This document shows, piece by piece, positions 1 to 64,000 of a stretch of 64,000 nucleotides of DNA (positions are counted from its first letter, which is position 1; each line of letters begins with the position of its first letter). Origin of the DNA: Cellulomonas timonensis (GTDB lineage: Bacteria > Actinomycetota > Actinomycetes > Actinomycetales > Cellulomonadaceae). The stretch lies in contig NZ_FCOT01000008.1 in assembly GCF_900046455.1 (NCBI RefSeq), forward strand, positions 1 to 64,000, written 5' to 3'. The notes beneath the pieces were generated by a model, which saw only the letters and a program-made list of their open reading frames with translations, searched no databases and had not been told where the DNA came from. The position numbers and the translations under genes are program-made.

Positions 1-1353
1 CTCAGCCCCACACCGACTCCCACCCCGACCACCGGCCCCGCCGGGTCGCTCACGCTCTACCCGCAGCAGGGCGGGGGGCTGGCCAGCGCGGCGGGCCCCG
101 GCGGCCAGGTGACGCTGCCCGCCGCCCAGGGGGTCGACGGAGTGTCGGCGCCGCCTGGCGCGGTGGCCTTCACCGCCACCGGCCTCACGGGCACGGCCAC
201 CGGCGGCTCCACCGCGTTCGAGCTGGCGGTGGACGCCGGGCTGTCCGTGGGCAACGGGACGCGCGCGTCGGTGTCCTACGACCTCACCGGCGACGGCACG
301 TGGGACCGCGTCGAGACGTACCGGTACTTCGCCACCGACCCCGTGCCGGGCCCGGAGTCGTACACGCAGGCTGTCGGCCTCGAGACGGCCACGGGCGCGC
401 TGGGCGACCTGGCCGGCGGCTCCGTGCGGGTCGCGGTGTGGAACTCGATCGGCTCGACGTCGAGCACCCTGGTGCTGGGCCCCGGCTCGGTGTTGCGGCT
501 GCCCTTCGCGTCGGCGGCGGCCTCGGGTGGCCCGACGGCCGCCCCGTCGCCGGGCCAGGCGCCAGTGGCGGGCTTGTCTGGCGGGAGCCCCGTGGCTCCG
601 GGACAGGTGGCGTCTCCCCGGGCCGGCAGCCCGCAGACCGCCTCCCGCGTCCCATCGAGCGGACCCCGCGCCTCAGGCTCGACGGCCGTCCGGCCGAGTG
701 GCCCATGGTCGTACGCCGGCAGGGGCTCCGCCGAGGCCTCCGACCCCTCAGAGGATGCCGAGGGCGCCGATGACGGGGACGGCACGGTGCTCGGCGCCGC
801 CCCGGCGCAGTCGGGCGCCTTGCCTTCGACACGCGGCGGGACCACGCAGGGCGCGTCGCCCTCGACGGCGGGGGATGAGCCGGCCCAGGTGATCGTCCAC
901 TCGTCGCTCGCGCTCTCCGCGGTGACCACTGCCGCCGATCGGGCCGCCACCCAGCGCCTGGCGCTGACGGAGGACGGCGCTGGCGCCGCGCAGGGCGAGG
1001 AGCCAGCCGGCGCGCTGGTCTTCGTGGCCCGCGACCTGCAGGGGACGTACCTGAGCACGAGCACCGAGTTCGACTTGTCGGCCGGGTCCCGCGTCCTCGT
1101 CGGCAACGGCACCCGTGTGTCGGTGTCGTACGACCTCACGGGCGACGGCACGTGGGACAGGGTCGAGACGTTCCGCTACGCGGCCACCGAGGAGGGCGCC
1201 GTCGAACGGCATGCGGTGGGCCTGGAGGAGGCGGCCGGCACCCTGGGCCCGCTGGACGGGGGAGCCGTGCGGATCGCGGTGTGGAACGGCCTGGGCCTGG
1301 AGCCCAGCTCGCTCGCGGGAGGCGGCGCGCTCGTTCGGATGCCGCTGCGCTGA
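1..1353 (+). CDS. C-terminal part of a secreted two-repeat protein (5' end outside window)
   Basis: The frame is open from the window edge and has no start, so the N-terminus is missing; 450 residues are visible. It opens with a Pro-Thr linker (SPTPTPTPTT), typical of secreted actinobacterial polysaccharide-active enzymes. Two copies of a roughly 110-residue, probably beta-rich domain follow, at about visible residues 53-171 and 337-450. Both share the core VSYDLTGDGTWDRVET (nucleotides about 274-324 and 1120-1170) and a 'VRVAVWN/VRIAVWN' strand near the end. A Pro/Ser/Gly/Ala-rich linker of about 165 residues separates them. There is no C-terminal sorting signal or membrane segment. I do not know the domain by name; a carbohydrate-binding or accessory module of a glycoside hydrolase is the likeliest role, but the catalytic part is not visible. 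Confidence 0.75.
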   Translation, partial: LSPTPTPTPTTGPAGSLTLYPQQGGGLASAAGPGGQVTLPAAQGVDGVSAPPGAVAFTATGLTGTATGGSTAFELAVDAGLSVGNGTRASVSYDLTGDGTWDRVETYRYFATDPVPGPESYTQAVGLETATGALGDLAGGSVRVAVWNSIGSTSSTLVLGPGSVLRLPFASAAASGGPTAAPSPGQAPVAGLSGGSPVAPGQVASPRAGSPQTASRVPSSGPRASGSTAVRPSGPWSYAGRGSAEASDPSEDAEGADDGDGTVLGAAPAQSGALPSTRGGTTQGASPSTAGDEPAQVIVHSSLALSAVTTAADRAATQRLALTEDGAGAAQGEEPAGALVFVARDLQGTYLSTSTEFDLSAGSRVLVGNGTRVSVSYDLTGDGTWDRVETFRYAATEEGAVERHAVGLEEAAGTLGPLDGGAVRIAVWNGLGLEPSSLAGGGALVRMPLR

Positions 1354-1380
1354 GCCCTGGTGGGCCGGTGCCGCGCGCGA

Positions 1381-1466
1381 TGGTGCGGGAGACGGGACTC
1401 GAACCCGCACGCCCTCTCAGGCACCAGGACCTAAACCTGGCGTGGCTACCGTTTCACCACTCCCGC
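1381..1466 (-). tRNA. tRNA-Leu (anticodon UAG)
   Basis: The reverse strand folds as a class II tRNA. The acceptor stem GCGGGAG pairs with CTCCCGC. The anticodon loop TTTAGGT gives UAG, which reads CUA leucine codons. A long variable arm precedes the T arm GGGTTCGAGTCCC. The 3' CCA is encoded (plus-strand TGG at 1381-1383). The 86-nt length fits leucine tRNAs. Confidence 0.95.
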
Positions 1467-1524
1467 GCCGGCGACTATGCCACACCGCGCGCCTGCTCGG
1501 CGCGCGGTGCGGCGACAGCCGACG

Positions 1525-1992
1525 TCAGGCGATCCCGAGGTCCCGGCGCAGCTTCGCCACGTGCCCGGTGGCCTTGACGTTGTACTGCGCGAGCTCGACG
1601 CGGCCCTCGGGGTCCACGACCACCGTCGAGCGGATCACGCCGGTCACGGTCTTGCCGTAGAGCGACTTCTCGCCGTAGGCGCCCCACGCCTCGAGCACCG
1701 AGCGCTCGGGGTCGGAGGCCAGCGGGAACGTCAACGCGTCCTGCTCGGCGAACTTCGCGAGCTTGTCCACCGGGTCGGGGGAGACGCCCACGACGGCGTA
1801 CCCGGCGCCCTGCAACGACGCGAGCGAGTCGCGGAAGTCGCAGGCCTGCTTGGTGCAGCCCGGGGTCATCGCCGCCGGGTAGAAGTACACGACCACATGC
1901 TGGCCGCGCAGGTCGGAGAGCGTCACGGAGCCGCCGTCGGCGGTGGGCAGGGTGAAGTCGGGCGCGAGGTCTCCGACGGTGAGGCGGGGCAT
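1525..1992 (-). CDS. bcp: Thioredoxin-dependent peroxiredoxin, BCP/PrxQ type
   Basis: A 155-residue atypical 2-Cys peroxiredoxin that reduces hydrogen and organic peroxides in the cytoplasm with thioredoxin-type electron donors. The motif YFYPAAMTPGCTKQACDFRD holds the peroxidatic Cys46 and the resolving Cys51 five residues later, the PrxQ spacing. The N-terminal GDLAPDFTLP is the family hallmark. I chose the ATG at 1992 because MPRLTVGDLAPDF matches family N-termini; the frame stays open upstream but reads as low-complexity Arg/Pro sequence. A divergent GroES-like gene starts 100 bp away, so the two may share a control region. Confidence 0.93.
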   Translation of the reverse strand: MPRLTVGDLAPDFTLPTADGGSVTLSDLRGQHVVVYFYPAAMTPGCTKQACDFRDSLASLQGAGYAVVGVSPDPVDKLAKFAEQDALTFPLASDPERSVLEAWGAYGEKSLYGKTVTGVIRSTVVVDPEGRVELAQYNVKATGHVAKLRRDLGIA

Positions 1993-2092
1993 GGGTCTCC
2001 AGGGGTGTGGGCGCGTCGGTCGGCGTGGGCGCGCAGGCCGACGAGGGGGCGAAGGGCTGGTCGCCAGCCTACGTCGGGGTAGCGTCTGGACT

Positions 2093-2446
2093 GTGAGTGA
2101 TTCCCGTCCCACGGCCCCCGGCGCCCGGCCGTCCACGCTGCCCATCCGGATGCTCAACGACCGGCTGCTCGTCGAGCTCGACGTCGACGCCGCGGAGCGC
2201 CGTTCGAACGGCGGGATCGTGATCCCCGCCACCGCGATGGTCGGCAAGCGCCTCACCTGGGGGCGGGTCGTCGCCGCCGGCCAGCAGGTGCGCCAGGTGG
2301 AGGTGGGGGACCGCGTCCTGTTCGACCCGGACGAGCGCGCGGAGGTCGAGCTCGAGGCCACGACCTACCTGCTGCTCCGGGAGAAGGACGTGCACGCCGT
2401 CGCCCAGCCCCGCCCCGGCGCGGCGGGAACCGGGCTCTACCTCTAG
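2093..2446 (+). CDS. GroES-like co-chaperone family protein
   Basis: 117 residues. The body matches the Cpn10 fold: MLNDRLLVELD near residue 20, a mobile-loop-like stretch (SNGGIVIPATAM), then GRVVAAGQQVRQVEVGDRVLFDP and the C-terminal YLLLREKDVHAV. No groEL is adjacent, and the protein is longer and more divergent than the main GroES, so it is probably a paralogue rather than the principal co-chaperonin. I used the GTG at 2093 (MSDSRPTAPGARP) because it is the first start after the region shared with divergent bcp; a start at the internal Met (MLNDR) is possible. The specific client is unknown. Confidence 0.8.
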   Translation: MSDSRPTAPGARPSTLPIRMLNDRLLVELDVDAAERRSNGGIVIPATAMVGKRLTWGRVVAAGQQVRQVEVGDRVLFDPDERAEVELEATTYLLLREKDVHAVAQPRPGAAGTGLYL

Positions 2447-2569
2447 GCCATGTGGGGACGGCGCCGCGTCACGGCCCGTCCAACGTTCGGTCAGCCGTCG
2501 TCCAGGGGTTGCACAGCGGCCCCCCCGATGGTCCGATGTGCCTCGACATCCACGTGACCAGGAGGCCTC

Positions 2570-2833
2570 ATGACGGAGCACAGCGAGCGCGCCATGGGCG
2601 CGGCTCCCGGCGAGGCGCTCTCCGATGTCCTGGGGGCCCCGAGCCCTGTCGACCCCGCGGCGCCCGCCGCCGGCGCGCCCGCCGCGGTGATGGACCTCCT
2701 GGCCGAGCACGTGCCCCTCGCGCTGCTCGCCGACCTCGCGGCAGTGGACGGCCCGGTCTCGCAGGCGATCCTCGAGTCGGAGGGCCTGCCCGCCGACGAG
2801 TGGTGGGTCGACCCCAGCACCGGCTCCGCCTGA
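2570..2833 (+). CDS. Small acidic hypothetical protein
   Basis: 87 residues, rich in Ala, Pro, Glu and Asp, with no signal peptide or membrane segment. A clear Shine-Dalgarno sequence (AGGAGG, six bases before the ATG) supports it as a real gene. The C-terminal half (LLAEHVPLALLADLAAV and EGLPADEWWVDPSTGSA) looks like a short helical fold with a conserved-looking Trp pair. I do not recognise the family. It lies between the GroES-like gene and the tRNA-Lys pair, which gives no functional clue. Confidence 0.65.
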   Translation: MTEHSERAMGAAPGEALSDVLGAPSPVDPAAPAAGAPAAVMDLLAEHVPLALLADLAAVDGPVSQAILESEGLPADEWWVDPSTGSA

Positions 2834-2872
2834 GCCACCCGCCCGAGGCCGGAAGTGGCCTCCAGCAGCCGG

Positions 2873-2903
2873 TTCGCACGTCGAGCCGAGCCGGTGGTAA
2901 CGT
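2873..2903 (+). promoter_or_regulatory. Promoter of first tRNA-Lys copy
   Basis: A -35-like TTCGCA (2873-2878) and a -10-like TAACGT (2898-2903) are separated by 19 bp, ending 10 bp before the tRNA. The same elements at the same spacing precede the second tRNA-Lys copy. Confidence 0.55.
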
Positions 2904-2913
2904 TTCGCCCCGC

Positions 2914-2989
<76 letters not shown>

Positions 2990-2995
2990 GAGGTT

Positions 2996-3027
2996 GGCCC
3001 CGGACAGCGGAGACGCGGTCAGGGGCC
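2996..3027 (+). terminator. Hairpin after tRNA-Lys copy 1
   Basis: GGCCCC (2996-3001) pairs with GGGGCC (3022-3027) and is followed by TTCGTCGT. Short stem and weak T tract; its position directly after the tRNA supports a terminator role. Confidence 0.4.
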
Positions 3028-3104
3028 TTCGTCGTGGGAGGTTCCCCGCACGCGCCACCATGCGCGGGCAGGCCCGCCCTGTCATGTGCGTCACGTTCGG
3101 CTGG

Positions 3105-3135
3105 TTCGCAGGGCCCGGTCAGCCGATGGTAATGT
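3105..3135 (+). promoter_or_regulatory. Promoter of second tRNA-Lys copy
   Basis: TTCGCA (3105-3110) and TAATGT (3130-3135) with a 19-bp spacer, matching the promoter of copy 1. Repetition of both boxes and the spacing is the main evidence. Confidence 0.55.
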
Positions 3136-3145
3136 TTGGCCTCGC

Positions 3146-3218
<73 letters not shown>

Positions 3219-3226
3219 CTACCCGG

Positions 3227-3266
3227 AAAGCCCCCTCATCTGCGGACACGCAGGCGAGGGGGCTTT
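3227..3266 (+). terminator. Rho-independent terminator of tRNA-Lys copy 2
   Basis: AAAGCCCCCTC (3227-3237) pairs perfectly over 11 bp with GAGGGGGCTTT (3256-3266), followed by GTCGTC. It sits nine bases after the tRNA. Confidence 0.75.
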
Positions 3267-3368
3267 GTCGTCGGCGCATGCGGCGCCCCCCGGCGCTGGC
3301 CTCTCCGGCTGCCAGATCGGCCACCTGGCACCACGATGGTGGAGATGCCGAAGGGGACAGGAGCTCAG

Positions 3369-4862
3369 ATGAACGCGGGGCAGCAGGTGCTCGAGTACGA
3401 CGTCGTCGTCGTGGGAGCCGGTGCGGTGGGGGAGAACGCCGCGGAGCGGGCTGGGCGCGCAGGCCTGAGCGTCGCGATCGTCGAGGACGAGCTGGTGGGC
3501 GGGGAGTGCTCCTACTGGGCCTGCATGCCCTCCAAGGCGCTGCTGCGCCCCGGCGCGGTGCTGGCCGCCGCCCGGGCGGTGCCGGGCGCCTCGGAGGCCG
3601 TCACGGGCGGTCTCGACGTCGCCGCCGTCCTGGCCCGCCGCGACAAGTTCACGTCCGACTGGGATGACGCGGGCCAGGTGAGGTGGCTGGAGAAGGCCGG
3701 CATCGCGCTGGTGCGCGGGCGCGTGCGCTTCACCGGCCCGCGCGAGCTGGTGCTCGTGCCCGATCCGGCGTCGCCCGAGGCCGAGCCCGTGGGGACCGTG
3801 CTGCGCGCGCGCCGGGCCGTCGTGGTCGCCACCGGCAGCGACCCATTGATCCCGCCCGTGCCGGGCCTCGTCGAGTCCGAGCCGTGGACCAGCCGCGAGG
3901 CCACGTCCGCGGAGGTCGTGCCCGGCTCGCTGGCCATCATCGGCGGCGGCGTCGTCGCCTGCGAGCTGGCGGTCGCGTACACCGACCTCGGCGCCGCCGT
4001 CACGGTGCTCGTGCGGGGCGACCGGTTGCTGGACCGCCTGGAGCCGTTCGCGGCGCAGGAGGTCGAGGAGTCGCTCGTGGAGCTCGGCGTCGACGTCCGG
4101 TTCGGGGTGGAGGCGACCAGGGCAGCGCGTGAGGATGGCCGCACCTCCCTGGACCTGTCCACCGGCGGGACCCCCGTGGCCCACCAGGTGCTGGTCGCCA
4201 CTGGGCGGCGCCCGCGCACGTCCGACCTCGGCCTCGACGTGCTCGGGCTCGAGCCGGGGGCCGCGCTCACGGTCGACGACGCGATGGAGGTCGTCGGCGC
4301 CGAGGGCGGTTGGCTGTTCGCCGCGGGCGACGTCACGGGCCGCACCGCCACCACTCATCAGGGGAAGTACGACGCACGGGTGGCCGGCGATGTCGTGGCC
4401 GCCCGGTTCTCGCAGGCAGCGGGCTCCCCAGAGGCCGTCGCGGGAGCCGCGGAGGCGGAGCGCGCTGCCGGCCCGTGGACCCGCTACCGGGCCACGGCCG
4501 ATCATGCGGCGGTGCCACAGGCCGCGTTCACCCGGCCCGAGGTGTCTACTGTCGGGCTGACCGAGCAGGCGGCCCGGGACGCAGGGCTGACGGTCCGCGT
4601 CCTGCGCCACGCCATCGGCTCTGTCTCGGGCGCCAGCGTGGCGGCGGACGGATACCGGGGCACCGCGCAGTTCGTCCTGGACGACGCGCGCGGCGTGGTG
4701 GTCGGCGCCACATTCACGGGGCCGGATGCCGCGGAGCTGCTGCACGCGGCGACGATCGCAGTGGTGGCCGAGGCGCCGCTCGACCGGTTGTGGCACGCGG
4801 TGCCGGCCTACCCGACGGTCAGCGAGGTGTGGCTGCGGCTGCTGGAGGCCGCCGGGCTGTGA
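3369..4862 (+). CDS. FAD-dependent pyridine nucleotide-disulfide oxidoreductase
   Basis: 497 residues. A flavoprotein of the dihydrolipoamide dehydrogenase / mercuric reductase superfamily. The FAD site GAGAVG is at residues 16-21. The redox pair Cys47/Cys52 lies in GGECSYWACMPSK. A second Rossmann fold (IIGGGVVACELA) binds NAD(P)H, and FAAGDVTG is the second FAD contact. The dimerisation domain ends YPTVSEVWLRLLEA: where lipoamide dehydrogenase has the catalytic His of HPTxxE, this protein has Tyr, as mercuric reductases do. The substrate is therefore unclear and true lipoamide dehydrogenase is unlikely. I chose the ATG at 3369, which has GGAG eight bases upstream, over an in-frame ATG at 3336. 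Confidence 0.88.
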   Translation: MNAGQQVLEYDVVVVGAGAVGENAAERAGRAGLSVAIVEDELVGGECSYWACMPSKALLRPGAVLAAARAVPGASEAVTGGLDVAAVLARRDKFTSDWDDAGQVRWLEKAGIALVRGRVRFTGPRELVLVPDPASPEAEPVGTVLRARRAVVVATGSDPLIPPVPGLVESEPWTSREATSAEVVPGSLAIIGGGVVACELAVAYTDLGAAVTVLVRGDRLLDRLEPFAAQEVEESLVELGVDVRFGVEATRAAREDGRTSLDLSTGGTPVAHQVLVATGRRPRTSDLGLDVLGLEPGAALTVDDAMEVVGAEGGWLFAAGDVTGRTATTHQGKYDARVAGDVVAARFSQAAGSPEAVAGAAEAERAAGPWTRYRATADHAAVPQAAFTRPEVSTVGLTEQAARDAGLTVRVLRHAIGSVSGASVAADGYRGTAQFVLDDARGVVVGATFTGPDAAELLHAATIAVVAEAPLDRLWHAVPAYPTVSEVWLRLLEAAGL

Positions 4863-4881
4863 GCCCGGCGGCCTCCAGCAG
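4839..4881. terminator. 20-bp perfect inverted repeat over the stop codon
   Basis: CTGCTGGAGGCCGCCGGGCT (4839-4858) is followed by a 3-nt loop and its perfect complement (4862-4881). The 5' arm encodes the last residues LLEAAGL and the stop codon lies across the loop. It separates two convergent genes and can work in both directions. Confidence 0.7.
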
Positions 4882-4898
4882 TTCGCCGGCGGGGCCGG

Positions 4899-5894
4899 TC
4901 AGCTCGCCAGCGAGCCGTCGCTCGACAGCACCAGGCCGATGGACGCCTTGCCCTGGCGGACGGCGTCGCCGATCAGGCCGAAGTCGTAGGACTGGAACTC
5001 GGCGATGTCGAGCCCGTACACCTCCTCCAGGCCCGGCTGGCAGAACGGGCGCTCCGGGCACTCGGGCGGGCCGGCCAGGATCAGCCCGCCGCAGGTGTCG
5101 GCGAGCTCGCTGAGCGTGGACACGTCGTGCTCGTCGGCGAACTCCTGCGTGACGGCGAACGCGTTCTGGTCCTGCGCGTCGGACACCGCCCCGAACGTGA
5201 TCCCTGAGTCGTCGCCCAGGGTGGTCAGCGCCTCCACCGTGGCCGTCGGGTCGGCGCTCGCGACCGGCGCGGCGTCCGGGCCGTTGACCTTCGTGTTGAG
5301 GAATTCGGCGAGCGTCGCGGCGTACTCGGGCGTGAGCGTGATCTCCCCGGACTGCAGCGCGGGCAGGTACGTCTCGCGGTTGCCGATGGTCTGCACCTGG
5401 ACGGTGTACCCGGCGGAGCGGAGCACCTCGGCGTACAGCTCGGCGAGCGTCGAGCTCTCCGAGAAGTTCGCGGCCCCGATGGTCACCTGCTTGCCGGCGC
5501 CCACGCTGGAGTCGTCGGCGGCGAGCCCCTCATCCGCGACGTAGGCCTTCGCGGCCTCGCTGGCCGTCTCGCGGTCGATGTCCACTGCCTTGTTGAGCGC
5601 GATGAGCTTGTCGGTGTCGAGCGACTCGGACACCGAGTCCAGCAGCGGGATGAGGGCGGGGTCGGCGGCGGCGGCCTGCGCGTTCACCGCGGGGATGACG
5701 TTGTCCGCGTTCTGCAGCCCCTGGTCGTCCTCCAGCACCACGAGCTGGTCGCCGGCGACGGGATCACAGGTCGCCAGGTCGGAGGAGCCTGAGGTCGCGG
5801 CGCTCTCGCCCCCGCCGGAGCCGGGCGACCCGCAGGCTGCGAGCAGGAGGACCCCCGCTGCTGCGAGGGCCACGGAGGTCCGGGTTGTGCGCAT
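4899..5894 (-). CDS. Osmoprotectant (glycine betaine/choline-type) ABC transporter substrate-binding lipoprotein, permuted domain order
   Basis: 331 residues. A lipoprotein signal peptide ends in LLLAAC, with lipidation at Cys21. It should capture a quaternary-ammonium osmolyte outside the membrane for the two downstream permeases. The OpuAC-family blocks appear in swapped order. The block usually at the C-terminus (LVVLEDDQGLQNADNVIPAVN, then the LDTDKLIALNKAVDID region) lies at residues 50-124. The block usually at the N-terminus (VTIGAANFSESSTLAELYAEV) starts at residue 137. The protein ends GKASIGLVLSSDGSLAS, which in a standard protein would lead straight into the LVVLEDD block. I used the ATG at 5894; longer frames upstream run into the permease region. 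The ligand is inferred from family only. Confidence 0.87.
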   Translation of the reverse strand: MRTTRTSVALAAAGVLLLAACGSPGSGGGESAATSGSSDLATCDPVAGDQLVVLEDDQGLQNADNVIPAVNAQAAAADPALIPLLDSVSESLDTDKLIALNKAVDIDRETASEAAKAYVADEGLAADDSSVGAGKQVTIGAANFSESSTLAELYAEVLRSAGYTVQVQTIGNRETYLPALQSGEITLTPEYAATLAEFLNTKVNGPDAAPVASADPTATVEALTTLGDDSGITFGAVSDAQDQNAFAVTQEFADEHDVSTLSELADTCGGLILAGPPECPERPFCQPGLEEVYGLDIAEFQSYDFGLIGDAVRQGKASIGLVLSSDGSLAS

Positions 5895-5995
5895 GAGAGA
5901 GCTCCCTGGTCGGCGGGTGACGTCGTGAGCCATTCGACAGTCCCACCACGCCGATGGCAACCGGAGCAGGCGGGAACCCGCAGCCCAGGCGGCTG

Positions 5996-6700
5996 CTAGG
6001 GGAGGTCGGACGCGGGGACGGCGCGGGCCCGGCGCCGTGGCGGGCGCATCGGCGTCGGCGTGAGCGCGTGCTGCGCCCAGGCCAGCCCCGCCTCGACCAG
6101 CAGGCACAGCGCGGCGACGAGCACCGCGCCGGCCACCACCTGCCCGTACCGCTGCACCGCCAGGCCCGAGACGATGATGGTGCCCAGGCTCTGCCCCCCG
6201 ACCAGCGCCGCCAACGGCACGGTGGCCACCACCTGCACCGACGCGGTCCGCAGGCCGGCCCCGATGAGCGGGAGCGCCAGCGGCAGCTCCACCGAGAACA
6301 GCGAGCGCTGGCCCGACATGCCGACGCCCCGCGCGGCGTCCCGCACGTCGGCGTCGACGTCCCGCATCCCCACATACGCGTTGGTGAGGATGGGCGGCAC
6401 CGCGAAGATCGCCACCGCGAGGGTCGTCGCCGGGGCGCCGAATAGCCCGGTGGAGGCGAAGATCGTCAGCAGCGCGAACGTCGGCAGCGCGCGCGAAGTG
6501 TTCGCGAGCACCACCGTCAGGGCGCCGCCCCGGCGACGGTGGCCCAGCCACACGCCCACCGGCAGCGCCACGACCATCGCCAGCAGCACGGCCAGCGCCG
6601 AGATCGTCACGTGCTCGCGGGTGAGCGCGAGCACGCCCTGCGGCCCGGTCCAGTTGAGCGGGTCGTTGAGCCACCTGAAGGCTTCCTCGATCACGTCCAT
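5996..6700 (-). CDS. Osmoprotectant ABC transporter permease (ProW/OpuAB-like), second
   Basis: 234 residues, an inner-membrane permease of the betaine/carnitine/choline class. After an N-terminal amphipathic stretch come five or six hydrophobic segments, for example ISALAVLLAMVVALPVGVWL and ATTLAVAIFAVPPILTNAYVG. The EAA loop is VRDAARGVGMSGQRSLFSVELPLALPLI, which docks the ATPase. The start ATG at 6700 lies 10 bp after the stop of the other permease, so the two are cotranscribed. The C-terminal tail is basic and Pro-rich. The binding protein follows about 100 bp downstream. Confidence 0.9.
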   Translation of the reverse strand: MDVIEEAFRWLNDPLNWTGPQGVLALTREHVTISALAVLLAMVVALPVGVWLGHRRRGGALTVVLANTSRALPTFALLTIFASTGLFGAPATTLAVAIFAVPPILTNAYVGMRDVDADVRDAARGVGMSGQRSLFSVELPLALPLIGAGLRTASVQVVATVPLAALVGGQSLGTIIVSGLAVQRYGQVVAGAVLVAALCLLVEAGLAWAQHALTPTPMRPPRRRARAVPASDLP

Positions 6701-6710
6701 GGCGCGCCCC

Positions 6711-7394
6711 TCACGCGTTCCTCGTGGCGCGTGCCCACGGGGTCAGCGCCTTGCCGATCAGGAACAGCGCGAGGTCGAAGGCCAGCGCGAGCAGCAGGCA
6801 CAGGATCGTCGCGGTCATGATCTCGGCGTGGTATCGGCTGCGGAAGCCCCGGAACATGAGCTGCCCGAGGCCTCCGTACCCGACCACGACGCCGACGGTG
6901 ACGAGCGCCACAGTGGTCACCGTCGCGAGCCGCACTCCCGCGACGATCGATGGCAGGGCGTTCGGCAGCTCCACGGTGAGCAGCATGCGCGCGCGCCCGT
7001 ACCCGAGCCCGCGCGCCGCGTCCCGCACATCCTCGTCGACCCCTTGCAGGCCGACCAGGATGTTGCGCACCAGCACCAGCAGGGCGTAGGTCACCAATCC
7101 GATGAGCACGGTGGTGCGCCCGATGCCGGTGTAGGGCGCGAGCAGGCCGAACAGCGCCAGCGACGGGATCGTGTAGAGCACGCCCGTCGTGCCCACCAGC
7201 GGCCCGGCCAGGCGTGGGCGCAGATGCGCCGCGGCGGCCAGCGGCAGCGCGATCACGAGGGCGATCGCCACCGCTTGCAGCGTCAGGCTGGAGTGCTGCT
7301 CGAGCGCGCTCGTCAGGTCGCCCCAGTTCCGCTGGACGTAGTCCCAGGAGAACCAGGGGTTCGCCGGAGGGTCCGTCGACGTGTGGGGCTGCAC
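6711..7394 (-). CDS. Osmoprotectant ABC transporter permease (ProW/OpuAB-like), first
   Basis: 227 residues, paralogous to the next gene downstream. Hydrophobic segments include LTLQAVAIALVIALPLAAAA and ATVTTVALVTVGVVVGYGGLG. The EAA loop is VRDAARGLGYGRARMLLTVELPNALPSI. Two distinct permeases with one binding protein suggest a heterodimeric channel. It is the first gene of the minus-strand unit; the ATPase gene diverges from it across a 68-bp gap (7395-7462) that must hold both promoters. Confidence 0.9.
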   Translation of the reverse strand: MQPHTSTDPPANPWFSWDYVQRNWGDLTSALEQHSSLTLQAVAIALVIALPLAAAAHLRPRLAGPLVGTTGVLYTIPSLALFGLLAPYTGIGRTTVLIGLVTYALLVLVRNILVGLQGVDEDVRDAARGLGYGRARMLLTVELPNALPSIVAGVRLATVTTVALVTVGVVVGYGGLGQLMFRGFRSRYHAEIMTATILCLLLALAFDLALFLIGKALTPWARATRNA

Positions 7395-7462
7395 GTCAGC
7401 GAACGTACCCGCCGACGCCCACGCACGCGACGCCGCGCGGATGAACGGGTAGCGTCCGGCAG

Positions 7463-8458
7463 ATGGCTCCCGCGATCGTCTTCGACCACGTGCGCAAGGA
7501 GTACCCGGACGGAACCGTCGCCGTCGACGACCTCTCCTTCGAGGTGCGCGAGCACGAGCTGCTCGCCCTGGTGGGCCCGTCGGGCTGCGGGAAGTCCACG
7601 ACCTTGCGGATGGCCAACCGGCTCGTCGAGCTGACCTCGGGGCGCATCCTCATCAACGGCGAGGACATCACGCAGGTCGACACCGTCGCGCTGCGCCGGC
7701 GCATCGGCTACGTCATCCAGCACGTCGGGCTGTTCCCGCACCGCACCGTCACGCAGAACGTCTCCACCGTGCCCCAGCTCCTCGGCTGGGACCGCGCGCG
7801 CACCCGGGCCAGGGTCGGGGAGCTGCTCGAGCTCGTGGGCCTGGACCCGGACCGCTACGGGCGCCGGTACCCGCATGAGCTCTCGGGCGGCGCGCGGCAA
7901 CGGGTGGGGGTCGCGCGGGCGCTCGCGGTGGACCCGCCGGTGCTGCTCATGGACGAGCCCTTCGGCGCCGTCGACCCCGTCGGCCGCCGTCGGCTGCAGG
8001 CCGAGTTCCGGCGCATCCACCGCGAGCTGGGCACCACTGTGGTGCTCGTCACACATGACGTGGACGAGGCGGTGCGGCTCGCGGACCGGGGGGCGGTGCT
8101 CAGCCGCGGGGGGGGGCTCGAACAGCCCGCCCCGCCGGTGAGCGTGCTCTCCGCGCCGGCCAGCCCCGCGGTGGCGGACCTGGTGGGCTCCGGCGCCGCG
8201 GTGCGCCTGCTCGCCCTCGGCCGGCTCGAGCGCGCGGACCTGGCCCCGGGCGCGCGCGCGGTCGACGCGGAGGCGGCGGACTCCGCCCACGGCGCGTCCC
8301 TCGAGCTGGGCGCCGCGCTCGACGACGTGTTCGCCGCCATCGCCCAGGCGCCCGACGGACGCGTGCTGGTGCGCCAGGATGGCGCGCTCGTGGGGATGGC
8401 GGACGCGGACACCGTGGTCACCGCCCTGCAGCGGGTCACGGCTGCCGCGCAGGCCTGA
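7463..8458 (+). CDS. Osmoprotectant ABC transporter ATP-binding protein (OpuAA/OpuCA-like)
   Basis: 331 residues. Walker A is GPSGCGKST, the Q-loop lies in YVIQHVGLFPHRTV, the signature is LSGGARQRV, Walker B is PPVLLMDEPFGAVDP and the switch His is in LVTHDVDEA. After about residue 215 there is a C-terminal extension where CBS domains sit in many OpuCA proteins; only a single degenerate one can be recognised here (DGRVLVRQDGALVGMADADTVV). It should power the two divergently encoded permeases. Start: ATG at 7463, directly after the divergent promoter gap. Confidence 0.9.
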   Translation: MAPAIVFDHVRKEYPDGTVAVDDLSFEVREHELLALVGPSGCGKSTTLRMANRLVELTSGRILINGEDITQVDTVALRRRIGYVIQHVGLFPHRTVTQNVSTVPQLLGWDRARTRARVGELLELVGLDPDRYGRRYPHELSGGARQRVGVARALAVDPPVLLMDEPFGAVDPVGRRRLQAEFRRIHRELGTTVVLVTHDVDEAVRLADRGAVLSRGGGLEQPAPPVSVLSAPASPAVADLVGSGAAVRLLALGRLERADLAPGARAVDAEAADSAHGASLELGAALDDVFAAIAQAPDGRVLVRQDGALVGMADADTVVTALQRVTAAAQA

Positions 8459-8495
8459 TCCGCACACCTGTTCCGCTGGTCGGTACTCTGCCCGA

Positions 8496-9413
8496 GTGAC
8501 TTCCGCCCGTATCGCCCTGGCCACCTGCTCGTCATTGCCCGACCTCGAGGTGGACGACGCTCCTCTCATCCCCGCGCTCGCAGCACGCGGCGTCACTGCC
8601 GACGTCGTGGTGTGGGACGCGCCCGACGTCGACTGGTCGGTGTACGACGCCGTGGTGATCCGCTCGACGTGGGACTACACCGACCGTCCCGCGGAGTTCC
8701 TCGACTGGACGCGCCGCGTCGAGGCCGTGTCCCGGCTGTTCAACCCGGCATCGGTCGTGGCCTGGAACGTGGACAAGGCCTACCAGCGCCAGATGCAGGA
8801 CGCGGGCCTGCCGATCGTCCCGACCATCTGGCTCGACCCGGAGAGCAACTTCAACTCCCGGCGCATCCACTCCCGGTTCCCCGCCTTCGGCGACTTCGTC
8901 ATCAAGCCGACGATCAGCGCGGGCTCACGCGACACCGGCCGCTACGCCGCGGGGGAGACCCCCTCGCGGATGCTGGCCATCGCGCACGCCAGGGACCTGT
9001 TGGGCGCGGGCCGCCACGTCATGATCCAGCGGTACCTGCGCCAGGTGGACAGCGCGGGGGAGTCGGCGCTGGTGTTCTTCGACGGGAAGTTCAGCCACTC
9101 GCTGCGCAAGGCAGCGCTGCTCGACGGCCCGTTCCGGAGCACGGACAACGCCGTCCTCTACCACGAGGAGGTCATGACAGCCCGTGAGGCGAGCCCCGCC
9201 GAGCTGGAGGTCGCGCAGCGCGTCGTCGCGGCACTTCCGGACCTGGTGCCCGGCATCGACGGCCCGCTGCTGTACACGCGGGTGGACCTCATCCCCGACG
9301 ACGAGGGCAACCCCGTCGTGCTCGAGGTCGAGGTGATCGAGCCCTCGTTCTTCTTCGAGCTGGCGCCCGAGGCCGTCGACCGCTTCGCGGACGCGCTGGT
9401 CGCCCGGCTCTGA
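8496..9413 (+). CDS. ATP-grasp family ligase-like protein
   Basis: 305 residues. The N-terminal pre-ATP-grasp domain carries VVIRSTWDYTDR, a sequence of an actinobacterial ATP-grasp subfamily related to glutathione synthetase and RimK. The central part has the ATP-binding strand FVIKPTISAGSRDTGRY. The C-terminal YTRVDLIPDDEGNPVVLEVE and EPSFFFE supply the acidic Mg2+ ligands. It probably forms an amide or peptide bond using ATP through an acyl-phosphate, but neither substrate can be told from sequence. I used the GTG at 8496 because upstream codons of the same frame overlap the transporter ATPase gene. Confidence 0.75.
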   Translation: MTSARIALATCSSLPDLEVDDAPLIPALAARGVTADVVVWDAPDVDWSVYDAVVIRSTWDYTDRPAEFLDWTRRVEAVSRLFNPASVVAWNVDKAYQRQMQDAGLPIVPTIWLDPESNFNSRRIHSRFPAFGDFVIKPTISAGSRDTGRYAAGETPSRMLAIAHARDLLGAGRHVMIQRYLRQVDSAGESALVFFDGKFSHSLRKAALLDGPFRSTDNAVLYHEEVMTAREASPAELEVAQRVVAALPDLVPGIDGPLLYTRVDLIPDDEGNPVVLEVEVIEPSFFFELAPEAVDRFADALVARL

Positions 9414-9441
9414 GCCGAGCCGGCCCGCGAGGCCGCGCGGC

Positions 9442-10029
9442 TCACATGAGTCGCGCGGTGGTGACGCAGGTCGGGTCGTCGTCGCCCGTCGAGACGGGGG
9501 TGGCGACGGCGCGACCGTCGTGCTCGATGGTGAGCGTGGCGTCGACACCCCGCGGGAGCCACAGGCCGACGAAGCCGTTGTCGGCGGTGCGGGCCTCCTC
9601 CTCGATCAGGACGGCTCCGCTGCCGTCCACGACATGGACGGAGACGTCCTGGTCGCGCAGCTCCCCGAGGCACGTCGTGAGGCTGTGGAAGAAGCACTCG
9701 TGGGTCTGCGTGAGGTAAGGCGCGACCGAGACGTAGAACTCGTCCTCGGGCAAGTCGAGCGACGTCGTGTTGCCGTCGAGGTCGGAGAGCTCGACGGAGT
9801 CGGGCTTGATCGAGGCGATGAGGTCCGTGGGCCGCTCCGCGACGGGCATGGCCTCGAGGTGGTCGACGACCTCGAGGCCGCTCATCCCGTCGAGGCCGTG
9901 ATCGCTGAGCCACGCGGCGGAGGGGGCATCCGTGATCGGGGGCGCGTCAGCTGGCGCGCAGGCGGCGACCAGCAGGAGCGATCCGAGCGCCGCCGCGAGG
10001 AGGGACAGTGGCCTGGCCGTGGTGCGCAT
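9442..10029 (-). CDS. cueP: CueP-family copper-binding lipoprotein
   Basis: 195 residues with a lipoprotein signal peptide (LLLVAACAP, Cys24). The mature part carries the CueP signature: DEFYVSVAPYLTQTHECFFHSLTTC, then NGFVGLWLPRG and STGDDDPTCVTTARL. The three family cysteines are Cys112, Cys120 and Cys188. CueP of Salmonella binds copper in the periplasm. In this monoderm-type host it would sit on the outer face of the membrane and sequester copper there; that role is inferred. No copper ATPase or sensor is next to it. A strong hairpin separates it from tRNA-His upstream. Confidence 0.88.
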   Translation of the reverse strand: MRTTARPLSLLAAALGSLLLVAACAPADAPPITDAPSAAWLSDHGLDGMSGLEVVDHLEAMPVAERPTDLIASIKPDSVELSDLDGNTTSLDLPEDEFYVSVAPYLTQTHECFFHSLTTCLGELRDQDVSVHVVDGSGAVLIEEEARTADNGFVGLWLPRGVDATLTIEHDGRAVATPVSTGDDDPTCVTTARLM

Positions 10030-10104
10030 GGTCGTCGCTCCTTCGCGTGGCGCCCGGGTGTGGGCCGAAGACGCGCCCACGGTGCTGTGGGCGCCCGCAA
10101 ACAG

Positions 10105-10137
10105 AATGAGGCCCGAGCCAACGGCTCGGGCCTCATT
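10105..10137 (-). terminator. Terminator after tRNA-His
   Basis: A 15-bp perfect stem: AATGAGGCCCGAGCC (10105-10119) with GGCTCGGGCCTCATT (10123-10137) and a 3-nt loop. On the minus strand it follows tRNA-His at once and insulates the CueP gene. Confidence 0.8.
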
Positions 10138-10142
10138 CCACA

Positions 10143-10219
10143 TGGGGTGAGTAACGGGACTTGAACCCGCGACCCCCTGGACCACAACCAGGTGCTCTAC
10201 CAGCTGAGCTATACCCACC
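10143..10219 (-). tRNA. tRNA-His (anticodon GUG)
   Basis: The anticodon loop TTGTGGT gives GUG. The extra 5' G at position -1 faces C73, the histidine identity pair. Acceptor GTGGGTA pairs with TACTCAC through one G-U wobble. The 3' CCA is encoded at 10143-10145. Confidence 0.96.
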
Positions 10220-10310
10220 ATGCCGTGCACCCCGCGGACGGGGCGAGTAGAAGCATACCGGGTCCGAGAGGGTGCTCGTACGCACACCCCTCACGCGGGG
10301 TCGGGAGGCG

Positions 10311-10961
10311 CTACTTCTGCTCCAGCGCGCGCGCCGCGCCCGAGGCGACGACCTCCGCGGCGATCGCCTTCGCGGTCGCCGAGTCGGGGCCCGGCTGGGC
10401 GACCAGCAGCGCCGCGCGGTAGTAGCGCAGCTCGTCGATGCTCTCCAGGATGTCGGCGAGCGCGCGGTGGCCGCCGTTCTTCTCGGGGGAGGCGAAGTAC
10501 ACGCGCGGGTACCAGCGCCGGGCCAGCTCCTTGATGGAGGAGACGTCGATCACGCGGTAGTGCAGGTGCGCCATGAGCGCGGGCATGTCCCGGTCGAGGA
10601 ACGCCTTGTCGGTGCCGACGGAGTTGCCGGCGAGCGGCGCCTTGCCGGGCTCGGGGATCCACTCGCGCAGGTACTCCAGCACGCGCTCCTCGGCGTCGCC
10701 CAAGGAGACGCCACCGGGCAGGTCCTCGAGCAGCCCCGAGGTCGTGTGCATGTTGCGCACGAAGTCGTTCATCTGCGTCAGGGCCTCGGTGGGCGGCGCG
10801 ATGACCACGTCGATGCCCTCGCCCAGGACGTTGAGCTCGGAGTCGGTCACCACCACCGCGATCTCGACCAGGGCGTCGGCCGCGAGGTCGAGTCCCGTCA
10901 TCTCGCAGTCGATCCACACGATCCGGTCCGCGCTGGTGTTGCCGTTCGTCGTCAAAGTCAC
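10311..10961 (-). CDS. orn: Oligoribonuclease
   Basis: 216 residues. A 3'-5' exoribonuclease that degrades dinucleotides from RNA and pGpG turnover. All DEDDh residues are visible: [31 protein letters not shown] and the catalytic His-Asp in GGHRALADI. It is slightly longer than E. coli Orn through a C-terminal tail (ARALEQK). Start: ATG at 10961. It is preceded by a short membrane ORF on the same strand 25 bp upstream. Confidence 0.95.
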
Positions 10962-10986
10962 GACGTCAGCCTACGGTCCCGCACTG

Positions 10987-11274
10987 TCAGGACTGGCGCT
11001 GTTCACCCGGCCGGGTTCGCTCAGGGCTGCCTGTGAGGCGCGGCGGACGCGGTGGCGGGCTCGGTGGCGGGACTGTCGAGGACGCCCACGACGCCACCAT
11101 CACCACGACGGCGGCCGCCGCTCCGGCCAGGCGCGCGGTGGGCCACGCCAGGCCGCCCCAGAGGAGCACCAGCGAGGTGGCCACCCCCGCGGCTGCCGCC
11201 AGCGCCAGGCGCTCGGCCAGGGCGCGCAGCACGGGCACGAGCCGCCGTCCGCGTCGCGAGCCCCGGATGTCCAT
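10987..11274 (-). CDS. Possible small membrane protein
   Basis: 95 residues with an Arg-rich N-terminus, two adjacent hydrophobic segments (about residues 24-43 and 47-66) and a Pro-rich cytoplasmic-type tail. No Shine-Dalgarno sequence is evident before the ATG. It lies in line with orn, 25 bp upstream, which would allow cotranscription. The topology looks plausible, but in DNA this GC-rich a chance open frame is possible. I recognise no family. Confidence 0.35.
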   Translation of the reverse strand: MDIRGSRRGRRLVPVLRALAERLALAAAAGVATSLVLLWGGLAWPTARLAGAAAAVVVMVASWASSTVPPPSPPPRPPRLTGSPERTRPGEQRQS

Positions 11275-11333
11275 GGGCGCATGGTTCCACGTCCCGATGA
11301 CGACGCGGGCGGATGGCCGGCGTCAGACGCGCG

Positions 11334-11364
11334 GATGCGGGCCGCCACGAGGGCGGCCCGCATC
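11334..11364 (-). terminator. Hairpin after the 66-residue ORF
   Basis: GATGCGGGCCGCC (11334-11346) pairs over 13 bp with GGCGGCCCGCATC (11352-11364). There is no strong T tract. It follows the small minus-strand ORF ending at 11398. Confidence 0.5.
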
Positions 11365-11397
11365 CTGTGCGACCTACCGGGCCCGCCCGGAGTGGGC

Positions 11398-11598
11398 TCA
11401 GCGCAGCCCGGCGCAGATCATCAGCGGCGCGGCCGTGGGCAGTGCCAGTCGGAACGGCGCCAGGCGTGCCCGTTCAGGTGGATGGGACTCATGCTCCTCA
11501 CCAGATAGGCGGGTGCGGTGCTCGCGCTCGAGGCGGGCCTCGGCGAGCCGCTGGCGGTGCTCGAGGAGGACGAGGTCGGTGGTCAGGGACGGGTGCAT
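11398..11598 (-). CDS. Short hypothetical protein
   Basis: 66 residues. It opens MHPSLTTDLVLLEHRQRLAEARLEREHRTRL, an amphipathic, heavily charged helix, then a less ordered hydrophobic tail. Such short Arg/Glu-helix proteins are common and poorly characterised in actinobacteria. Support comes from a GGAG-type ribosome-binding site (TGGAGAG) about six bases before the ATG and a downstream hairpin. There is no functional clue from neighbours: orn lies downstream and the PAP2 gene diverges. Confidence 0.5.
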   Translation of the reverse strand: MHPSLTTDLVLLEHRQRLAEARLEREHRTRLSGEEHESHPPERARLAPFRLALPTAAPLMICAGLR

Positions 11599-11795
11599 GG
11601 CGCTCTCCAGAGGTCGGGCTGGGATCGGGCCTGGCCGGGCCCGTGGAGGTCACCGCGGTGAGTCGAGCCAACCATCCGGCGTCATGCGGGTCACCTTCTT
11701 TTTCCGGCATCCGGGACACCGGGCTCCGGTCGGATCCGCGCGGCGCCGTGCTCCTCCGCAGGCCAGCACGGCGGCTCGCCGGTAGCGTCTGCGCA

Positions 11796-12557
11796 ATGTC
11801 ATCCGGCTCCGAGTGGCGCGCCCGGGGGAGCGCCTGGCTGCGCGCCCATCCGGTGGCCCGCGTCACGGGCCCCGGCATCGTCCTGATCGGCTTCGGGCTC
11901 GCCGTCTTCTTCGGCCTGCTGGACGCGGTCCAGGAGCGCGACGACCTGTCGGCCGCCGACCTGCCCGTCCTCGAGTGGCTCGTCGACCGGCGCGGCCCGG
12001 TCGCCACCCGCGTGCTGGAGGCGATCACGTTCGTCTCCGGGCCGATGGTGCTGCCGATCCTGGTGGCGGTCGCCTGCGGCGCCTGGGCGATCGTCCGGCG
12101 CGAGTGGTGGCGTCCGCTGCTGCTGGTCGGCGCGATGATCGGCTCGACCCTGATCTCGCTGGCGGTCAAGGGCCTGGTGAACCGCCCCCGGCCGCCGGAG
12201 GAGACGATGCACCTCCCCGGATCCGAGTCGACGGCGTCGTTCCCGTCGGGGCACACCATCGGCGCGGCGACGCTGCTGCTCGTCGCCGCCTACCTCACGA
12301 CGAGCCGGCGCCACAGCAGGGGCCGGGTGGTCGGCTGGGCGGTGGGGACCTTCGTCGGCGTCGTGCTGGTGGCGTTGAGCCGCCTCTACCTCGGTTACCA
12401 CTTCCTCACCGACGTGCTGGCGGCGATGGCGCTCGCGGTGGCGATCCTCGGCGCCGTGACGATCGTGGACCGCGTCCACCTGTGGCATCACCCGCAGGCG
12501 GGGGCTCCACCGGGTCAGCCCGCCACGTCGGAGCGAGGGGTGCCGGGGCCGGGTTGA
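11796..12557 (+). CDS. PAP2-family membrane phosphatase
   Basis: 253 residues with about six transmembrane segments. The lipid-phosphatase motifs are complete: KGLVNRPRP, PSGHT (catalytic-type His) and SRLYLGYHFLTDVLA (nucleophile-type His with the Asp relay). Such enzymes dephosphorylate undecaprenyl pyrophosphate or phosphatidic/phosphatidylglycerol phosphates on the outer membrane face; which one cannot be decided here. The ATG at 11796 precedes the N-terminal cytoplasmic stretch; the frame upstream is open but low-complexity. A His-rich tail (VHLWHHPQAG) follows the last helix. tRNA-Arg lies 9 bp after the stop on the other strand. Confidence 0.9.
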   Translation: MSSGSEWRARGSAWLRAHPVARVTGPGIVLIGFGLAVFFGLLDAVQERDDLSAADLPVLEWLVDRRGPVATRVLEAITFVSGPMVLPILVAVACGAWAIVRREWWRPLLLVGAMIGSTLISLAVKGLVNRPRPPEETMHLPGSESTASFPSGHTIGAATLLLVAAYLTTSRRHSRGRVVGWAVGTFVGVVLVALSRLYLGYHFLTDVLAAMALAVAILGAVTIVDRVHLWHHPQAGAPPGQPATSERGVPGPG

Positions 12558-12566
12558 CGGCGTGGG

Positions 12567-12639
<73 letters not shown>

Positions 12640-12753
12640 AGGCCCACCAGCCTAGTGGGGCGCTGGCGGGACCTCTCGGGTGTGAGCCATCCGGCCACGC
12701 GCAGGCGGCGCGTGCGTTTGGACTGCACAGGTCCGCGGGTGAGGATATGGCCT

Positions 12754-14442
12754 GTGACAGCACCAGCGGGAACTGAGATCGCCGAGGCGGTGCTGCCTCG
12801 TCCACTCGCTGCGCCGTCGCTGCTGGACGCTGTCCGAGACTTGCGCCGGGATGTCGAGCGCACGGGCTTCCCGCTGGAGATCCCCGGCGTCGACGCGGCG
12901 CGCGCCTCACGCCGCCGGCTCGTGGACCAGCTCGGCGAGCACCTGGTGCCGCGCCTGGAGGAGCTGTCCGCCCCCGCGATCGTGGTGGTGGCCGGCTCGA
13001 CCGGCGCCGGCAAGTCGACGCTGGTGAACTCGCTGCTCGGCGACGAGGTGACCGCCGCGGGGGTGCTGCGCCCCACGACGCGGCGCCCGGTGCTGGCCCA
13101 TCACCCCGCCGACGCCGACCTGCTCTCGCGCCACCCGGTGCTCGAGACCGTCGAGGTCGTCGCCAACGAGCAGGTGCCGCGCGGCATCGCGCTGCTCGAC
13201 GCCCCGGACCTGGACTCGGTGCTCGAGTCCAACCGCGACTCCGCGCACCAGCTCCTGGAAGCCGCCGACCTGTGGCTCTTCGTGACGACGGCGGCCCGCT
13301 ACGGCGACGCCCTCCCGTGGCAGGTGCTCGAGGGCGCCGTGGCGCGCGGAGCCTCGATCGCGATGGTGCTCAACCGCGTCTCGCCCGCGTCGCTGCCGAC
13401 TGTGCGCGGCGACCTGCTGGACCGGCTGCGCCGCCACGGCCTGGAGGGCGCCCCGCTGTTCGTGGTGCCGGATGTGGGCCCGCATGAGGGGCCGCTGTCG
13501 GCGCCCGTCGTCGCCCCGATCATGCGCTGGCTCACGATGCTCGCCGGGCCGGACCGTGCGCGCACGGTCATCGCCCGGACGCTGCGCGGCTCGCTCGCGG
13601 CGCTGCGCCCCTGGGTCGACGAGTTGGCGGACGCGGTGCAGGCGCAGGCCGACGCGGCGGAGGCTCTCGCCGTGGAGCTGGACATGGCCGTGCAAGGGCC
13701 CGAGGAGCGGGCGCGCGCGTCGGTGCACGGCGGGGCCGTGGCGGACGGCGCCGCGCGGGCGCGGTGGACCGAGGTCACGGTCGGCGGCGCCCCGCTCGAG
13801 AGGCTGGTGCGGCCCTCTGGCCGGGTCAGCGGCTCGCGCCGCACCGGTCGGGCGCGCAGCGAGGCCCTCGTCCCGCTGACCCGTGACCTGACCCGATCGG
13901 CGGCGGCGAACCTGGCCGCTGCCGGAGCCCAAGCCGAGCGGATCATCCGCACGCACCTCCCCCACGCCGGGGCGCCAGCGGGCGGCCCCACGATCGAGGC
14001 CGCCTGGCCCGCCGAGGGGCGTGTCGAGGCGCGTGCCGCGTCTGCGGAGCTGTCGGCCGCGCAGTGGGCCGCGGGCAGCGCCGACGCGATCCGGGTCGCG
14101 CTCGCCACGGCGGTCACTCCTGCCAGTGCGGCCCGCAGCGACGCCCGCGCCGCGCGGCGTGCCCAGCGCGCCGTGCGCGCGCTCGGCGAGGATGGCCTGG
14201 CCGCCGTCGCGCTCGCGGGCGCGGCAGGCGTGGAGCCTGCGCGCGCGCTGCTGGTCGACCTGCTGGGCGAGCCGGGCTCGCGGGCTTGCGACACGTTGCG
14301 CGACGACCTCGCCGACCGCGCCGCCGCGCAGGTGGCGCAGGAGGGCTGGTCCGCCGCCCAGGGCCTGGCCGATCCCGACCTGGCCGCCGACGCGTCGTCG
14401 CTGCTGCGCCTGCGGCTCGCCGTCCTCAAGGGCCTGACATGA
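12754..14442 (+). CDS. Dynamin-like large GTPase, first of pair
   Basis: 562 residues. The GTPase domain starts near residue 70: G1 GSTGAGKST, G3 DAPD (in ALLDAPDLDS) and a weak G4 NRVS in place of NKxD. The remainder is a long Ala/Arg-rich helical region (about residues 280-562) with no clear membrane span. Coupled bacterial dynamin-like pairs act in membrane remodelling; in Streptomyces a comparable pair (DynA/DynB) supports septation. That role is inferred here. The GTG start at 12754 has GAGGA eight bases upstream. The stop overlaps the next start (ATGA), so the pair is translationally coupled. Confidence 0.82.
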   Translation: MTAPAGTEIAEAVLPRPLAAPSLLDAVRDLRRDVERTGFPLEIPGVDAARASRRRLVDQLGEHLVPRLEELSAPAIVVVAGSTGAGKSTLVNSLLGDEVTAAGVLRPTTRRPVLAHHPADADLLSRHPVLETVEVVANEQVPRGIALLDAPDLDSVLESNRDSAHQLLEAADLWLFVTTAARYGDALPWQVLEGAVARGASIAMVLNRVSPASLPTVRGDLLDRLRRHGLEGAPLFVVPDVGPHEGPLSAPVVAPIMRWLTMLAGPDRARTVIARTLRGSLAALRPWVDELADAVQAQADAAEALAVELDMAVQGPEERARASVHGGAVADGAARARWTEVTVGGAPLERLVRPSGRVSGSRRTGRARSEALVPLTRDLTRSAAANLAAAGAQAERIIRTHLPHAGAPAGGPTIEAAWPAEGRVEARAASAELSAAQWAAGSADAIRVALATAVTPASAARSDARAARRAQRAVRALGEDGLAAVALAGAAGVEPARALLVDLLGEPGSRACDTLRDDLADRAAAQVAQEGWSAAQGLADPDLAADASSLLRLRLAVLKGLT

Positions 14443-15953
14443 GCGGGACGGAGGCCATCGTGCCGCAGCACAGCGACCTGCACGGGGAGCAGACCCGCGC
14501 GCTGTCCCACCGCGTGAGCAGCCTCGACGAGGCGCGCGAGATCGGTGGCGACCGACTCGACCCGGCGGTGGCCGAACGCGTCGAGGTCGTCGTCGATCGG
14601 GTGCGCGAGCGGATCGAGCTCGGGGTCGACCACACGATCGTCGCGCTGCTCGGCGGCACCGGCTCGGGCAAGTCGTCGCTGTTCAACGCCGTCTGCGGGC
14701 TCGATTTCGCGGATGTGGGCGTCAAGCGGCCCACCACCTCGAAGGTCACCGCCTGCGTGTGGGGCACGGGCGGCGAGGCGCTGCTCGACTGGCTCGGGGT
14801 GGCTGTCGACCGCCGGATCGAGCGGGAGAGCCTGCTCGACGGGGAGACCGAGGCGCCGTTGCGCGGCCTCGTGCTGCTGGACCTGCCCGACCACGACTCC
14901 ATCGAGCCCGCGCACCGCGAGGTCGTGGACCGCCTGCTCCCCATGGCCGATCTGCTGGTGTGGGTGGTGGACCCGCAGAAGTACGCCGACGACGCGCTGC
15001 ACTCCGGCTACCTGCGCCACCTCGTGGGCCATGAGGGCGCGATGGCCGTGGTGCTCAACCAGGTCGACACCGTGCCCGAGGAGATGCGCGACGAGCTCCT
15101 CGCCGACGTCTCGCGCCTCGTCGTCGAGGACGGGCTGCGCGGTGTCCCGGTGCGCGCGGCGTCTGCTCGCACGGGTGAGGGCGTGCCGGAGCTGCGCGAC
15201 CGGCTGGCCGCCGTCGTGAGCCGCAAGAGCGTGGCCGCCGAGCGGGCCGGCGCGGAGGTCAGCGACGCCGCGACCCTCCTCGCCGGGCAGGTGGCCGAGC
15301 GGGAGCCCGGCGCCGAGCAGCTCGACGTCTCGGGTGTCGTGGACGTCCTCGCCGAGGCGGCCGGGCTGCCCGCGATCGCCGATGCCGTGGGCGCTGTGGT
15401 GCGTGGCGGCGCCGCGCACGTCCCAACCTTCGGCGCGGTGCAGGCGGACACGGTCGAGCTCGCCCGCTCGGCCTGGTGGGAGCATGTCGCCCGTGCGGTG
15501 CCGGGCCGGTGGCAGGTCGCCCTGCGGGAGGCGGTGGCCTCCACCGAGCGCCTGCGGGAGGACGCCGATGACGCGCTGGCCTCCGTGACGGTGGTCGCGC
15601 GCCGGTCGCGGGTCGCCACCTGGGCGCTGGGGCTCTCCGTCGTGCTCGGCGTGGTGGCGGTGCTCGCCGGCTCGATCGCGGCGGGCGTGAACCTGGTGGG
15701 CCTGGGCGGCGGGGAAGCGAATGGGTGGGCGCTGCCCCCCGCCGTCGTGACCGGCGCGGTCGCGGTGCTGCTGGCGGTCGGGACGGTGACGACCCGGCGG
15801 ATGCTGGCGAACCGTCGCTCGGAGCGTGTGCTGCACGAGGGCAGGGCGGCGCTGGAGCGGGTCGCCGTGGCAGGGCTGGCCGGGCCAGCCGCCGTGGTCC
15901 TCGCTGAGCACCGCCGGGTCCGCGAGCTGGTGCGCGAGGCCGCGGGAGGCTGA
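14439..15953 (+). CDS. Dynamin-like membrane GTPase, second of pair
   Basis: 504 residues. G1 GGTGSGKSS, G3 DLPDHD and G4 NQVD (in VVLNQVDTVP) are clear. Two hydrophobic segments near the C-terminus (WALGLSVVLGVVAVLAGSIA and VVTGAVAVLLAVGTV), joined by a short Gly-rich loop, anchor it in the membrane. The first protein of the pair has no such anchor, so a heteromeric complex with one anchored subunit is likely. The ATG overlaps the upstream stop in ATGA. About 130 bp separate it from ssb. Its cellular process (division, membrane stress or phage defence) cannot be told from sequence. Confidence 0.83.
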   Translation: MSGTEAIVPQHSDLHGEQTRALSHRVSSLDEAREIGGDRLDPAVAERVEVVVDRVRERIELGVDHTIVALLGGTGSGKSSLFNAVCGLDFADVGVKRPTTSKVTACVWGTGGEALLDWLGVAVDRRIERESLLDGETEAPLRGLVLLDLPDHDSIEPAHREVVDRLLPMADLLVWVVDPQKYADDALHSGYLRHLVGHEGAMAVVLNQVDTVPEEMRDELLADVSRLVVEDGLRGVPVRAASARTGEGVPELRDRLAAVVSRKSVAAERAGAEVSDAATLLAGQVAEREPGAEQLDVSGVVDVLAEAAGLPAIADAVGAVVRGGAAHVPTFGAVQADTVELARSAWWEHVARAVPGRWQVALREAVASTERLREDADDALASVTVVARRSRVATWALGLSVVLGVVAVLAGSIAAGVNLVGLGGGEANGWALPPAVVTGAVAVLLAVGTVTTRRMLANRRSERVLHEGRAALERVAVAGLAGPAAVVLAEHRRVRELVREAAGG

Positions 15954-16085
15954 CGCCCGCCACCCCCAGCCTCGAGCGGGGGAGCACAGTCCCCAGCGGT
16001 GGCCGCGCGCGCGGCGGCCCCTGGGCTCCTCTCGCGACGCTCTCCTCACGCGCCGGCCTCCCGCCGGCCACGACGAGGAGGACGC

Positions 16086-16607
16086 ATGAGCACCAACGAG
16101 CTCGCCCTGACGCTGGTCGGCTGGCTGGGCGCCGAGCCCAAGCACTATCCCGGCGTCGGTGGGGCCACGCCGTTCACGTCGTTCCGCATGGCCAGCACCC
16201 GACGCGTCTTCGACCGCGAGCGGGGCGTGTGGACCGACGGCCGCACCGAGTGGTTCACCGTCAAATGCTGGCGCGCCGCGGCCCGCAACGTCGCCGAGTC
16301 GCTGCGCAAGGGCGACCCGGTCGTGGTGCACGGACGGCTCTCCACCGACGAGTGGGCCGCACCCGAGGGCACCCGCACCACCCTCGTGCTGGACGCGATC
16401 GCCATCGGCCCCGACCTGTCCTACGGGACGGCGCGGTTCGCCCGCACCGTGCACCCGGACGGCGCCGCGGGCTCCGAGGCGGCCGAGCCGGCCGAGGGCG
16501 AGCCCGGCGACGAGTCGGAGGAGCGGGGCCGGCGGGCGGCGCTGGCACTGCTCGCGGAGCCCGATCCGCAGGATGTCGACGCCGGGGCGCTCGCGTCCGC
16601 CGGGTGA
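16086..16607 (+). CDS. ssb: Single-stranded DNA-binding protein paralogue
   Basis: 173 residues. The OB-fold is recognisable from LALTLVGWLGAEPK through FTSFRMASTRR, EWFTVKCWRAAARNVAESLRKGDPVVVHGRL. The C-terminal tail is acidic (EPAEGEPGDESEE) but ends DVDAGALASAG and lacks the DDDIPF-type tip that recruits replication partners. It is therefore probably a secondary SSB (SsbB-like, for competence or recombination) rather than the replicative one. A strong ribosome-binding site (GAGGAGG) precedes the ATG at 16086. Confidence 0.88.
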   Translation: MSTNELALTLVGWLGAEPKHYPGVGGATPFTSFRMASTRRVFDRERGVWTDGRTEWFTVKCWRAAARNVAESLRKGDPVVVHGRLSTDEWAAPEGTRTTLVLDAIAIGPDLSYGTARFARTVHPDGAAGSEAAEPAEGEPGDESEERGRRAALALLAEPDPQDVDAGALASAG

Positions 16608-16718
16608 TCGCCTAGGCTGGGCGGCGGACATCACCGGCCTGGTCCGCCGCCGAGCCGCGGAGCACGCGGCCCGTTGGACCAGGCGCACACCCCGAGCACC
16701 GAGGCGGACGAAGAGCCA

Positions 16719-18401
<1,683 letters not shown>

Positions 18402-18408
18402 CCTGCTG

Positions 18409-18897
18409 ATGACCCGTCTTGACGTCCCGGTCTCGCTGCGCTGGTCAGATCTGGACGCGTACGGGCATGTGAACAACGTCGCGATGCTGACCCTCCTGGA
18501 GGAGGCCCGCATCGAGGTGTTCTGGCGGCATCCCGCCGCGGCCGACGACTCGGCCGTGGCGGGATGGCCGACGGCGGTGATCGACGCCGGCCCCGGCGCG
18601 CAGACGTCCACGCTCGTCGCCGGCCAGCAGGTCGAGTACCTGCGGCCACTGGCCTACCGGCGGCACCCCGTGGTCGTCGTCATGTGGATCGGGCACCTGG
18701 GCGGCGCGAGCCTGGACATCTGCTACGAGGTGCGCGACTCCCCGTCGGGCGTCGAGGGGGAGACCTACGCGCGGGCGATCACCACGCTCGTGCTCGTCGA
18801 CTCCGCCACCGGGGCGCCGCGACGGATCGGCCCGGCGGAGCGCGCCGCGTGGGAGCCCTTCGTCGAGGCGCCGCTAGAGCTGCGCCGCCGACGCTGA
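18409..18897 (+). CDS. Hotdog-fold acyl-CoA thioesterase (4HBT family)
   Basis: 162 residues. The N-terminal RWSDLDAYGHVNNVAMLTLLEEARIEVF is the 4-hydroxybenzoyl-CoA thioesterase signature, with the catalytic-type Asp in SDLDAYGHVNN. The middle has the hotdog helix and QQVEYLRPLAYR. It would hydrolyse an acyl-CoA; the acyl group is unknown. It starts 7 bp after ettA, so the two are probably cotranscribed, although no functional link is known. It converges with the next gene, with two bases between the ends. Confidence 0.88.
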   Translation: MTRLDVPVSLRWSDLDAYGHVNNVAMLTLLEEARIEVFWRHPAAADDSAVAGWPTAVIDAGPGAQTSTLVAGQQVEYLRPLAYRRHPVVVVMWIGHLGGASLDICYEVRDSPSGVEGETYARAITTLVLVDSATGAPRRIGPAERAAWEPFVEAPLELRRRR

Positions 18898-18899
18898 GC

Positions 18900-20483
18900 T
18901 CAAGCGCCCTCTGCGGTCTCGGCCGCGCGGGCGATGTTGTGCTGCATGCCGCCGAAGACGATGCCGTGGAACGGGTACACCGCCCACCAGTAGACCTGGC
19001 CGGCGAGCCCGTGCGGGTGGAACAGCGCCCGCTGGGCGAACACCGTCGGCGGCTCGTCAGGGCCGGGTCCTGCGGGCTCCACCCTCAGCTCGAGCCAGGC
19101 GAGGCCGGGCAGCCGCATCTCGGCGCGCAGCCTCAGCAGCTCGCCGGGGACCACCTCCTCCACCCGCCAGAAGTCGACGGCGTCGTCGACCCGCAGCCGG
19201 CGTGGATCCCGCCGTCCCCGGCGTAACCCGGGCCCGCCGATCAGCCGGTCGGCGAGTCCGCGCAGTCGCCAGGCCAGCGACCATGAGTACCAGCCCCGCT
19301 CGCCCCCCACCGCCTCGATCACGCGCCACAGCGCCGCGGGGGAGGCGTCCACCTCCACCTCGCGCTCGTCCACGTACAGGGAGCCACCCGCCCAGTCCGG
19401 GTCGCTGGGCAGCGGGTCGCTCGGCGCCCCTGGGACGGAGGCCGACGTCCACCGCGTCACGACGTCGGCCGCCTGGACGCGTTGCAGCGCCAGGCGCACA
19501 GCCCGGTCGAAGCCGATCAGGCCGGAGGGGGGGTCGGGGACCCAGCGGGCGATGTCGTGCTCGTCGCAGACCACCTCATGCACGAGCGACTCGACCAGCG
19601 GGCGCGCCAGGCCGCTCGGCACCGGGGTGACGAGGGAGACCCAGAGGCTGGAGAGCCGGGGCGTGAGCACCCCGACGCCCACGATCACCCGGCGCGGCAG
19701 CCCGGCGACCGCCGCGTAGCGCTGCATCATCTCGCGGTACGTCAGCACGTCGGGCCCGCCGATGTCGAAGCCGCGGCTCACCTCGGGCGGCATCGCGGCG
19801 GAGCCCACCAGGTAGCGGAGCACATCGCGGATCGCGATGGGCTGGATGCGGTTGTCGACCCAGCGCGGCACCGTCATGGCCGGCAGCCGCTCGGTGAGGT
19901 AGCGCATCATCTCGAAGGACGCCGAGCCGGACCCGAGGATGACGGCGGCGCGCAGCACCGTGGTGGGGACCCCTGAGGCGAGCAGGATCTCGCCGACCTC
20001 GGTGCGGGAGGCGAGGTGCGGCGACAGCTCCTGGCCCTCCGGGTAGAGGCCCCCCAGGTAGACGATGCGCCGCACGGCGGCCTCGCGGGCGGACTGCGCG
20101 AAGACCAGCGCGGTGTGCCGGTCGCGCTGCTCGAACCTGCGGCCCGTGCCCAGCGAGTGGATCAGGTAGTAGGCGACGTCCACATCCCGCAGCGCCGCGC
20201 GGAGCTGGTCCGGGTCGGACGCGTCGGCGGTCACGACCTCCACATCGTCGAACCAGGGGCGCCCGCGCAGCCGCTCCGGGTGCCGGGCGAGGGCGCGCAC
20301 CCGGTACCCGGCGGCGAGCAGCTCGGGCACGAGCCGGCCGCCCACGTACCCGGTGACGCCGGTGACGGCGGCCAGCGGGGCGTCCGGCCGCGGGCGCCCG
20401 TCGGGGCCGACACCCGGGACCAGGCCGGGCAGCGTGTCCGCGACCGGGGCCGGCGGGAGGTCAGCGGGCGCGGTCTCGGGCAT
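18900..20483 (-). CDS. NAD(P)-binding SDR-like protein fused to DUF2867
   Basis: 527 residues in two parts. Residues about 36-340 form an atypical short-chain dehydrogenase (NmrA/YbjT-like) with TGVTGYVGG at 41-49 and a YYLIHSLG segment in place of the standard YxxxK site. Residues about 375-525 form a DUF2867 domain (ALWRVIEAVGGERGWYSWSLAWRLRG, DAVDFWRVEEVVPGELLRLRAEM, YWWAVYPFHGIVFGGM), related to polyketide-cyclase/START lipid-binding folds. The fusion is widespread in actinobacteria; its substrate is unknown. The ATG at 20483 is in a Pro-rich N-terminal extension, so the exact start is less certain. Confidence 0.85.
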   Translation of the reverse strand: MPETAPADLPPAPVADTLPGLVPGVGPDGRPRPDAPLAAVTGVTGYVGGRLVPELLAAGYRVRALARHPERLRGRPWFDDVEVVTADASDPDQLRAALRDVDVAYYLIHSLGTGRRFEQRDRHTALVFAQSAREAAVRRIVYLGGLYPEGQELSPHLASRTEVGEILLASGVPTTVLRAAVILGSGSASFEMMRYLTERLPAMTVPRWVDNRIQPIAIRDVLRYLVGSAAMPPEVSRGFDIGGPDVLTYREMMQRYAAVAGLPRRVIVGVGVLTPRLSSLWVSLVTPVPSGLARPLVESLVHEVVCDEHDIARWVPDPPSGLIGFDRAVRLALQRVQAADVVTRWTSASVPGAPSDPLPSDPDWAGGSLYVDEREVEVDASPAALWRVIEAVGGERGWYSWSLAWRLRGLADRLIGGPGLRRGRRDPRRLRVDDAVDFWRVEEVVPGELLRLRAEMRLPGLAWLELRVEPAGPGPDEPPTVFAQRALFHPHGLAGQVYWWAVYPFHGIVFGGMQHNIARAAETAEGA

Positions 20484-20541
20484 ACGGCAGTCTCAGCCTC
20501 CCGGGCCGACCGCGCACCTCGGCCATGCGGTCAGCGGCGGC

Positions 20542-21321
20542 TCAGTGGTCGCCGGGGACGCGGACCATGCCCTCCTGGGCGATCGACGCGACGAGCGCGC
20601 CGTCTTGCGCGTAGACCCGGGCCGCGCCCAGGCCCCGGCCGCCCTGGCCGCTCGGGCTGGACTGGGCGTAGAGCAGCCACTCGTCGACGTGCACGTCGCG
20701 GTGCCACCACATGGCGTGGTCCAGGCTCGCGATGGAGAGCCCGCGTGAGGCCCAGCTCTCCCCGGCGCGGCGCAGCACGGGCTCGAGCATGACCTGGTCG
20801 CAGCCGTAGGCGAGCAGCGCCCGGTGCAGGAGCTGGTCGTCGGGCACGGGCCCCCGGGCGCGCATCCACACGAGCTGGTCGCCGCGGCCGGACAGGTCGG
20901 GGCGCAGGTAGATGGACTGCTCGACGTGCCGCACGTCGAACGGCGTCTCGCTGGCCCAGAACTCGGCGAGCGGGTGGTTGACCTCGCGGAGCGCCTGGCC
21001 CGCGGAGACGAGGCTCTCCGGGTCGGGCGCCTCGGGCATCGGGTCGGCGTAGGAGAAGCCGTCTTGGGCCTCCTGGAAGGAGGCGATCATCGACAGGATC
21101 GGGGAGCCGCCCTGCACCGCGTGGGTGCGCCGCGCCGTGAAGGACCGGCCGTCCCGCAGACGCTCGACGCTGAAGTCGATGCCCTGGTCCACGGCGCCCG
21201 CGCGCAGGAAGTACCCGTGCATCGAGTGGGGGAGCCGGCCGTCGGCCACGGTGCGGCCCGCCGCGAGGAGCGACTGGGCGAGGACCTGGCCGCCGAACAC
21301 CCGCCCGTTGGGATGCGGCAC
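20542..21321 (-). CDS. tesB: Acyl-CoA thioesterase II (TesB family), 5' end disturbed
   Basis: At least 259 residues of a double-hotdog thioesterase hydrolysing medium- and long-chain acyl-CoAs. Family blocks: GRVFGGQVLAQSLLAAGRTV, HSMHGYFLRAG, FTARRTHAVQGG and the second hotdog ending with SLDHAMWWHRD and WLLYAQSSPS. The GTG at 21321 is the only normal start in this frame, yet family homology continues about 25 residues upstream (HVLEILDVTASPGDPDLFHG) until a TAA. An ATG at 21464, overlapping the stop of glbO, lies one frame away. The likely explanation is a one-base loss in the C-rich stretch around 21422-21442, so the true gene probably spans 20542-21464. Confidence 0.85.
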   Translation of the reverse strand: MPHPNGRVFGGQVLAQSLLAAGRTVADGRLPHSMHGYFLRAGAVDQGIDFSVERLRDGRSFTARRTHAVQGGSPILSMIASFQEAQDGFSYADPMPEAPDPESLVSAGQALREVNHPLAEFWASETPFDVRHVEQSIYLRPDLSGRGDQLVWMRARGPVPDDQLLHRALLAYGCDQVMLEPVLRRAGESWASRGLSIASLDHAMWWHRDVHVDEWLLYAQSSPSGQGGRGLGAARVYAQDGALVASIAQEGMVRVPGDH

Positions 21322-21456
21322 GCTCGCGCCGTGGAAGAGGTCCGGATCGCCAGGGGAGGCCGTGACGTCGAGGATCTCCAGGACGTGGCGGACGGCGTCG
21401 TGGCCGTCGGCGCCCTGGGCGGGGGCGGTGGGGGAGGGTCGCGGTGGCCGGTCGGC

Positions 21457-21870
21457 TTACTCATCGAACGTGTTCAACATGGAGTGCGCCGCCCGCTCCA
21501 GGTAGTCCCAGAGCTGGGCGTGGTGCAGTGGCGCCAGGCCGAGCGAGTCGACGGCGACGCGCATATGCCGCAGCCACCTGTCGCGGGCGTCGGGGTTCAC
21601 CTTGTACGGGGCGTGCCGCATGCGCAGCCGGGGGTGGCCACGCGTCTCGGAGTACGTGCTGGGACCGCCCCAGTACTGCTCGAGGAACAGCCTGAGCCTG
21701 TCGGCGGCCGGGCCCAGGTCCTCCTCCGGGTACATCTCCGTCAGGACGGGGTCCTGCGCGACACCGCGGTAGAACTCCCGGACGAGCCGGTCGAAGGTGT
21801 CGTGGCCACCGACGACGTCGTAGAACGAGTCAGCGCGGTGGGCAGCGGAGTCGGGCACGCTGGAGGTCAC
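21457..21870 (-). CDS. glbO: Group II truncated haemoglobin
   Basis: 137 residues. A 2-on-2 haem globin that binds O2 and is linked to respiration and NO/peroxide handling in actinobacteria. [22 protein letters not shown] spans helices A-B with Tyr34 at the B10 position; Tyr47 (MYPEEDL) fits CD1. The proximal His is His86 in [11 protein letters not shown], and RWLRHM supplies the group II Trp at G8. I used the GTG at 21870, since upstream sequence in the frame is not globin-like. The stop TAA overlaps an ATG (21464) that is the expected start of tesB. Confidence 0.9.
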
Positions 21871-21938
21871 CCGCACAGTCTCGCATCGCCCCGCGCCCGG
21901 GCCCCCAGCCCGCACGGTGGTGTGGGCCACAGATGTGG

Positions 21939-23630
21939 TCAGAGGGCGAGCTCGTCGAGCACGGGCAGCTCGGCGCGCACCCGTTCACGGGCCGCCGCCG
22001 CCGTCGGGGCGCTGAGGGCGAGCTGGGCGAGGCGCCGGCACTCGTCGTGCGTGACTGTCTGCAGCACGGCGGCCACGTCGGCGAGCGCGCGCGGCGTCAT
22101 CGACAGCGAGCTGACGCCCATCCCGACGAGCACTGCGGCCAGGGCGGGTGACGCGGCGGCCTCCCCGCAGACGCCGACGGGCCGATCCTGCTGGGCGCCG
22201 CCCGCACAGGTCGAGGCCACGAGCTGCAGCACGGCGGGCTGCCAGGGGTCGGAGAGCTCGGCGACCGCCCCGAGCAGCCGGTCGGCGGCCATCGTGTACT
22301 GCGTGAGGTCGTTGGTGCCGATGCTGGCGAACTTCGCGCTCGCGAGGATCTGCCCGGAGAGCAGTGCGGCGCTGGGCACCTCGACCATGACCCCGGCGAC
22401 GTCGAGCCCGTGACGCTGGCAGCGCGCCACGAACGACTCGGCCTCGTCGACGGTGGCCACCATCGGGGCCATCACCCACACGTGCGCGCTCTCCGCCGCG
22501 GCGGCCTCGGCGATGGCGGTGAGCTGGTCCTCCAGCACCTCGGGGTGCTCCTGGGCGGTGCGCAGCCCGCGGACGCCGAGTGCCGGGTTGGCCTCGGCGT
22601 CGTTCGTGAGGAAGGGCATCGGCTTGTCCGCGCCGGCGTCGAGCGTGCGGATCACGACCTTGCGGCCGGGGAACGCCGCGAGCACCTGGCGGTAGGCGGC
22701 GACCTGCTCGGCCACCGTGGGCGCCTCGGCGCGGTCGAGGAAGCCGAACTCGGTGCGCAGCAGCCCGACGCCCTCGGCGCCGGCCTCTGCCGCGGCGGCG
22801 GCGTCGCGGGGGTCGCCCACGTTGGCGAGCAGCTCGACGCGGCGACCGTCGGCGGTGCGGCCCGCGCCGTCGAAGGTGCGGGTGTGCGCGGCGGCGGCGA
22901 GCGTGGCGGCGACCTGCGCCTCGTCGGGGTGGACGGTCGCCGTGCCATGGCCGCCGTCGACCAGCACGAGGTCGCCGTCGGCGACGTGGTCGGTGATGCC
23001 GCGGGCGGCCACGACGGCGGGGATGCCCAGGGCACGGGCGAGGATCGCCGTGTGCGAGGTGGGCCCGCCAGCGCCGGTGACGATGCCGACCACCCGGGTG
23101 GGATCGAGTGTGGCGGTCAGCGCCGGGGCGAGGTCGGTGGCGACGAGGACGAACGGCGCCGCGTGCTCGGGGACCCCCGGGGCTGGGCGGCCCGTGAGCT
23201 CGGCGACGAGCCGGTCCCGCACGTCCGCGATGTCGCGGGTGCGCTCGGCGAAGTAGCCGCCCAGCTCCTCGAACTGCGCGGACACCGCGCCGGCGGCCTC
23301 CCACACAGCCCGCTCGGGCACCAGGTGGTCGTTGAGCACCCGGTGCTCGGCGTCGGCCACGAGCGTGGGGTCGGCGGCGATCGTGGCGGTGGCGCGCAGC
23401 ACCCCCCGGCTCCCGCCCTGCGCGCGGGCGGCGGCGGCCTCGAGCGGGGCCTGCGCCTGCCTCGCCGCCACGGCGATCCGGGCCGCGGCGGCGGCCGGGT
23501 CCTCTCCTGGCGCGAGCCGGCGCCCGGACGGGGGCTCGCCCACCGGCTCGGGGAGCAGGACGCACGGGCCCACCGTGCGCCCCGGGCTCACGGCGATGCC
23601 ATGCACCACGACGGGACCTGCTGCGCTCAC
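21939..23630 (-). CDS. ptsI: PTS enzyme I (phosphoenolpyruvate-protein phosphotransferase)
   Basis: 563 residues. It transfers phosphate from PEP to HPr to drive sugar uptake. The phosphorylated His is in [12 protein letters not shown]. The PEP-binding barrel carries [47 protein letters not shown] and [11 protein letters not shown]. The N-terminal HPr-binding helices are Ala-rich. I chose the GTG at 23630 ([17 protein letters not shown]) because GAGGAGG lies eight bases upstream; the longer frame adds non-homologous sequence. A PTS EIIB gene diverges 125 bp away; no HPr or EIIC is visible. Confidence 0.95.
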
Positions 23631-23755
23631 TGCGACTACCTCCTCGTTCAGAGCCGAGTTTTCACCTGGAGAGAGCGTCTGCGCCACTCGGCGCCACTCG
23701 GTCTACCCTGGTTGATGGTGCGCCTGCGCCCCCGCGGCGACCGAGAAGGAGTTCG

Positions 23756-23986
23756 ATGAGCAAGGCAGAGCAGATCCTCGCGGCACTCGGCGGCGGGGCC
23801 AACGTGGTCGACCTTGAGCCCTGCATCACGCGGCTGCGCGTCGAGGTCACTGACCCGCAGCATGTCGACGAGGCGGCGCTCAAGGCGTCCGGAGCGTTCG
23901 GCGTGGTCCGATCGGGCCGCGTCATCCAGGTGATCGTCGGCCCGGAGGCCGACAACCTGGCGGCGGAGCTCGACGGCCTGCGCTAA
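23756..23986 (+). CDS. Stand-alone PTS EIIB domain, glucose/N-acetylglucosamine type
   Basis: 76 residues, a single glucose-family EIIB domain. The phosphorylated Cys23 is in DLEPCITRLRVEV. KAEQILAALGG and the C-terminal RSGRVIQVIVGPEADNLAAEL complete the fold. It would pass phosphate from an EIIA to a sugar held by EIIC. No EIIC or EIIA lies next to it, so it must work with partners elsewhere or be regulatory. It has a good ribosome-binding site (GAAGGAG) and diverges from ptsI. Its stop overlaps the mscS stop from the opposite strand. Confidence 0.9.
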   Translation: MSKAEQILAALGGGANVVDLEPCITRLRVEVTDPQHVDEAALKASGAFGVVRSGRVIQVIVGPEADNLAAELDGLR

Positions 23987-25104
23987 GGCCGTCTGGGCCT
24001 CGTGGCCCCCGGCAGGTCCGCATCGGGCGTCTGATCAGAGGCGCCCGGCGGGACGTGGCCATCAGGAGGAGTCGGCGACATGCTCGCCGACTCCTCCTGG
24101 TGTCGGGCGAGGAGGTCGCGCTGGCCGCCCAGCGGGATCCCCTCGTCATCGAGCAGTTGGCGCACCTCACGGCGCAGGTGGCGCGCGACCTCCCACTGCA
24201 TCGCGGGGCTCGTCTTGACGGAGACCTGCAGGGTCACGGCCTCGGCGCTCAGGTCCTCCAGGCCGGTCACGACCGCCTGGTCGCGCAGGTAGGTCCCCAC
24301 CACAGGGTCGGCCGCGACCTTCGCCGCCGCCTCCTCGAGCAGGGCGCGGACCTGGTCGATGTCGGCGAAGTAGTCGACCTTCACCTCGACGACCGCGCGT
24401 GACCACTCCTGCGTGTGGTTGCCCACCCGGGTGAGCGTCCCGTTGGGCACGTACCAGAGGGTGCCGTCCGCGTCGCGCAGTTTGGTCACCCGCAGCGCCA
24501 CCGCCTCGATGGTGCCGGTGGCGGGCCCCAGGTCGACGACGTCGCCGACGCCGTACTGGTCCTCGAGCAGGATGAAGATCCCGGCGAGGAAGTCCTTCAC
24601 GACGCTCTGCGCGCCGATGCCGAGCGCGACGCCGACGACGCCGATCGAGGCGAGGAACGGGCCGAGGTTGACGCCCATCTGGCCGAGGACCAGCAGCAGC
24701 ATGAGCGATCCCACGACGATGGTGGCCGCCGAGTGCAGCACGGATCCGATGGTGCGGGAGCGCTGGGCGCGGCGGGCCTTGGCGAGCGGGTTCGCCCGGG
24801 CGAGCACGGCGCCCATCTCGCTCTCGCCGAGGGGGCGCAGCACACCGCGCTGGTAGAACGGCTTGCCCTCGGCGAGGTGCTCCGTCACCGACCGGATGAA
24901 CCGCCGGAGCAGCATCAGCGTGAGGGCCCCGACGACCAGGATGATGGCGATGCGCAGCGGGGCGCCCAGGAGCCAGGTGGCGAAGTCGTTCAGGCCCTCG
25001 CCGATCTGATCTCCCGCCTCCGACAGGGGGGACGCGCTCGGATCGGCGGAGGGCGTCGCGAGCAGGTGGGACCGCTGCAGGGCAGCCAGGTGCGCCGACG
25101 TCAT
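23983..25104 (-). CDS. Small-conductance mechanosensitive channel (MscS family)
   Basis: 373 residues with three hydrophobic segments. The third is the pore helix ASIGVVGVALGIGAQSVVKD with the Gly/Ala packing pattern of MscS, followed by the beta domain start FLAGIFILLEDQYGVGDVVDLG. The C-terminal domain carries VPNGTLTRVGNHTQEWSRAVVEV. A polar Pro-rich tail (about 40 residues) follows. It releases solutes on hypo-osmotic shock. The ATG overlaps the stop of the upstream peptidase (ATGA), so the two are translationally coupled. Functionally it complements the betaine uptake system earlier in the window. Confidence 0.9.
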   Translation of the reverse strand: MTSAHLAALQRSHLLATPSADPSASPLSEAGDQIGEGLNDFATWLLGAPLRIAIILVVGALTLMLLRRFIRSVTEHLAEGKPFYQRGVLRPLGESEMGAVLARANPLAKARRAQRSRTIGSVLHSAATIVVGSLMLLLVLGQMGVNLGPFLASIGVVGVALGIGAQSVVKDFLAGIFILLEDQYGVGDVVDLGPATGTIEAVALRVTKLRDADGTLWYVPNGTLTRVGNHTQEWSRAVVEVKVDYFADIDQVRALLEEAAAKVAADPVVGTYLRDQAVVTGLEDLSAEAVTLQVSVKTSPAMQWEVARHLRREVRQLLDDEGIPLGGQRDLLARHQEESASMSPTPPDGHVPPGASDQTPDADLPGATRPRRP

Positions 25105-27368
25105 GCGACCACCCGGTCCCCGACCCCCGCGGACGCCGTCAGGCCGGTGCGGTCGGCGACGAATTGGAGCTGCTCGACCGTGAGCGCCACGGTGCGCGAC
25201 AGGGCGCGGCCGCCGTGGCCCACACCGGTCTCCCGCCGCACCAGCACGGGGCGCTGGTCGGGGTCGCCGCTGGTCGCGGCCTGGAGCGCCGCCGCGAGCT
25301 TGCGGGCGTGCAGCGGGTCGACGCGGGAGTCGCCGTCGAAGACGGTGAACAGCGTGGCGGGGTACTCCGTGCCGTCCACGACGCGGTGGTACGGCGAGTA
25401 CCCGAGCAGCCAGTCCAGCTCATGCGGCACGTCGGCGTCGCCGTACTCGTCGGTCCAGGAGACACCGAGCCCGTGGAGCTGGTAGCGCACCATGTCGAGC
25501 AGGGGCGCGGAGCACACCACCGCCGCGAACAGGTCCGGGCGCTGGGTGAGCGCGGCGCCCACCAGCAGGCCGCCGTTGGACCCGCCCCAGCACGCGAGCT
25601 GCTGGGGTGTGGTCCAGCCGTCCGCGACGAGCTGCTCGGCGATCGCGTGGAAGTCGTCGAACACGTTCTGCTTCGCGCCCCGGCGGCCACCGCGGTGCCA
25701 CTCCTCGCCCTCCTCGCCGCCGCCGCGGAGCTGGGCCACGACGTAGACGCCGCCGGCCTCCACCCAGGCGAGCGTCGAGGCGGAGTACGCGGGGTCGAGG
25801 GAGATCTGGACCCCGCCGTAGCCGTAGAGGATCGTCGGGCTCTCGGCCAGGGGCCGGCCGTCGTCATCGAGCGCGTCGGCGCGGGCGACCACCATCGCGC
25901 GGATGATAGTGCCGTCCTTGCTGGTGGCCTCGAGCTGCTGGACCCGCACCTCGGGGACGTCCGCGAGGGCTCCCGGGGGCGCCGCCCACACGGTCAGCGC
26001 GCCGGTGGCCGTGTCGAGCAGGTGGACGGTGGAGACGGTGGTGTGGTCGGTGTACGAGAACCACACCTCCCGGCCGCCCTCCGGGCGGGTGACCAGGCCG
26101 TTCACAGATCCCATGCCGGGGAGCGCGATGTGGCCCGCCGGGCCGTCGAGCTGCTCGCCGGTGTGCGGGTCGTGCACGGTGATCTCGCTGACTGTGTGCC
26201 GGCGGCGGCCGACCAGCAGCTTCTCAGGACGGGTCCCCTCCGGACCGGCGGCGTCGCCCGCGTCGACGAACGCGACGCCCTCGAGCACCGCGATCGGGTC
26301 CTCGGCGACCAGGGTGCGCCAATGCGGCACGCCCGGGTCGCTGGGGTCGGCCACCGCGAGGCGCCCGCGCGGCGCGTCGAGGTCGGTGTGCAGGTACAGC
26401 CTGCCGTCACGGCCCACCCAGGCGTGGGTGTCCGCGTCCAGGCCGACCGCCACGTCGACCAGGCGCGGGGACGCCAGGGCCTCGGGGCTGCGCGGGTCGC
26501 GGCCGTCCGCGGCGAGATCGGCGATCCACACGTCGGTGCGCGGCGCGGTGCCCGCGGACGCCGAGATGATCAGCCAGCGCCCGTCGCGGGTGAGCGTGAC
26601 GCCGTAGTAGTTGGTCATGTCCAGCCCGGCGCCGAAGACCTCGACGTCCTCGCTGGCGTCGGTCCCCACCCGGTGCAGCCACACCCGGCGGTGGTACTGG
26701 CGCTCGTCCTCGGGGAGCTGCTCGGGCGGCAGTCGCCGCACGTAGAACAGGTGCTCGCCGCCCGGGACCCACGCGACGGGGGAGTAGCGCGCGCGGTCGA
26801 TGGGGCCGTCCACGATCTCGCCCGTCGCGACGTCGAGGATGTGCAGCACGCTCTCCTCGGTGCCGCCCGACGAGACCTGGTAGGCGACGAGGTCGCCCTC
26901 CTTGCTGGGCTGCCACGCGTCGAGCGTCGTGGTCCCCGCCGGGTCGAGGGCGACCGGGTCGATGAGCACGCGCTCGCGCTCCTGGCCGGGCGCCTGGGGG
27001 TCGGGCTCCGCCACCACGACGACGGCGTGCTCCTGGGCGCCCTCACGGCGCATGAAGAAGCGCCGCTCGCCGCGCCACGCCGGCGTGCCCACGAAACCGG
27101 CGCCCAGCAGCTCCTGCAGGCGGGCGGTGAGCGCGTCGGAGGACCACGCCTCCGAGCCCTCGGCGCGCGCGACCAGGCGCTCGCGGTAGGCGGCGTACAG
27201 GTCGTCCTGTGCGGCGGACCACGCGGCGGCCTCGTCGGAGGCTGCGTCCTCGAGCCAGCGGTACGGGTCCGCGACGCGGCGCCCGTGCAGGTCGTCGACG
27301 CGGTCCTCGCGGCGGGCTGGCGGGTAGGTCAGGCTCGGGGCGGCGGGGGTCGCGTGCTCGGGCTTCAT
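25101..27368 (-). CDS. Prolyl oligopeptidase family serine peptidase (S9A)
   Basis: 755 residues, a cytoplasmic peptidase cutting short peptides after proline. The N-terminal [23 protein letters not shown] is the S9A start. A seven-bladed propeller occupies about residues 80-480. The catalytic domain has [15 protein letters not shown], the nucleophile Ser in GGSNGG (about residue 596), the Asp in [13 protein letters not shown] and the His in VGHGGRA (about residue 718). I used the ATG at 27368; the frame extends upstream without homology. It is coupled to mscS downstream by ATGA. Confidence 0.93.
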
Positions 27369-27548
27369 GGACCGGAGCCTACGACTCGGCGCTGAGGGCG
27401 CCGGCGCTTCGGCGGACGCGTTGCGGAGTGGTCCGCAGCCGGTGGCGGGGCGCCTGCGGGCCGCCGGGGGCACTTTCGCCCATGATCACGCGGAGGTGTT
27501 CCCGCCCTGCTCACGCGCGGAATCACGATGCTCTGGCAGGATCGACGC

Positions 27549-29705
27549 GTGAGCGACGAGACCGAGGCCCCCAACGAGTCGCTGCTGCGCCTCGGCGCGG
27601 CCCACGGCATCGTCCCCGACTACTGGGGGCACGACGGGACGCTCCACAAGGTCTCGGCCGCGACGCTCGTCGACGTGCTCGGCGCCATGGGCGTCGACGC
27701 GTCCTCGCCGGAGCGGATCGAGCTCGCGATCGCCCACGTCGAGGACATGCCCTGGCGTCGCACCCTGCCACCCGCGATCGTGCTCCGACAGGGCCGCCAC
27801 GCGCACGTGCCGGTGCACGTCAAGCACGGCGACCCTGTGGAGGCCTGGATCGAGCTCGACCCCGAGTCCGGGGGCGGACGGCGCGAGGTCACCCAGGCCG
27901 ACGTCGTCATCGACCCCCGCACCGTCGACGGGCGGCTCGTCGGGCGTGCCACGTTCACGCTGCCCACCGACCTTCCGCTGGGCTGGCATGAGCTGCATGC
28001 GAGCGGCCCGAGCGCCGACGCGCGGTGCGCCGTGGTCGTCACCCCGGAGCGGCTCGAGCTGCCCGAGCCGTTGCGCGAGGGTCGGGCCTGGGGATTCATG
28101 ACGCAGCTCTACTCGGTGCGCTCGCGCGCCTCCTGGGGGGTCGGCGACCTCGCGGACCTCGCCGAGATCGCCTGGCTCTCCGCGCGCACCTGCGGCGCGG
28201 ACTTCCTGCTGGTCAACCCCCTGCACGCCGCCGAGCCCGTCGAGCCGATGACGCCCTCGCCCTACCTGCCCACCAGCCGCAGGTTCGTCAACCCCCTCTA
28301 CATCCGCGTCGAGGACGTGCGCGAGACGGCGTACCTGTCCGCCGCCGACCGCGCGCTGGTCGAGTGGTCCGCGGAGCCCGCGATCGCCCTCAACGCCGAC
28401 CCAGGCCCCATCGACCGCGACACCGCGTGGAACGCCAAGCGGGCCGCGCTCGAGGTCGTCTTCGCGGCCCCGCGCTCAGCCGCCCGGCAGGCCGAGCTCG
28501 ACGGGTTCCTCGAGCTCGAGGGCGCCGGCCTCGAGGACTTCGGCCTGTGGTGCGCGCTCGCCGAGCGCTACGCGGGCCGTGACTGGCCGGCCGCCGCACG
28601 GGACGCCTCCTCCGAGCTGGTGGCCCGGGCCCGCGTGGAGCTGCGCGACCGCATCGACTTCTACACGTGGCTCCAGTGGGTCGCCGACCAGCAGCTCGGC
28701 GCCGCGCACCGTGCCGCGCTCGACGGCGGCATGACGGTCGGGATCATGCACGACCTGGCCGTCGGGGTGCACCCCGAGGGCGCCGACGCATGGGCGCTCG
28801 CGGACGTGCTCGCACACGGGGCGACCGTCGGGGCGCCCCCGGACATGTACAACCAGCGCGGGCAGAACTGGTCGCAGCCGCCCTGGCTGCCCGACGCGCT
28901 GGCCCGCGCCGCCTACAAGCCCTACCGCGACATGCTCCGCTCCGTGCTGCGGCATGCGGGCGCCATCCGCGTCGACCACATCATCGGGCTGTTCCGGCTG
29001 TGGTGGATCCCCACCGGCGCCGAGCCCTCGCAGGGCGCGTACGTCCGCTACGACCACGAGGCGCTGATCGGCATCCTCGCGCTCGAGGCGCATCGCGCCG
29101 GGGCGGTGGTGATCGGCGAGGACCTCGGGGTCTTCGAGCCGTGGGTGCGCGACTACCTGACCGAGCGGGGCATCCTCGGCACCTCGATCCTGTGGTTCGA
29201 GAAGGACCACGATGGGAAGCCGCTGGCGCCCGAGCTCTACCGGCGCCTGGCGCTCGCCACTGTCACCACGCACGACCTGCCCCCGACGGCCGGGTACCTC
29301 GCCGACGAGCACGTCCTGCTGCGCGACCGGCTCGGGCTGCTCGACGAGCCTGTCTCCGTGGTCCGGCAGGCCGCGCGCGCCGAGCGCGAGGCGATGCTCG
29401 CGACGATGCGCGACCGCGGGCTCGTGGGCGCCGACCCCTCGGAGCGCGAGGTGGTCGAGGCGCTGCACCGGCTCACCGCCCAGACGCCGGCGGTGCTCCT
29501 CGGGGTGTCCCTGGCCGACGCGGTGGGGGAGCGCAGGACGCAGAACCAGCCGGGCACGGACCGCGAGTACCCGAACTGGAAGGTGCCGCTGGCCGACGGC
29601 GCCGGGCAGCTCGTGCTCGTCGAGGACCTGTTCCACCACGCCCGGCTGCGCTCCCTCGTCGCGGCGCTCGACCTCAGCCTGCACCCGCAGCCCGGCAACG
29701 ACTGA
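27549..29705 (+). CDS. malQ: 4-alpha-glucanotransferase (amylomaltase)
   Basis: 718 residues, GH77. It moves malto-oligosaccharide chains between glucans. An N-terminal extension of about 160 residues (LLRLGAAHGIVPDYWGHDGTLHKVSAATLVDVL and a beta module) is typical of actinobacterial MalQ. Catalytic blocks: the nucleophile Asp in IRVDHIIGLFRLWWIP, the acid/base Glu in VIGEDLGVFEPWV and the stabilising Asp in VTTHDLPPTAGYL. NQPGTDREYPNWKVPL near the end is also conserved. The GTG at 27549 has AGGA eight bases upstream; an in-frame ATG-side extension (27528) lacks support. It is monocistronic, with a strong terminator behind it. Confidence 0.95.
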   Translation: MSDETEAPNESLLRLGAAHGIVPDYWGHDGTLHKVSAATLVDVLGAMGVDASSPERIELAIAHVEDMPWRRTLPPAIVLRQGRHAHVPVHVKHGDPVEAWIELDPESGGGRREVTQADVVIDPRTVDGRLVGRATFTLPTDLPLGWHELHASGPSADARCAVVVTPERLELPEPLREGRAWGFMTQLYSVRSRASWGVGDLADLAEIAWLSARTCGADFLLVNPLHAAEPVEPMTPSPYLPTSRRFVNPLYIRVEDVRETAYLSAADRALVEWSAEPAIALNADPGPIDRDTAWNAKRAALEVVFAAPRSAARQAELDGFLELEGAGLEDFGLWCALAERYAGRDWPAAARDASSELVARARVELRDRIDFYTWLQWVADQQLGAAHRAALDGGMTVGIMHDLAVGVHPEGADAWALADVLAHGATVGAPPDMYNQRGQNWSQPPWLPDALARAAYKPYRDMLRSVLRHAGAIRVDHIIGLFRLWWIPTGAEPSQGAYVRYDHEALIGILALEAHRAGAVVIGEDLGVFEPWVRDYLTERGILGTSILWFEKDHDGKPLAPELYRRLALATVTTHDLPPTAGYLADEHVLLRDRLGLLDEPVSVVRQAARAEREAMLATMRDRGLVGADPSEREVVEALHRLTAQTPAVLLGVSLADAVGERRTQNQPGTDREYPNWKVPLADGAGQLVLVEDLFHHARLRSLVAALDLSLHPQPGND

Positions 29706-29719
29706 GCCTCACCAACGAC

Positions 29720-29754
29720 TGAGCCCGGCGCCGTCTCGCATGGCGCCGGGCTCA
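29720..29754. terminator. Bidirectional terminator between malQ and pepN
   Basis: TGAGCCCGGCGCC (29720-29732) pairs perfectly over 13 bp with GGCGCCGGGCTCA (29742-29754), with a 9-nt loop. It lies between convergent genes. Confidence 0.75.
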
Positions 29755-29775
29755 GCCCTCACTCTGGGGCGTCGA

Positions 29776-32397
<2,622 letters not shown>

Positions 32398-32567
32398 GCG
32401 GGGTCTCCTTCGACGGGGGTGGGTCGGGCTCGTGGCCGAGCCGATCATTTCACGACGTCCCCGCCGACGGCCCCTCCCGCGGGCGGCGCCGTGGGAGCGT
32501 TCGCTCAAGAGTCCTGTGCGTCGGCCGATAGGGGGATCGAACCGGCGACAGGTAAGGGACTTCATTC

Positions 32568-33581
32568 GTGAGCGACACCCGCACGACCCCTGATGCGGCC
32601 CTCCAGGCCAGTGAGATCGCCCAGGCCAGATCGATCCTTGACGGCCTCGAGGCGGGCTACGCCCGTTCTGTCATCGGGCAGGAAGGCCTGCGGCGCAGCC
32701 TGATCGTGAGCCTCCTCGCCGGGGGGCACATCCTCCTGGAGAGCCTTCCCGGATTGGCCAAGACCACAGCCGCCCACACGCTCGCCACGCTGCTCGACGC
32801 CTCGTTCGCCCGGATCCAGTGCACGCCTGACCTGCTGCCCAGCGACATCACCGGCACCCAGATCTACGACGCGAGGACAGCGGACTTCCGCACCCAGCTC
32901 GGGCCCGTGCATGCGAACGTCGTGCTGCTGGACGAGATCAACCGGTCGAGCGCCAAGACGCAGAGCGCGATGCTCGAGGCGATGCAAGAGCGTCGCGTCA
33001 CCATCGGCGGCGTCACTCACGCCCTGCCGACGCCGTTCATGGTCATCGCCACCCAGAACCCGATCGAGCAGGAGGGGACCTATCCGCTCCCCGAGGCCCA
33101 GCTGGACCGGTTCCTGCTCAAGGAGGTCATCGACTACCCCGAGGCGGTCGACGAGCTCGACGTGCTTCGTCAGTTCGCCGATGGGACCCTGGCCGACCCC
33201 GCGACCGCGGAGCCGCTGATCGACCGCGCCGCGGTCCAGTGGCTCCAGGACGTGACCCGTCGCGTGCACGTCAGCGACGCGGTGCTGCGCTACGCCCTGA
33301 CCATCGTCGCGGCGACCCGCGACGCCGCCGCGTACATCGGACCAGAGCGCGCGCGGTACATCGAGTGCGGCGCGAGCCCGCGTGGCGGCCTGTCGTTCGT
33401 CGCTGCGGCCCGCGCGCTCGCCGTGATCCACGGCCGCGATCATGTGCTCCCCGAGGACGTCGCCGCGCTGCGGCACCTCGTCCTGCGTCACCGCGTGCTG
33501 CTGCACTTCGACGCGGACGCCGATGGTGTGCGCGTCGAGGACCTCATCGACGCGATCGTCTCCGCCGTCCAGACGCCCTAG
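32568..33581 (+). CDS. MoxR-family AAA+ ATPase
   Basis: 337 residues. Walker A is in LESLPGLAKTTAAHTLA, Walker B in VVLLDEINRSSAKTQSAMLEAMQERRVTI, sensor 1 in FMVIATQNPIEQEGTYPLPEAQLDRF. The C-terminal lid domain includes SPRGGLSFVAAARALAVIHGRDHV. MoxR ATPases act as chaperones with VWA-domain partners, and two are encoded four and five genes downstream. The GTG at 32568 has a modest AAGGGA site upstream. It is the first of six same-strand genes with tiny gaps or overlaps (32568-37822). Confidence 0.93.
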   Translation: MSDTRTTPDAALQASEIAQARSILDGLEAGYARSVIGQEGLRRSLIVSLLAGGHILLESLPGLAKTTAAHTLATLLDASFARIQCTPDLLPSDITGTQIYDARTADFRTQLGPVHANVVLLDEINRSSAKTQSAMLEAMQERRVTIGGVTHALPTPFMVIATQNPIEQEGTYPLPEAQLDRFLLKEVIDYPEAVDELDVLRQFADGTLADPATAEPLIDRAAVQWLQDVTRRVHVSDAVLRYALTIVAATRDAAAYIGPERARYIECGASPRGGLSFVAAARALAVIHGRDHVLPEDVAALRHLVLRHRVLLHFDADADGVRVEDLIDAIVSAVQTP

Positions 33582-33588
33582 GCGCGAC

Positions 33589-34470
33589 GTGGCGTCCCAC
33601 CTCGTCCGCGTCAAGTCCAAGCTGTTCGTCCGGAGCCGTCGCCGCATCGTCCACGCCGTCGACGGCGAGTACGCCTCACGGACGCGCGGCCGCGGATTCG
33701 AGTTCGAGGACCTGCGCGAGTACCAGCCCGGCGACAACGTCCGTGACATCGACTGGAAGGCCACGGCGCGCAAGGGTGACCCCCTTGTCCGGCGCTACCT
33801 CACGACGCTGCAGCGCAATGTGGTGATCCTCGCGGACACGGGCACGACGATGAACGCCGTCACGCCCGCGGGCGAGAACAAGGCCGACCTCGCTGTGTTG
33901 GCGGCGGGGATGATCGGCTTCCTGGCGCTGCGGCACGGTGACCGGGTGGGCCTGGTCCACGGGGACCGCGCCGGCTTCCACGCCCGACCCGCGCGCGAGG
34001 GCGAGCGCAAGCTCGACGCCCTGCTGACCGAGGCGCACGACGCCATGATGTCGGCGACGGCAGGCCCAGACCTCGCCGGCCTGGTCGAGCATGCGCTGCC
34101 CCGGATGCGCCGTGACGCGATCGTGCTGGTGGTGACGGACGACGTCGAGATGGACGACCGCCTGGAGGTGGCCGTCCGCAGGCTCGCCCGCGCGAACGAC
34201 ACGCTCTGGGTCGGCATCGCCGACGCGAATCCGGCGCGTGTGCTGGCCCAGCAGGCGGTGGTCGACGCGGCGGGCCGCTGGCGCGTCCCCGGCCACCTGG
34301 AACGGGTGCGGCGGCTCGCTGACGAGCACGACGAGCATGCGGCCGCGCTGCGCGTCCGGCTCGCCGATGTGCTCGACGACGCGCATGTCTCGCGCTGCCA
34401 CGTCGAGTCCGAGTCGACGGTCCTGCGCGAGCTGCTCACGATGCTGCAGAGGCGTCCCTATGCTCGATGA
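33589..34470 (+). CDS. DUF58 domain protein
   Basis: 293 residues. The DUF58 signature GRGFEFEDLREYQPGDNVRDIDWKATARKGDPLVRRY spans about residues 32-70. The remainder is a degenerate von Willebrand A-like fold (VVILADTGTTMNA replaces a full MIDAS; VVTDDVEMDDRL). It has no membrane segment, unlike larger DUF58 proteins. In MoxR operons this protein links the ATPase to the membrane VWA proteins. The GTG at 33589 lies 7 bp after moxR. Its 3' end overlaps the next start by 11 bp. Confidence 0.9.
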   Translation: MASHLVRVKSKLFVRSRRRIVHAVDGEYASRTRGRGFEFEDLREYQPGDNVRDIDWKATARKGDPLVRRYLTTLQRNVVILADTGTTMNAVTPAGENKADLAVLAAGMIGFLALRHGDRVGLVHGDRAGFHARPAREGERKLDALLTEAHDAMMSATAGPDLAGLVEHALPRMRRDAIVLVVTDDVEMDDRLEVAVRRLARANDTLWVGIADANPARVLAQQAVVDAAGRWRVPGHLERVRRLADEHDEHAAALRVRLADVLDDAHVSRCHVESESTVLRELLTMLQRRPYAR

Positions 34471-34927
34471 CCAGCAGCTGTACCCGCCCGCGACCTATCC
34501 GGGGGGCTGGGCCGTCGTCGGCGCCGCGCTGATCGTCCTGGCAGTGCTCGTGCCCATCGGGGTGCGCCTCTACGGCCGCCCCCTGCGCCTGCGCATGCCG
34601 AGTCTCGGACGCCGGTCGACACTGGCGCGTCGCGCCGCGGTCCAGCGGATCGACCAGGTCGAGGCGGCGCACCGGGACGGGGTCCTCGACGCCCCGGGGG
34701 CGGCGAGTGAGCTCTCGCAGATCGTCCGCGAGTTCGCCGCTGAGTGGTCGGGTGTCCTCTACTCGTCGATGACCCTCACCCAGCTCGAGGCCACGGACGT
34801 CGACGCGTCGCTGCGCACAGCCGTCACCCGGCTCAGCGCCGGGGCGTTCGGCGCGAGCGGCGAGAGCGATGTCCCCGGCGCCGCCCGGGTCGCCCGAGAG
34901 GTGGTGCTCGGATGGAACCGGAGTTGA
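34460..34927 (+). CDS. Small membrane protein of the MoxR/VWA operon (DUF4381-like position)
   Basis: 155 residues. One hydrophobic segment near the N-terminus (WAVVGAALIVLAVLVPIGVRL), then a basic stretch and a helical cytoplasmic domain (ARRAAVQRIDQVEAAHRDG and ASELSQIVREFAAEWSGV). In related operons the gene in this position encodes a DUF4381 protein with the same topology. Overall similarity is weak, so I rely mainly on position and topology. It overlaps both neighbours (start in DUF58 gene, end in the VWA gene), so translation is coupled. Confidence 0.75.
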   Translation: MLDDQQLYPPATYPGGWAVVGAALIVLAVLVPIGVRLYGRPLRLRMPSLGRRSTLARRAAVQRIDQVEAAHRDGVLDAPGAASELSQIVREFAAEWSGVLYSSMTLTQLEATDVDASLRTAVTRLSAGAFGASGESDVPGAARVAREVVLGWNRS

Positions 34928-35970
34928 GCCATCCGATCCTGCTGGCCGGCGCTCTCGTGGCCGCCGGCGTCGTCATCGTGCTCGCCACCCTGGTGGCGTC
35001 CAGGCGGCCTCGCGGGCAGGCGACGACCGCACGGGTGGCGCATGTGGAGCGGCTGCGCGACCTGCCGAGCTATGCCTCGGCGGTCCGGCGGCGACGCTGG
35101 GGCCTGGCCGCGACCAGTGTGCTGCTGGTCGCGGCGATCGGGCTCGGCGGCTATGTGGCGGCGCGCCCGATGATCGTCCAGACCCGCCAGTCGCACCTGG
35201 ACAACCGCGACATCGTCCTGTGCCTCGACGTCTCTGGCTCGATGACCGCGTCCAACCTGGCGATCGTGCGGACGTTCCGGCAGCTCGTCTCAGGCTTGGA
35301 TGGCGAGCGCATCAGCCTCGTCCTGTTCAACAGCGTGCCCCTGGTGGTCTTCCCACTCACCGACGACTATGACCTGGTCCGGACGCGGCTGGCGGAGGCC
35401 GAGGTGAGCTTGGACCCGGACTCCCCGCGGGGCTCTGGCGCGGTGGACATCACGGCGGGCACGGTGGCGACCTCGATCGGGGCGTCACTGGTGGGTGACG
35501 GCCTCATGGGTTGTGCGCAGCAGTTCAGCGCCGACGCCGCGCTCGCCGAACTGCGCGACGCAGGCGCGCAGCCCGGCCCCGCACAGTCGGAGCGCTCGCG
35601 CATCGTCATCCTCGCCACGGACAACCAGCAGTCCGCACGCTCCGAGCAGCTCTACACAGTGGCGGAGTCGGCGGAGCGCGCGCGCAGCCTGGGCGCGGTG
35701 GTCGTGGCGCTCGACGCGAACCCGACCAGTGACACCCGGCCGGCACAGGAGCTCGCCGCCGCCGCCGAGGCGACCGGTGGCGCCACCTATCCCGCGGCGA
35801 GCGGCGCCGACGCCATCCCCAAGATCACGGCGATCGTCGAGAGCCTCGACTCCGCTACCGTCCAGGGCGCGCCGGTCATGTCCGCGTTCGACGTCCCCGG
35901 CCGGGCGCTGTCCGCGCTGCTGGCCCTGATGGTCTGCCTCGGGATCGCGTGGCGGGTGGTGCTGCCATGA
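34912..35970 (+). CDS. Membrane-anchored von Willebrand A protein (BatA-like)
   Basis: 352 residues. Two N-terminal hydrophobic segments (PILLAGALVAAGVVIVLATLV and GLAATSVLLVAAIGLGGYV) frame a short loop. A VWA domain follows with an intact MIDAS (CLDVSGSMTASN) and LVLFNSVP. A last hydrophobic segment (ALSALLALMVCLGIAWRVV) ends the protein, the topology of aerotolerance-type BatA proteins. It probably binds metal-dependent partners under control of the MoxR ATPase. The ATG overlaps the previous gene by 16 bp; the stop overlaps the next start (ATGA). Confidence 0.9.
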   Translation: MEPELSHPILLAGALVAAGVVIVLATLVASRRPRGQATTARVAHVERLRDLPSYASAVRRRRWGLAATSVLLVAAIGLGGYVAARPMIVQTRQSHLDNRDIVLCLDVSGSMTASNLAIVRTFRQLVSGLDGERISLVLFNSVPLVVFPLTDDYDLVRTRLAEAEVSLDPDSPRGSGAVDITAGTVATSIGASLVGDGLMGCAQQFSADAALAELRDAGAQPGPAQSERSRIVILATDNQQSARSEQLYTVAESAERARSLGAVVVALDANPTSDTRPAQELAAAAEATGGATYPAASGADAIPKITAIVESLDSATVQGAPVMSAFDVPGRALSALLALMVCLGIAWRVVLP

Positions 35971-37004
35971 CTGCCGACGGCCTCACGCTGCAGCCGCTGA
36001 TCCCCGTGGTCCTCATCGCCGTGCTGGCGGCCCTCGGCGTGCTCATGTGCCTGCGTGAGGCCTGGCGTGCCTCGGGGGTCGCGGGCAGGCTCCGCTGGCT
36101 TCCCCGGGCGCTCATCGTCCTCGTCCTGTCGGCCATGTGCCTGCGGCCGACCGTCCCGGCGCCCCCTGTCGAGGTCGCGATGTCGAACGCGGACCTGTAC
36201 TTCGTCGTCGACACCACGGCGAGCATGGCCGCGTTGGACGGGCCGGCCGCGGTGTCCCGGCTCGACCAGGCCAGGACCGACATCGTGGCGATGGTGGACG
36301 AGATCGGCGCGACCGGCGCGCGCGCCTCGCTCCTGACCTTCGATCGGGAAGCGCGCACGGTGGTCCCGCTGACCACCGACACCGGCGCCGTGGCCCGCGC
36401 AGCAGCGCTGCTGCGCCCGGAGGTCGCCGACGCGTCCACAGGCTCGAGCGTCACGGTGGCAGCGACACTGCTCTCGCGGACCCTGGCCAATGTCGCCGAC
36501 GCCTACCCTGACCGGGCCACAGTCGTGGTCTACCTGGGCGACGGCGAGCAGACGGCAGACGACGATCCCGTGTCCTTCGGTCCCGTGGCGCCGTTGGTGC
36601 AAGGCGGGCTCGTGCTGGGCTACGGCACGGCGGCGGGCGCGACGATCCCGGCGCGGCAGGTCTCGGACCGCTCCGCGGGGGGCGAGCTCGTCCTCGACCC
36701 GGCCACCGGGCAGCCCGCGCTGAGCCGTGCCGACGAGGCCGCGCTCACGCGGCTCGCCGGGCAGCTGGGGCTGCCGTATGCGCACCGCGACGACTCACCC
36801 ACACCGACGATCCCCGCTCCGACGGTGCGCACCGTCGTCGCGAACGCCGCCGACCTCCCCGCCGGGCTCGTCGGCGCCGTCCCCGCCGGCAGCAGCGAGC
36901 ACACCTGGATCGGCGCGATCGTCCTCACCGTGCTGTTGCTCGGCGAGCTCTTCGGGACCGTGGTCGCCCTCGGCCGGTCCGGGCTGCCTCGGAGGCCGCG
37001 ATGA
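35967..37004 (+). CDS. Membrane-anchored von Willebrand A protein (BatB-like), degenerate MIDAS
   Basis: 345 residues. Hydrophobic segments lie near the N-terminus (LIPVVLIAVLAALGVLMCL and ALIVLVLSAMCL) and C-terminus (TWIGAIVLTVLLLGELFGTVVAL). The VWA domain starts YFVVDTTASMAALDG, so the DxSxS metal site reads DTTAS, with Thr for the first Ser. LLTFDREARTVVPL and VVVYLGDGEQTADDDP follow. Metal binding may be weaker than in the neighbour. It is coupled to both neighbours through ATGA overlaps. Confidence 0.88.
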   Translation: MTADGLTLQPLIPVVLIAVLAALGVLMCLREAWRASGVAGRLRWLPRALIVLVLSAMCLRPTVPAPPVEVAMSNADLYFVVDTTASMAALDGPAAVSRLDQARTDIVAMVDEIGATGARASLLTFDREARTVVPLTTDTGAVARAAALLRPEVADASTGSSVTVAATLLSRTLANVADAYPDRATVVVYLGDGEQTADDDPVSFGPVAPLVQGGLVLGYGTAAGATIPARQVSDRSAGGELVLDPATGQPALSRADEAALTRLAGQLGLPYAHRDDSPTPTIPAPTVRTVVANAADLPAGLVGAVPAGSSEHTWIGAIVLTVLLLGELFGTVVALGRSGLPRRPR

Positions 37005-37822
37005 CCACCACACCGTCGCCGTCCCCGCGGGACCGCGTGCGCCGCCGCCAGCTCATGCGCTGGACCGCGCCCCTCGTCGTCCTCGGGGCGCTCGGCGGGG
37101 TCAAGCTCCTCGCCATGTCGGGTGCGGCGCAGATCGCCGCCGACGCGTTCGTCGTCGGCAACCTCGACGTCGCCGCGCGCGCGGCGGACACGCTCGGGTT
37201 CGTGAACGTGGTGCGCCCATTCACCGCGTCATTCGACGCGGGCACGGTGGCGGCCGCGCGCGCGCAGACCCCGGCCGACCTCGACGAGGCCGCCGCGCTC
37301 CTGCGGACGGCGCTCGCGGCCGCGCCACCGGACGCGCAGTGCGAGGTGCGGCTCAACCTCGCTGTGGTGCTCGAGGCGTCCGGCGACGCAGCACAGGACG
37401 AGCCCGCGCGAGCCGCGCGCCTGTACCGCGACGCGCAGAAGGTCGCCGCCGCGGCCCCGCCGGGGTGCGCCGAGCTGCCCAGCGTCGCCGAGGCGCGAGG
37501 CGACGCGGGAGGCGAATCGGCGCAGGACCAGGACCAGGACCAGGGCGAGCCGGCGCGGACTGCCGCTGACGACCTGGGCGACGCCGCCGCACGTGCCGAC
37601 CAGAAGGCTCAGGCCGCCGAGCAGGACCAGGCCGCCCAGGGACAGGGTGACGAAGGCGAGGCCGAGTCGCCGGATCCCGCCCCACCGGCGGACTCCGAGC
37701 GCGAGGCGGAGTTCGAGGAGCGGCAGGTCGAGGCCCAGGCCAAGCAGCAGGAGGCCCGCGCGAAGGGTGGCGGCGCGGGGGCCGCCGGCGCCGGCGGCCC
37801 CACGGTGAGCCGGCCGTGGTGA
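37001..37822 (+). CDS. Membrane protein ending the MoxR/VWA operon (BatC-like position)
   Basis: 273 residues. One hydrophobic segment near residues 24-50 anchors it. The middle (ADLDEAAALLRTALAAAPPDAQCEVRLNLAVVLEASGD and ARAARLYRDAQKVAAAAPPG) resembles a TPR pair. The C-terminal half is a low-complexity Gln/Glu/Asp/Ala coiled-coil-like region, followed by a Gly-rich end. Bat operons often end with a TPR protein, which fits. It overlaps the previous stop (ATGA). No enzymatic motif is visible. Confidence 0.8.
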   Translation: MTTTPSPSPRDRVRRRQLMRWTAPLVVLGALGGVKLLAMSGAAQIAADAFVVGNLDVAARAADTLGFVNVVRPFTASFDAGTVAAARAQTPADLDEAAALLRTALAAAPPDAQCEVRLNLAVVLEASGDAAQDEPARAARLYRDAQKVAAAAPPGCAELPSVAEARGDAGGESAQDQDQDQGEPARTAADDLGDAAARADQKAQAAEQDQAAQGQGDEGEAESPDPAPPADSEREAEFEERQVEAQAKQQEARAKGGGAGAAGAGGPTVSRPW

Positions 37823-37840
37823 CGGGCGGTCGTCACCGCG

Positions 37841-39649
37841 TCAGGAGCAGCTGAACGTCCCTTGGTCCGGCGCCGGCGCACCGCCGCGCACGACGACATC
37901 GAGGCGGGGCGCCTGCCCGGCGCGCCCAGCCACGCGGACGCGGAGCTCTGTGACACCCGCGGGCCCGGCGCCCGGCTGGGCAGTCTCGACCAGCAGCACG
38001 CGCTGACTATCGAGGTCCAGCACGCGCGAGGCCAGCGTCGAGCCCCGCGCGTCGGTGATCCCGCTCACGCGGGCGTCCCGCGGCATCCCGACGAGGATGC
38101 GTGGCGCCACGGCCGGCGCCGGGTCCGTGCCCGGGGCCGATGGCACGAGCTCGACCCGGACCTCGGACTCAGGGCGCTTCGACCACGGCGCGCCGCACGT
38201 CCCGGACGCCTGGCTCACTGTCCCGACGGTGGGCGTCGACGGGCTGCCGCCCGAGTCTGCCGTGACGGTCACCGGTGTGCCTTGCGAGGTCGTGGCGGGC
38301 AGCCCACCCCCGCCTCTGCTCGCTGCCAGCGGCGCCTGCACGTCGGAGGCGGCGAACCAGAGCCGCAGGCCACCGCCGACGACGGCGTCGCGCACCGCGA
38401 GCGCCAGCAGGTCCGCCCGCGCGGTGAGGCCCAGGACGTCCACCACGGAGGACGCCGCCGCGGCGTCGATCAGCTCGGCGCGAGCCTCGGGCGCCGCGGC
38501 GGTCAGTGCGGCCGTCAGCCCGGGGGCTGCCGGGGCGTCGGGCTCCTCGGCGACGGCCTGCGGCTGGGCTTGTGCCAGCGCGTCGACACCGGTGCTCGTC
38601 AGGAAGACCACCGCCCCGGCGTCCCGCCCGAGTGCGGCCGCGACGCCGGCGCGCAGCGCCGCGGCCGCGTCGGCAGTCGTCGCGAGCTGTGCGACGTCCG
38701 ATGGGCGATCGGTGAGCAGCGGCGCCTGAGCTCCTGCCGCGGCTGTCGTCATCGCCTCGGACGCGTTCGCCGCGGCCATGACGGCCGTGGCGTCGACCGC
38801 CTCGACGCTGGTGACCCGGCCGTTCGTGGCGTGGACCTCCATGATCCGCTCGACAGTCCCGCCGAGCGGGCGTGCCGACCTGTCGTCGAGGAACACCACG
38901 AGGGTCGCCGTGTCCCGGCCGTATCCGTTGAGGACGAGCATCGCCTGCACGGCTGGGCTCAGGACGGACGCGACATCGGCGGCGTCCTCCATGTGGGCGA
39001 CCGCCTCGGCGAACGGGTCGGAGGCGATCGGGACGAACAAGTCTGTGCTGATCCCGTCCAGCTCCGCATGCGCGCGCAGGACGGCGTCGGCGATGTGTGT
39101 CAGGTCGTCGTCGAGCTCTCCAGCCTCGACCAGGCTGGTGAAGCCCTCGCCGTCCTCGTCGAACGGTCCGAAGGACACGAACTGAGACAGGGCGACGACC
39201 GGCCCGAGCGCGTCGTCGGACAAGATGTCGGCCGCCGTGACGGCCGCTCGGATCGACTCCAGGCGTTCGCCGATGACGGGCAGGTGCTGCGCGGCGGTCC
39301 ACACCGGGTCGCCCACGTGCGCGCGCGCTCGGTCGACGGCCGCGCGCACGTCATCGACGCTCTCCAGCACCTGGGGTGTGGGTCCGTCGGAGAGGGTGGT
39401 GGCCACGTCTGCGATCGCCGGCGCGGCGTCCATGACGGCACTGACCGCCAGGGCGCCCCGGACGCCCACCCACACGAGGGTCAGGACGAGGGCCGCGGCC
39501 GATCCGAGCAGCGCACGCCGCACCAGGCGGCTCACCCGCTTCCGGGACCACTGGCCAGGGGGGCGGTCGGCTGTCCTCCTGAGGCGTGTGGCTCGACGCG
39601 AGGCTCCGACTGGCCTCTCCACGGGCCGTACAGCGGGGAGGAGGACCAT
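37841..39649 (-). CDS. DUF4012 domain protein
   Basis: 602 residues. A basic N-terminus precedes one hydrophobic segment (LLGSAAALVLTLVWVGVRG, about 48-68). A long extracytoplasmic part follows. DUF4012 is recognisable at GYGRDTATLVVFLDDRSARPLGGTVERIMEVHATNGRV and the surrounding LVLNGYGRD block. Two distal Cys residues (in SGTCGAPW and GTFSCS) could form a disulfide. Related proteins occur in actinobacterial surface-polysaccharide and cell-envelope loci; the function is unknown. It converges on the MoxR operon with an 18-bp gap. The start at 39649 has no strong ribosome-binding site. Confidence 0.8.
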   Translation of the reverse strand: MVLLPAVRPVERPVGASRRATRLRRTADRPPGQWSRKRVSRLVRRALLGSAAALVLTLVWVGVRGALAVSAVMDAAPAIADVATTLSDGPTPQVLESVDDVRAAVDRARAHVGDPVWTAAQHLPVIGERLESIRAAVTAADILSDDALGPVVALSQFVSFGPFDEDGEGFTSLVEAGELDDDLTHIADAVLRAHAELDGISTDLFVPIASDPFAEAVAHMEDAADVASVLSPAVQAMLVLNGYGRDTATLVVFLDDRSARPLGGTVERIMEVHATNGRVTSVEAVDATAVMAAANASEAMTTAAAGAQAPLLTDRPSDVAQLATTADAAAALRAGVAAALGRDAGAVVFLTSTGVDALAQAQPQAVAEEPDAPAAPGLTAALTAAAPEARAELIDAAAASSVVDVLGLTARADLLALAVRDAVVGGGLRLWFAASDVQAPLAASRGGGGLPATTSQGTPVTVTADSGGSPSTPTVGTVSQASGTCGAPWSKRPESEVRVELVPSAPGTDPAPAVAPRILVGMPRDARVSGITDARGSTLASRVLDLDSQRVLLVETAQPGAGPAGVTELRVRVAGRAGQAPRLDVVVRGGAPAPDQGTFSCS

Positions 39650-39747
39650 GCCCCTGCGATCGACCGACTACCTGGGGAAGTGAGGGGTTGGCGACTCTGC
39701 ACCGGTCACCCGGCCCCAAACGGCCGTCGCCGCCACCCCTGTCGAGG

Positions 39748-39860
39748 TCAGGTCGTGATGGGCCGCGGACGGATCGCGATGGCCTCCACCTCGACCAGGT
39801 GGTCGTCGTAGCCCGCGGACGTCGCCCTGATCGCAACGGACCGCGATGATCGGGTTCTGC
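39748..39860 (-). pseudogene. Possible C-terminal remnant of a RidA-family gene
   Basis: On the minus strand about 35 codons before a TGA (39748-39750) read RSVAIRATSAGYDDHLVEVEAIAIRP, close to the C-terminal strand and helix of Rid proteins (enamine/imine deaminases), which end in a VEVEAIA-type motif. No start or N-terminal Rid sequence lies upstream; the frame closes after a few more codons and the AraC-family gene begins at 39901. I read it as the tail of a gene truncated by a deletion or insertion. It is short, so chance similarity is possible. Confidence 0.35.
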
Positions 39861-39900
39861 CGCGTGTGGGACGCCAGAGTCGTCAGCGGAAGGGAGCACC

Positions 39901-40770
39901 GTGATCGCCTGGCTCAACCGGCTCGTGGACCTCGTGGAGGAGAGCCTCACCGAGGACCTCGACGTCGTGCGTCTCGCCGCCAAGCTCGGCACGACCGAGC
40001 ACCATCTGCGTCGCATGTTCTCCGCACTGGCCGGGATGCCGCTGTCGGAGTACGTGCGCCGCAGGCGGATGACTGTTGCCGCGGCCGAGGTCGTCACCGG
40101 GTCTGGAGACCTGCTGGGCATCGCCGTGCGTTACGGCTACGGCTCGGCAGAGGCTTTCGGCCGGGCGTTCGAGTCCGTGCACGGCCTCAGCCCAGGCCGG
40201 GCCCGGCGTGACGGTGGCCCCTTCCGCGCCCAGCCATGCCTCAGGTTCCGCCTCACCGTCGAAGGAGCATGTCCGATGGACGTCCGCATCGTCTCCCGCC
40301 CCGCCTTCCGTCTCGTAGGGCACGCCACACGCGTCCCGCTCGTGCACCGCGGCGCGAACCCCGCCATCCAGCAGCACGTCGCGTCTCTGGCCCCGCAGGA
40401 GCATGTGCGGCTGAAGGCCGTGGGCGACGCCGAGCCGCACGGGCTGCTCGCCGTGAGCGCCGACATCGACCCGGACCGCCGGGAGGGCACGGAGCTGACG
40501 TACCTGCACGGCGTGGCGGTCAGGGACGGGGCACAGGTTCCCGACGACCTTGATGTCATCCCCGTGGCGGCTGGCTCGTGGGCAGTCTTCCGCGCGGCGG
40601 GCCCCTACCCGGATGCGCTGCAGGACGTGTGGGCCGCGACCGCGACCGAGTGGTTCCCGTCGAACCCGTGGCGGCTGCGCCCCGGTCCCGAGGTGGTCGC
40701 GGTGATCGACCGCGCCGACGACTTCAGCACCGCCACCGTCGAGCTCTGGCTGCCGGTGGAGGGCAGTTGA
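39901..40770 (+). CDS. AraC-family regulator with GyrI-like effector domain
   Basis: 289 residues. An N-terminal AraC-type double helix-turn-helix (about residues 1-105) includes VVRLAAKLGTTEHHLRRMFSALAGMPLSEYVRRRRM and GYGSAEAFGRAFESVHGLSPGRAR. The C-terminal half (from about residue 122, MDVRIVSRPAFRLVGHATRVPL) is a GyrI-like / AraC effector-binding domain, as in Rob and SoxS-related sensors of small hydrophobic molecules. It probably activates efflux or detoxification genes; the target may be the adjacent nitroreductase-type gene. The GTG at 39901 follows GGAAGGGAG. Confidence 0.9.
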   Translation: MIAWLNRLVDLVEESLTEDLDVVRLAAKLGTTEHHLRRMFSALAGMPLSEYVRRRRMTVAAAEVVTGSGDLLGIAVRYGYGSAEAFGRAFESVHGLSPGRARRDGGPFRAQPCLRFRLTVEGACPMDVRIVSRPAFRLVGHATRVPLVHRGANPAIQQHVASLAPQEHVRLKAVGDAEPHGLLAVSADIDPDRREGTELTYLHGVAVRDGAQVPDDLDVIPVAAGSWAVFRAAGPYPDALQDVWAATATEWFPSNPWRLRPGPEVVAVIDRADDFSTATVELWLPVEGS

Positions 40771-40848
40771 GGCCGATCAGGGCCCAGCGGAATGCGCGCC
40801 GGTCGGCAAAGGTTGGGGCCAGTGACCCACGACGACGAGGAGACACCT

Positions 40849-41520
40849 GTGCCTGAGCTGCCGCAGACGCCACCATCGGCCATCCCGACCGACTCTTCCC
40901 GCACCGCCCCGGGACAGAGCCGCGGGCGTATCGACATGTGGTTCGACCCGGCGTGCCCGTGGGCGTGGATGACCTCCCGCTGGGTCGAGGAGGTCGAGAA
41001 GGTCCGGGACGTGGACGTCCACTGGCACGTGATGAGCCTCGCGGTGCTCAACGAGGGCCGTGACCTGCCCGAGGAGTACCGGCGGATGCTGGACGGCGCC
41101 TGGGGCCCGGTGCGGGTCATCACAGCCGCCGCCCACCTGCACGGCGAGAAGCACATCAAGGCGCTGTACGACGCGATGGGCACACGTCGGCACCCCGGCG
41201 GACGCACTGACACCGCCGCGATCATCGCGGAGTCGCTGGCCGAGGCCGGGCTCCCGCCGGAGCTCGCCGACGCCGCCCACTCTGACGAGTGGGACGCCCA
41301 GCTGCGTGCGTCCCACTCGCGGGCCATCGCCCTGGTCGGCGACGAGGTCGGCACCCCGGTGGTGGCGTTCAACGGCACGGCGTTCTTCGGCCCCGTCCTG
41401 ACGCCCATCCCGCGCGGCGAGGACGCCGGGCGGCTGTTCGACGGGTTCGCGCTGATCACAAGCGTGCCCGGGTTCTACGAGCTCAAGCGCAGCCGCACCG
41501 AGGGCCCACGCTTCGACTGA
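40849..41520 (+). CDS. Rv2466c-type mycothiol-dependent nitroreductase / DsbA-fold protein
   Basis: 223 residues. Closely follows Mycobacterium tuberculosis Rv2466c: WFDPACPWAWMTSRW, VHWHVMSLAVLNEGRDLPEEYRRM, VGDEVGTPVVAFNGTAFFGPVLTPIPRGE and the C-terminal FYELKRSRTEGPRFD. The thioredoxin-fold active site is CPWA at residues 36-39, where Rv2466c has CPWC, so only the N-terminal Cys36 can react and a monothiol mechanism with mycothiol is expected. I used the GTG at 40849, which follows GAGGAG by six bases; the leader of about 25 residues is Pro-rich. An AraC-type regulator precedes it on the same strand. Confidence 0.87.
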   Translation: MPELPQTPPSAIPTDSSRTAPGQSRGRIDMWFDPACPWAWMTSRWVEEVEKVRDVDVHWHVMSLAVLNEGRDLPEEYRRMLDGAWGPVRVITAAAHLHGEKHIKALYDAMGTRRHPGGRTDTAAIIAESLAEAGLPPELADAAHSDEWDAQLRASHSRAIALVGDEVGTPVVAFNGTAFFGPVLTPIPRGEDAGRLFDGFALITSVPGFYELKRSRTEGPRFD

Positions 41521-41633
41521 CGCCCGGCGGCCCAGAGGCGCGCGGAACGGCTGGTCGCGCCCCCGCCGCTGTGTGATGCTGTTCGCCGCGCAGGCGCCGA
41601 ATGGCGCCGCAGGAGTTGAGGGGTGTGCATCGG

Positions 41634-42164
41634 ATGGCCGACACCGGCATGAGGTTGAGCACGGGGATGAAGGTCTTCCTCGGCATCGACGTGATCCTCG
41701 TGGCGACGTTCCTCGTCTTGCTGGTGGTCGGCCTCGGGGGCTCCGATGACGAGAAGCCGCAGGCCAACGAGTCGGCGACCTCCGTGGGCCAGGTGGCGCC
41801 GGAGCCCAACGCGGACGCCGTCGAGGCGGAGCCGGTGTCGTTCACGCTGCCCAGCGGCAACATCGCCTGCGACATGACTGTCGACGGCGTGACCTGCTCG
41901 ATCGCCAGCGCGGGCTTCGCCCCGACGGCGGAGTGCTCTGACGCGCAGGAGCAGGTCTTCGTGGTGGACGCGACCGGGGTCAGCGAGCCGTGCGCCGAGT
42001 CGCCCGACAGGTCCGCGGCGAACGCCGGCGCCGAGTTGGAGTACGGCAGCGTGGAGACGGTCGGCGCGTACACGTGCACGAGCGCCACCGACGGTGTGAC
42101 GTGCGTCGGCGCGTCCGGCGAGGGCTTCCGCCTGGCCCGGTCGGCCTTCGTCAAGGTCCCCTGA
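41634..42164 (+). CDS. Membrane-anchored extracytoplasmic protein (DUF6636-like)
   Basis: 176 residues. One N-terminal hydrophobic segment (MKVFLGIDVILVATFLVLLVVGLGG) acts as an uncleaved anchor. After an acidic linker comes a Cys-rich domain: FTLPSGNIACDMTVDGVTCSIAS, AECSDAQEQVF, SEPCAES, GAYTCTSATDGVTC. The six Cys suggest three disulfides. This pattern belongs to a small family of secreted actinobacterial proteins with no known function. A GTG three codons upstream (41625) has an AGGAG site and is an equally possible start. Confidence 0.78.
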   Translation: MADTGMRLSTGMKVFLGIDVILVATFLVLLVVGLGGSDDEKPQANESATSVGQVAPEPNADAVEAEPVSFTLPSGNIACDMTVDGVTCSIASAGFAPTAECSDAQEQVFVVDATGVSEPCAESPDRSAANAGAELEYGSVETVGAYTCTSATDGVTCVGASGEGFRLARSAFVKVP

Positions 42165-42174
42165 CCGCAGGCGG

Positions 42175-42229
42175 CACGAGATGAGAAGAGGGCCCCAGCC
42201 GCGCGGCGGGGCCCTCTTCTCATCTCGTG
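42175..42229. terminator. 22-bp bidirectional terminator hairpin
   Basis: The arms 42175-42196 and 42208-42229 are perfectly complementary over 22 bp (core GAAGAGGGCCCC / GGGGCCCTCTTC) with an 11-nt loop. It separates two convergent genes and runs up to the M13 peptidase stop. Confidence 0.85.
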
Positions 42230-42236
42230 CGCGTGG

Positions 42237-44228
42237 TCACCAGATCCGCACGCGCTCCTCGGGCGCCAGGTACAGCGCGTCCTCGGGCTGGACGTCGAAC
42301 GCCTCGTAGAACTCGTCCACGTTGCGCACCACGCCGTTGGTGCGGAACTCGTCGGGGGAGTGCGGGTCCGTCGCGAGGCGGCGGATGAGCTCCTCGTCGC
42401 GGTACTTGCCCTGCCAGGTCTGCGCGAAGCTGAGCATGACCCGCTGCACGCCCGTGAGCCCGTCGATCACGGGCGCCTCGTCGAGCGGGCGGCCCAGCGC
42501 GATGCGGTAGGCCTTCAGCGCGATCGACAGGCCGCCCAGGTCGCCGATGTTCTCGCCGATGGTCAGCTCGCCGTTCACGTGGTGCGACCCGTCGAGCTGC
42601 CTGGGGGAGTACGCCGAGTACTGGTCGACCAACGCCTTGGTGCGCTTGTCGAACTCCGCGCGGTCCTCCTCGGTCCACCAGTCCTCGAGCCGGCCGTCGC
42701 CGTCGTACTTCGAGCCCTGGTCGTCGAAGCCGTGGCCGATCTCGTGGCCGATCACGGCGCCGATGCCGCCGTAGTTGACGGCGTCGTCCGCCTCCGCGTC
42801 GAAGAACGGGGGCTGCAGGATCGCCGCGGGGAAGACGATCTCGTTCATCCCGGGGTTGTAGTAGGCGTTGACCGTCTGCGGGGTCATGAACCACTCGTCG
42901 CGGTCGATCGGCTTGCCGATCTTGTTCAGCTCGCGGTCCTGCTCGAACGCCGACGCGCGGCGCACGTTGCCGACCAGGTCGTCGGGCCGCACCTCCAGCG
43001 CCGAGTAGTCGCGCCACTTCACCGGGTAGCCGATCTTCGGGGTGAAGGAGTCGAGCTTGGCCAGCGCCTTGGCGCGCGTCTCCTCGCTCATCCAGTCGAG
43101 CGCGCTGATGGACTCGCGGTACGCCTCGACGAGGTTCGCGACGAGCTCGTTCATCCGCTCCTTGTGCGACGGCGGGAAGTGCCGCTCGACGTACACCTCG
43201 CCGACGGCCTCGCCGAGCACGCCCTGCACCAGACTGACCCCGCGCTTCCACCGGTCCCGGAGCTCCTGGGCGCCGGTGAGGGTGCGGCCGTAGAAGTCGA
43301 AGTTCGCCTGCACGATCTCGCGCGTGAGGTACGGCGCCCGCGAGCTGACCGCGTGGTAAGCCATCCACGCCTTCCAGTCCTCGATCGGCAGCTCCGACCA
43401 GAGCGTCGCGAAGGCCTGCGCGTACGACGGCTCCTGCATGACCAGGTCGTCAAGGGAGCCCTCGGGGGCGCCGAGCGCCCGGGCCCACGCGGCCCAGTCG
43501 AAGCCGGGCGCCTGCTCGGCGAGCTGGGCGAGCGTCATCGGGTTGTACGTCAGCTCCGCGTCACGGTCCTTGACCACGTCCCAGTGCCCCTGCGCGAGCC
43601 GCGCCTCGAGGGACACCACACGCCCGGCGAGCTCGTCCGCCTGGTCCTGGTCTGCCGCGACGCCGCCGAGCAGCAGCATGCGCGCCACATGCGGGCGGTA
43701 GGCGGCCAGCACCGTCGCGTACTGCGCGTCGCGGTAGTACGACTCGTCGGGCAGCCCCAGGCCGGACTGGGCGAGGTACACGATGTAGCGCGTCGGGTCC
43801 TTGGCGTCGTTGTCGACCCAGAACCCGACGGCGCCCGCGGCGCCGGTGCGCTGCAGCACGCCGAGCGCCTCGGTGAGCGCGGCCTGGTCGCCGGCCTGCT
43901 CGATGAGCTCGAGGTCGGGGCGCAGCGGCTGCGTGCCGGCGGCCTCCACCGCGTCCTCGTCCATGAAGCTGGCGTACAGCGCGCCGATCTTGGCCTGGAT
44001 GTCCTCGGGCGCCTGCGCCCCGTCGGCGGCCTGCTGCGCGGCATCGGTGATGATGTCCCGCACCTGCTCCTCGGCGCTGTCGTGCAACGCGCGGAACGCG
44101 CCGTCCGAGGCCCGGTCGGCGGGGATCTGGTGTGAGGCGAGCCACCGCCCGTTGACGTGTCCGAAGAGGTCGTCCTGCGGCCGGGCCGCAGGGTCGAGGG
44201 CGGTGAGGTCGATTCCGCTGTGGGTCAT
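42237..44228 (-). CDS. M13-family zinc metallopeptidase (PepO/neprilysin-like)
   Basis: 663 residues. The zinc site HEIGHGFDDQGSKYD begins at residue 495, with the third ligand Glu in GENIGDLGG and the substrate-binding VNAYYNPGMNEIVFPAAILQPPFF before it. The N-terminal DPAARPQDDLFGHVNGRWL matches bacterial cytosolic M13 enzymes. There is no signal peptide or membrane anchor, so it acts in the cytoplasm on oligopeptides. The full length of the family is present. Start: ATG at 44228. It diverges from rpiB across 42 bp. Confidence 0.94.
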   Translation of the reverse strand: MTHSGIDLTALDPAARPQDDLFGHVNGRWLASHQIPADRASDGAFRALHDSAEEQVRDIITDAAQQAADGAQAPEDIQAKIGALYASFMDEDAVEAAGTQPLRPDLELIEQAGDQAALTEALGVLQRTGAAGAVGFWVDNDAKDPTRYIVYLAQSGLGLPDESYYRDAQYATVLAAYRPHVARMLLLGGVAADQDQADELAGRVVSLEARLAQGHWDVVKDRDAELTYNPMTLAQLAEQAPGFDWAAWARALGAPEGSLDDLVMQEPSYAQAFATLWSELPIEDWKAWMAYHAVSSRAPYLTREIVQANFDFYGRTLTGAQELRDRWKRGVSLVQGVLGEAVGEVYVERHFPPSHKERMNELVANLVEAYRESISALDWMSEETRAKALAKLDSFTPKIGYPVKWRDYSALEVRPDDLVGNVRRASAFEQDRELNKIGKPIDRDEWFMTPQTVNAYYNPGMNEIVFPAAILQPPFFDAEADDAVNYGGIGAVIGHEIGHGFDDQGSKYDGDGRLEDWWTEEDRAEFDKRTKALVDQYSAYSPRQLDGSHHVNGELTIGENIGDLGGLSIALKAYRIALGRPLDEAPVIDGLTGVQRVMLSFAQTWQGKYRDEELIRRLATDPHSPDEFRTNGVVRNVDEFYEAFDVQPEDALYLAPEERVRIW

Positions 44229-44270
44229 AGGTGCAGGCTAGAACACCTCGAACTGAGGCAGGATGTTCAT

Positions 44271-44729
44271 ATGCGCATTCACGTTGCCACAGACCACGCC
44301 GGCTACGAGCTCAAGGCCGCCCTCGTCGACCACCTCCAGTCCGCAGGACACGACGTCGTGGACCACGGCGCCTTCGAGTACGACGCGCTGGACGCCTACC
44401 CGCCGTTCTGCTTCGCGGCGGGCGAGGCCGTCGCCGCCGAGCCGGAGAGCCTGGGCATCGTGCTGGGCGGGTCGGGCAACGGCGAGCAGATCGCCGCCAA
44501 CAAGGTGCCGGGCATCCGTGCCGCGCTCGCGTGGAAGCCGGAGATCGCCCAGCTGGCCCGCGCGCACAACGACGCGAACGTGGTGGCCCTCGGCGCGCGG
44601 CAGCACACCATCGACGAGGCGCTGGCCATCGTCGACGCCTTCATCGCCGAGCCGTTCAGCGGCGACGTCCGCCACTCGCGGCGCATCGAGATGATCTCCG
44701 CCTACGTGGAGGCGCACAGCCGCGGCTGA
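44271..44729 (+). CDS. rpiB: Ribose-5-phosphate isomerase B (RpiB/LacAB family)
   Basis: 152 residues. It interconverts ribose-5-phosphate and ribulose-5-phosphate. MRIHVATDHAGYELK holds the phosphate-binding DHAG, and GIVLGGSGNGEQIAANKVPGIRAAL is the active-site loop. The usual catalytic Cys of E. coli RpiB is Ser (GGSGNG), as in actinobacterial enzymes that use Glu. HNDANVVALGAR is the other conserved block. The ATG at 44271 has AGGA seven bases upstream. A 16-bp terminator hairpin follows. Confidence 0.92.
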   Translation: MRIHVATDHAGYELKAALVDHLQSAGHDVVDHGAFEYDALDAYPPFCFAAGEAVAAEPESLGIVLGGSGNGEQIAANKVPGIRAALAWKPEIAQLARAHNDANVVALGARQHTIDEALAIVDAFIAEPFSGDVRHSRRIEMISAYVEAHSRG

Positions 44730-44748
44730 CGCGTCCCAGGTCCGGACA

Positions 44749-44799
44749 CGCCACGGGGCGCCCCAGGGGTCGGTCGACCACCCGGGGCGCCCCGTGGCG
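44749..44799. terminator. 16-bp terminator hairpin after rpiB
   Basis: CGCCACGGGGCGCCCC (44749-44764) pairs perfectly with 44784-44799. It lies between the convergent rpiB and Eis-like genes and can serve both. Confidence 0.8.
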
Positions 44800-44800
44800 C

Positions 44801-44842
44801 GCTGCGGCTAGAACGCTGTGGCTAGAACGCTGCGGCTAGAAC
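44801..44842. repeat. Three tandem 14-bp repeats spanning a stop codon
   Basis: GCTGCGGCTAGAAC, GCTGTGGCTAGAAC and GCTGCGGCTAGAAC run head to tail at 44801-44814, 44815-44828 and 44829-44842. On the minus strand the third unit contains the last Phe codon and TAG stop of the Eis-like gene; the other two copies lie in its 3' untranslated region. Confidence 0.85.
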
Positions 44843-46110
44843 ATCCAGGAGCACACCGGCGCCAGCGGCCATGCGAACGCGGTGCTGGTCGCGTGCAGGC
44901 TCCCCGCCCGGCGCTCCTCGACGAGCCCGGCATGGCCGGCCGCCGCCAGCGAGCGCCCGCCGAGGTAGGCCGCGCCGAGCTCCCGGACGTCCAGCGCCAC
45001 ATCGGCGTCGTCCTCGGTGCGCGTCACCTGCACGTCATACGCGCCGTCCGCCCCGACGGGGCCGGTGGCCAGCCGCCAACGCCCGGCGTTCGCGGGCAGC
45101 CGCGCGTCGGTGACCTCCAGCACCACGTCGAGCGGCCCGGAGTAGCGGCGCGCGGTGAGCGCGGCGGGGACGTCGACCAGCCGCACCCACACGTTGTCGG
45201 TGATCTTCGCGGTGGCGAGGCGCGGGTCGACGAGGATCTCCCTGATGCGGTCGTCGACGGGAAGTGGGCCGCTCTGCACCGACGCGGTGAGGTCCATGTC
45301 GAGGAGGAACGACCACAGCCGATGCGCCGCGGCCGCGTCGACGGCCGCCGACTCCCGCACCAGCACCTTCGTCTTGGCGACGTTGTCGACCCATTCCTCC
45401 TTGCGGCGCAGCAGCGCATACGCGCGGGGCTCCCCGTCGGGGCCGTGCACGCTCGCGATCCTCAGCGGCTCACCGCCCTGCCGCCAAGCCGGCGGGTCGG
45501 CCAGCGCGCTGGCCCGCAGCGCGTCGGTGCTCCGGCCGATCCAGCCCGGTCGCCCCACGCCGGCCGCGGCATGGACCTGCTCGACGAGCCCGCCATGCGC
45601 CGCGGCGTCGAGCTTCGCGAAGCGGAGCGCCAGGTCGGACGAGCCGGGCACGTCACGCAGCGCGATACCGCGCGGGATCGTCACTCGAAGGTCGTCGGCC
45701 GCGGAGCCGTAGCCGAAGCGCCCGTAGATGGCGGACTCCGCCGCGTACAGCGCCGACACGGGCTCGCCGCGCTCCTGGCAGTGCGCGAAGTGGTCCGCGA
45801 TCATCGCCGAGAGCAGGCCCTGGCGCCGCTGGTCCGGGCGGGTGCCGACCCACGTCAGGCCCGCGCACTCGACGGGCTCGGCGCCGGGCACCGGCAGCGT
45901 GAAGTCGTAGGACGCGTGGACGGCCGCCAGGCTGCCGTCGGGCGCCTCGACGGCAGAGGTGCGGTCCCACTCCAAGTAGTCGGGCACCTGCGCGACGGTC
46001 TCCGGATCGGGCTCGTAGCCGAACGCGAGATGGTCGACCTCGCGGAACTCCTCGCTGCGGCTCAGGGGGACACGGATCAGGCGGTAGCCGTCGGGAAGCA
46101 CAGGGGTCAT
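44836..46110 (-). CDS. Eis-like GNAT N-acetyltransferase
   Basis: 424 residues in the Eis layout: an N-terminal GNAT fold with the acetyl-CoA loop VGTRPDQRRQGLLSAMI and the downstream YAAESAIYGRFGYGSA, a second GNAT-like domain, and a C-terminal sterol-carrier-like domain. It ends CSWMF; in Eis the C-terminal carboxylate takes part in catalysis, and this terminal Phe is kept. Eis proteins acetylate aminoglycosides and protein lysines; the substrate here is unknown. I chose the ATG at 46110 (MTPVLPDGYRLIRVP). It diverges from the PP2C gene across 91 bp. Confidence 0.88.
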   Translation of the reverse strand: MTPVLPDGYRLIRVPLSRSEEFREVDHLAFGYEPDPETVAQVPDYLEWDRTSAVEAPDGSLAAVHASYDFTLPVPGAEPVECAGLTWVGTRPDQRRQGLLSAMIADHFAHCQERGEPVSALYAAESAIYGRFGYGSAADDLRVTIPRGIALRDVPGSSDLALRFAKLDAAAHGGLVEQVHAAAGVGRPGWIGRSTDALRASALADPPAWRQGGEPLRIASVHGPDGEPRAYALLRRKEEWVDNVAKTKVLVRESAAVDAAAAHRLWSFLLDMDLTASVQSGPLPVDDRIREILVDPRLATAKITDNVWVRLVDVPAALTARRYSGPLDVVLEVTDARLPANAGRWRLATGPVGADGAYDVQVTRTEDDADVALDVRELGAAYLGGRSLAAAGHAGLVEERRAGSLHATSTAFAWPLAPVCSWMF

Positions 46111-46201
46111 GACGCCATAGTGTCGCGCCTCACGTCGGCGAGCCACCAGTTTTCCCTGGTCAGCGCAACGTCGGCGTAGGCAGGGCGACTATTCTCCCCG
46201 G

Positions 46202-47299
46202 GTGGGCAGTCGCTGGGTCGAGGAGTTGCGCGCGCGCGTGCCGTCGCCCGCCGGGTGGCTCCGCCGCGGCCTGCCGATGTCGCAGAAGGCGCTGACGTGG
46301 GGGCTCGTGCTGCTGACGGTGGTGGCGTCTGCCGCGATCGTCGCGCCGTGGGACTGGGCGCCGGTGTCGGTGCTCATCTTGGTGCAGCTCCTCGGGGCGT
46401 TCCTGCTGCGGCTGCGCGGCATGGTGGTGCTGTGCGCCGTGATCGTCGTCGAGACCCTGGCCATGGCGATCGGCCGGAACGGGTCGTTCAGCCCCGGCGA
46501 GATGCTCGTGCAGGGCATCTCCGTGGTGGCGCTGCTGGCCTTCGCCTTCCAGCGTGAGCGCCTGGGCCTGCAGGGCGCGCCGGGCGGGTTGATGCTCGTC
46601 GACCTGCGCGACCGGCTCGCCGCGCATGGGCGCATCCCACGGCTGCCGCACTCCTGGCGGGTGGACAGCGCGCTGCGGGCCGCCAACGCCGAGGCGTTCT
46701 CCGGCGACTTCATCGTGGCCAGCACCGCCAAAGACGAGACGCTGCTCGAGATCGCTGTGGTGGACGTGTCCGGCAAGGGCCAGGCCGCGGGGGTGCGGTC
46801 GCTGCTGCTGTCCGGGGCCTTCGGCGGCCTGCTGGGCGCCATGCCGCCCGAGGAGTTCCTGCCCGCCGCCAACGACTACCTGCTGGCGCAGGACTGGGAC
46901 GAGGGGTTCGCCACGGCGATCCACCTCACCGTCGACCTGCGCACCGGCGAGTTCTGGGTCGCCTCCGCCGGGCACCCGCCAGCCGTCCAGCTCCATGCGG
47001 GCTCGGGCCGGCTCGAGATCGTCAACAGCATCGGTGCGCCGGCGCTCGGCATCGTGCGTCAGCTCCGTTGCGAGCCCGTGGCCGGGAGGCTGGCGCCCGG
47101 TGACTCGCTCATGCTGTACACCGACGGCCTCATCGAGGCGCCAGGGCATGACGTGTCGATGGGGATCGACCGGCTGATGGGGGCCGCCGAGCGGCTCGTC
47201 GCGACGAGGCGCGGCGGAGCCGAGGCGGTGCTCGACGGGGTGCGCACCGGCGAGGGCGACGACCGGGCCCTCGTGCTGGTGCACCGCGACCCGAGCTAG
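46202..47299 (+). CDS. Membrane PP2C/SpoIIE-type serine phosphatase
   Basis: 365 residues. The N-terminal third has three or four hydrophobic segments (LTWGLVLLTVVASAAIVAP, VSVLILVQLLGAFLL, MVVLCAVIVVETLAMAI). The C-terminal PP2C/SpoIIE domain keeps the metal-binding motifs VVDVSGKGQAAG, SAGHPPAVQLHAG, LMLYTDGLIEA and GEGDDRALVLV. Such phosphatases act on anti-sigma-factor antagonists; none is adjacent. The GTG at 46202 is close to the divergent Eis-like gene. Confidence 0.88.
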   Translation: MGSRWVEELRARVPSPAGWLRRGLPMSQKALTWGLVLLTVVASAAIVAPWDWAPVSVLILVQLLGAFLLRLRGMVVLCAVIVVETLAMAIGRNGSFSPGEMLVQGISVVALLAFAFQRERLGLQGAPGGLMLVDLRDRLAAHGRIPRLPHSWRVDSALRAANAEAFSGDFIVASTAKDETLLEIAVVDVSGKGQAAGVRSLLLSGAFGGLLGAMPPEEFLPAANDYLLAQDWDEGFATAIHLTVDLRTGEFWVASAGHPPAVQLHAGSGRLEIVNSIGAPALGIVRQLRCEPVAGRLAPGDSLMLYTDGLIEAPGHDVSMGIDRLMGAAERLVATRRGGAEAVLDGVRTGEGDDRALVLVHRDPS

Positions 47300-47362
47300 C
47301 CTGCTCGACGCATCGGCGGCGGCATTCCTACTGCCCCGACCCGGCCCGCGAGGGAGGTCCGC

Positions 47363-47698
47363 ATGGACGAGGAGTACACCGAGGCGGTGCTCGACCTGGT
47401 CGAGCTCATCCCCCCGGGCAGGGTCATGACATACGGCACGGTGGCTGAGGCCGTGTCCGAGCTCTTCGTCTCGGAGGGTGGCACGCCGCGCGGCGGCCCC
47501 CGCCAAGTCGGCACGGTGCTGGCCCGCGCCGGTGGGGACGTGCCGTGGTGGCGGGTGGTCAACGCGAGCGGCCGCCCGCACTCGCCGGGGCGCGCCCTGC
47601 CCCGGTACGCGCACGAGGGGACGCCGCTCACCGCCGATGGCGAGCGCGTCGCGCTGCGGCGGGCCGTCTGGGTCCCCGGCGACCCGCCGAGCGCGTAG
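47363..47698 (+). CDS. Alkyltransferase-like protein (MGMT family, no active Cys)
   Basis: 111 residues. The DNA-binding domain of O6-alkylguanine-DNA alkyltransferases is clear: VLDLVELIPPGRVMTYGTVAEAV, GPRQVGTVLARAGGDVPWWRVVNASGRP. The PCHRV active site of the enzyme reads PWWRV, so the alkyl-accepting Cys is replaced by Trp. Alkyltransferase-like (ATL) proteins bind O6-alkylguanine and hand it to nucleotide excision repair. The ATG at 47363 follows GAGGGAGG closely. It lies 63 bp after the PP2C gene on the same strand. Confidence 0.9.
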   Translation: MDEEYTEAVLDLVELIPPGRVMTYGTVAEAVSELFVSEGGTPRGGPRQVGTVLARAGGDVPWWRVVNASGRPHSPGRALPRYAHEGTPLTADGERVALRRAVWVPGDPPSA

Positions 47699-47710
47699 AT
47701 CGCGCCGGGC

Positions 47711-48199
47711 TCAGCCGAGCGAGCGCCGTGAGCTGATCACACCGGTGTCGAATCCGGCCAGGTGCAGCCCGCCGTGGAACCGCGCGTGCTCGATCTTCAG
47801 GCAGCGGTCCATCACGACCCGCAGCCCGGCCTCCTCGCCGTCGCGGGCGACCTCCTCATGCCAGGACCCGAGCTGCAGCCACAGCGCCTTGGCGCCCACC
47901 GCGACAGTCTCCTCGAGGACCGTGGGCAGGTCGTCGTGGCGGCGGAACACGTCCACCAGGTCCGGGACGACGGGCAGTGCCGCGAGCGACGGGTACACCG
48001 GCCGGCCGAGGATCTCGGTGGCGCGGGGGTTGACGAAGTACACCTCGTACGGCGAGCTCGAGAGCAGGTACGTCGCCACGAAGTAGCTCGCGCGGGACGG
48101 GTTGTTCGAGGCTCCGACGATGGCCACCGAGCGCGTCGCGCGCAGCAGCGAGAGCCGCTCGGGGGCGCTGGGGCCGGTCCAGGTGCGGGCGGCGGTCAT
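47711..48199 (-). CDS. CoA-binding (YccU-type) protein
   Basis: 162 residues. One Rossmann-like CoA-binding domain: SVAIVGASNNPSRASYFVATYLL, VYFVNPRATEILGRPVYPSLAALP, VDLVDVFRR, AKALWLQLGSWHEEVARDGEEAGLRVVMDRCLKIEH. Members bind CoA, with no settled reaction. It is the last gene of the minus-strand sulfur unit: its ATG overlaps the metY stop (ATGA), so its translation is coupled to metY. This makes a link to acyl-CoA or homocysteine metabolism plausible but unproven. Confidence 0.88.
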   Translation of the reverse strand: MTAARTWTGPSAPERLSLLRATRSVAIVGASNNPSRASYFVATYLLSSSPYEVYFVNPRATEILGRPVYPSLAALPVVPDLVDVFRRHDDLPTVLEETVAVGAKALWLQLGSWHEEVARDGEEAGLRVVMDRCLKIEHARFHGGLHLAGFDTGVISSRRSLG

Positions 48200-49578
48200 C
48201 GGGCCACCTCCACGACATCCCCGGATGCGGACTCGGGCGTGGACTCAGACGCGGACACGGGCGCGGGCTCGGCGACCGGCTCGATCGCGGCCGCCAGGGC
48301 CTGGTCCAGGTCCCAGAGGATGTCCTCGACGTCCTCCAGTCCCACGCTGATCCGCACCAGGTCCTCGGGGACGCCCGCGGTGAGCAGCTGCTCGGGGCTG
48401 AGCTGCTGGTGGGTGGTGGACGCCGGGTGGATCACCAACGTGCGAGAGTCGCCCACGTTCGCGAGGTGGCTGGCGAGCTGCAGCGACTCGATGAACCTGC
48501 GGCCCACGTCGCGCCCGGTGCGATCGGACGTGGCCGCCAGACGGAACGCGAACACCGCGCCCGGCCCAGCGGGCAGGTACCGCAGGGCCCGCTCATAGTG
48601 CGGGTGGCTGGGCAGCCCGGCCCATGCGACGGAGGCGACACGGTCGTCTGCCTCGAGCCACTCGGCCACAGCGCGCGCGTTCGCCAGGTGGGCGTCGAGC
48701 CGCTGGGGGAGGGTCTCCACGCCCTGCAGCAGCTGGAACGCCGACTGCGCCGACAGCGCCGGGCCGATGTCGCGGAGCTGCTCGCTGCGCAGCTTGGTGA
48801 GGAACCCGTACTCGCCGAAGTTCTCCCACCAGCTCACCCCGCCGTAGGACGGGACGGGCTCGGTCATCTGCGGGAACTTGCCGTTGCCCCAGTTGAACCG
48901 GCCCGACTCGACGACGACGCCGCCCAGCGTGGTGCCGTGGCCGCCCAGGAACTTGGTGGCGGAGTGGATGACGATGTCCGCGCCGTGCTCGATGGGCCGG
49001 ATGAGGTACGGCGTCGACAGCGTGGCGTCCACCACCAGCGGGACGCCCGCGGCGTGGGCCACCTCGGCGAGGCCCTCGAGGTCGGCGACCTCCCCGGACG
49101 GGTTCGCGACGACCTCGGTGTAGACGACCTTGGTCTCCGGCCGGATGGCCGCGGCGTAGTCCGCCGGGTCGGTGCCCGCGACGAAGGTGGTCTCCACGCC
49201 GAACCGGCGCAGGGTCACGTCGAGCTGGGTGACAGTGCCGCCGTAGAGCTGCGCGGACGCGACCACGTGGTCGCCGGCGCCCACGAGCGCGGCGAACGTG
49301 ATGAACTCCGCCGCCATGCCCGAGGCAGTGGCCACCGCGCCGATGCCGCCCTCGAGCGACGCGATCCGCTCCTCCAGGGCCGCGACCGTGGGGTTGCCGA
49401 TGCGGGAGTAGATGTTCCCGTACTTCTGCAGCGCGAACAGGTTCGCGGCGTCGTCCGTGTCCTGGAAGACGAATGAGGTCGTCTGGTAGATGGGGACGGC
49501 GCGTGCGCCGGTGGCGGCGTCGGGGATCCCCCCTGCGTGCAGGGCCCGCGTGCGGAATCCCCAGCGTCGGTCGGTCAT
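48196..49578 (-). CDS. metY: O-acetylhomoserine sulfhydrylase / aminocarboxypropyltransferase
   Basis: 460 residues. A PLP enzyme making homocysteine from O-acetylhomoserine and sulfide. WGFRTRALHAG and YQTTSFVFQD open it; the PLP Lys is in IHSATKFLGGHG; YSRIGNPTVAALEERIASLEGG and VGDSRTLVIHPASTTHQQL are MetY-type. A Ser/Glu/Pro tail of about 30 residues follows. I chose the ATG at 49578 because AAGGAGG lies seven bases upstream. It starts 22 bp after the acs stop and is coupled to the CoA-binding gene. Expression should follow the Cys-rich leader upstream of ssuB if the whole unit is one transcript. Confidence 0.94.
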   Translation of the reverse strand: MTDRRWGFRTRALHAGGIPDAATGARAVPIYQTTSFVFQDTDDAANLFALQKYGNIYSRIGNPTVAALEERIASLEGGIGAVATASGMAAEFITFAALVGAGDHVVASAQLYGGTVTQLDVTLRRFGVETTFVAGTDPADYAAAIRPETKVVYTEVVANPSGEVADLEGLAEVAHAAGVPLVVDATLSTPYLIRPIEHGADIVIHSATKFLGGHGTTLGGVVVESGRFNWGNGKFPQMTEPVPSYGGVSWWENFGEYGFLTKLRSEQLRDIGPALSAQSAFQLLQGVETLPQRLDAHLANARAVAEWLEADDRVASVAWAGLPSHPHYERALRYLPAGPGAVFAFRLAATSDRTGRDVGRRFIESLQLASHLANVGDSRTLVIHPASTTHQQLSPEQLLTAGVPEDLVRISVGLEDVEDILWDLDQALAAAIEPVAEPAPVSASESTPESASGDVVEVAR

Positions 49579-49600
49579 TGACTTGCCTCCTTGGTCGATC

Positions 49601-51685
49601 TCACTCAAGTGTGGTGGGCCGGCTCGCGAGCAGCTCGGCGATGTCGTCCACGGCCCAGGGGTTCTGCAGCGACGTCACGTCGCCGAGCGGGTCCTCGTCG
49701 AGGAGCTGGGCCAGCAGGCGGCGCATGATCTTGCCCGATCGGGTCTTGGGCAGGTCGGGGACGAGCAGCACGTCGCGGGGCTTGGTCACCGGCCCGATGG
49801 CCCGCCCGACGTGGGCGCGCAGGTCCTCGCGCAGCGCGGCCGTGGCGGCGTGCCAGGCGGCCGTGTCCAGCGTGCCGTCCGCATGGCGCGCGGGAGCCTG
49901 CGTCGGGATGACGAAGGCCGCGACGGCCTGGCCGGTCACCGCGTCCCGCACCCCGGCCACCCCGGCCTCGCCCACCGACGCGTGCGCCACCAGCGCCGAC
50001 TCGATCTCGATGGTGGACAGCCGGTGGCCGGAGACGTTGACCACGTCGTCGATGCGGCCGAGCAGCCAGATGTCGCCATCCGCGTCCCACGACGCGCCGT
50101 CACCCGCCAGGAAGTACCCCTGGCCGTCGACGCCCCGGCCTGCGAAACGGCGCCAGTACGCGTCGAGGTAGCGCTGCTCGTCGCCCCAGACCGTGCGGGC
50201 CATGCCGGGCCATGGGCGGTCCACGACCAGGTAGCCGCCCGAGCCGAACGGCACCGGCTCGCCCCGGTCGTCCACCACCTTCGCGGAGATCCCCGGCAGC
50301 GGGCGCGTCGCCGAGCCCGGCTTGAGGGTCGTCGAGCCGGGCAGCGGCGCGATCATCGCCGCGCCCGTCTCGGACTGCCACCAGGTGTCGACGATCGGCG
50401 CGCGGCCACCGCCGACCTGCTCGTGGAACCACACCCACGCCTCGGGGTTGATGGCCTCGCCGACGGTGCCGAGCAGACGGATGCTCGACAGGTCGTACGT
50501 GCCCGGCAGGCCGTCCGGGAACCACGTCATCAGCGTGCGCAGCAGCGTGGGGGCCGTGTAGTACGTCGTGACGCCGTAGCGCTCGATGACCTCGAGGTGA
50601 CGCTCGCGGTGCGGGGTGTCGGGCGTGCCCTCGTAGATGACCTGCGTGAGCCCGTTGGCCAGCGGGCCGTAGATCTCGTAGGTGTGCGCGGTGACCCAGG
50701 CCAGGTCGGCGGTGCACCAGTGCACGTCGTCGGGCTTGGCGTCGAAGTGGGCCCAGTGCGCCCAGGCGGCGTGCGTGAGGTAGCCGCCGGTGGTGTGCAC
50801 CAGGCCCTTCGGCTTCCCGGTGGTGCCCGAGGTGTAGATGATGAACAGCGGGGTCTCGGAGTCGAAGGACTCGGCCTCGTGCACGTCGGGCACGTCGGCG
50901 ATGGCGTCGTGCCACCATACGTCCCGGCCCGGCGTCCACGCGACGTCCTGGCCGGTGCGCCGCACCACGAGCACGTGCTCGACGTGGTCGATGCCCTCGA
51001 CCGCGGCATCGGCGGCGGACTTCACCTCGACGGCCTGGCCGCGCCGGAACTGCCCGTCGCTGGTGACCAGCACCTTGGCGCCGGTGTCCTGCACCCGGAA
51101 CCGCACGGCCTCCGCGGAGAACCCGCCGAAGACCAGTGAGTGCACCGCGCCTATCCGGGCGATGGCCAGGGTGACGACCACCGTCTCGGCGATCACCGGA
51201 AGGTAGACGACTACCCGGTCGCCCTTGCCGACGCCGAGCGCGGTGAGCGCGTGCGCGGCCTGCGCGACCTCGCGCTGGAGCTGGGCGTAGGTGATGGAGC
51301 GGCGGTCGCCGCGCTCGCCCTCGACGTGCAGCGCGACCTTGTCGCCGCGCCCCGCGTCGACGTGTCGGTCCACGCAGTTCACGGCCGCGTTGAGCCGCCC
51401 GCCCACGAACCACTGCGCCTGCGGCACGGTCAGCTCGTCGAGCTCGCCGCCGGGGACGGGAACCGCGGGGGACCAGGTGTGCGCGGTGTGCCAGGGGGTG
51501 TCCCACTGGAGCCGGCGTGCGGCGTCCTCCCAGAAGGCGATCGGGTCGGCGGCGGCCGCCGCCAGGAGCCGGGCGTGCTCGGCCGGGCCGATGTTGGCCT
51601 GCGCGGCGAACTCGGCGGGCGCCGGGAACGTGCGGTCCTCGATCTGCAGCGCGGAGATCGTCGGGTTGCCCACGTCGGTGCTCAC
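49601..51685 (-). CDS. acs: Acetyl-CoA synthetase (AMP-forming)
   Basis: 694 residues. It activates acetate to acetyl-CoA through acetyl-AMP. ATP-binding loop YTSGTTGKPKG, then VDTWWQSETGAAMIAP, GDEQRYLDAYW, YFLAGDGASWDADGDIWLLGRIDDVVNVSGHRLST and the C-terminal PKTRSGKIMRRLL, whose Lys is the acetylation-controlled residue. Length is a little above E. coli Acs (652). The GTG at 51685 overlaps the ssuC stop (GTGA) and follows GGAGG. Placement between a sulfonate permease and metY suggests a role in supplying acetyl groups for O-acetyl amino acids; that is inference. Confidence 0.94.
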   Translation of the reverse strand: MSTDVGNPTISALQIEDRTFPAPAEFAAQANIGPAEHARLLAAAAADPIAFWEDAARRLQWDTPWHTAHTWSPAVPVPGGELDELTVPQAQWFVGGRLNAAVNCVDRHVDAGRGDKVALHVEGERGDRRSITYAQLQREVAQAAHALTALGVGKGDRVVVYLPVIAETVVVTLAIARIGAVHSLVFGGFSAEAVRFRVQDTGAKVLVTSDGQFRRGQAVEVKSAADAAVEGIDHVEHVLVVRRTGQDVAWTPGRDVWWHDAIADVPDVHEAESFDSETPLFIIYTSGTTGKPKGLVHTTGGYLTHAAWAHWAHFDAKPDDVHWCTADLAWVTAHTYEIYGPLANGLTQVIYEGTPDTPHRERHLEVIERYGVTTYYTAPTLLRTLMTWFPDGLPGTYDLSSIRLLGTVGEAINPEAWVWFHEQVGGGRAPIVDTWWQSETGAAMIAPLPGSTTLKPGSATRPLPGISAKVVDDRGEPVPFGSGGYLVVDRPWPGMARTVWGDEQRYLDAYWRRFAGRGVDGQGYFLAGDGASWDADGDIWLLGRIDDVVNVSGHRLSTIEIESALVAHASVGEAGVAGVRDAVTGQAVAAFVIPTQAPARHADGTLDTAAWHAATAALREDLRAHVGRAIGPVTKPRDVLLVPDLPKTRSGKIMRRLLAQLLDEDPLGDVTSLQNPWAVDDIAELLASRPTTLE

Positions 51686-52602
51686 GCCCACCTCCGCAGC
51701 AGCGACTTCTCGGCGACACCGATCAGCGAGTCGGTGAGCTTGCCGATGACGGCAAGCAGCACGATCGCGAGGATCGTCCGGTCGACGCGGCCGTTCTGGC
51801 TGGAGTCGAGCAGCAGGAACCCGAGGCCCATCGAGGAGTTCAGCAGCTCCGCGGCCACCAGGAACAGCCACGACTGCGCGAGGGCGAGGCGCAGCCCGGA
51901 GATGACGGTGGGCACCACGGCGGGGAGCTGGACGCGGGCGAGCAGGCGCGCGCCGGTGAGCCCGTACGCGCGGCCGGCTTCGACGAGGTGCGGGTCCACA
52001 TGCCGCAGCGCGCCCGCGACGGTGGTGTAGACGGGGAAGAACGAGCCGATCGCGATGAGGATGAGCTTGGAGTCCTCGTTGATGCCGACCCACAGCAGCA
52101 GCAGCGGCACCCAGGCGAGCGACGGGATCGCGCGCACCGCGCCAAGCGTCGGGGCCAGCAGCACGTCGCTGACCCGGGACAGCCCGACCAGCGCGCCCAC
52201 CGCGAGCCCGAGGAGCGAGCCGACGATGAAGCCGATGAGCACGCGCTGCGTCGAGATCGCCACGTACTGGCCGAGCAGCCCGCGCTCGGCCAGGTCGATC
52301 GCGGCGAGCCAGACCGACTCAGGCGACGGGAGCAGGTGCGCGGCCACCCGGCCGCTGGTGGTGGTCCACTGCCACAGCGCCAGCAGGAGCAGGGGGAGCA
52401 CCAGGCCCGCCCCGGCCCGCACCGCACGGCGGCTGGTGAGGACACGGCGCCGCCCGCCCGACGGCGCGTCATCCGACCGGCGCGGGCCGGAGGGCTCACG
52501 GCCCGCGGTGTCGAACGGGTTGAACGCGCGCACGGCGGGCAGCGTCCGGCCGGTGTCGTCCGTGACCGGGCCGACGCCGGGGATCCCGACGGGGACGGAC
52601 AT
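51682..52602 (-). CDS. ssuC: Sulfonate/taurine-type ABC transporter permease
   Basis: 306 residues. A long polar N-terminus (about 55 residues) precedes six or so hydrophobic segments (LVLPLLLLALWQW, LIGFIVGSLLGLAVGALVGL, LILIAIGSFFPVYTTVAGAL). The EAA loop is LVEAGRAYGLTGARLLARVQLPAVVPTVI. SsuC/TauC family, importing organosulfonates; nitrate or other anions cannot be excluded by this gene alone, but the metY/cysteine-leader context favours sulfur. Start ATG at 52602. A 14-bp hairpin lies just upstream. Confidence 0.87.
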   Translation of the reverse strand: MSVPVGIPGVGPVTDDTGRTLPAVRAFNPFDTAGREPSGPRRSDDAPSGGRRRVLTSRRAVRAGAGLVLPLLLLALWQWTTTSGRVAAHLLPSPESVWLAAIDLAERGLLGQYVAISTQRVLIGFIVGSLLGLAVGALVGLSRVSDVLLAPTLGAVRAIPSLAWVPLLLLWVGINEDSKLILIAIGSFFPVYTTVAGALRHVDPHLVEAGRAYGLTGARLLARVQLPAVVPTVISGLRLALAQSWLFLVAAELLNSSMGLGFLLLDSSQNGRVDRTILAIVLLAVIGKLTDSLIGVAEKSLLRRWA

Positions 52603-52657
52603 GAGTGCTCCTGAGGTGTGCGTGGTGCGGTTCCGCCGCGGGGGAGGCGACGGTGGC

Positions 52658-52692
52658 GCCCCTGGCCCGGCCGCGCGGGCCGGGCCAGGGGC
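52658..52692 (-). promoter_or_regulatory. Intercistronic hairpin between ssuA and ssuC
   Basis: GCCCCTGGCCCGGC (52658-52671) pairs perfectly over 14 bp with GCCGGGCCAGGGGC (52679-52692), with a 7-nt loop. It starts 10 bp after the ssuA stop and has no T tract. Such structures stabilise the 3' end of a binding-protein message or partly terminate, raising binding protein over permease. Confidence 0.6.
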
Positions 52693-52701
52693 TGTGGTGC
52701 G

Positions 52702-53754
52702 TCAGCCCGTGACGTTCGCGGGGTCGGCCTTCTTCACGTACGTGTCGTCGAGCAGCTTCGCCAGGGCGTCATCGATGAGCTGCTGGCTGGCGACGTCGCC
52801 GGACTCGACGAAGATCGGGCCGACGATCTCGAGCACCTTGCGCTGCGCCTCGCCGGGGGCCGGGTCGACCGCGAGGTTGGTGCGCTCGGTGATGACCGTC
52901 TTCGCGACGGCCGGGTCGATGCCCGCGACCTCGGCGAGGATCGCGACGACCTCATCGGGGTTCTCCTGGGCCCAGGCGCGCGCCTTCTCATAGGCGTCCA
53001 CCACGAGCTGGGCCAGGTCGGGGCTCTTCTCCAGGAAGGTCTCCGTGGCGTTGAGGAACCCGTAGGTGTTGAAGTCGATGTTCCGGTAGACGAGCTTCGA
53101 GCCGGCGGTGGCCTCGCTGGCCGCCATCAGCGGGTCGAGCCCCGACCACGCGGCGACGGCGCCGGACTCGAGCGCGGCCTTGCCGTCGGCGTGCTGCAGG
53201 TTCTGCACCTCGACCTCGTCGAGGCCGACGCCGGCCTCCTCGAGCGCCTGCAGCAGGAAGAAGTACGGGTCGGTGCCCTTGGTGGCGGCCACGGACTTGC
53301 CCTTGAGATCGGCCACCGACGTGATGTCCGAGCCCTGCGGGACGACGATCGCGGCCCACTCCGGCTGGGAGTAGATGTCGATGGCGACGATCGGCGAGCC
53401 GTTCGAGCGGGCGAGCAGCGCGGCCGATCCGGCCGTGGAGCCCACGTCGATGGCGCCCGCGCGGAGCGCCTCGTTGGCCTTGTTCGAGCCTGCCGACTGC
53501 ACCCAGTTGACCGTGACGTCGTCGCCGAGCGTGGCCTCGAGCCAGCCCTGGTCCTTGATGACCAGGCTCAGCGGGTTGTACGTCGCGAAGTCGAGCGTGA
53601 GCGTGTCGGCGCTCCAGCCCTCGGCGGCGACCTCGGTGGCGTCGGGCTCGGGGGCCTTGTCGGTGACGCCACCCTCTCCGCTCACGCACCCGCTGAGCAG
53701 CAGGGCGGCGGCGAGCGTCGTCGCTGTCAGCGACAGGGCGGTACGGATCTGCAT
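52702..53754 (-). CDS. ssuA: Aliphatic-sulfonate-type ABC substrate-binding lipoprotein
   Basis: 350 residues. Lipoprotein signal ending ALLLSGC. The mature part is an NMT1/SsuA-type periplasmic-binding fold: TYNPLSLVIKDQGWLEA, VNWVQSAGSNKANEALRAGAIDVGSTAGSAALLARSNGSP, LKGKSVAATKGTDPYFFLLQALEEAGV. The SAGS and GSTAG segments contact the anionic ligand in this family. The exact sulfonate is unknown. It sits between ssuB (48 bp upstream) and ssuC (99 bp downstream). Confidence 0.88.
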   Translation of the reverse strand: MQIRTALSLTATTLAAALLLSGCVSGEGGVTDKAPEPDATEVAAEGWSADTLTLDFATYNPLSLVIKDQGWLEATLGDDVTVNWVQSAGSNKANEALRAGAIDVGSTAGSAALLARSNGSPIVAIDIYSQPEWAAIVVPQGSDITSVADLKGKSVAATKGTDPYFFLLQALEEAGVGLDEVEVQNLQHADGKAALESGAVAAWSGLDPLMAASEATAGSKLVYRNIDFNTYGFLNATETFLEKSPDLAQLVVDAYEKARAWAQENPDEVVAILAEVAGIDPAVAKTVITERTNLAVDPAPGEAQRKVLEIVGPIFVESGDVASQQLIDDALAKLLDDTYVKKADPANVTG

Positions 53755-53802
53755 GGTCTCTCCCGGGCTGCCTCTTCTACACCTCTGACGCTGCCGACGA
53801 CC

Positions 53803-54630
53803 TTACGGCTGATCAGGGTCCGGCTGGGGCCGGTGGTGGGTGTCGACGCCGAGTCCCTCGAGCAGGCTCGCGCGCAGCGCGGCGAGGGCCGCGTCGGCGC
53901 GGTCGCGGGGGCGTGCGCCCGGGACGTCGATGACGGACTGGATCGAGCTGTCCGCGGCGTGCTCGGCGGCGAGGGTGGTCAGCAGGATCACGCGGTCGGC
54001 GAGGTAGAGCGCCTCCTCCACGTCATGCGTCACCAGCAGCACGGTGGTGGGCTCGGCGGCGTGCACGTCGAGCAGCAGGTCCTGCATCTTCAGGCGGGTC
54101 AGCGCGTCGAGGGCGCCGAAGGGCTCGTCGAGCAGCAGCACGCCGGGGTTGCGGGCAAGGGCCCGGGCCAGCGACGCGCGCTGCGCCATCCCGCCGGACA
54201 CCTGGCGCGGTCGCAGCCCGGCCGACGCGGTCAGGCCGACCAGCTCGAGCAGCTCGGCCACGCGCTGGCGGCCCTCTGGCTTCGGCGTCCCGCGGGGGAG
54301 CCCGAGCGCGACGTTCTGGCTGAGGGTCTGCCAAGGGAGCAGCCGCGGCTCCTGGAAGGCGACGGCGGTGCGCCGGTCGATGCCGGTGACCGGGGCGCCG
54401 TCGATGAGGATCTGGCCGGCGTCGGGCGTGTCCAGGCCGGACACCTGGCGCAGGAGCGTCGACTTGCCGCAGCCCGAGGGCCCGAGGATCGCGACGATCT
54501 CCCCGGCGCGCAGCCGCAGGTCGACGCCGGAGAGGACGGTGCGGGGGCCCGTCGGTGTGGTGAAGGTGCGGCGCACCCCGCTCAGGGCGACGTCGAGCGC
54601 CGAGCGCGTGCTGGTGGTCGTGATGGCCAT
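53803..54630 (-). CDS. ssuB: Sulfonate/taurine-type ABC transporter ATPase
   Basis: 275 residues. Walker A GPSGCGKST, Q-loop in VAFQEPRLLPWQTLSQNVALG, signature VSGGMAQRASLARALARNP, Walker B GVLLLDEPFGALD, switch His in VLLVTHDVEEALYLADRV: the SsuB/TauB/NrtC class. It is the first full gene of the unit. The ATG at 54630 has AGGA eight bases upstream. The 424-bp upstream gap contains a Cys-rich leader ORF, so expression probably responds to cysteine supply. Confidence 0.9.
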   Translation of the reverse strand: MAITTTSTRSALDVALSGVRRTFTTPTGPRTVLSGVDLRLRAGEIVAILGPSGCGKSTLLRQVSGLDTPDAGQILIDGAPVTGIDRRTAVAFQEPRLLPWQTLSQNVALGLPRGTPKPEGRQRVAELLELVGLTASAGLRPRQVSGGMAQRASLARALARNPGVLLLDEPFGALDALTRLKMQDLLLDVHAAEPTTVLLVTHDVEEALYLADRVILLTTLAAEHAADSSIQSVIDVPGARPRDRADAALAALRASLLEGLGVDTHHRPQPDPDQP

Positions 54631-54680
54631 GGCCGTCCTGGGGGGTCAGGCGGGCACTGTCGGCTCAGGCGGGTTCACCG

Positions 54681-54780
54681 GGGCCGGGTGCCGCGCACAG
54701 CTGCGGGCGAGGTCGTGCACCGGCCCACGCGAGCCCGGCGGGGGACCGGGGTCGTGGTGCGCGTCGAGGCGTCAGACGCG
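54681..54780 (-). promoter_or_regulatory. Hairpins between the Cys-rich leader and ssuB
   Basis: On the minus strand CGCGTC (54775-54780), made of the last two codons of the leader ORF, can pair with GACGCG (54760-54765). Further on, GGGCCGGTGC (54717-54726) pairs with GCACCCGGCCC (54681-54691) with one bulged base. These are candidates for the switch that a leader ribosome would control; no U-tract terminator is evident, so a Rho-dependent or translational mechanism is also possible. Confidence 0.45.
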
Positions 54781-54867
54781 GGGGCGGTGCGGCTGCGGAC
54801 AACAACAGCAGCGGCGGGGCCGACAGCGGCTCTGGCGGTGGCGGGAGACGGGCATCGGGTGCGACAT
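54772..54867 (-). CDS. Poly-cysteine leader peptide upstream of the ssu-acs-metY unit
   Basis: A 31-codon ORF, ATG 54867 to TGA 54772. Cys occurs at residue 15 and as a run of four at residues 20-23 (RRCCCCPQ; codons TGC TGT TGT TGT). The peptide is otherwise basic and Pro-rich, with no sign of a fold. It ends 141 bp before ssuB. Short Cys-rich ORFs are established cysteine-responsive attenuators in mycobacteria: slow decoding of Cys codons at low Cys-tRNA changes downstream expression. The position before a sulfur-assimilation unit and a second such ORF before cysK in the same window argue against chance. A second in-frame ATG at 54855 could also be the start. Confidence 0.7.
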   Translation of the reverse strand: MSHPMPVSRHRQSRCRPRRCCCCPQPHRPRV

Positions 54868-55007
54868 CGGCCGGCCTGCCTCTCCGCTCGTGAGGTGCGT
54901 CCATACTCTGAGACGCGGTGTTCACCTGGTGGGAACGGGATGAGAGTAGCGGTCAGAGGGTGGTGAGGCAACGAGTCGTCTCGACAGTCGGGCGCCCGGG
55001 CATGGCT
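54868..55007. other. Upstream region of the ssu leader
   Basis: Between the LLM-gene terminator and the Cys-rich leader ORF. It should hold the promoter of the sulfur unit. The minus strand shows a candidate -10 CAGAGT near 54904-54909, but no convincing -35 at 16-18 bp, so I do not call a promoter. No other coding sequence is supported. Confidence 0.4.
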
Positions 55008-55045
55008 CCGCCGCGGGCGCACCGCACAGCAGGCGCCCGCGGCGG
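55008..55045 (-). terminator. Terminator after the LLM oxidoreductase gene
   Basis: CCGCCGCGGGCGC (55008-55020) pairs perfectly over 13 bp with GCGCCCGCGGCGG (55033-55045). It lies 10 bp beyond the stop of the oxidoreductase gene and separates it from the ssu unit. Confidence 0.7.
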
Positions 55046-55054
55046 CCGAGGGAC

Positions 55055-56083
55055 TCAGGCGAGCAGGTCGGCGATCGCCGGCAGCATCCTCGGGTCGGTC
55101 TGCACGAGCATCGTCGTGATCGCGGTGTCCTTCCATGCGGGCAGCTGCGCGCGGATCGCCTCCGGCGGCCCCACGAGCGCGATGTCCTGCACCAGCTCGA
55201 GCGGCACCGCCGCCGCGGCCTCCGCGCGCCGGCCCTCCAGGTAGTGCGCCTGGATCTCGTCGCAGGCCTCGCCGTACCCGAGGCGGTCCAGCACGTCGCG
55301 GTGGAAGTTGGCGCCCTTCGCCCCCATGCCGCCCGCGTACAGCGCGATGAACGGCCGCACGGTGTCGGCCGCCTTCTCCACGTTCTCGCCGAGCACCACG
55401 GGGACGGTGGCCGTCACCTCGAAGGCCTCGACGGCGCTGGCCCCGGCGGGTCGTTTGGCGAAGCCGTCCGCGAGCAGCTCGCGGTACGTGGCGTCCATCC
55501 GCGGGGAGTAGAACATCGGCAGCCAGCCGTCACAGATCTCCGCGGCGAGGGCGATGTTCTTGGGGCCCTCCGCGGCCAGCAGGATCGGCAGGTCGGCGCG
55601 CAATGGGTGCACCGTGGAGCGCAGCGCCTTGCCCAGCCCGGCGCCGCCCACATAGGGGAGCTGGTAGAAGTCGCCGTCATGCGTGACGGGCGCCTCGCGG
55701 GCCAGGACGTCGCGCACGATGGCGACGTACTCGCGCGTGCGGGCCAGTGGGCGCGGATACGGCTGGCCGTACCAGCCCTCCACCACCTGCGGGCCGGACG
55801 CCCCGAGGCCGAGGGCGAACCGCCCGCCGGAGAGGTGGTCGAGCGTGAGGGCGGCCATCGCGGCGGCGGTCGGGGTGCGGGCGGAGAGCTGCGCGATCGC
55901 CGTGCCCAGACGGATCTGCGACGTGTGCGAACCCCACCAGGCGAGCGGCGTGAACGCGTCCGAGCCGTAGGCCTCAGCCGTCCACACCGAGTCCAGCCCG
56001 AGCCGGTCAGCGGCGATCACCGCCTCCTGCGCGCCGGGCGGGGGGCCCGCGGACCAGTAGCCGGTGTGATAGCCGAGTCGCAT
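55055..56083 (-). CDS. LLM-class (probably F420-dependent) oxidoreductase
   Basis: 342 residues, a luciferase-like TIM barrel. MRLGYHTGYW, ADRLGLDSVWTAEAYGSDAFTPLAWWG, IRLGTAIAQLSARTPTAAAMAALTLDHLSGGRFALGLGASGPQVVEGWYG are typical of actinobacterial F420-dependent members (LLM_F420 type). It would transfer hydride between F420H2 or FMNH2 and an unknown substrate; flavin-dependent sulfonate monooxygenases share the fold, which is notable beside a sulfonate transporter. I chose the ATG at 56083 over a TTG two codons upstream. Confidence 0.88.
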   Translation of the reverse strand: MRLGYHTGYWSAGPPPGAQEAVIAADRLGLDSVWTAEAYGSDAFTPLAWWGSHTSQIRLGTAIAQLSARTPTAAAMAALTLDHLSGGRFALGLGASGPQVVEGWYGQPYPRPLARTREYVAIVRDVLAREAPVTHDGDFYQLPYVGGAGLGKALRSTVHPLRADLPILLAAEGPKNIALAAEICDGWLPMFYSPRMDATYRELLADGFAKRPAGASAVEAFEVTATVPVVLGENVEKAADTVRPFIALYAGGMGAKGANFHRDVLDRLGYGEACDEIQAHYLEGRRAEAAAAVPLELVQDIALVGPPEAIRAQLPAWKDTAITTMLVQTDPRMLPAIADLLA

Positions 56084-56162
56084 CGCCAAGCCTCATCTCG
56101 TCGTCGAGAGACCCCATCCTGCACGGTGGGCGGCCGTCTGTCCGCTAGACGGCCAGCCGATG

Positions 56163-57173
56163 TCAGCGCGTGCGCGCGGTGAGGGTGTTCAGCAGGGCGG
56201 CGCCCGTGGCAGCGTCGTCGACGGTGACCACGTAGACCCGCCCGCCGGTGCGCGTCACCTGCAGCGCCGCGCCCTGGCGCACCACGATGCCGACCCGGCC
56301 GCTCGCGCCGACCCGGTAGCCCCAGCCGCCGAACTCCCGCAGCAGTGACACTGACACCTCCTCGGCGTGCAGCACCTCGTCCGCCGGGACGGTCAGCCGG
56401 GGGAAGCCCAGCAGTGAGCGCACCCGCAGCCCGCGGCTGTCCACCGTCACGGTGAACTGCACATGCGCCAGCAGGACGATCAGCACCACGGCGAGCGGCG
56501 CCAACGCCACAGGGCTGTCTGCGACCCTCGCGGTGATCACCGCCACGACTACCAGCGTCCCCGCGACGGCGATCATCGAGCGGCCGGTGACCCGTTGGAC
56601 CCACGTCGCGCGCTCCTGGGGCGCCAGCGGCACCCGTGCGGCTGTCGAGGGCACCGGGTCCGTGGTGGGCTGGGGCCGGTCGCCTGGGATGAGCAGGGCG
56701 GCCAGTGCGCCGCCGACTGCGCCGACGACGAGGCAGAGCAGCACGACCCCGTTGATGTCGCCCGTCTGGGCGGCGTCGGCGAGCCCGCGTTGCGCGTCGA
56801 GCGTCCCCAACACCGAGATCGCGAGGAAGAGGGCGCCGCCGACGGCGGTGCCGACCCCTGTGCGGCGTGCCGCGGCCGCGCGGCCGAGCACGGCGGCGAT
56901 GAACCATCCGAGCACCGCCAGGGACGCGCCGATCCCCACGCCCGTCCAGACGAAGGATGCCAGCGAGCTGAAGCCATCGGGCCCGTCGCTCCCGAAGTGG
57001 GAGGCCACCGGATCGGGCAGCTCGGTCGCCCAGGACATCGCGACGATGGCGGTGGCCGCGAGCACGAGCGCGGGGACCAGTAGCGCGACGGCAGAGGTCA
57101 GGGCCTTGTGCGGCACGGGAGGCCGCGCGCCCGCCTCGGCGGTGGGCATGTTGGGGGCGTGGGGGGCGCTCAT
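56163..57173 (-). CDS. DUF1648-type multi-pass membrane protein
   Basis: 336 residues. The first loop carries LPDPVASHFGSDGPDGFSS, the DUF1648 signature, between hydrophobic segments ALTSAVALLVPALVLAATAIV and FVWTGVGIGASLAVLGWFIAA. Two more helix pairs follow (VVLLCLVVGAVGGALAALLI and VALAPLAVVLIVLLAHV). The C-terminal 90 residues form a soluble PH-like beta domain (VDSRGLRVRSLLGFPRLTVPADEVLHAEEV). It is coupled to the GntR-type regulator by a 4-bp overlap, so that regulator probably controls it. Function unknown. Confidence 0.85.
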   Translation of the reverse strand: MSAPHAPNMPTAEAGARPPVPHKALTSAVALLVPALVLAATAIVAMSWATELPDPVASHFGSDGPDGFSSLASFVWTGVGIGASLAVLGWFIAAVLGRAAAARRTGVGTAVGGALFLAISVLGTLDAQRGLADAAQTGDINGVVLLCLVVGAVGGALAALLIPGDRPQPTTDPVPSTAARVPLAPQERATWVQRVTGRSMIAVAGTLVVVAVITARVADSPVALAPLAVVLIVLLAHVQFTVTVDSRGLRVRSLLGFPRLTVPADEVLHAEEVSVSLLREFGGWGYRVGASGRVGIVVRQGAALQVTRTGGRVYVVTVDDAATGAALLNTLTARTR

Positions 57174-57523
57174 CGCAGGGCCTCTCGGAGCAGTGCTGTG
57201 GTGGTCTCGGGGGAGAGGCTGAGCTCGCGGGAGATCCTCACGACGGTCTCGATGGCCTCGTGCAGGGGCCGGTAGTCCTGCGCCGGGTGGGCGCTGACGA
57301 CGGCGCCGCGGCCGCGCCGCAGCTCGATCGCGCCCTCGTCGCGCAGGTCCTGGTAGGCGCGGAGCACCGTGTGCAGGTTGATGTCGAGCGAGGCGGCGAG
57401 GTCGCGCGCAGAGGGCAGGCGCATGCCCGGGGTGAGCTCGCCGCGCACGATGCCAGCCCGGACCTGGTCGCCGATCTGGGCGAAGAGAGGTTCCGGGGAC
57501 GACGGGTCGACGCGGAAGAGCAT
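57170..57523 (-). CDS. GntR-family regulator (YtrA-like)
   Basis: 117 residues. A winged helix occupies residues about 1-75: EPLFAQIGDQVRAGIVRGELTPGMRLPSARDLAASLDINLHTVLRAYQDLRDEGAIELRRGRGAVV. A short helical C-terminal part of about 40 residues, without a ligand domain, is the YtrA hallmark. YtrA-type repressors control membrane-protein genes that follow them, here the DUF1648 protein (4-bp overlap). The ATG at 57523 is six bases after a -10-like TAGAGT, so the message may be leaderless. A perfect 9-bp inverted repeat lies in the promoter spacer. Confidence 0.92.
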   Translation of the reverse strand: MLFRVDPSSPEPLFAQIGDQVRAGIVRGELTPGMRLPSARDLAASLDINLHTVLRAYQDLRDEGAIELRRGRGAVVSAHPAQDYRPLHEAIETVVRISRELSLSPETTTALLREALR

Positions 57524-57531
57524 GAGTGCAC

Positions 57532-57555
57532 TCTAGTTGTTAGCGCACAACTAGA
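57532..57555 (-). promoter_or_regulatory. Operator inside the promoter of the GntR gene
   Basis: TCTAGTTGT (57532-57540) and ACAACTAGA (57547-57555) form a perfect 9-bp inverted repeat with a 6-bp centre. On the minus strand TTGTTC (57553-57558) and TAGAGT (57529-57534) make a -35/-10 pair with an 18-bp spacer, so the repeat fills the spacer. Bound repressor would block RNA polymerase; autoregulation is inferred. Confidence 0.7.
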
Positions 57556-57581
57556 ACAAGTGGCGCGCCTAGACGCGCCGC

Positions 57582-58172
57582 TCAGATGTAGATCGCGGGA
57601 GCGTCGACCTCATGCGCGGAGGGCGAGGCCACCGGCCGTGTGCGCACCTGCGCCGGGACGCCGACGGCGACCGCGCCCGGGGGCACGTCGTCGAGCACCA
57701 CGGCGTTCGCGCCGATCTGCGCGCCGTCGCCGATCCACACCGGCCCCAAGATCTTGGCCCCCGCGCCGACCACCACGCCGTCGCCGAGGGTCGGGTGTCG
57801 CTTGCCCTTGCGCATGGCCTTGCCGCCCAGCGTCGCGCCGTGGAACAGCACCACGTCGTCGCCCACCACGGAGGTCTCGCCGATGACCACGCCCATGCCG
57901 TGGTCGATGAACAGCCGGTGGCCGATCTGCGCCCCGGGGTGGATCTCGATGCCGGTGGCGGCCCGCGTCGCCTGCGACAGTAGACGCGCGGGCAGCCGCA
58001 GGCCAGGCTCGCGCCACATCCTGTGGAACACCCGGTACGCCCACACGGCATGGACGCCGGGGTAGCCGAGCGAGACCTCGAGGTTCGAGCGCGCCGCCGG
58101 GTCACGGCGGCGCGCTGCCTCGAGGTCGTCGCGCAGCACGCGCACGAACCTGCTCAGCATGGAGAAGGGCAC
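57582..58172 (-). CDS. cysE: Serine O-acetyltransferase
   Basis: 196 residues. It makes O-acetylserine for CysK. The left-handed beta-helix hexapeptides run through [44 protein letters not shown]; the catalytic His is in FIDHGMG. The following [35 protein letters not shown] completes the coil. It is the short actinobacterial form without the long N-terminal helical domain of E. coli CysE. Its start lies 1 bp after the cysK stop, so the two are translationally coupled and share the Cys-rich leader. Confidence 0.95.
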
Positions 58173-58173
58173 G

Positions 58174-59109
58174 TCAGTCCAGCAGGTCCGCGTAGAGGAT
58201 CGACGTCAGGTAGCGCTCGCCGAAGGACGGGATGATCACCACGATGAGCTTGCCCGCGTTCTCCGGGCGGCCCGCGAGCTGGATCGCGGCGTCGAGCGCG
58301 GCGCCGGACGAGATGCCGACGAGCAGCCCCTCCTCCTTCGCGGCGCGGCGCGCGACCTCGACGGCCGTCTCCGCGTTCACGTCGATGATCTCGTCGTAGA
58401 TCTTCTGGTCCAGCACCTCGGGGATGAAGTTCGCCCCGATGCCCTGGATCTTGTGCGGGCCGGGGGCGCCGCCGTTGAGGATGGCCGACTCGGCCGGCTC
58501 CACGCCGACGATCTGCACGCTCGGCTTGCGCTCCTTGAGCACCTGGCCGACACCCGTGATGGTGCCGCCCGTGCCAATGCCGGCGACGACGATGTCGACC
58601 TCGCCGTCCGTGTCCGCCCAGATCTCCTCGGCGGTGGTGCGGCGGTGGATCTCCGGGTTGGCCTCGTTCGCGAACTGGCGCGCGAGCACCGAGCCCGGAC
58701 GCTCCTTCGCGATCTCCTCGGCCTTGTTGACGGCGCCCTTCATGCCCTCCGAGCCGGGGGTCAGCACCAGCTCGGCGCCGAACGCGCGCAGCAGGGCGCG
58801 GCGCTCCTTCGACATCGTCTCCGGCATGGTCAGCACCACGTCGTAGCCGCGCGCCGCGCCGACCATCGCCAGCGCGATGCCGGTGTTGCCGCTCGTGGCC
58901 TCCACGATGGTGCCGCCCGGGGGCAGCTCGCCCGACGCCTCGGCGGCGTCGACGATCGCGACGCCCAGGCGGTCCTTCACGGAGTTGGCCGGGTTGTAGA
59001 ACTCGAGCTTCGCGACGACCGTCGCGCCGAGCCCCTCGGTCAGCCGGTTGATGCGCACGAGCGGGGTGTTGCCGATGAGCTTCGTCGCGTCGTCGTAGAT
59101 GCGGGCCAT
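58174..59109 (-). CDS. cysK: Cysteine synthase (O-acetylserine sulfhydrylase)
   Basis: 311 residues, a PLP enzyme combining O-acetylserine with sulfide to give cysteine. The PLP Lys is in [32 protein letters not shown] is the phosphate/substrate loop; [15 protein letters not shown] binds the PLP phosphate; [11 protein letters not shown] is near the end. The C-terminal segment ends SILYADLLD. Start: ATG at 59109. A 150-nt gap separates it from the Cys-rich leader ORF, whose stop overlaps a hairpin; attenuation by cysteine supply is likely. Confidence 0.96.
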
Positions 59110-59192
59110 GTCGTCCTCGTCTGAACGGGACCGCCGGGGCGGCCAGGGGAGCGCCGGACGCGATCGCGCGCGGCGATGGTGCGAGGTGGGGC

Positions 59193-59260
59193 GAGCGCTG
59201 GCGCGGGGACAGATGCCCGGCGTCGGGCCTCCGCCGTCAGAGGCGGAGCGGCCAGCGCTC
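59193..59260 (-). promoter_or_regulatory. Attenuator-type hairpin at the end of the cysK leader ORF
   Basis: On the minus strand GAGCGCTGGC (59251-59260) pairs perfectly over 10 bp with GCCAGCGCTC (59193-59202). It encloses a second hairpin, CTCCGCC (59242-59248 read in reverse) with GGCGGAG (59229-59235). The first base of the outer stem is the last G of the leader stop codon, so a ribosome on the leader's last Cys codons would cover the 5' arm. No T tract follows, so Rho or ribosome-access control is possible. Confidence 0.6.
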
Positions 59261-59358
59261 TATCGACAGCAGTGCGTGGGACAGCACCGCGTGTGAGAAC
59301 ACTGCGTCGCGTCGCTGACGGCCGGACAGGAGGAGGTGGCGTGCGTGCGCGTGCGCAT
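59260..59358 (-). CDS. Cysteine-rich leader peptide upstream of cysK-cysE
   Basis: A 32-codon ORF, ATG 59358 to TAG 59260. Six Cys: residues 11, 20, 25-26 (TRCCPT) and 30-31 (HCCR, just before the stop). The remainder is Thr, His, Arg and Ser. AGAGGGTG lies about eight bases before the ATG and a promoter (59401-59429) about 45 bases upstream. Six Cys in 32 residues, four in the last eight, is far above expectation. It precedes the cysteine-synthesis operon, so a sensor of Cys-tRNA charging is the natural reading. An in-frame GTG three codons upstream is an alternative start. Confidence 0.72.
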   Translation of the reverse strand: MRTRTHATSSCPAVSDATQCSHTRCCPTHCCR

Positions 59359-59400
59359 CGTGCTCACCCTCTTCCAGGTTGGCGGTCGCAGATGCCTATG

Positions 59401-59429
59401 ACGCTATCCCGTCGCGTTGACGTGCGCAA
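59401..59429 (-). promoter_or_regulatory. Promoter of the cysK leader transcript
   Basis: On the minus strand TTGCGC (59424-59429) and TAGCGT (59401-59406) with a 17-bp spacer fit the actinobacterial housekeeping consensus. Predicted start near 59394, about 36 nt before the leader ATG. Confidence 0.6.
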
Positions 59430-59443
59430 AGGTCGTCCACCCA

Positions 59444-59648
59444 GAGCGGAACGGCGCCCTGGTCAGCGCACGCCCACCGCGTCGAGCCAGGCCTGCGCGA
59501 GCAGCCCGTCTGCTGGCGCGAGCGTCACTCCGTGCTCGGCAGCGAGGTGTCGCACCACCGCGATGCGCGGGTCCAGGTCGGGGCTCCAGGCATGCTGCTC
59601 GGGCCTGACCGGCGTGAGGAAGGGTTCGACGAGCACGATCCGCGCGCC
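59444..59648 (-). pseudogene. Truncated, internally deleted copy of the SGNH hydrolase gene
   Basis: On the minus strand this reads GARIVLVEPFLTPVRPEQHAW, LDPRIAVVRHLAAEHGVTLAPADG, then LLAQAWLDAVGVR and stop (59463). It matches the C-terminal third of the intact gene at 60629-61261, and the match continues past the stop to 59444 (60610 in the other copy). Relative to that gene it lacks the first two thirds and has an 81-bp in-frame deletion removing 27 residues, including the catalytic DGVHP block. It cannot be active. The upstream junction lies at 59648. Confidence 0.8.
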
Positions 59649-59922
59649 GCCCGACCGCCAGTTCCCTGAGCGAGAGCACGCTGCGAAGTCCACCCTCGAT
59701 CTTGGCCCCACCTCTTGAATCGCCGTACCCCAATGACGAGGGGGACGATTTCCTCCACCGTCCTGCCCTACGGAACATCGCCGACGTGTAGGCGTTTACC
59801 CCTCTCGGAATTTCCTCGTAATCCATCAGACTTTCCTCCGCGTCCACGAATGGCGTTGACCTCGGTGTCGAGTGACCTTCGCATGGTCGCTCCCATAGGC
59901 GTGGACGCTGATGTGTCCGGTC
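59649..59922 (-). other. Degenerate AT-richer stretch with open-frame fragments
   Basis: Minus-strand frames include YEEIPRGVNAYTSAMFRRAG and, one base out of register, VEEIVPLVIGVRRFKRWGQ. Both look more protein-like than the surrounding frames, but no single start and frame covers them. I read this as a decayed gene of unknown type between the hypothetical gene at 59923 and the SGNH remnant. Confidence 0.3.
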
Positions 59923-60282
59923 CTATGAAGGGAGCGCCACAAACTCGATCTCCGAGCATTCGAGCCAGATCGCAAGGAACCCAAAGTCGATCTCGATCAG
60001 CGGGACCTCGGCGTCCAGGTCCCGGATCCAGACGTTCATGAGGAGTCGGAATTCTTCCAATGTGGGGTCGGCCTCCGCTTGCATTTCAAGTATGCGCGAC
60101 ACTGAGAACACTAAAGCAAAGCGCTCGGGGCAGGCTGCCTGTGTGAACTCAAGCCTGAGTTTGGCGTTGGTGAATGTGAACTGCGTGAGGTCCGCGTCGT
60201 TGTGCAGATCAATGCGACCGAGCGGAGTGTCGATTTCTATCGTGTGCTCGTGGTCAATGGGTGAGAGATTTACATATCTCAT
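59923..60282 (-). CDS. Hypothetical protein of the toxin-linked region (orphan-immunity candidate)
   Basis: 119 residues, acidic, with no signal peptide or membrane segment. MRYVNLSPIDHEHTIEIDTP opens it; beta-type segments (RIDLHNDADLTQFTFTNAKLRLEF, ALVFSVSRILEM) are followed by an acidic helical region and hydrophobic strands (LIEIDFGFLAIWLECSEIEFVAL). A clear ribosome-binding site (AAGGGAG, five bases before the ATG) supports it. Codon use is less GC-biased than in the core genes. Small acidic single-domain proteins like this are common as immunity proteins downstream of polymorphic toxins; that assignment is inference from context. Confidence 0.65.
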   Translation of the reverse strand: MRYVNLSPIDHEHTIEIDTPLGRIDLHNDADLTQFTFTNAKLRLEFTQAACPERFALVFSVSRILEMQAEADPTLEEFRLLMNVWIRDLDAEVPLIEIDFGFLAIWLECSEIEFVALPS

Positions 60283-60628
60283 CGTGGCTCCCTTCTTCGA
60301 ACGCGCGCATCGATGGTCGCGCGCTGAGGGGCTGGCCAGCATCTTCGAAGCCTTCGCCCGGATGCTCCCACGGCGGCGTGGTCGCCCTGGAATCGCATTG
60401 TCAAAACGTACAGGCGTACCGGCCTCGTCGGTGAGGGTTTCGAGGTCGGGACGGTGGTATGGCCCGGTGCGGCCCCATGAGCGTCCAGGCGTCAAGTCGC
60501 AGGCAGCAGCGCAAAAGCTGGACTGACGCCGCGATCACCTGGCCGATAATCATGCTGTCCTGCGCTGCGGCGTCCTGTGCGCTCATCGATAGCGGGTTGT
60601 TCACCAGCCGAGCGGAACGGCGCCCTGG
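60283..60628. other. Intergenic stretch without a supported gene
   Basis: A minus-strand frame at 60401-60604 (GTG start, 67 codons, VNNPLSMSAQDAAAQDSMII) begins 25 bp after the SGNH stop. It has no ribosome-binding site and its C-terminal half is Arg/Pro-rich, as chance frames are in GC-rich DNA. I see no RNA gene or clear hairpin. Confidence 0.4.
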
Positions 60629-61261
60629 TCAGCGAACGCCCACCGCGTCGAGCCACGCCTGCGCGAGCAGCCCGTGCCCGGCCGCCGTCGGGTGCACGCC
60701 GTCGAAGCACCACTGCTCGGGCGAGGTGCGCACCGCGGCCGCCGCGAACAGCCCGTCCGCCGGCACGAGCGTCGCCCGGTACTCGGCCGCCATGCGTCGC
60801 ACCACCGCGATGCGCGGGTCCAGATCGGAGCGCCAGGCGTGCTGCTCGGGCTTCACCGGCGTGAGGAACGGCTCGATGAGCACGATCCGCGCGCCCAGGG
60901 CCTCCCGCGTCGAGTCGAGGATCGACCGGAGCGCGTCCTCGTACTCGTCGGTAGATGTGGGCGCGCCGCCGCCCTCGAATCGCCGCCAGGTGTCGTTGAT
61001 GCCGATGAGGATCGACACGACAGTGGGCTCCAGATCGAGCCCGTCCCGCTGCCACCTGTCGCGCAGCATCGTGGAGGTGTCTCCGCCGACGCCCCGGTTG
61101 AGGAACGTGAGCCCCAGATCCGGGCGACGGGCCCCGGCGAGCGACGCCACCACCATCGCGTACCCCGTGCCCAGGCTCGACGCGTCGGAGCGGTCACGGC
61201 CCCAGTCGGTGATCGAGTCGCCGGTCAGCAGCACGCGGTCGCCCGAGTTCAGAAATGTCAT
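60629..61261 (-). CDS. SGNH/GDSL-family hydrolase
   Basis: 210 residues. All four blocks are present: GDSITDWGRDR with the nucleophile Ser, NRGVGGDTSTML with the oxyanion Gly, IGINDTWRRFEGG with the Asn, and CFDGVHPTAAGHGL with the catalytic Asp-x-x-His. It has no signal peptide, so it probably acts in the cytoplasm as an esterase or acyl hydrolase; the substrate is unknown. I chose the ATG at 61261 because the block I motif follows at once; the longer upstream frame shows no homology. A deleted partial copy lies 1.2 kb downstream. Base composition is that of the core genome, unlike its neighbours. Confidence 0.9.
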   Translation of the reverse strand: MTFLNSGDRVLLTGDSITDWGRDRSDASSLGTGYAMVVASLAGARRPDLGLTFLNRGVGGDTSTMLRDRWQRDGLDLEPTVVSILIGINDTWRRFEGGGAPTSTDEYEDALRSILDSTREALGARIVLIEPFLTPVKPEQHAWRSDLDPRIAVVRRMAAEYRATLVPADGLFAAAAVRTSPEQWCFDGVHPTAAGHGLLAQAWLDAVGVR

Positions 61262-61517
61262 GACAGCAACTTCATCACGGAGGGCAGCTCGCGGACTAGT
61301 GCCCAGTACTCGGGTCGATGTCCGGCGGCATGAGTCTGACCCGCGGGCGATGGCCTTGTCGACATGCCCTGGGTAAGGGACCCTCTCGAAACAGCGCGCA
61401 TGCTCCAGGCTGCCTCGACGCACGTGCTTGTTTCGAGCGCGACGTGATATCGAGAATCGAGCGCTGTTCAGCGAATCGCCGAAGACTGCCTCCATTGGTT
61501 CCACGGCCGGGCGGAGG

Positions 61518-62000
61518 CTAACCGAGGCTTCGAGCAACGCGGAGCATCCACTCCAACTCCATCGTGGCAAATGGGAGAAGATGCTGCCCCGACCAATGGT
61601 GTCTCCATTCTCGAATGCTGGTGATTGCGTCGATAGTGCCAATCATGTCATTTAGTAGGCCCTGTAGCTCAGGTGCCATTGGGGCCCGTTGGCCCACCAG
61701 CCGCCATCCGATGTCACCCACTGTCGCAGGTGCCAGGGCGCTGAGCACCAGTGAGGCCGCTGCAAGTGCTCTTTCGCAATCTTCGTCCTGGATCCATGAG
61801 GGTTCGTCCGAGTCGGAGCTGTGGTGGGAGACCTTGGTGATGTCCGATGCCCAGGCGTCGTTGACCCACTTCTTCGACTCGAACGTCGAGCGCCGCTGCA
61901 GCGAGCCTAGGCCCCACGACATCTGTTGGGTCTGCACTATGACGATGTGACGCGAGCCGGGTATCCGAGGGATGCTGGTTCCACCGGGCGAGACGATCAC
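61518..62000 (-). CDS. Hypothetical protein of the toxin-linked region
   Basis: 160 residues from a GTG at 62000; an internal ATG (MSWGLGSLQRRS) is another possible start. Trp-rich (KKWVNDAW, SIREWRHHWSGQH) with a central hydrophobic helix (ALAAASLVLSALAPATVGDIGWRLV) and an amphipathic end (MELEWMLRVARSLG). No signal peptide, no motif I recognise, and no ribosome-binding site before either start. It lies in the accessory tract after the RHS toxin and may be an orphan immunity gene or a relic. Confidence 0.5.
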   Translation of the reverse strand: MIVSPGGTSIPRIPGSRHIVIVQTQQMSWGLGSLQRRSTFESKKWVNDAWASDITKVSHHSSDSDEPSWIQDEDCERALAAASLVLSALAPATVGDIGWRLVGQRAPMAPELQGLLNDMIGTIDAITSIREWRHHWSGQHLLPFATMELEWMLRVARSLG

Positions 62001-62022
62001 GTCGGCTGGGTCGCACGTCCGA

Positions 62023-62220
62023 TCAAAAAGCCTGCGATCTCGCCTGGGCTTCGTGCACCCACCGCTGGGCGAAGGAGAGAGTGAATCGAGGAGTCTCCCA
62101 CTGGTCCGGCTCCTCGATCGATGTCAAGACGATTCCGCGCCCCTCTATCTCGGGGACCACCTCCCAAACAACTGGAGAAATTGAGGATCTATAAAAGTCG
62201 AAAGTTCCATCCTCTCGTCG
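62023..62220 (-). pseudogene. Start-less remnant of a small gene (probable immunity relic)
   Basis: On the minus strand one frame ending in TGA (62023-62025) reads as an ordinary globular protein: EDGTFDFYRSSISPVVWEVV, IEGRGIVLTSIEEPDQWETP, FTLSFAQRWVHEAQARSQAF. No ATG, GTG or TTG precedes this in the frame before a stop near 62239; the first GTG lies well inside. Its acidic, Trp-containing C-terminus and position behind a toxin-immunity pair suggest a truncated immunity-type gene. A start lost by deletion or a frameshift would explain it. Confidence 0.5.
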
Positions 62221-62253
62221 GGTCAGATCGTGTCGGGACTATTTAATTCTTGG

Positions 62254-62279
62254 CCTCCTGAACGAAAATGTTCAGGAGG
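62254..62279 (-). terminator. Terminator-like hairpin downstream of the immunity gene
   Basis: CCTCCTGAAC (62254-62263) pairs perfectly over 10 bp with GTTCAGGAGG (62270-62279), with a 6-nt loop GAAAAT. It lies about 160 bp after the coupled immunity-type gene. Confidence 0.55.
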
Positions 62280-62439
62280 GTCTTTCTGGCCTGGGATCGG
62301 AACGAAGGAGAATCATCAGCGCGTCCTTGTGACTCGGATGGTATGCACCATCGCTCCCTGCCCGGGTAGTCCGGCATCGATTTGCAGCCGGTCGGAGTTT
62401 GGCGATGCTTCGGTCGCGGTCAAAGTGCTCGTGACATGC

Positions 62440-62790
62440 TCAATCGGACGTTCTTGATAGCGCGATTACCTCGTCGACGACCTCGCCGCTCTCGAGCGCG
62501 GTATCAATCTCATCGAACGAGAGAGGGCCGTGGATTACCCAATTTGACAGATCTGTTCCCCGCACCGCGTATTGACCTTCACGAAGGGAGAGCGAGTGCA
62601 GGCTTGGGTCAGCATCTGAGAGGGTATGAAAATGGACGGCGATAGGCTCAGAAGTAGATTCCTCGCTCGCGGAGATGAGCATCCAACCGGAGTCCCAAGC
62701 GACTACCACGGTGACTGGGGCGCCATCGAGCACTTCCCTGCTGGTCGTGACAGTGTCTTCTCCACGAGGGCGCCGGCGTCTCGTTCTCAT
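62440..62790 (-). CDS. Putative immunity protein coupled to the RHS-HNH toxin
   Basis: 116 residues. A basic N-terminus (MRTRRRRPRGED) leads into a beta-rich acidic body: APVTVVVAWDSGWMLISASEE, IAVHFHTLSDADPSLHSLSLREGQYAV, LSNWVIHGPLSFDEIDTALESGEVVDEVIAL. Its ATG overlaps the toxin stop (ATGA), so the two are translated together, the usual arrangement for contact-dependent toxin and cognate immunity protein. I do not recognise an immunity family; the function rests on position, size and coupling. Confidence 0.7.
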   Translation of the reverse strand: MRTRRRRPRGEDTVTTSREVLDGAPVTVVVAWDSGWMLISASEESTSEPIAVHFHTLSDADPSLHSLSLREGQYAVRGTDLSNWVIHGPLSFDEIDTALESGEVVDEVIALSRTSD

Positions 62791-63884
62791 ATTCTGTTTC
62801 CCTTGATGTTGTTGCATCGCGCGCACTTGGCCTGTCTATTCCAAGGGGAATTATTGCCGTCTTTCGAGCGCGGAACTATGTGGTCAAGCTCGACCTGTTG
62901 CATATCTTTGCGACCGCCCCTCGGGACGCTACGGGCTTGTGTCATCACTTTACCGCAGGTTGGACACGCCTTGCCCACCGCCGCCGATCGTGCGAGCCTG
63001 TCGGAGGATCTCGTGAAACCTGCGCCACTTTTGAACCGTTTGATGGTCGCCGTCCGCAGGACGCGAGTGGTTGCCGCTTGGTTCCGGGCTAGTTGACCGC
63101 CTCGAGCCACGCGCCCGGCAATCTTGGCACCCACTGCGACTACAGCTCCGGCGCCGACAAGAGCCAAGGCGACGGTGGCCGCCATCATCAGTGCCTTCTT
63201 CTTGTCACCTACTGCTGCGTATGCGACGGCGGACACCCCCGCTGCCGCGGCCCCGATGGGTCCGGGGATCATTGAGGCGACTTCGCCCACGACGGCGAGC
63301 GTCTTGAGTGCGCCCTTCCAAGAGAACGTCCCGGCGAGGTCGGTGCAGTTGACGGGGTCGGCGTTGCAGTAGTCGTAGGCGGAGGCCGAGCCGCCCGCGA
63401 CGGGGTCGACGGAGAGGAACCGGCCGAGGGGTGCGGAGTAGAGGCGTACGCCCATGAGGATCACGCCACCGAGGGCCTCGGCTGAGCGTTGTGCTGCTCC
63501 GAGCCATCCATACCGTGCGGGCGGCCCGGTGGTGGACCCTGCTCCGGACATCTGTTGCGGTACGCCGAATTCGTCGAACGATGTGAAGGACAGCTCCTGC
63601 CATGTCGCATTGGTGGCCCCGTCTGCGATCGGAAGGGTGGCTGTGACGTCCCCGTGAAGATCGACGAGATTGAGCGTGCGGCCACCTGTGAGGGTGGTTG
63701 TGATTGCGAGGTCGCCTTCGACGCCGGCAACGTATCGGGTGACATCGGACGGGAGGGTGGAGTCTTCCTGAATCGTTGCCCGTCGACCATTCTTTTCCGA
63801 AAGGAGACCACAGTTCGCGGACCGATAGGTCGTCGAAGTACACCGGTTTGCTTGCTGACGAGAATCCGTTGTACATTCGCACAA
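62787..63884 (-). CDS. C-terminal part of an RHS-repeat polymorphic toxin with HNH nuclease domain
   Basis: From about residue 45 the frame reads as an RHS core: DVTRYVAGVEGDLAITTTLTGG, NLVDLHGDVTATLP and the terminal RHS-associated block GVRLYSAPLGRFLSVDPVAGGSASAYDYCNADPVNCTDLAGTF, where the toxin is normally cleaved off. A hydrophobic Ala/Gly stretch follows, then an HNH endonuclease domain: a zinc-type CPTCGK, LDHIVPRSKDGNNSPWN and CARCNNIKG. It probably cuts DNA in rival cells after delivery. The first 30 or so codons of this frame are not RHS-like; the proper upstream sequence is in another frame (63791-64000), so a frameshift splits the gene. Its stop overlaps the immunity ATG. Confidence 0.82.
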   Translation of the reverse strand: MCECTTDSRQQANRCTSTTYRSANCGLLSEKNGRRATIQEDSTLPSDVTRYVAGVEGDLAITTTLTGGRTLNLVDLHGDVTATLPIADGATNATWQELSFTSFDEFGVPQQMSGAGSTTGPPARYGWLGAAQRSAEALGGVILMGVRLYSAPLGRFLSVDPVAGGSASAYDYCNADPVNCTDLAGTFSWKGALKTLAVVGEVASMIPGPIGAAAAGVSAVAYAAVGDKKKALMMAATVALALVGAGAVVAVGAKIAGRVARGGQLARNQAATTRVLRTATIKRFKSGAGFTRSSDRLARSAAVGKACPTCGKVMTQARSVPRGGRKDMQQVELDHIVPRSKDGNNSPWNRQAKCARCNNIKGNRI

Positions 63885-64000
63885 AGGCCTCTGTCGCTCC
63901 GGACGGGATCGTCACGTCGACGCTAATCTGCTGCCACGCGTTGGTCAGAGTCGGGCGTTGGGTAATTGCCCCCGTGCTTATCGGTTCGCTGTAGGCGCCC
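63791..64000 (-). CDS. Upstream part of the same RHS protein, other frame, continuing past the window
   Basis: On the minus strand this frame, open from the window edge, reads ITQRPTLTNAWQQISVDVTIPSGATEAFVRMY then SKPVYFDDLSVREL, the end of a carbohydrate-binding-like jelly-roll module often found just before the final RHS core. Beyond 63791 the frame runs into low-complexity sequence while the RHS core continues one base out of register. Removing one base in the TTTCGGAAAAG stretch (63791-63802) would join them. Either the gene is inactivated or the assembly has an error there. Confidence 0.65.

Follow-up and report, generated by a model that had tools for sequence, protein, structure and literature searches.

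A putative cysteine-tRNA attenuator with a stop-anchored hairpin ahead of cysK-cysE in Cellulomonas timonensis and its relatives

Cysteine leaders and the cysK locus

In attenuators of the trp and his type, the leader contains codons for the regulated amino acid, a hairpin follows, and the position of the ribosome decides the outcome; in the tnaC leader of E. coli, free tryptophan is sensed through arrest of the nascent chain. For the cysteine genes of Mycobacterium smegmatis, a stalled ribosome reportedly frees the ribosome-binding site from mRNA structure, and the same work of 2020 is said to have proposed that ribosomes coordinate a cysteine regulon. Candidate leaders of this general kind were described in 2005 upstream of the cys operons of Mycobacterium and of Propionibacterium acnes, and upstream of cbs in Bifidobacterium longum (PMC1262725); for the mycobacterial leaders, the accessible text of that paper finds no conserved transcription-terminating hairpin and suggests a role for Rho (Seliverstov 2005, PMC1262725). 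Conserved Cys-rich upstream ORFs were reported in mycobacteria in 2015 (Shell 2015, PMC4633059), and were then presented as cysteine-responsive attenuators, acting by translation attenuation according to a passage that cites the work (Canestrari 2020). In the Alphaproteobacteria, the uORFC-8-2 motif (found upstream of cysS in Rhodobacterales) likewise combines a Cys-codon leader with stems and has been read as ribosome-mediated attenuation; as the available sections of the paper describe it, its tandem Cys codons lie inside the first stem, and a U-run stands at its 3' end (PMC8632094). Among the papers listed by literature searches whose coverage leaves out most subscription papers, none deals with cysK leaders of the genera considered below that have a stem anchored on the stop codon. 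Attenuation by Cys leaders is known in actinobacteria; a structured, stop-anchored hairpin design appears to be new.

The leader described here lies in a 64,000-nucleotide stretch of Cellulomonas timonensis DNA (the whole of which was analysed, and which is termed the ‘window’), and all of its parts are on the minus strand. A promoter-like sequence, TTGCGC-17-TAGCGT, can be read at 59429-59424 (-35 element) and 59406-59401 (-10 element), with a 17-nt spacer between the two. It is followed by what is presumably a 5' UTR (about 36 nt) that carries a Shine-Dalgarno sequence (GGAAGAGGG, 59375-59367), and then by the leader ORF (59358-59260), which begins with ATG at 59358 and comprises 32 codons and a UAG stop; an alternative in-frame GTG start is possible at 59367. 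The encoded peptide, MRTRTHATSSCPAVSDATQCSHTRCCPTHCCR, contains six cysteines, four of them within the last eight codons, and ends CCPTHCCR-UAG. The G of the stop codon (59262-59260) is the first base of a perfect 10-bp outer stem, the arms of which are supported by covariation: a 5' arm (GAGCGCUGGC, 59260-59251) pairs with a 3' arm (GCCAGCGCUC, 59202-59193), and the two enclose an inner hairpin of 7 bp (CUCCGCC at 59248-59242 with GGCGGAG at 59235-59229) that is supported by RNA folding and by a compensated change. The sequence GCCCC directly follows the 3' arm (59192-59188), at the head of an untranslated stretch (59192-59110) that is C-rich and G-poor across the leader set and that ends at the first of two genes: a cysteine synthase of the PALP family (PF00291, 59109-58174) and a serine acetyltransferase with hexapeptide repeats (PF00132, 58172-57582), which from their context and from general knowledge we take to be cysK and cysE. 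The promoter, the six-Cys ORF of 32 codons and both stems had been pointed out in an earlier note on this DNA, and their coordinates hold.

Within the window, when all complete ORFs with an ATG, GTG or TTG start were scanned on both strands, the cysK leader ORF alone had at least three cysteines in its last 10 residues. RNA folding of the window leader gives both stems (z -1.97), and 8 of 200 shuffled sequences fold equally well. A stricter sigma-70 consensus scan of 59100-59520 reported no promoter, and no U-tract terminator was found in that same interval, which sets the hairpin apart from textbook intrinsic terminators. A profile search of NCBIfam with the leader peptide, at both of its possible lengths, returned no families; Rfam 15, at the gathering threshold and at a second threshold, returned tRNAs from the window and no family on the leader element, and one sub-threshold match fell on the opposite strand (E 5.4). 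With the -10 element ending at 59401, the ATG at 59358 and a Shine-Dalgarno sequence present, and with the transcription start predicted from sequence, the arrangement suggests a transcript that is not leaderless.

Several features align this locus with the actinobacterial leaders of PMC1262725, PMC4633059 and Canestrari 2020, as far as the accessible parts of those papers describe them: Cys codons stand near the end of a short upstream ORF before cysteine genes, a genome can have more than one such leader, and a ribosome-mediated response to cysteine is proposed. Unlike the mycobacterial leaders as they appear in the available text (PMC1262725), the cysK leader has a covarying stem that starts on the UAG, it appears to have a 5' UTR and a Shine-Dalgarno sequence of its own, and the mean accessibility of the cysK Shine-Dalgarno sequence is unchanged when stalling is modelled (see below). 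It also differs from uORFC-8-2, in that its Cys codons precede the stem and a U-run is found in only one of 91 distinct aligned sequences.

Recurrence in relatives and covariation of the stem

The ORF, its Cys codons, the UAG, the promoter and the stem turn up again in relatives, among which the stem covaries. Relatives were gathered with the CysK protein (311 aa) from 59 whole genomes, of which 57 had a match and 30 loci were fetched; these were followed by further relatives (at least 80 named loci, including Cellulomonas, Oerskovia, Actinotalea, Isoptericola, Promicromonospora, Demequina and Arthrobacter) and by an additional sample of 20 more cysK upstream stretches. The identity of CysK with that of Cellulomonas and its neighbours reaches 88-89%. 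Nineteen of the first 30 loci have an ORF with at least three cysteines in its last 14 codons (ending in TAG in 18 of the 19); in eight of the remaining 11, an ORF has two or more cysteines in its last 10 codons. Across 125 distinct cysK upstream regions, a set that includes lineages without the element, an ORF with at least three cysteines in its last 10 codons was found in 42, as compared with 0.5% of 2500 shuffled sequences, and one with at least two in 62, as compared with 7.1% of shuffles. With any stop codon allowed, TAG ends 37 of those 42 Cys-tailed ORFs and TGA the other five.

The leader peptides themselves diverge widely (for example ...SCCCCPGCR, ...MCCCCL and ...ACCRCL), and the cysteines lie close before the stop. 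What is found ahead of cysK, a cysteine gene, is a short upstream ORF with Cys codons clustered near its stop, and it is those codons, not the peptide sequence, that are conserved among relatives. Of 61 leaders, from 56 distinct regions, 49 have a promoter pattern of the form TTGNNN-(16-19)-TANNNT upstream, as compared with 0.9% of shuffles, and in 57 of the 61 an SD-like tetramer stands before an in-frame start. The earlier note had made its reading depend on conservation in relatives; the Cys-rich leader, the promoter and the stop-anchored stem are all present there. Some leaders depart from this arrangement: three leaders that end in UGA (L005, L040 and L041, the last two named Cellulosimicrobium) keep the Cys run and show no consistent stop-anchored stem, and L041 alone offers a partner for the arm, at a distance and matched by 9 of 200 shuffles; two others (L006 and L032) possess the UAG and likewise show no consistent stem anchored on it; and in L190 the Cys codons and the stem are present and the UAG is absent.

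Pairing of the stem was examined in 62 leaders: the G of UAG was taken as the first base of the arm, and the best partner of that arm within 120 nt was identified. The mean score is 23.4 when the arm is matched to its own downstream region, versus 17.5 with the regions of leaders that have a different arm. Judged one at a time, 42 of the 62 leaders are equalled or exceeded by no more than 10 of 200 shuffles of the region downstream of them; the other 20, which have mostly 7-bp stems, fail to beat 190 of the 200.

Covariation was assessed in a 43-row MAFFT alignment (A1) of selected leaders, from which 19 of the 62 pattern-matching leaders had been dropped, so that the selection favours the stem. 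In A1 the outer stem is paired in 95.3% of cells; both sides have changed at six of its 10 pairs, with 22 such cells compared with 3.9 in shuffled alignments, and the covariation score is 0.198 compared with 0.105. None of 500 shuffles reaches that score, nor any of four of the five measures used, and one of the 500 reaches the fifth. When the partner is slid out of register, pairing falls to 26-44%, and RNAalifold, applied to A1 unaided, predicts nine of the 10 outer-stem pairs. The invariance of two features of A1, the TAG and the C that directly follows the final Cys codon, is due to selection, as the pattern that defined the leader set required both. Of the 19 sequences set aside, L063 is a false match, five (L006, L032, L020, L022 and L029) have no clear stem in register, and four (L053, L055, L114 and L119) are duplicates; the remaining nine (L004, L017, L037, L045, L058, L062, L113, L115 and L116) have 7-bp stems, short loops or distant 3' arms.

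Eight of those nine are among the sources of a wider, model-based search of 100 sequences, which gave 108 matches (97 with TAG in place, 91 of them distinct). The resulting 91-row alignment, which is fitted to the model, displays the same pattern: position 6 is CG in 58 rows and UA in 19, and position 7 is UA in 65, CG in 19 and GC in three. GCCCC follows the 3' arm in 38 of these distinct rows. At least four U in the six bases after the stem are found in L111 only, a relative of lower GC content in which the hairpin (111-177, minus strand) is followed by UUUUUC and resembles a textbook terminator. The inner hairpin, for which the earlier note had also suggested a covariation check, offers a single compensated change between close relatives, CUCCGCC/GGCGGAG in L001 corresponding to CUCCACC/GGUGGAG in L002 (G-C to A-U). 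For these two leaders, the automatic search had chosen another 3' arm, and in the stem-set, composition and folding analyses it was replaced manually by the perfect 10-bp partner. Covariation of the outer stem marks a conserved RNA structure, and modelling suggests that it may be changed by the position of a ribosome.

A model built from the 43 aligned sequences (R1) was then used to trace the distribution of the hairpin; the window sequence was in its training set, so the E-value of the window itself is no evidence. R1 has one strong match in its own genome, at the window leader. At E 0.1 it has matches in 76 of the 101 family genomes searched (and none in the other 25); it matches 58 of 297 in the order at E 0.01, and three of 394 in the class at E 0.001, one of which is an unrelated place in genome G041. 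In 27 genomes for which the positions of both cysK and the R1 match were at hand, the best match lies just upstream of cysK, by a comparison made by eye and with many of the sequences having trained R1. Inspection of 31 further match places found 17 ahead of cysK, one at a third leader and 13 that were unrelated: among 16 weaker or second matches, six were ahead of cysK (L177 and L179-L183), one (L168) was the third leader and nine were unrelated, and among 15 order-level matches, 11 were ahead of cysK and four (L191, L192, L193 and L196) were unrelated. Copies upstream of cysK in other families have different stem sequences, such as GAGCGCAC with GUGCGCUC in L194. The element is a covarying hairpin of non-mycobacterial genera, with a geometry that can be tested, and is a candidate addition to Rfam.

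How the leader may act

The cysK leader is probably a cysteine-tRNA attenuator, switched by a ribosome that would stall on the last Cys codons and so cover the hairpin's base. Transcription would start just below the promoter, and a ribosome would translate the leader. When Cys-tRNA is ample, the Cys codons would be read through, translation would terminate at the UAG and the ribosome would leave; the stop-anchored stem could then close, and the passage of RNA polymerase into cysK-cysE would be reduced. When Cys-tRNA is short, the ribosome would stall on the Cys codons before the UAG and would cover both that codon and the lower 5' arm, so that the stem would stay open and cysK-cysE would be transcribed. 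The ribosome itself would be the switch, without an antiterminator helix, and Rho may help at the C-rich stretch after the stem. Such a design would share with trp- and his-type attenuators the codons of the regulated amino acid in the leader, the hairpin next to them and the deciding role of ribosome position, and would depart from them in that no antiterminator helix was found and no U-tract is present at the window locus, the ribosome blocking the hairpin directly. It would resemble tnaC in holding a ribosome at the end of the leader beside a Rho-prone stretch, and differ from it in sensing starvation for a charged tRNA and in possessing a covarying hairpin.

The suggestion of the earlier note that a paused ribosome would keep the outer stem open agrees with the geometry. 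The accessible text of PMC4833913 gives a ribosome a footprint of about 12 nt beyond the codon under translation; by that figure, a ribosome on the last Cys codon would extend into the 5' arm, and one on the UAG would cover nearly all of it. The partial cover from the last Cys codon counts against the attenuator, as do the missing U-tract and antiterminator, the loci in which the stem or the UAG is absent, the 20 leaders with weak arm pairing, the 19 leaders dropped from A1 and the 25 family genomes in which R1 had no match. For the E. coli terminator tR2, the available part of a study indicates nearly complete repression at a position a few base pairs past a gene (PMC4824070); in these leaders the 3' arm ends at a median distance of 57 nt past the UAG (91 rows), a spacing that might give a released ribosome time to leave. 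In folding models of 53 leaders (L063, L006, L032, L020, L053, L022 and duplicates being omitted), the outer stem has a mean probability of 0.87 in the free state, and blocking the bases that a stalled ribosome would occupy reduces the exposure of the tract after the stem from 0.60 to 0.44.

The earlier note had held that all parts of an attenuator were in order. The Cys leader, the promoter and the stem bear this out; the statement is too strong in that no U-tract follows the stem here and the search for an antiterminator found none. Pairing of the 5' arm with the leader-ORF region, where an antiterminator was sought in 56 leaders, scores 16.2 versus 17.1 in shuffled sequences, and none was found; alternative helices of other kinds were viewed by folding only. 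We infer stalling, premature termination of transcription as the output and a helping role of Rho. Since no antiterminator was found and the mean accessibility of the cysK Shine-Dalgarno sequence does not change in the model, premature termination of transcription, perhaps assisted by Rho, is favoured as the output; the C-rich composition of the stretch after the stem (given below) and the U-tract of L111 speak for it too.

An output at the level of translation, in which the stalled ribosome would free the cysK ribosome-binding site from mRNA structure, has the closest experimentally tested precedent in actinobacteria (the cysteine genes of Mycobacterium smegmatis, as far as the accessible account of Canestrari 2020 goes). 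When stalling was modelled in 61 leaders (nine of whose loci ended before cysK and were supplied with a stand-in start), access to the cysK Shine-Dalgarno sequence rose by more than 0.05 in 26% and fell in 11%; the mean, however, was 0.520 in the free state and 0.521 in the stalled state, with corresponding stalled and free values of 0.457 and 0.488 for the window leader, and a mean of 122 nt separates the stem from the start of cysK. On average, the folding model speaks against masking of the cysK Shine-Dalgarno sequence, and translational attenuation is rather unlikely at this locus.

Control by Rho alone, of the kind seen in tnaC, would have the leader set the loading of Rho on the C-rich stretch and would leave the stem a part in RNA stability or processing. 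Rho prefers a C-rich, G-poor composition, and the stretch between stem and cysK answers to that description: its mean C content is 0.457 and its mean G content 0.266 (56 leaders), and a C/G ratio above 1.3 is found after the stem in 98% of these 56, as compared with 32% of 68 cysK upstream regions that do not have the element. Some loci have a Cys leader without such a stem, and Rho has already been proposed for the mycobacterial cys leaders, in the accessible text of PMC1262725. Against these points, the stem shows covariation and has its first base in the stop codon, and it does so again in an unrelated leader at a PF03601 locus (described below), which is more than a mere stability element needs; Rho acting in this manner by itself is accordingly improbable.

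Arrest by the nascent peptide or at the stop codon, where a C-terminal Cys-Arg or Cys-Leu, or slow release at UAG, rather than a lack of Cys-tRNA, would hold the ribosome, would account for some regularities at the end of the ORF. The series of Cys codons closes with UGU in 55 of 56 distinct leaders, and Arg or Leu comes directly after it in 53 of the 56 (the search pattern having required a C at the start of the codon for this residue); further upstream, UGC and UGU are found 30 and 25 times at the penultimate Cys codon, 18 and 21 times at the third from the end, and 20 and three times at the fourth, and the Cys codons counted in genes of the window are UGC five times and UGU once. The predominance of TAG among the Cys-tailed ORFs points the same way. 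However, the remainder of the peptide is not conserved, the leaders at the PF03601 locus have the tails ACRCR and ACTCR, and the UAG is explicable by the pairing of its G in the stem, all of which makes such an arrest very unlikely. No pairing partner was found for the recurrent CUGUC, its observed pairing lying below that of shuffled sequences in all three regions tried. Finally, a chance ORF adjoining an unrelated hairpin, as high GC content can readily yield and as the z value of the window fold alone might allow, can be dismissed with near certainty in view of the only Cys-tailed ORF in 64 kb, the arm pairing, the covariation, the recurrence and the promoter pattern relative to shuffles.

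Returning to the cysteine-tRNA attenuator, a broader and distinctly tentative proposal is that such leaders form a compact class without an antiterminator, used more than once per genome, in which the stop codon is the first base of the hairpin and the reach of the ribosome sets the switch; the UAG, the UGU codon ahead of it and the C-tract after the stem would then be working parts, serving release timing and Rho loading. For GC-rich bacteria, the leader might be a case of attenuation without a U-tract.

Other cysteine leaders and neighbouring features

A second polycysteine leader ORF (MSHPMPVSRHRQSRCRPRRCCCCPQPHRPRV, 54867-54772, minus strand) ends in UGA and lies ahead of an ABC transporter operon that encodes an ATPase (54630-53803), an NMT1/THI5-like binding protein (53754-52702) and a permease (52602-51682). 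A similar leader is present in six of 20 other loci of relatives (L208, L210, L211, L212, L214 and L215), and L221 carries a Cys-rich ORF of another kind. Leaders of this type have a UGA stop and a Cys run several codons upstream of it, and are therefore of another design.

Pattern searches of the same genome recovered two leaders that were already known and seven places that were read as unrelated. A third Cys leader, MTTLAACARALVPAAPRASACRCR-UAG, was met on another contig (C11) as a weak R1 match (L168/L199, 595716-595758, minus strand, E 0.29), preceding a 56-aa ORF and then a PF03601 (Cons_hypoth698) gene. Here too the G of UAG is the first base of the stem; the stem's sequence is unrelated to that of the cysK leader (GCCGAGAGG with CCUCUCGGC), and GCCCC follows. 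Among five other genomes with the PF03601 gene, the leader is kept in four and none was seen in one; in two of the four, the arms are GCCGGGAGG with CCUCCCGGC, a compensated change between species. The earlier note had taken two Cys leaders 4.5 kb apart to suggest a local cysteine regulon. The second leader is indeed present, and there are several in one genome; the word ‘local’ is what the leader on C11 qualifies. Three Cys leaders in a single genome (for cysK, the ABC transporter and the PF03601 gene) fit the proposal that ribosomes coordinate a regulon.

Upstream of the cysK promoter, and adjoining it, a short ORF (59711-59463, minus strand) nearly repeats parts of the C-terminal half of a longer ORF (61642-60629, minus strand), which we presume resembles an SGNH/GDSL hydrolase; from the sequences compared, the short ORF is perhaps a truncated duplicate of the longer one. 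The GC content of positions 60001-64000 is 0.626, and that of the remaining 4-kb windows is at least 0.714. This low-GC segment contains an ORF (63884-62787, minus strand) that presumably resembles an RHS-core protein with an HNH-type tail, and it has possibly been acquired.
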